A model generated the notes under the pieces. The model made no database searches. It worked only from the letters and a program-made list of their open reading frames with translations, and was not told where the DNA came from. A stretch of 5,383 nt of DNA from NCBI GenBank assembly GCA_946479725.1, contig CAMLHB010000164.1:1-5383 (forward strand). The letters run 5' to 3'. Source of the DNA: an uncultured Actinomycetes bacterium (GTDB lineage Bacteria; Actinomycetota; Thermoleophilia; Solirubrobacterales; 70-9). Shown piece after piece: positions 1 through 5,383 of the stretch (its first letter is position 1; each line of letters opens with the position of its first letter). The position numbers and the translations under genes are program-made.

Positions 1-989
1 CCCATCAGCAGCCGCTGCATCGGCTGCCCCGAGTCGAGGTCGGTCTCGATCTCGTCGAAGGCCTTGAGCTGGTCGCCGGTGGGCTCGAAGGGGAGCGAGT
101 CGAGCCAGCGGGCGACGAGGTCGCCGGGCTTGCCGAAGCGGGGTGCCGGGCGGGCGGTTCGGTGGGTGCGCTTGCGGGTGGCGAGGAGGGCCTGGTGGAG
201 GAAGAGCTCTTCGAAGCGGAGGCGGGTGCGGGCTTCCTCGAGGTCTTTCTCTCCTCTTGGGAAGTGGATGGTCTTGAGGGTGTCTCCGATGGCGGCCAGG
301 TGGCGGCGGGTGCGGAGGGTTGAGGGGAGGCCCTCTATGGCGTTCGAGGAGAGTTCGATTGCCTGTTTGGCCCAGTCGCGGATCTGTGAAGGACGAAGCG
401 ACTCGGGGGACGAGTGCCTAGGGACAAGGGTTTCGGGCTGCGGGTCCTGTCGAGGGCTGTTCGGGGACCCCTGCGCTGGATGCTCGGGGTCCCCGGCGCC
501 CTCGCCACCCGCAGAAGCTGAGTCGGTCATCAACTCCCATTCGTTCACTGCGTAGCCTCGGGCGGAGCGTTTGCCCGTGAGGAGGAGCTGGGTTCCGGGG
601 GTCAGCTTTGAAGCTATCCACGGCTGGTTGAACCAGGTCGCTCTTACGTGGTCGGTGGCGTCTCCGACTTTGACGCTGACCATGCCGAGGCGGCCTCGGC
701 GGAAGGGGCGGGGCTGGGGTCCCAGGACCTCGACTTGGACGGTTGCGGTCTCGCCGGGGGTGACGTCAGCTAGCTGTCTGATCCGCAGGTCCCTGTGGCG
801 CCTTGGGATGTGGAAGAGGAGGTCGCCGACGGTGCGGAGGCCGGCGGCGGCTGCGGCTTCGGCGGTCTTCGGGCCGACGCCCTTGAGGGCGCCGAGGCCC
901 TGGGAGAGGACGCTGGGGCGGGGCCAGTGGACCGGGGCGTCGAGCAGCTCGGCGCGGCCCAGCTCGCGTTCGCCGGCGAAGGACCGCAC
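1..989 (-). CDS. recG: ATP-dependent DNA helicase RecG, N-terminal part (cut by left window edge)
   Basis: RecG is a superfamily 2 helicase that remodels stalled replication forks and Holliday junctions. The visible 329 residues cover the DNA-binding wedge region. A helix-hairpin-helix-like start (ALKGVGPKTAEAAAAAGL, about 34-51) leads to VGDLLFHIPRRHRD, then an OB-fold stretch ending in WFNQPW and LLLTGKRSARGY. The linker (IHFPRGEKDLEEARTRLRFEELFL) and helicase Q-motif region (LPFEPTGDQLKAFDEI) follow. The window ends at MQRLLMG, where the family next has its Walker A motif, so the helicase core is outside. The GTG at 989 is chosen because it overlaps the upstream TAG stop (TAGTG), but it has no clear ribosome site. 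In-frame GTGs at 1013 and 1010 are alternatives, 12-15 nt after GAGGGGGG. About residues 155-186 form a Gly/Pro/Ser-rich insert coded by an inverted repeat. Codons ending in A or T, and AGA/AGG, look commoner than in the upstream gene. Family assignment is firm; the exact start is not. Confidence 0.93.
   Translation of the reverse strand, partial: MRSFAGERELGRAELLDAPVHWPRPSVLSQGLGALKGVGPKTAEAAAAAGLRTVGDLLFHIPRRHRDLRIRQLADVTPGETATVQVEVLGPQPRPFRRGRLGMVSVKVGDATDHVRATWFNQPWIASKLTPGTQLLLTGKRSARGYAVNEWELMTDSASAGGEGAGDPEHPAQGSPNSPRQDPQPETLVPRHSSPESLRPSQIRDWAKQAIELSSNAIEGLPSTLRTRRHLAAIGDTLKTIHFPRGEKDLEEARTRLRFEELFLHQALLATRKRTHRTARPAPRFGKPGDLVARWLDSLPFEPTGDQLKAFDEIETDLDSGQPMQRLLM
438..514. repeat. Nested inverted repeat (potential hairpin) inside recG
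   Basis: Three pairs of arms nest around one centre. CTGCGGGT (438-445) matches ACCCGCAG (507-514). CGAGGGC (451-457) matches GCCCTCG (498-504). CGGGGACCCC (462-471) matches GGGGTCCCCG (486-495). The loop is 14 nt (472-485), and the internal loops are asymmetric (5 versus 2 nt, and 4 versus 2 nt). This gives 25 perfect, mostly G-C pairs over 77 bp. The innermost arms are themselves nearly palindromic. The repeat coincides with the Gly/Pro/Ser-rich insert of RecG (about residues 159-185) and keeps the frame open. It could be a palindromic mobile element, a structured part of the recG message, or chance in GC-rich low-complexity coding DNA. The arms are read directly from the sequence; the role is unknown. 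Confidence 0.72.
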
Positions 990-2617
990 TACTGGGCGGC
1001 CAGCAGCCACCACCAGCTCGGCTGTCCCCCCTCGTGGGTCTCGACCTCGACCCCGTCGGGCAGGTGGGTGTCGAGCTCGCCGAGCGGGATTGGGGCGCCC
1101 TCGCCGGCGATCAGGGTGACGATCTCGGCCTCGGCGGCGAGCTGCTCGAGGGTCTGGGTCAGGGTCGAGCCGGCGCCGCCCCAGGCGACGATCTCGCCGG
1201 CGACGAAGCCGACCGCGTCGCCCTTCCTGAACCGCCCCTGGGCGTCGTCGCGGGCCGCCGGGGCGACGCCGCCGGTGGCGACCTCGGCCAGCGCCTCCCC
1301 CAGCCGTTCGGCATTCTCGTCCAGCGTCGCCTCGGGGTCGAGCTCGACCAGCGCCAGCAGGCTCGCCTGCTGCGAGGTCGCCGCCACCACCCGCGCCGGC
1401 TTGTCGGAGAGCTCGCAGGCGCGCTCGGCGGCCATCACCACGTTGGAGGAGCTGGGCAGGACGAGGACCTCCTCGGCGGCGACGCTGTGGATGCCGGCGA
1501 GCAGCTCGTAGGTGGAGGGGTTGAGGGTCTCGCCGCCGGGGACGACGTGGGCGCCGAGCTCGCCGAAGAGGCGCTGCAGTCCGTCCCCGGCGGCGACCGC
1601 GACGACGCCGGTGCGGCCGCTGAGGCGGGCGTCGCGCTCGGCCATCTGCTCGCGCATGTCGGCGACGTCGAGGTTGGTCACCTCGCCGACCCCGTCGAAG
1701 ACAGCGACCGCGGCCTCGGGCTCGTCGGTGTGGACGTGGACCTTGAGGGTGACGTCGTCGCCGACGACGAGGACGGAGTCGCCGAGGCCCTCCAGGCGCG
1801 GCAGGAACCGGCGGTTCTGCAGGCCCTTGCCGGAGACGATGAAGTTGGTGCAGTAGCGGAAGCGGCTGTCCTCGTGGTGGGGCAGGCTGCGGCGCGGCGG
1901 CTCGTGGTGCTGGATCTCGGGGACCTCGGCGCCGTCGCCGCGGAGGCCGGCGACGACCCCGGCGAGGATGAGGACGAGGCCGTGGCCGCCGGCGTCGACG
2001 ACGCCGGACTCGCGCAGGACCTCGAGCTGCTCCGGGGTCTTGGCGACGGCCCGCTCGCCGTCGGCGATCGCCCGCTCCAAGACCTCGGCCAGCACCGCGT
2101 CCTGCTCCTCTTCGGAGACGTCGCGGCCGAGCCGCTGCTTCTCCTGGTCGAGGTGGGCGAGCTGGCGGGAGAGCGAGTGGGCCATCTCGCGGAAGACGGT
2201 CAGCATCGTCCCCTCGGCCGGGTCCCGGACCGAGTCGTAGGCGGCGTCGGCGGCGCTGGCGAAAGCGGCGGCGACCAGGGTCGGGTCGATCAGCTCACCG
2301 GGCCGGGAGGCGAGCTCCTCGGCGGCGCCGCGGACGATCTGGCTGAGGATGACGCCGGAGTTCCCCCGCGCCCCCATCAGCGCCGCCCGCGCCAGCGCCT
2401 GGACCAGCTCGGTGCGGCCGACCTCGTCGACTTCCTGGCCGTCGAGCCGGTCCAGCTCCTCCATCACCGCGCGCATCGTCATCGCCATGTTGTCGCCGGT
2501 GTCGCCGTCGGCGACCGGGAAGACGTTGAGGTCGTTGACCTCCTGGCGGCGGGCCTCGAGAGAGGCGTATGCAGAGCTGACTACCCGGCGGAAGCGGGCG
2601 ATCTGGGGTTCGGGCAT
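989..2617 (-). CDS. DAK2/DegV-domain protein, fatty acid kinase FakA-like (YloV family)
   Basis: Members studied in Firmicutes (FakA) are cytosolic kinases that use ATP to phosphorylate a fatty acid held by a FakB carrier, feeding acyl-phosphate to phospholipid synthesis. The N-terminal DhaL domain (about 1-220) has NVFPVADGDTGDNM (31-44), with the Mg-binding Asp cluster D37/D39, then GARGNSGVILSQ (82-93), EGTMLTV (135-141) and ESGVVDAGGHGL (203-214). The middle domain has RYCTNF (C256) and KVHVHTDEP (H294, H296), matching the Cys/His/His metal site of FakA as I recall it. The rest is the DegV-like C-terminal domain, ending with HEGGQPSWWWLLAAQ, typical of the family. At 542 residues it is full length. 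The ATG at 2617 puts the Asp motif at the usual distance from the N-terminus. Its only nearby purine-rich sequence, GGTGG, abuts the ATG, so it may be nearly leaderless. recG begins at its stop codon. No fakB is in the window, and fatty acid kinase activity in actinobacteria is inferred from the family. Confidence 0.9.
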   Translation of the reverse strand: MPEPQIARFRRVVSSAYASLEARRQEVNDLNVFPVADGDTGDNMAMTMRAVMEELDRLDGQEVDEVGRTELVQALARAALMGARGNSGVILSQIVRGAAEELASRPGELIDPTLVAAAFASAADAAYDSVRDPAEGTMLTVFREMAHSLSRQLAHLDQEKQRLGRDVSEEEQDAVLAEVLERAIADGERAVAKTPEQLEVLRESGVVDAGGHGLVLILAGVVAGLRGDGAEVPEIQHHEPPRRSLPHHEDSRFRYCTNFIVSGKGLQNRRFLPRLEGLGDSVLVVGDDVTLKVHVHTDEPEAAVAVFDGVGEVTNLDVADMREQMAERDARLSGRTGVVAVAAGDGLQRLFGELGAHVVPGGETLNPSTYELLAGIHSVAAEEVLVLPSSSNVVMAAERACELSDKPARVVAATSQQASLLALVELDPEATLDENAERLGEALAEVATGGVAPAARDDAQGRFRKGDAVGFVAGEIVAWGGAGSTLTQTLEQLAAEAEIVTLIAGEGAPIPLGELDTHLPDGVEVETHEGGQPSWWWLLAAQ

Positions 2618-2625
2618 CCACCGAG

Positions 2626-2631
2626 AATCTA
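2626..2631 (-). promoter_or_regulatory. Possible -10 hexamer (TAGATT) for the kinase-like gene and recG
   Basis: TAGATT on the minus strand fits the TANNNT pattern and ends 8 nt before the ATG at 2617. Transcription starting about 7 nt downstream would begin almost at the start codon, fitting the lack of a spaced ribosome site. No -35 hexamer at 16-18 nt spacing is recognisable; CTGAAC (2660-2655) is about 23 nt away, which is too far. Low confidence. Confidence 0.3.
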
Positions 2632-2682
2632 GTCCCCGGCCGCGACGGGAGGACGTTCAGGCGCGATTGCCGGTGCCATTGG

Positions 2683-2688
2683 TACGTT
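2683..2688 (+). promoter_or_regulatory. Possible -10 hexamer (TACGTT) for the MMPL gene
   Basis: TACGTT fits TANNNT and ends 10 nt before the ATG at 2699, placing a predicted transcription start within a few bases of the start codon. TTCAGG (2656-2661) is the nearest -35-like hexamer, at a 21-nt spacing, which is poor. The same bases contain the TTG that would otherwise be an upstream start for the MMPL frame, which argues for the ATG. Confidence 0.28.
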
Positions 2689-2698
2689 GCCCGCTCCA

Positions 2699-4894
2699 AT
2701 GCGTCGCTTCGCCACCTGGATCACCGGTCACCGCGCTGCCGTCATCGCCGCCTGGATCGTCACCCTCGTCGTGATGGGGATCCTCGCCGGCTCGGCGGGC
2801 TCCGACTTCAGCGAAGAATTCAGCCTCCCCAGCTCCGATTCCAAGGACGCTCTCGACCTGCTCGAAAACCGCTTCCCCGCGCAGGCGGGGGACACGGTGC
2901 AGATCGTCTACAAGGCGGAATCGGGGGTCGAGGCGCCGGCGGTCAAACAGGCGATGGGACCGGTCTTCCAAAAGGTCGAAGCCCTCCCCCACGTCAGCGA
3001 AGTCGCCAGCCCCTATGAAGAGGGCGGCGCCGGAGCGGTCAGCGACGACGGCAAGATCGCCTACGCGACCGCTCAGTTCAACGTCACCACCGACAAGCTG
3101 AACGACGGCGAAGTGAAGAAGATCATGGACACGGCGCAGGCCGCCGGCGCCGACGGGCTCCAGGTCGAGGTCGGCGGCAGCCCCGCCGAGGAAGTCCGGG
3201 GCGAAGAAGAAGAAGGCGGCTCGGAGATCATCGGCGTGCTCGCCGCCGTCGTCATCTTGCTGATCAGCTTCGGCTCGGTGGTCGCGATGGGCCTGCCGAT
3301 CCTGACCGCGCTGTTCGCGCTCGGCGTCGGAATCTGCGTCATCACCCTCTTCACCCACGTCTTCAACACCGCCGAGTTCGCGCCGCAGCTGGCGTTCATG
3401 ATCGGGCTCGGCGTCGGCGTCGACTACGCGCTCTTCATCCTCACCCGCTTCCGCAACGGGCTTGACGAGGGGCTTGACAAGCGCGCGGCGGCGATCGCCG
3501 CCGTCGACACCGCCGGCCGGGCCGTGCTGTTCGCGGGGATCACGGTGATGATCTCGCTGATGGGGATGATGCTGCTCGGCCTTCCCTTCCTCTACGGGGT
3601 CGCGACGGCGGCGGCGATCGCGGTCCTCTTCACGATGATCGCGGCGCTGACGCTGCTGCCCGCCCTGCTGGCGATCGCCGGCAACTGGGTCAACCGGATC
3701 CGCCTGCCGTTCTTCGGCAGGGGCGCCCGCAGCATCGACGAGGGTGGCTGGTGGTTCCGCTGGAGCCAGCGAATCCAGCAGCGGCCGTGGCTGGCGGCGC
3801 TGCTCTCCGGGGCGCTACTGATCGCCCTCTGCATCCCCACCCTCTCGCTGCGACTCGGCAGCAACGACGCCGGCACCGACCCGGCGGGGACGACCACGCG
3901 CGAAGCCTACGACCTGCTCGCCGAAGGCTTCGGCCCCGGCTTCAACGGCCCCTTCGTGATCGCCGCCGAACTCCCCGAAAAGGGGAACGACGAACCTCTG
4001 CAGCAGCTGCGGACCGAGCTGAAGGGCGAAGAAGGCGTCGAGGCCGTCACCGACGTCAGCCTCAACCCGGACAAGACCGTCGGGGTCTTCCAGCTCTACC
4101 CGACGACCTCGCCGCAGAGCGCCGACACCACCGACCTGCTCGACCGCATCCGCAACAACACGATCCCGCCGGTCGAGGAAGCGACCGGGGCGCAGATCCA
4201 CGTCGGCGGCATCAACGCGATCTTCGAGGACTTCGGCAACGCGATCGCCGGCAAGCTGCCGCTCTTCATCGGCGTCGTCGTCCTGCTCTCGGCGCTGCTG
4301 CTGATGATCGTCTTCCGCTCGCTGCTGGTGCCGCTGAAGGCGGTGCTGATGAACCTACTCTCGATCGGCGCCGCCTTCGGACTGATCGTCGCCGTCTTCC
4401 AGTGGGGCTGGGGCGCCAGCATCATCGGCGTCGACAGCACCGGCCCGATCATCTCCTTCTTCCCGATCTTCCTCTTCTCGATCGTCTTCGGGCTCTCGAT
4501 GGACTACGAGGTCTTCCTGATGTCGCGGATCCACGAGGAGTGGGAGCACCGCAAGGACGCCAGCCTCGCTGTAACCCGCGGCCTCGCCCTCACCGGCCGC
4601 GTGATCACCGCCGCCGCGGCGATCATGGTCGCCGTCTTCGCCTCCTTCATGCTGGGCGAAGACCGGATCATCAAGCTCTTCGGCCTCGGCCTGGCCTCGG
4701 CGGTCTTCATCGACGCCGTGATCATCCGCTCGGTCCTCGTCCCGGCGATCATGCAGCTGCTCGGCAAGCGCGCCTGGTGGTTCCCCAGCTCGCTCGACCG
4801 CATCCTCCCCCGCCTCCACGTCGAGCCCGACGAGGGCGACCCCTCGCCGACCGGCGAGCATCCGGTGGTCGCGGCGGCTGAGTCGGACGGCTAG
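2699..4894 (+). CDS. MMPL family (RND superfamily) membrane transporter, YdfJ-like
   Basis: This is a 731-residue inner-membrane transporter with the two-repeat RND layout. TM1 (about 13-31) and a first extracytoplasmic loop precede TM2-6 (about 177-195, 198-222, 231-251, 275-295, 303-327). TM7 (about 365-385), a second loop (about 390-515) and TM8-12 (from about 520) follow, then a soluble 40-residue tail. Each repeat carries the Asp-Tyr pair expected for proton coupling in MmpL-type transporters: GVGVDYALF (D242-Y243) and GLSMDYEVFL (D602-Y603). The length fits YdfJ-like proteins and is shorter than mycobacterial MmpL lipid exporters (about 950). Substrate is unknown; relatives move lipids or hydrophobic compounds. 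The ATG at 2699 gives the usual MRRFATWITGHRAAVIAAW opening; a TTG at 2687 would add four residues and is less likely. An acidic patch (EEVRGEEEEGGSE, 164-176) sits just before TM2. No periplasmic adaptor or outer-membrane gene is nearby. Its stop codon overlaps that of the converging gene. Confidence 0.92.
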   Translation: MRRFATWITGHRAAVIAAWIVTLVVMGILAGSAGSDFSEEFSLPSSDSKDALDLLENRFPAQAGDTVQIVYKAESGVEAPAVKQAMGPVFQKVEALPHVSEVASPYEEGGAGAVSDDGKIAYATAQFNVTTDKLNDGEVKKIMDTAQAAGADGLQVEVGGSPAEEVRGEEEEGGSEIIGVLAAVVILLISFGSVVAMGLPILTALFALGVGICVITLFTHVFNTAEFAPQLAFMIGLGVGVDYALFILTRFRNGLDEGLDKRAAAIAAVDTAGRAVLFAGITVMISLMGMMLLGLPFLYGVATAAAIAVLFTMIAALTLLPALLAIAGNWVNRIRLPFFGRGARSIDEGGWWFRWSQRIQQRPWLAALLSGALLIALCIPTLSLRLGSNDAGTDPAGTTTREAYDLLAEGFGPGFNGPFVIAAELPEKGNDEPLQQLRTELKGEEGVEAVTDVSLNPDKTVGVFQLYPTTSPQSADTTDLLDRIRNNTIPPVEEATGAQIHVGGINAIFEDFGNAIAGKLPLFIGVVVLLSALLLMIVFRSLLVPLKAVLMNLLSIGAAFGLIVAVFQWGWGASIIGVDSTGPIISFFPIFLFSIVFGLSMDYEVFLMSRIHEEWEHRKDASLAVTRGLALTGRVITAAAAIMVAVFASFMLGEDRIIKLFGLGLASAVFIDAVIIRSVLVPAIMQLLGKRAWWFPSSLDRILPRLHVEPDEGDPSPTGEHPVVAAAESDG

Positions 4895-5383
4895 CGGCTT
4901 CCCCGCTCCAGCTCGCGTTCCACATCAGCCATCACCCGCTCGGGTTCGTCTTCGAGTTGAAGTTCGTCGAAGCGGAGGACGCTGTAGCCGGCATCCCGGA
5001 GAGCGAGATCGCGCTCATGGTCCGCGTGGAAGGCGACCGAGCCGCGGTGGTAGGTGAAGGAGTCGACTTCGACTACGAGGCGCTGGGCACGCCAGAGGAA
5101 GTCGACTTCGTAGCGGCCGAGCTTTTGGTTGACCTCGGGAGGCGGGATGCGGTCGCGGTGAGGGGCGATGAGCGCGAGGAAGAGGGACTCCAGGTCGGAG
5201 CGGGTGCGGTCGGTTTCGATGCCTTCGAGGTAGTGGCCCTTGAGCTCGGCCTGGCGCGTGGCGCGGCGAGTGAGGTGCGGTGGGAGGAGGTTGGTGGCGC
5301 GGAGATCTTCGATCGTCCTAGGGACGGTGGTGACGGGGATGTTTTGGCGGTGGGTGGTGAGCCGTCTCCCTCGCCCTCCTTCT
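4891..5383 (-). CDS. DUF559 domain protein (Vsr-like endonuclease fold), start beyond right edge
   Basis: The minus strand is open from the right edge to a TAG at 4893-4891, giving 163 residues with no usable start codon near the edge, so the gene is 5' truncated. The visible N-terminal part has NIPVTTVPRTIEDL (14-27), typical of actinobacterial proteins in which an AbiEi-antitoxin-like segment precedes DUF559. The DUF559 core follows: TRSDLESLF (60-68), PPPEVNQKLGRYEVDFLW (80-97), RLVVEVDSFTYH (101-112), then RDLALRDAGYSVLRF (124-138). E65, D94, E105 and D107 are the likely acidic metal-binding positions of the PD-(D/E)xK/Vsr fold. The common VEVDG is VEVDS here. Such proteins are numerous in some actinobacteria and mostly uncharacterised; nuclease activity is inferred from the fold. 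There is no partner toxin, methylase or restriction gene in view. AGG/AGA, CAA, CCT and ACT codons look commoner than in the MMPL gene. Confidence 0.85.
   Translation of the reverse strand, partial: EGGRGRRLTTHRQNIPVTTVPRTIEDLRATNLLPPHLTRRATRQAELKGHYLEGIETDRTRSDLESLFLALIAPHRDRIPPPEVNQKLGRYEVDFLWRAQRLVVEVDSFTYHRGSVAFHADHERDLALRDAGYSVLRFDELQLEDEPERVMADVERELERGSR

What the first reader, a model, noticed from the sequence alone, without database searches (positions are those of the whole stretch)
438..514. Nested palindromic element carried in frame inside recG
Three nested perfect arm pairs (8, 7 and 10 bp, 25 pairs in total) close on a 14-nt loop, and the whole 77-bp structure sits in the coding sequence of a housekeeping helicase without breaking the frame. 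The segment it encodes has no counterpart in the RecG proteins I recall, falling between the OB-fold and the helicase linker. In-frame palindromic insertions into housekeeping genes are known from Rickettsia palindromic elements; a comparable family in a high-GC actinobacterium would be notable. GC-rich codon bias could also create some pairing by chance, but three co-axial perfect arm pairs are hard to explain that way.
Basis: partly seen in the sequence, partly recalled or inferred. Interest (0 to 1): 0.7.

Follow-up and report, generated by a model that had tools for sequence, protein, structure and literature searches.

The report
Dispersed in-frame palindromic repeat in recG
A short DNA hairpin inside the gene for a DNA-repair helicase belongs to a repeat family, not found described in our searches, that is scattered through a group of actinobacteria and often lies within genes without breaking them.

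Summary
Window 438-514 is a 25-bp nested palindrome in the recG linker, far stabler than dinucleotide shuffles (0 of 200) or peptide-preserving codon shuffles (0 of 2000 on the mRNA strand). It belongs to a dispersed family. A covariance model of 25 copies (covariation 0.323, shuffled 0.077) matches 21 of 50 genomes of the nearest relative's family, up to 41 matches in one 2.2-Mb genome, and few genomes outside it in shallower searches. The outer stem and an unpaired CCTGT/CC loop are conserved; inner stems covary. Copies lie in both orientations, in spacers and in frame within, or in terminal extensions of, genes such as recG, dnaX, E2 acyltransferases and S5. Of 34 copies scored in-gene, 29 use two of the six frames. 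RecG homologues lack the insert, or carry it in the opposite orientation. Known analogues are Rickettsia palindromic elements and REP/MITEs; this family differs in host and motif, and no Y1 (RAYT) transposase was found in 13 of the 21 element-bearing genomes, the ones searched. Mobiliser and target duplication remain unknown.

The parts
438..514 (+). palindromic element, conserved core; orientation set by the family motif GGGTCCTGT
   Evidence: covariance model match 60.6 bits, E 5.6e-9 (this copy is one of the 25 used to build the model)
438..445 (+). outer arm, 5' side (CTGCGGGT)
   Evidence: family-conserved stem
507..514 (+). outer arm, 3' side (ACCCGCAG)
   Evidence: pair 439/513 is T-A here and C-G in L001
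446..450 (+). conserved unpaired side of the internal loop, CCTGT
   Evidence: 54-55 of 56 copies keep C, C, T, G and 49 of 56 keep the last T in G047/G048 (copies found by the model, which favours it)
505..506 (+). conserved opposite side of the internal loop, CC
   Evidence: 55 of 56 at each position
451..457 (+). middle arm, 5' side (CGAGGGC)
498..504 (+). middle arm, 3' side (GCCCTCG)
462..471 (+). inner arm, 5' side (CGGGGACCCC)
   Evidence: inner stems differ between copies
486..495 (+). inner arm, 3' side (GGGGTCCCCG)
472..485 (+). 14-nt loop
421..437 (+). probable left tail of the element (GGGACAAGGGTTTCGGG), resembling a tail like GGGACNNGGGCGCTCNGGC seen in many copies of the related genomes
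   Evidence: flank profile of 73 copies; weaker in the G047/G048 copies seen
3..1013 (-). recG (N-terminal part, runs off the window), host gene of the element

Best explanation
The 77-bp segment is one copy of a dispersed, probably mobile, palindromic repeat family in Solirubrobacterales-type actinobacteria. The unit is 69-97 nt long in all but two of 129 copies (39 and 51 nt). It has an outer stem like CSGCGGGT/ACCCGCSG, a conserved asymmetric internal loop (CCTGT against CC), then a variable inner hairpin. Copies persist where they do little harm: in spacers, and in frame in linkers or terminal extensions of proteins. Two of its six reading frames are mostly stop-free and encode Pro/Ala/Gly/Ser-rich peptides, which is probably how it survives in genes. 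Shown: dispersal, both orientations, covariation, presence/absence in homologues, frame use. Inferred: it moves as hairpin-forming DNA recognised through the conserved ends and loop, in trans, by an enzyme not yet identified; resident copies are later overwritten by the genome's current subtype, by gene conversion or re-insertion at the same site.
For: CGGGTCCTGTCG occurs 38 times in 9 relative genomes against 7 for the reversed control; of the 30 loci returned, 24 close into a matching hairpin. Covariation over 18 pairs, 25 copies: 0.323 against 0.077 shuffled (0 of 500) and at most 0.090 slid. Model: 72 rows, 70 distinct places, in 8 of 9 genomes; 21 of 50 in the family; 23 of 232 in the order, 21 of them the same family genomes; 3 of 396 in a phylum sample, one of them G001. 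G001 and G002 hold 15 of 120 and 8 of 55 copy pairs with inner identity 0.95 or more, with different flanks in the copies inspected. RecG linker: same orientation in window and L001, opposite in L002, L003, L005, absent in others. Occupied/unoccupied comparisons at recG, guaA, a spacer before an E2 gene and two further sites. Of 34 copies with the same conserved frame on both sides, 21 use frame (+,1) and 8 frame (-,2); these frames hold stops in 15 and 17 of 129 copies, the other four in 37-68. At four of nine G001/G002 orthologous sites the G001 copies are all the 90-nt and the G002 copies all the 78-nt subtype.
Against: No target-site duplication or sharp edge could be read; the genomes compared are too diverged. 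No Y1/RAYT gene in the 13 element-bearing genomes searched (8 others not searched) and a reverse transcriptase in only 2 of those 13, so no mobiliser is known. The same sites are occupied in up to six genomes, more stable than expected of an actively moving element. With means instead of maxima, orthologous copies (0.679) are slightly more alike than random copies of the two genomes (0.626) and as alike as copies within one genome (0.678), so homogenisation is only part of the picture. Length is a multiple of three in 28 of 34 in-gene copies but also in 72 of 95 others, so it is a property of the subtypes, not proof of selection in genes. The window copy uses an unusual frame (-,0), in which 68 of 129 copies hold a stop.
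Confidence: 0.82

Rival explanations
1. Functional sites: the hairpins are binding sites for a protein (or RNA regulatory hairpins) kept by selection at fixed loci, not selfish DNA.
For: The CCTGT/CC loop is nearly invariant in copies read in different frames and strands. Orthologous sites are occupied in several genomes (26 site clusters). Hosts include many housekeeping genes.
Against: 29 of 50 family genomes show no match at E 0.001, with 92 candidates scored each. Within one recG clade L003/L005 have it and L004/L007/L008 do not. 18 of 121 orthologous occupied pairs are in opposite orientation. The conserved loop may equally be the recognition site of the mobilising enzyme.
Confidence: 0.2
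2. A product of selection on the protein: a Pro/Ala/Gly-rich linker whose GC-rich codons happen to pair.
For: The peptide is of low complexity and the linker is predicted disordered. 85% of residues in 33 in-gene inserts are P, A, G, S, T, E, D or Q.
Against: Codon shuffles of the same peptide do not fold as well (0 of 2000 mRNA strand, 5 of 2000 other strand). The same DNA is read in different frames and on both strands, giving unrelated peptides. Copies also lie in spacers.
Confidence: 0.02
3. GTAG-type REP element mobilised by a RAYT transposase encoded elsewhere in the genome.
For: Short dispersed palindromes in spacers and sometimes in genes are typical of REPs (PMC3733652, passages).
Against: By inspection, no conserved GTAG tag in the aligned copies and their 30-nt flanks. 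Y1_Tnp PF01797 absent in 13 of 13 element-bearing genomes searched, while 5 of 14 control genomes ring. The genomes are MAGs and may be incomplete.
Confidence: 0.08
4. Intrinsic transcription terminators.
For: Strong GC hairpins; some copies sit inside larger flanking palindromes (12 of 129 have flanking arms of 8 bp or more against about 1.5% in mismatched flanks).
Against: Many copies are inside open genes (34 scored in-gene), and in the profile of 73 downstream flanks T never exceeds 0.32 at any of the 30 positions.
Confidence: 0.02

Closest known systems
Rickettsia palindromic elements (RPE) and Wolbachia palindromic elements
   Same: Palindromic, dispersed, many copies in frame inside conserved genes in exposed parts of the protein, orthologues often occupied at the same locus, hot spots not excluded (PMC2229807 and PMC3767692, passages read).
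   Different: Host is an actinobacterial family, not Rickettsiales; shorter unit (mostly 69-97 nt against 100-150 bp); conserved GCGGGTCCTGTC...GCCACCCGC ends with an internal loop; subtype differences at the same sites between genomes. No RPE sequence was aligned.
REP elements with RAYT transposases (GTAG), and CGTC-tagged REPs
   Same: Short palindromes, dispersed, some intragenic including DNA-repair genes; CGTC REPs also lack a dedicated transposase (PMC3733652, passages).
   Different: By inspection no conserved GTAG or CGTC end tag in the aligned copies and flanks, no Y1 transposase in the element-bearing genomes searched, longer hairpin.
MITEs such as Correia/NEMIS, ERIC, YPAL
   Same: Small, hairpin-forming, with open reading frames that can fuse to host genes (PMC2229807, passages).
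   Different: No target-site duplication shown and no parent transposon found here; GC-rich.

Membership tests
Rickettsia palindromic element | dispersed palindromic repeat, many copies per genome | tested here: met
   up to 41 matches in one genome (rows on both strands of one place may be included), structure and covariation
Rickettsia palindromic element | inserted in frame in conserved protein genes | tested here: met
   34 of 129 copies with the same conserved frame on both flanks (one, L211, has stops and is probably a spacer copy); between domains in RecG, DnaX, two E2 acyltransferases and Lhr
Rickettsia palindromic element | lies in exposed or flexible part of the protein | tested here: met
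   RecG insert residues 165-193 pLDDT below 50; tested for RecG only
Rickettsia palindromic element | host in Rickettsia or Wolbachia | tested here: not met
   nearest recG relatives are Solirubrobacterales/actinobacterial MAGs by record title
Rickettsia palindromic element | sequence homology to a described RPE subfamily | not tested
   no RPE sequence was fetched or aligned
REP with RAYT | GTAG tag at one end | tested here: not met
   by inspection, no such tag conserved in the 25-copy alignment or the 30-nt flanks of 73 copies
REP with RAYT | Y1/RAYT transposase gene in the genome | tested here: not met
   0 of 13 element-bearing genomes searched; MAGs may be incomplete; 8 further element-bearing genomes not searched
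MITE | terminal inverted repeats | tested here: met
   8-bp outer stem, 97% of cells paired
MITE | target-site duplication | tested here: inconclusive
   17 alignments inspected, 12 of them informative at 5 sites, flanks too diverged to read edges
MITE | parent transposon with the same ends | not tested
   only Y1_Tnp and RVT_1 families were searched
Rfam RNA family | match above gathering score | tested here: not met
   none in the window and none at the elements of the five loci given

The most novel reading that the evidence does not exclude
A new class of in-frame palindromic mobile DNA in Actinomycetota whose copies keep their sites across genomes while their interior, and sometimes their orientation, is replaced genome-wide by the current subtype. 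The site would act as a landing pad and the element as an exchangeable cassette recognised by its conserved ends and CCTGT loop, driven by an undescribed enzyme.
Probability: 0.35. Interest if true: 0.85.

Novelty: new variant of a known kind. Interest (0 to 1): 0.72.

Why it matters
Frequent in-frame palindromic elements in conserved genes are best known from Rickettsia and its kin. A second case, with a different motif, in high-GC actinobacteria would suggest that this route of protein change is more general. It offers many natural experiments: the same RecG, DnaX or ribosomal protein with and without the insert. It also poses a testable question: what moves an element where no Y1 transposase was found, and how do copies at fixed sites come to share a subtype within one genome?

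Tried and rejected
Own-genome search: not held. Plasmid records: no match to window 1-1100. Rfam: none in the window. First gapped pattern N{10,39}: one copy only, because the usual spacing is longer. Viral contigs: no match for one 22-mer; two 18-mer matches with model scores of about 19 bits, E about 0.05, judged chance. Reverse transcriptase as mobiliser: in only 2 of 13 element-bearing genomes searched. GC3-based frame calling was replaced by conservation-based calling. 'Closer to paralogue than orthologue' (96 of 117 pairs) was weakened by its own control with means instead of maxima. Flanking palindromes as a target preference: enriched but in few copies. Of 458 flank comparisons, 244 had a listed element and 214 none; the 214 were not counted as empty sites, because some are second loci of occupied places or hold degenerate copies. 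I inspected 17 alignments: 12, at 5 sites, look unoccupied; 5 are ambiguous, and in two of those (L176, L108) the relative holds a variant or remnant copy. From (106 rows) I kept 73 elements: dropped were opposite-strand repeats, second loci of the same place, and the truncated L107; (58 rows) I kept 56. Two kept copies are weak (L175 25.7 bits, L176 33.9 bits).

Full report
What is there. The window carries, on the minus strand, 337 codons from the N-terminal part of a recG gene (3-1013; RecG_wedge). Between the outer and middle arms lies an asymmetric internal loop, CCTGT (446-450) against CC (505-506). None of 200 dinucleotide shuffles folds as well (z -5.98). Of codon shuffles that keep the peptide, 0 of 2000 fold as well on the mRNA strand and 5 of 2000 on the other strand (0 and 0 of 1000 with recG's own codon usage).

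Relatives of recG. A scan of genome contigs gave 103 related places, of which the best 80 were kept as loci. The closest is L001 (Solirubrobacterales MAG, 84% identity), then L002 (71%). L001 has the same hairpin in the same orientation. Six bases differ: two form one compensatory pair (439/513), two make wobble pairs, one breaks a pair and one is unpaired. L002 has a hairpin at the same linker with the same ends and loop, in the opposite orientation and with a different inner stem. L003 and L005 carry a third version; L004, L007 and L008, in the same recG clade, do not. L006, L011-L013, L015 and G048's recG also lack it. L009 and L010 have an insert that the model does not find at E 0.1 but whose loop resembles that of L172 by eye; I take it for a decayed copy. 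Codon-shuffle tests, mRNA strand and other strand, of 500: L001 1 and 10, L002 0 and 1, L003 0 and 6, L005 33 and 207.

A dispersed family. CGGGTCCTGTCG occurs 38 times in nine relative genomes against 7 for the reversed control. Of the 30 loci returned, 24 close into a hairpin with shared ends and different interiors. From 25 copies (26 less the short L081) I counted 18 pairs: 88.9% of cells paired, 11 pairs with changes on both sides, covariation 0.323 against 0.077 (sd 0.014) shuffled and 0.021-0.090 slid. Most of these copies were found by the left motif and all were delimited by pairing, which favours the outer stem, so the inner-stem covariation is the telling part. Model R1 found 72 rows, 70 distinct places, in 8 of 9 genomes; only 150 candidates per genome were scored. 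In the family of G001, 21 of 50 genomes match at E 0.001 (92 candidates scored each), led by G047 (41 matches) and G048 (34). In the order, 23 of 232 match at E 1e-4, 21 of them the same (19 candidates scored each). In a phylum sample, 3 of 396 match including G001 (11 candidates scored each). These wide searches are shallow, so low-copy genomes may be missed. Among 56 copies of G047/G048, C, C, T, G of the loop are kept in 54-55, the last T in 49, and each base of the opposite CC in 55. Many copies, the window's included, also have a left tail like GGGACNNGGGCGCTCNGGC.

Where the copies lie. For 129 copies I called frames by tblastn of both flanks against loci of other genomes: 34 have the same conserved frame on both sides, 26 only left, 22 only right, 21 different frames, 26 none. 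Of the 34, 21 use frame (+,1), 8 (-,2), two (-,0) (window and L001), and one each (+,0), (-,1), (+,2); the last, L211, has stops and is probably a spacer copy. Frames (+,1) and (-,2) hold a stop in 15 and 17 of 129 copies, the other four in 37-68. Length is a multiple of three in 100 of 129 copies: 28 of 34 in-gene and 72 of 95 others.

Host genes. I ran Pfam on 17 open frames through copies, besides three window proteins; 13 had a family. By position the copy lies between domains in DnaX, two E2 acyltransferases and Lhr helicase, and at the junction of an Fe-S (DHODB) and a dihydroorotate dehydrogenase domain, which may be two genes. It lies in C-terminal tails of ribosomal proteins S5 and S2 and an S1-domain protein. 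It lies in N-terminal extensions of S9, GMP synthase, a ParA/MinD-type ATPase, GrpE and FtsZ; there the true start codon is not proven, so some of these copies may be upstream of the gene. Four frames had no family. Eight of the 17 (S9, S5, S2, GuaA, ParA-type, GrpE, FtsZ and one E2) were not among the 34, whose test asks for both flanks; for them the frame rests on the open frame shared with the domain. The RecG insert is modelled as disordered.

Occupied and unoccupied sites. Twelve of 17 alignments, at five sites, show an occupied and an apparently unoccupied homologue: recG, the start of guaA, the spacer before an E2 gene (where the genes nearly abut in the unoccupied relatives), a spacer in G048 where the relative has its own hairpin, and one site in G047. 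Edges are blurred by divergence. The other five are ambiguous. Twelve of 129 copies have flanking inverted arms of 8 bp or more, against about 1.5% for mismatched flanks.

Same sites, different copies. There are 121 orthologous occupied pairs in 26 site clusters, with up to six genomes per cluster; 18 pairs are in opposite orientation. At four of nine sites shared by G001 and G002 the G001 copies are all the 90-nt subtype and the G002 copies all the 78-nt subtype; another of the nine is the same subtype at 0.95 inner identity but inverted. In 96 of 117 pairs (window left out) each copy's best paralogue is closer than the orthologue, in 5 the orthologue is closer than both, and 16 are mixed or tied. 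That comparison uses maxima. With means the orthologous pairs average 0.679, other cross-genome copies 0.626, and other copies within a genome 0.678; the orthologue exceeds the cross-genome mean in 86 of 117 pairs and 21 of 26 clusters. So part of the similarity is inherited by site and part is shared within genomes.

Mobiliser. Y1_Tnp is absent in the 13 element-bearing genomes searched and present in one of 11 genomes without matches. A reverse transcriptase is in 2 of the 13 and 1 of the 11. How the family moves is open; that an enzyme recognises the ends and loop is inference.

Literature. I read passages (not whole texts) of PMC2229807, PMC3767692, PMC3733652, PMC12306157 and PMC10969869. 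RPEs share the in-frame habit and the same-locus occupation of orthologues. Searches listed no report that I recognised as this family; the library holds open-licence papers only, and I saw listings for the rest.

Verdict.

Noticed in passing
L014:3475-3613: The same recG linker in another relative carries a threefold tandem in-frame repeat (PGHDPASSASRPV-like), so this linker takes up unrelated insertions too.
   Followed up: no
L009 and L010, recG linker: A long GC-rich hairpin without the CCTGTC motif, whose loop resembles that of the L172 element by eye; perhaps a decayed copy.
   Followed up: partly
L219:6960-7110: c-di-AMP riboswitch (RF00379, 74.8 bits) about 600 bases from a copy of the element.
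   Followed up: no
G003:C56:1892-2509, G046:C89:2733-3368: Reverse transcriptases (RVT_1) in two element-bearing genomes.
   Followed up: no
window 2687-4894 and 989-2617: MMPL-family gene and a FakA-like (DAK2 domain) gene next to recG; ordinary.
   Followed up: no
L205:14288-14377 and L213:2880-2966: Copies that sit within a flanking perfect inverted repeat (12 and 8 bp), as if placed in the loop of an existing hairpin.
   Followed up: partly
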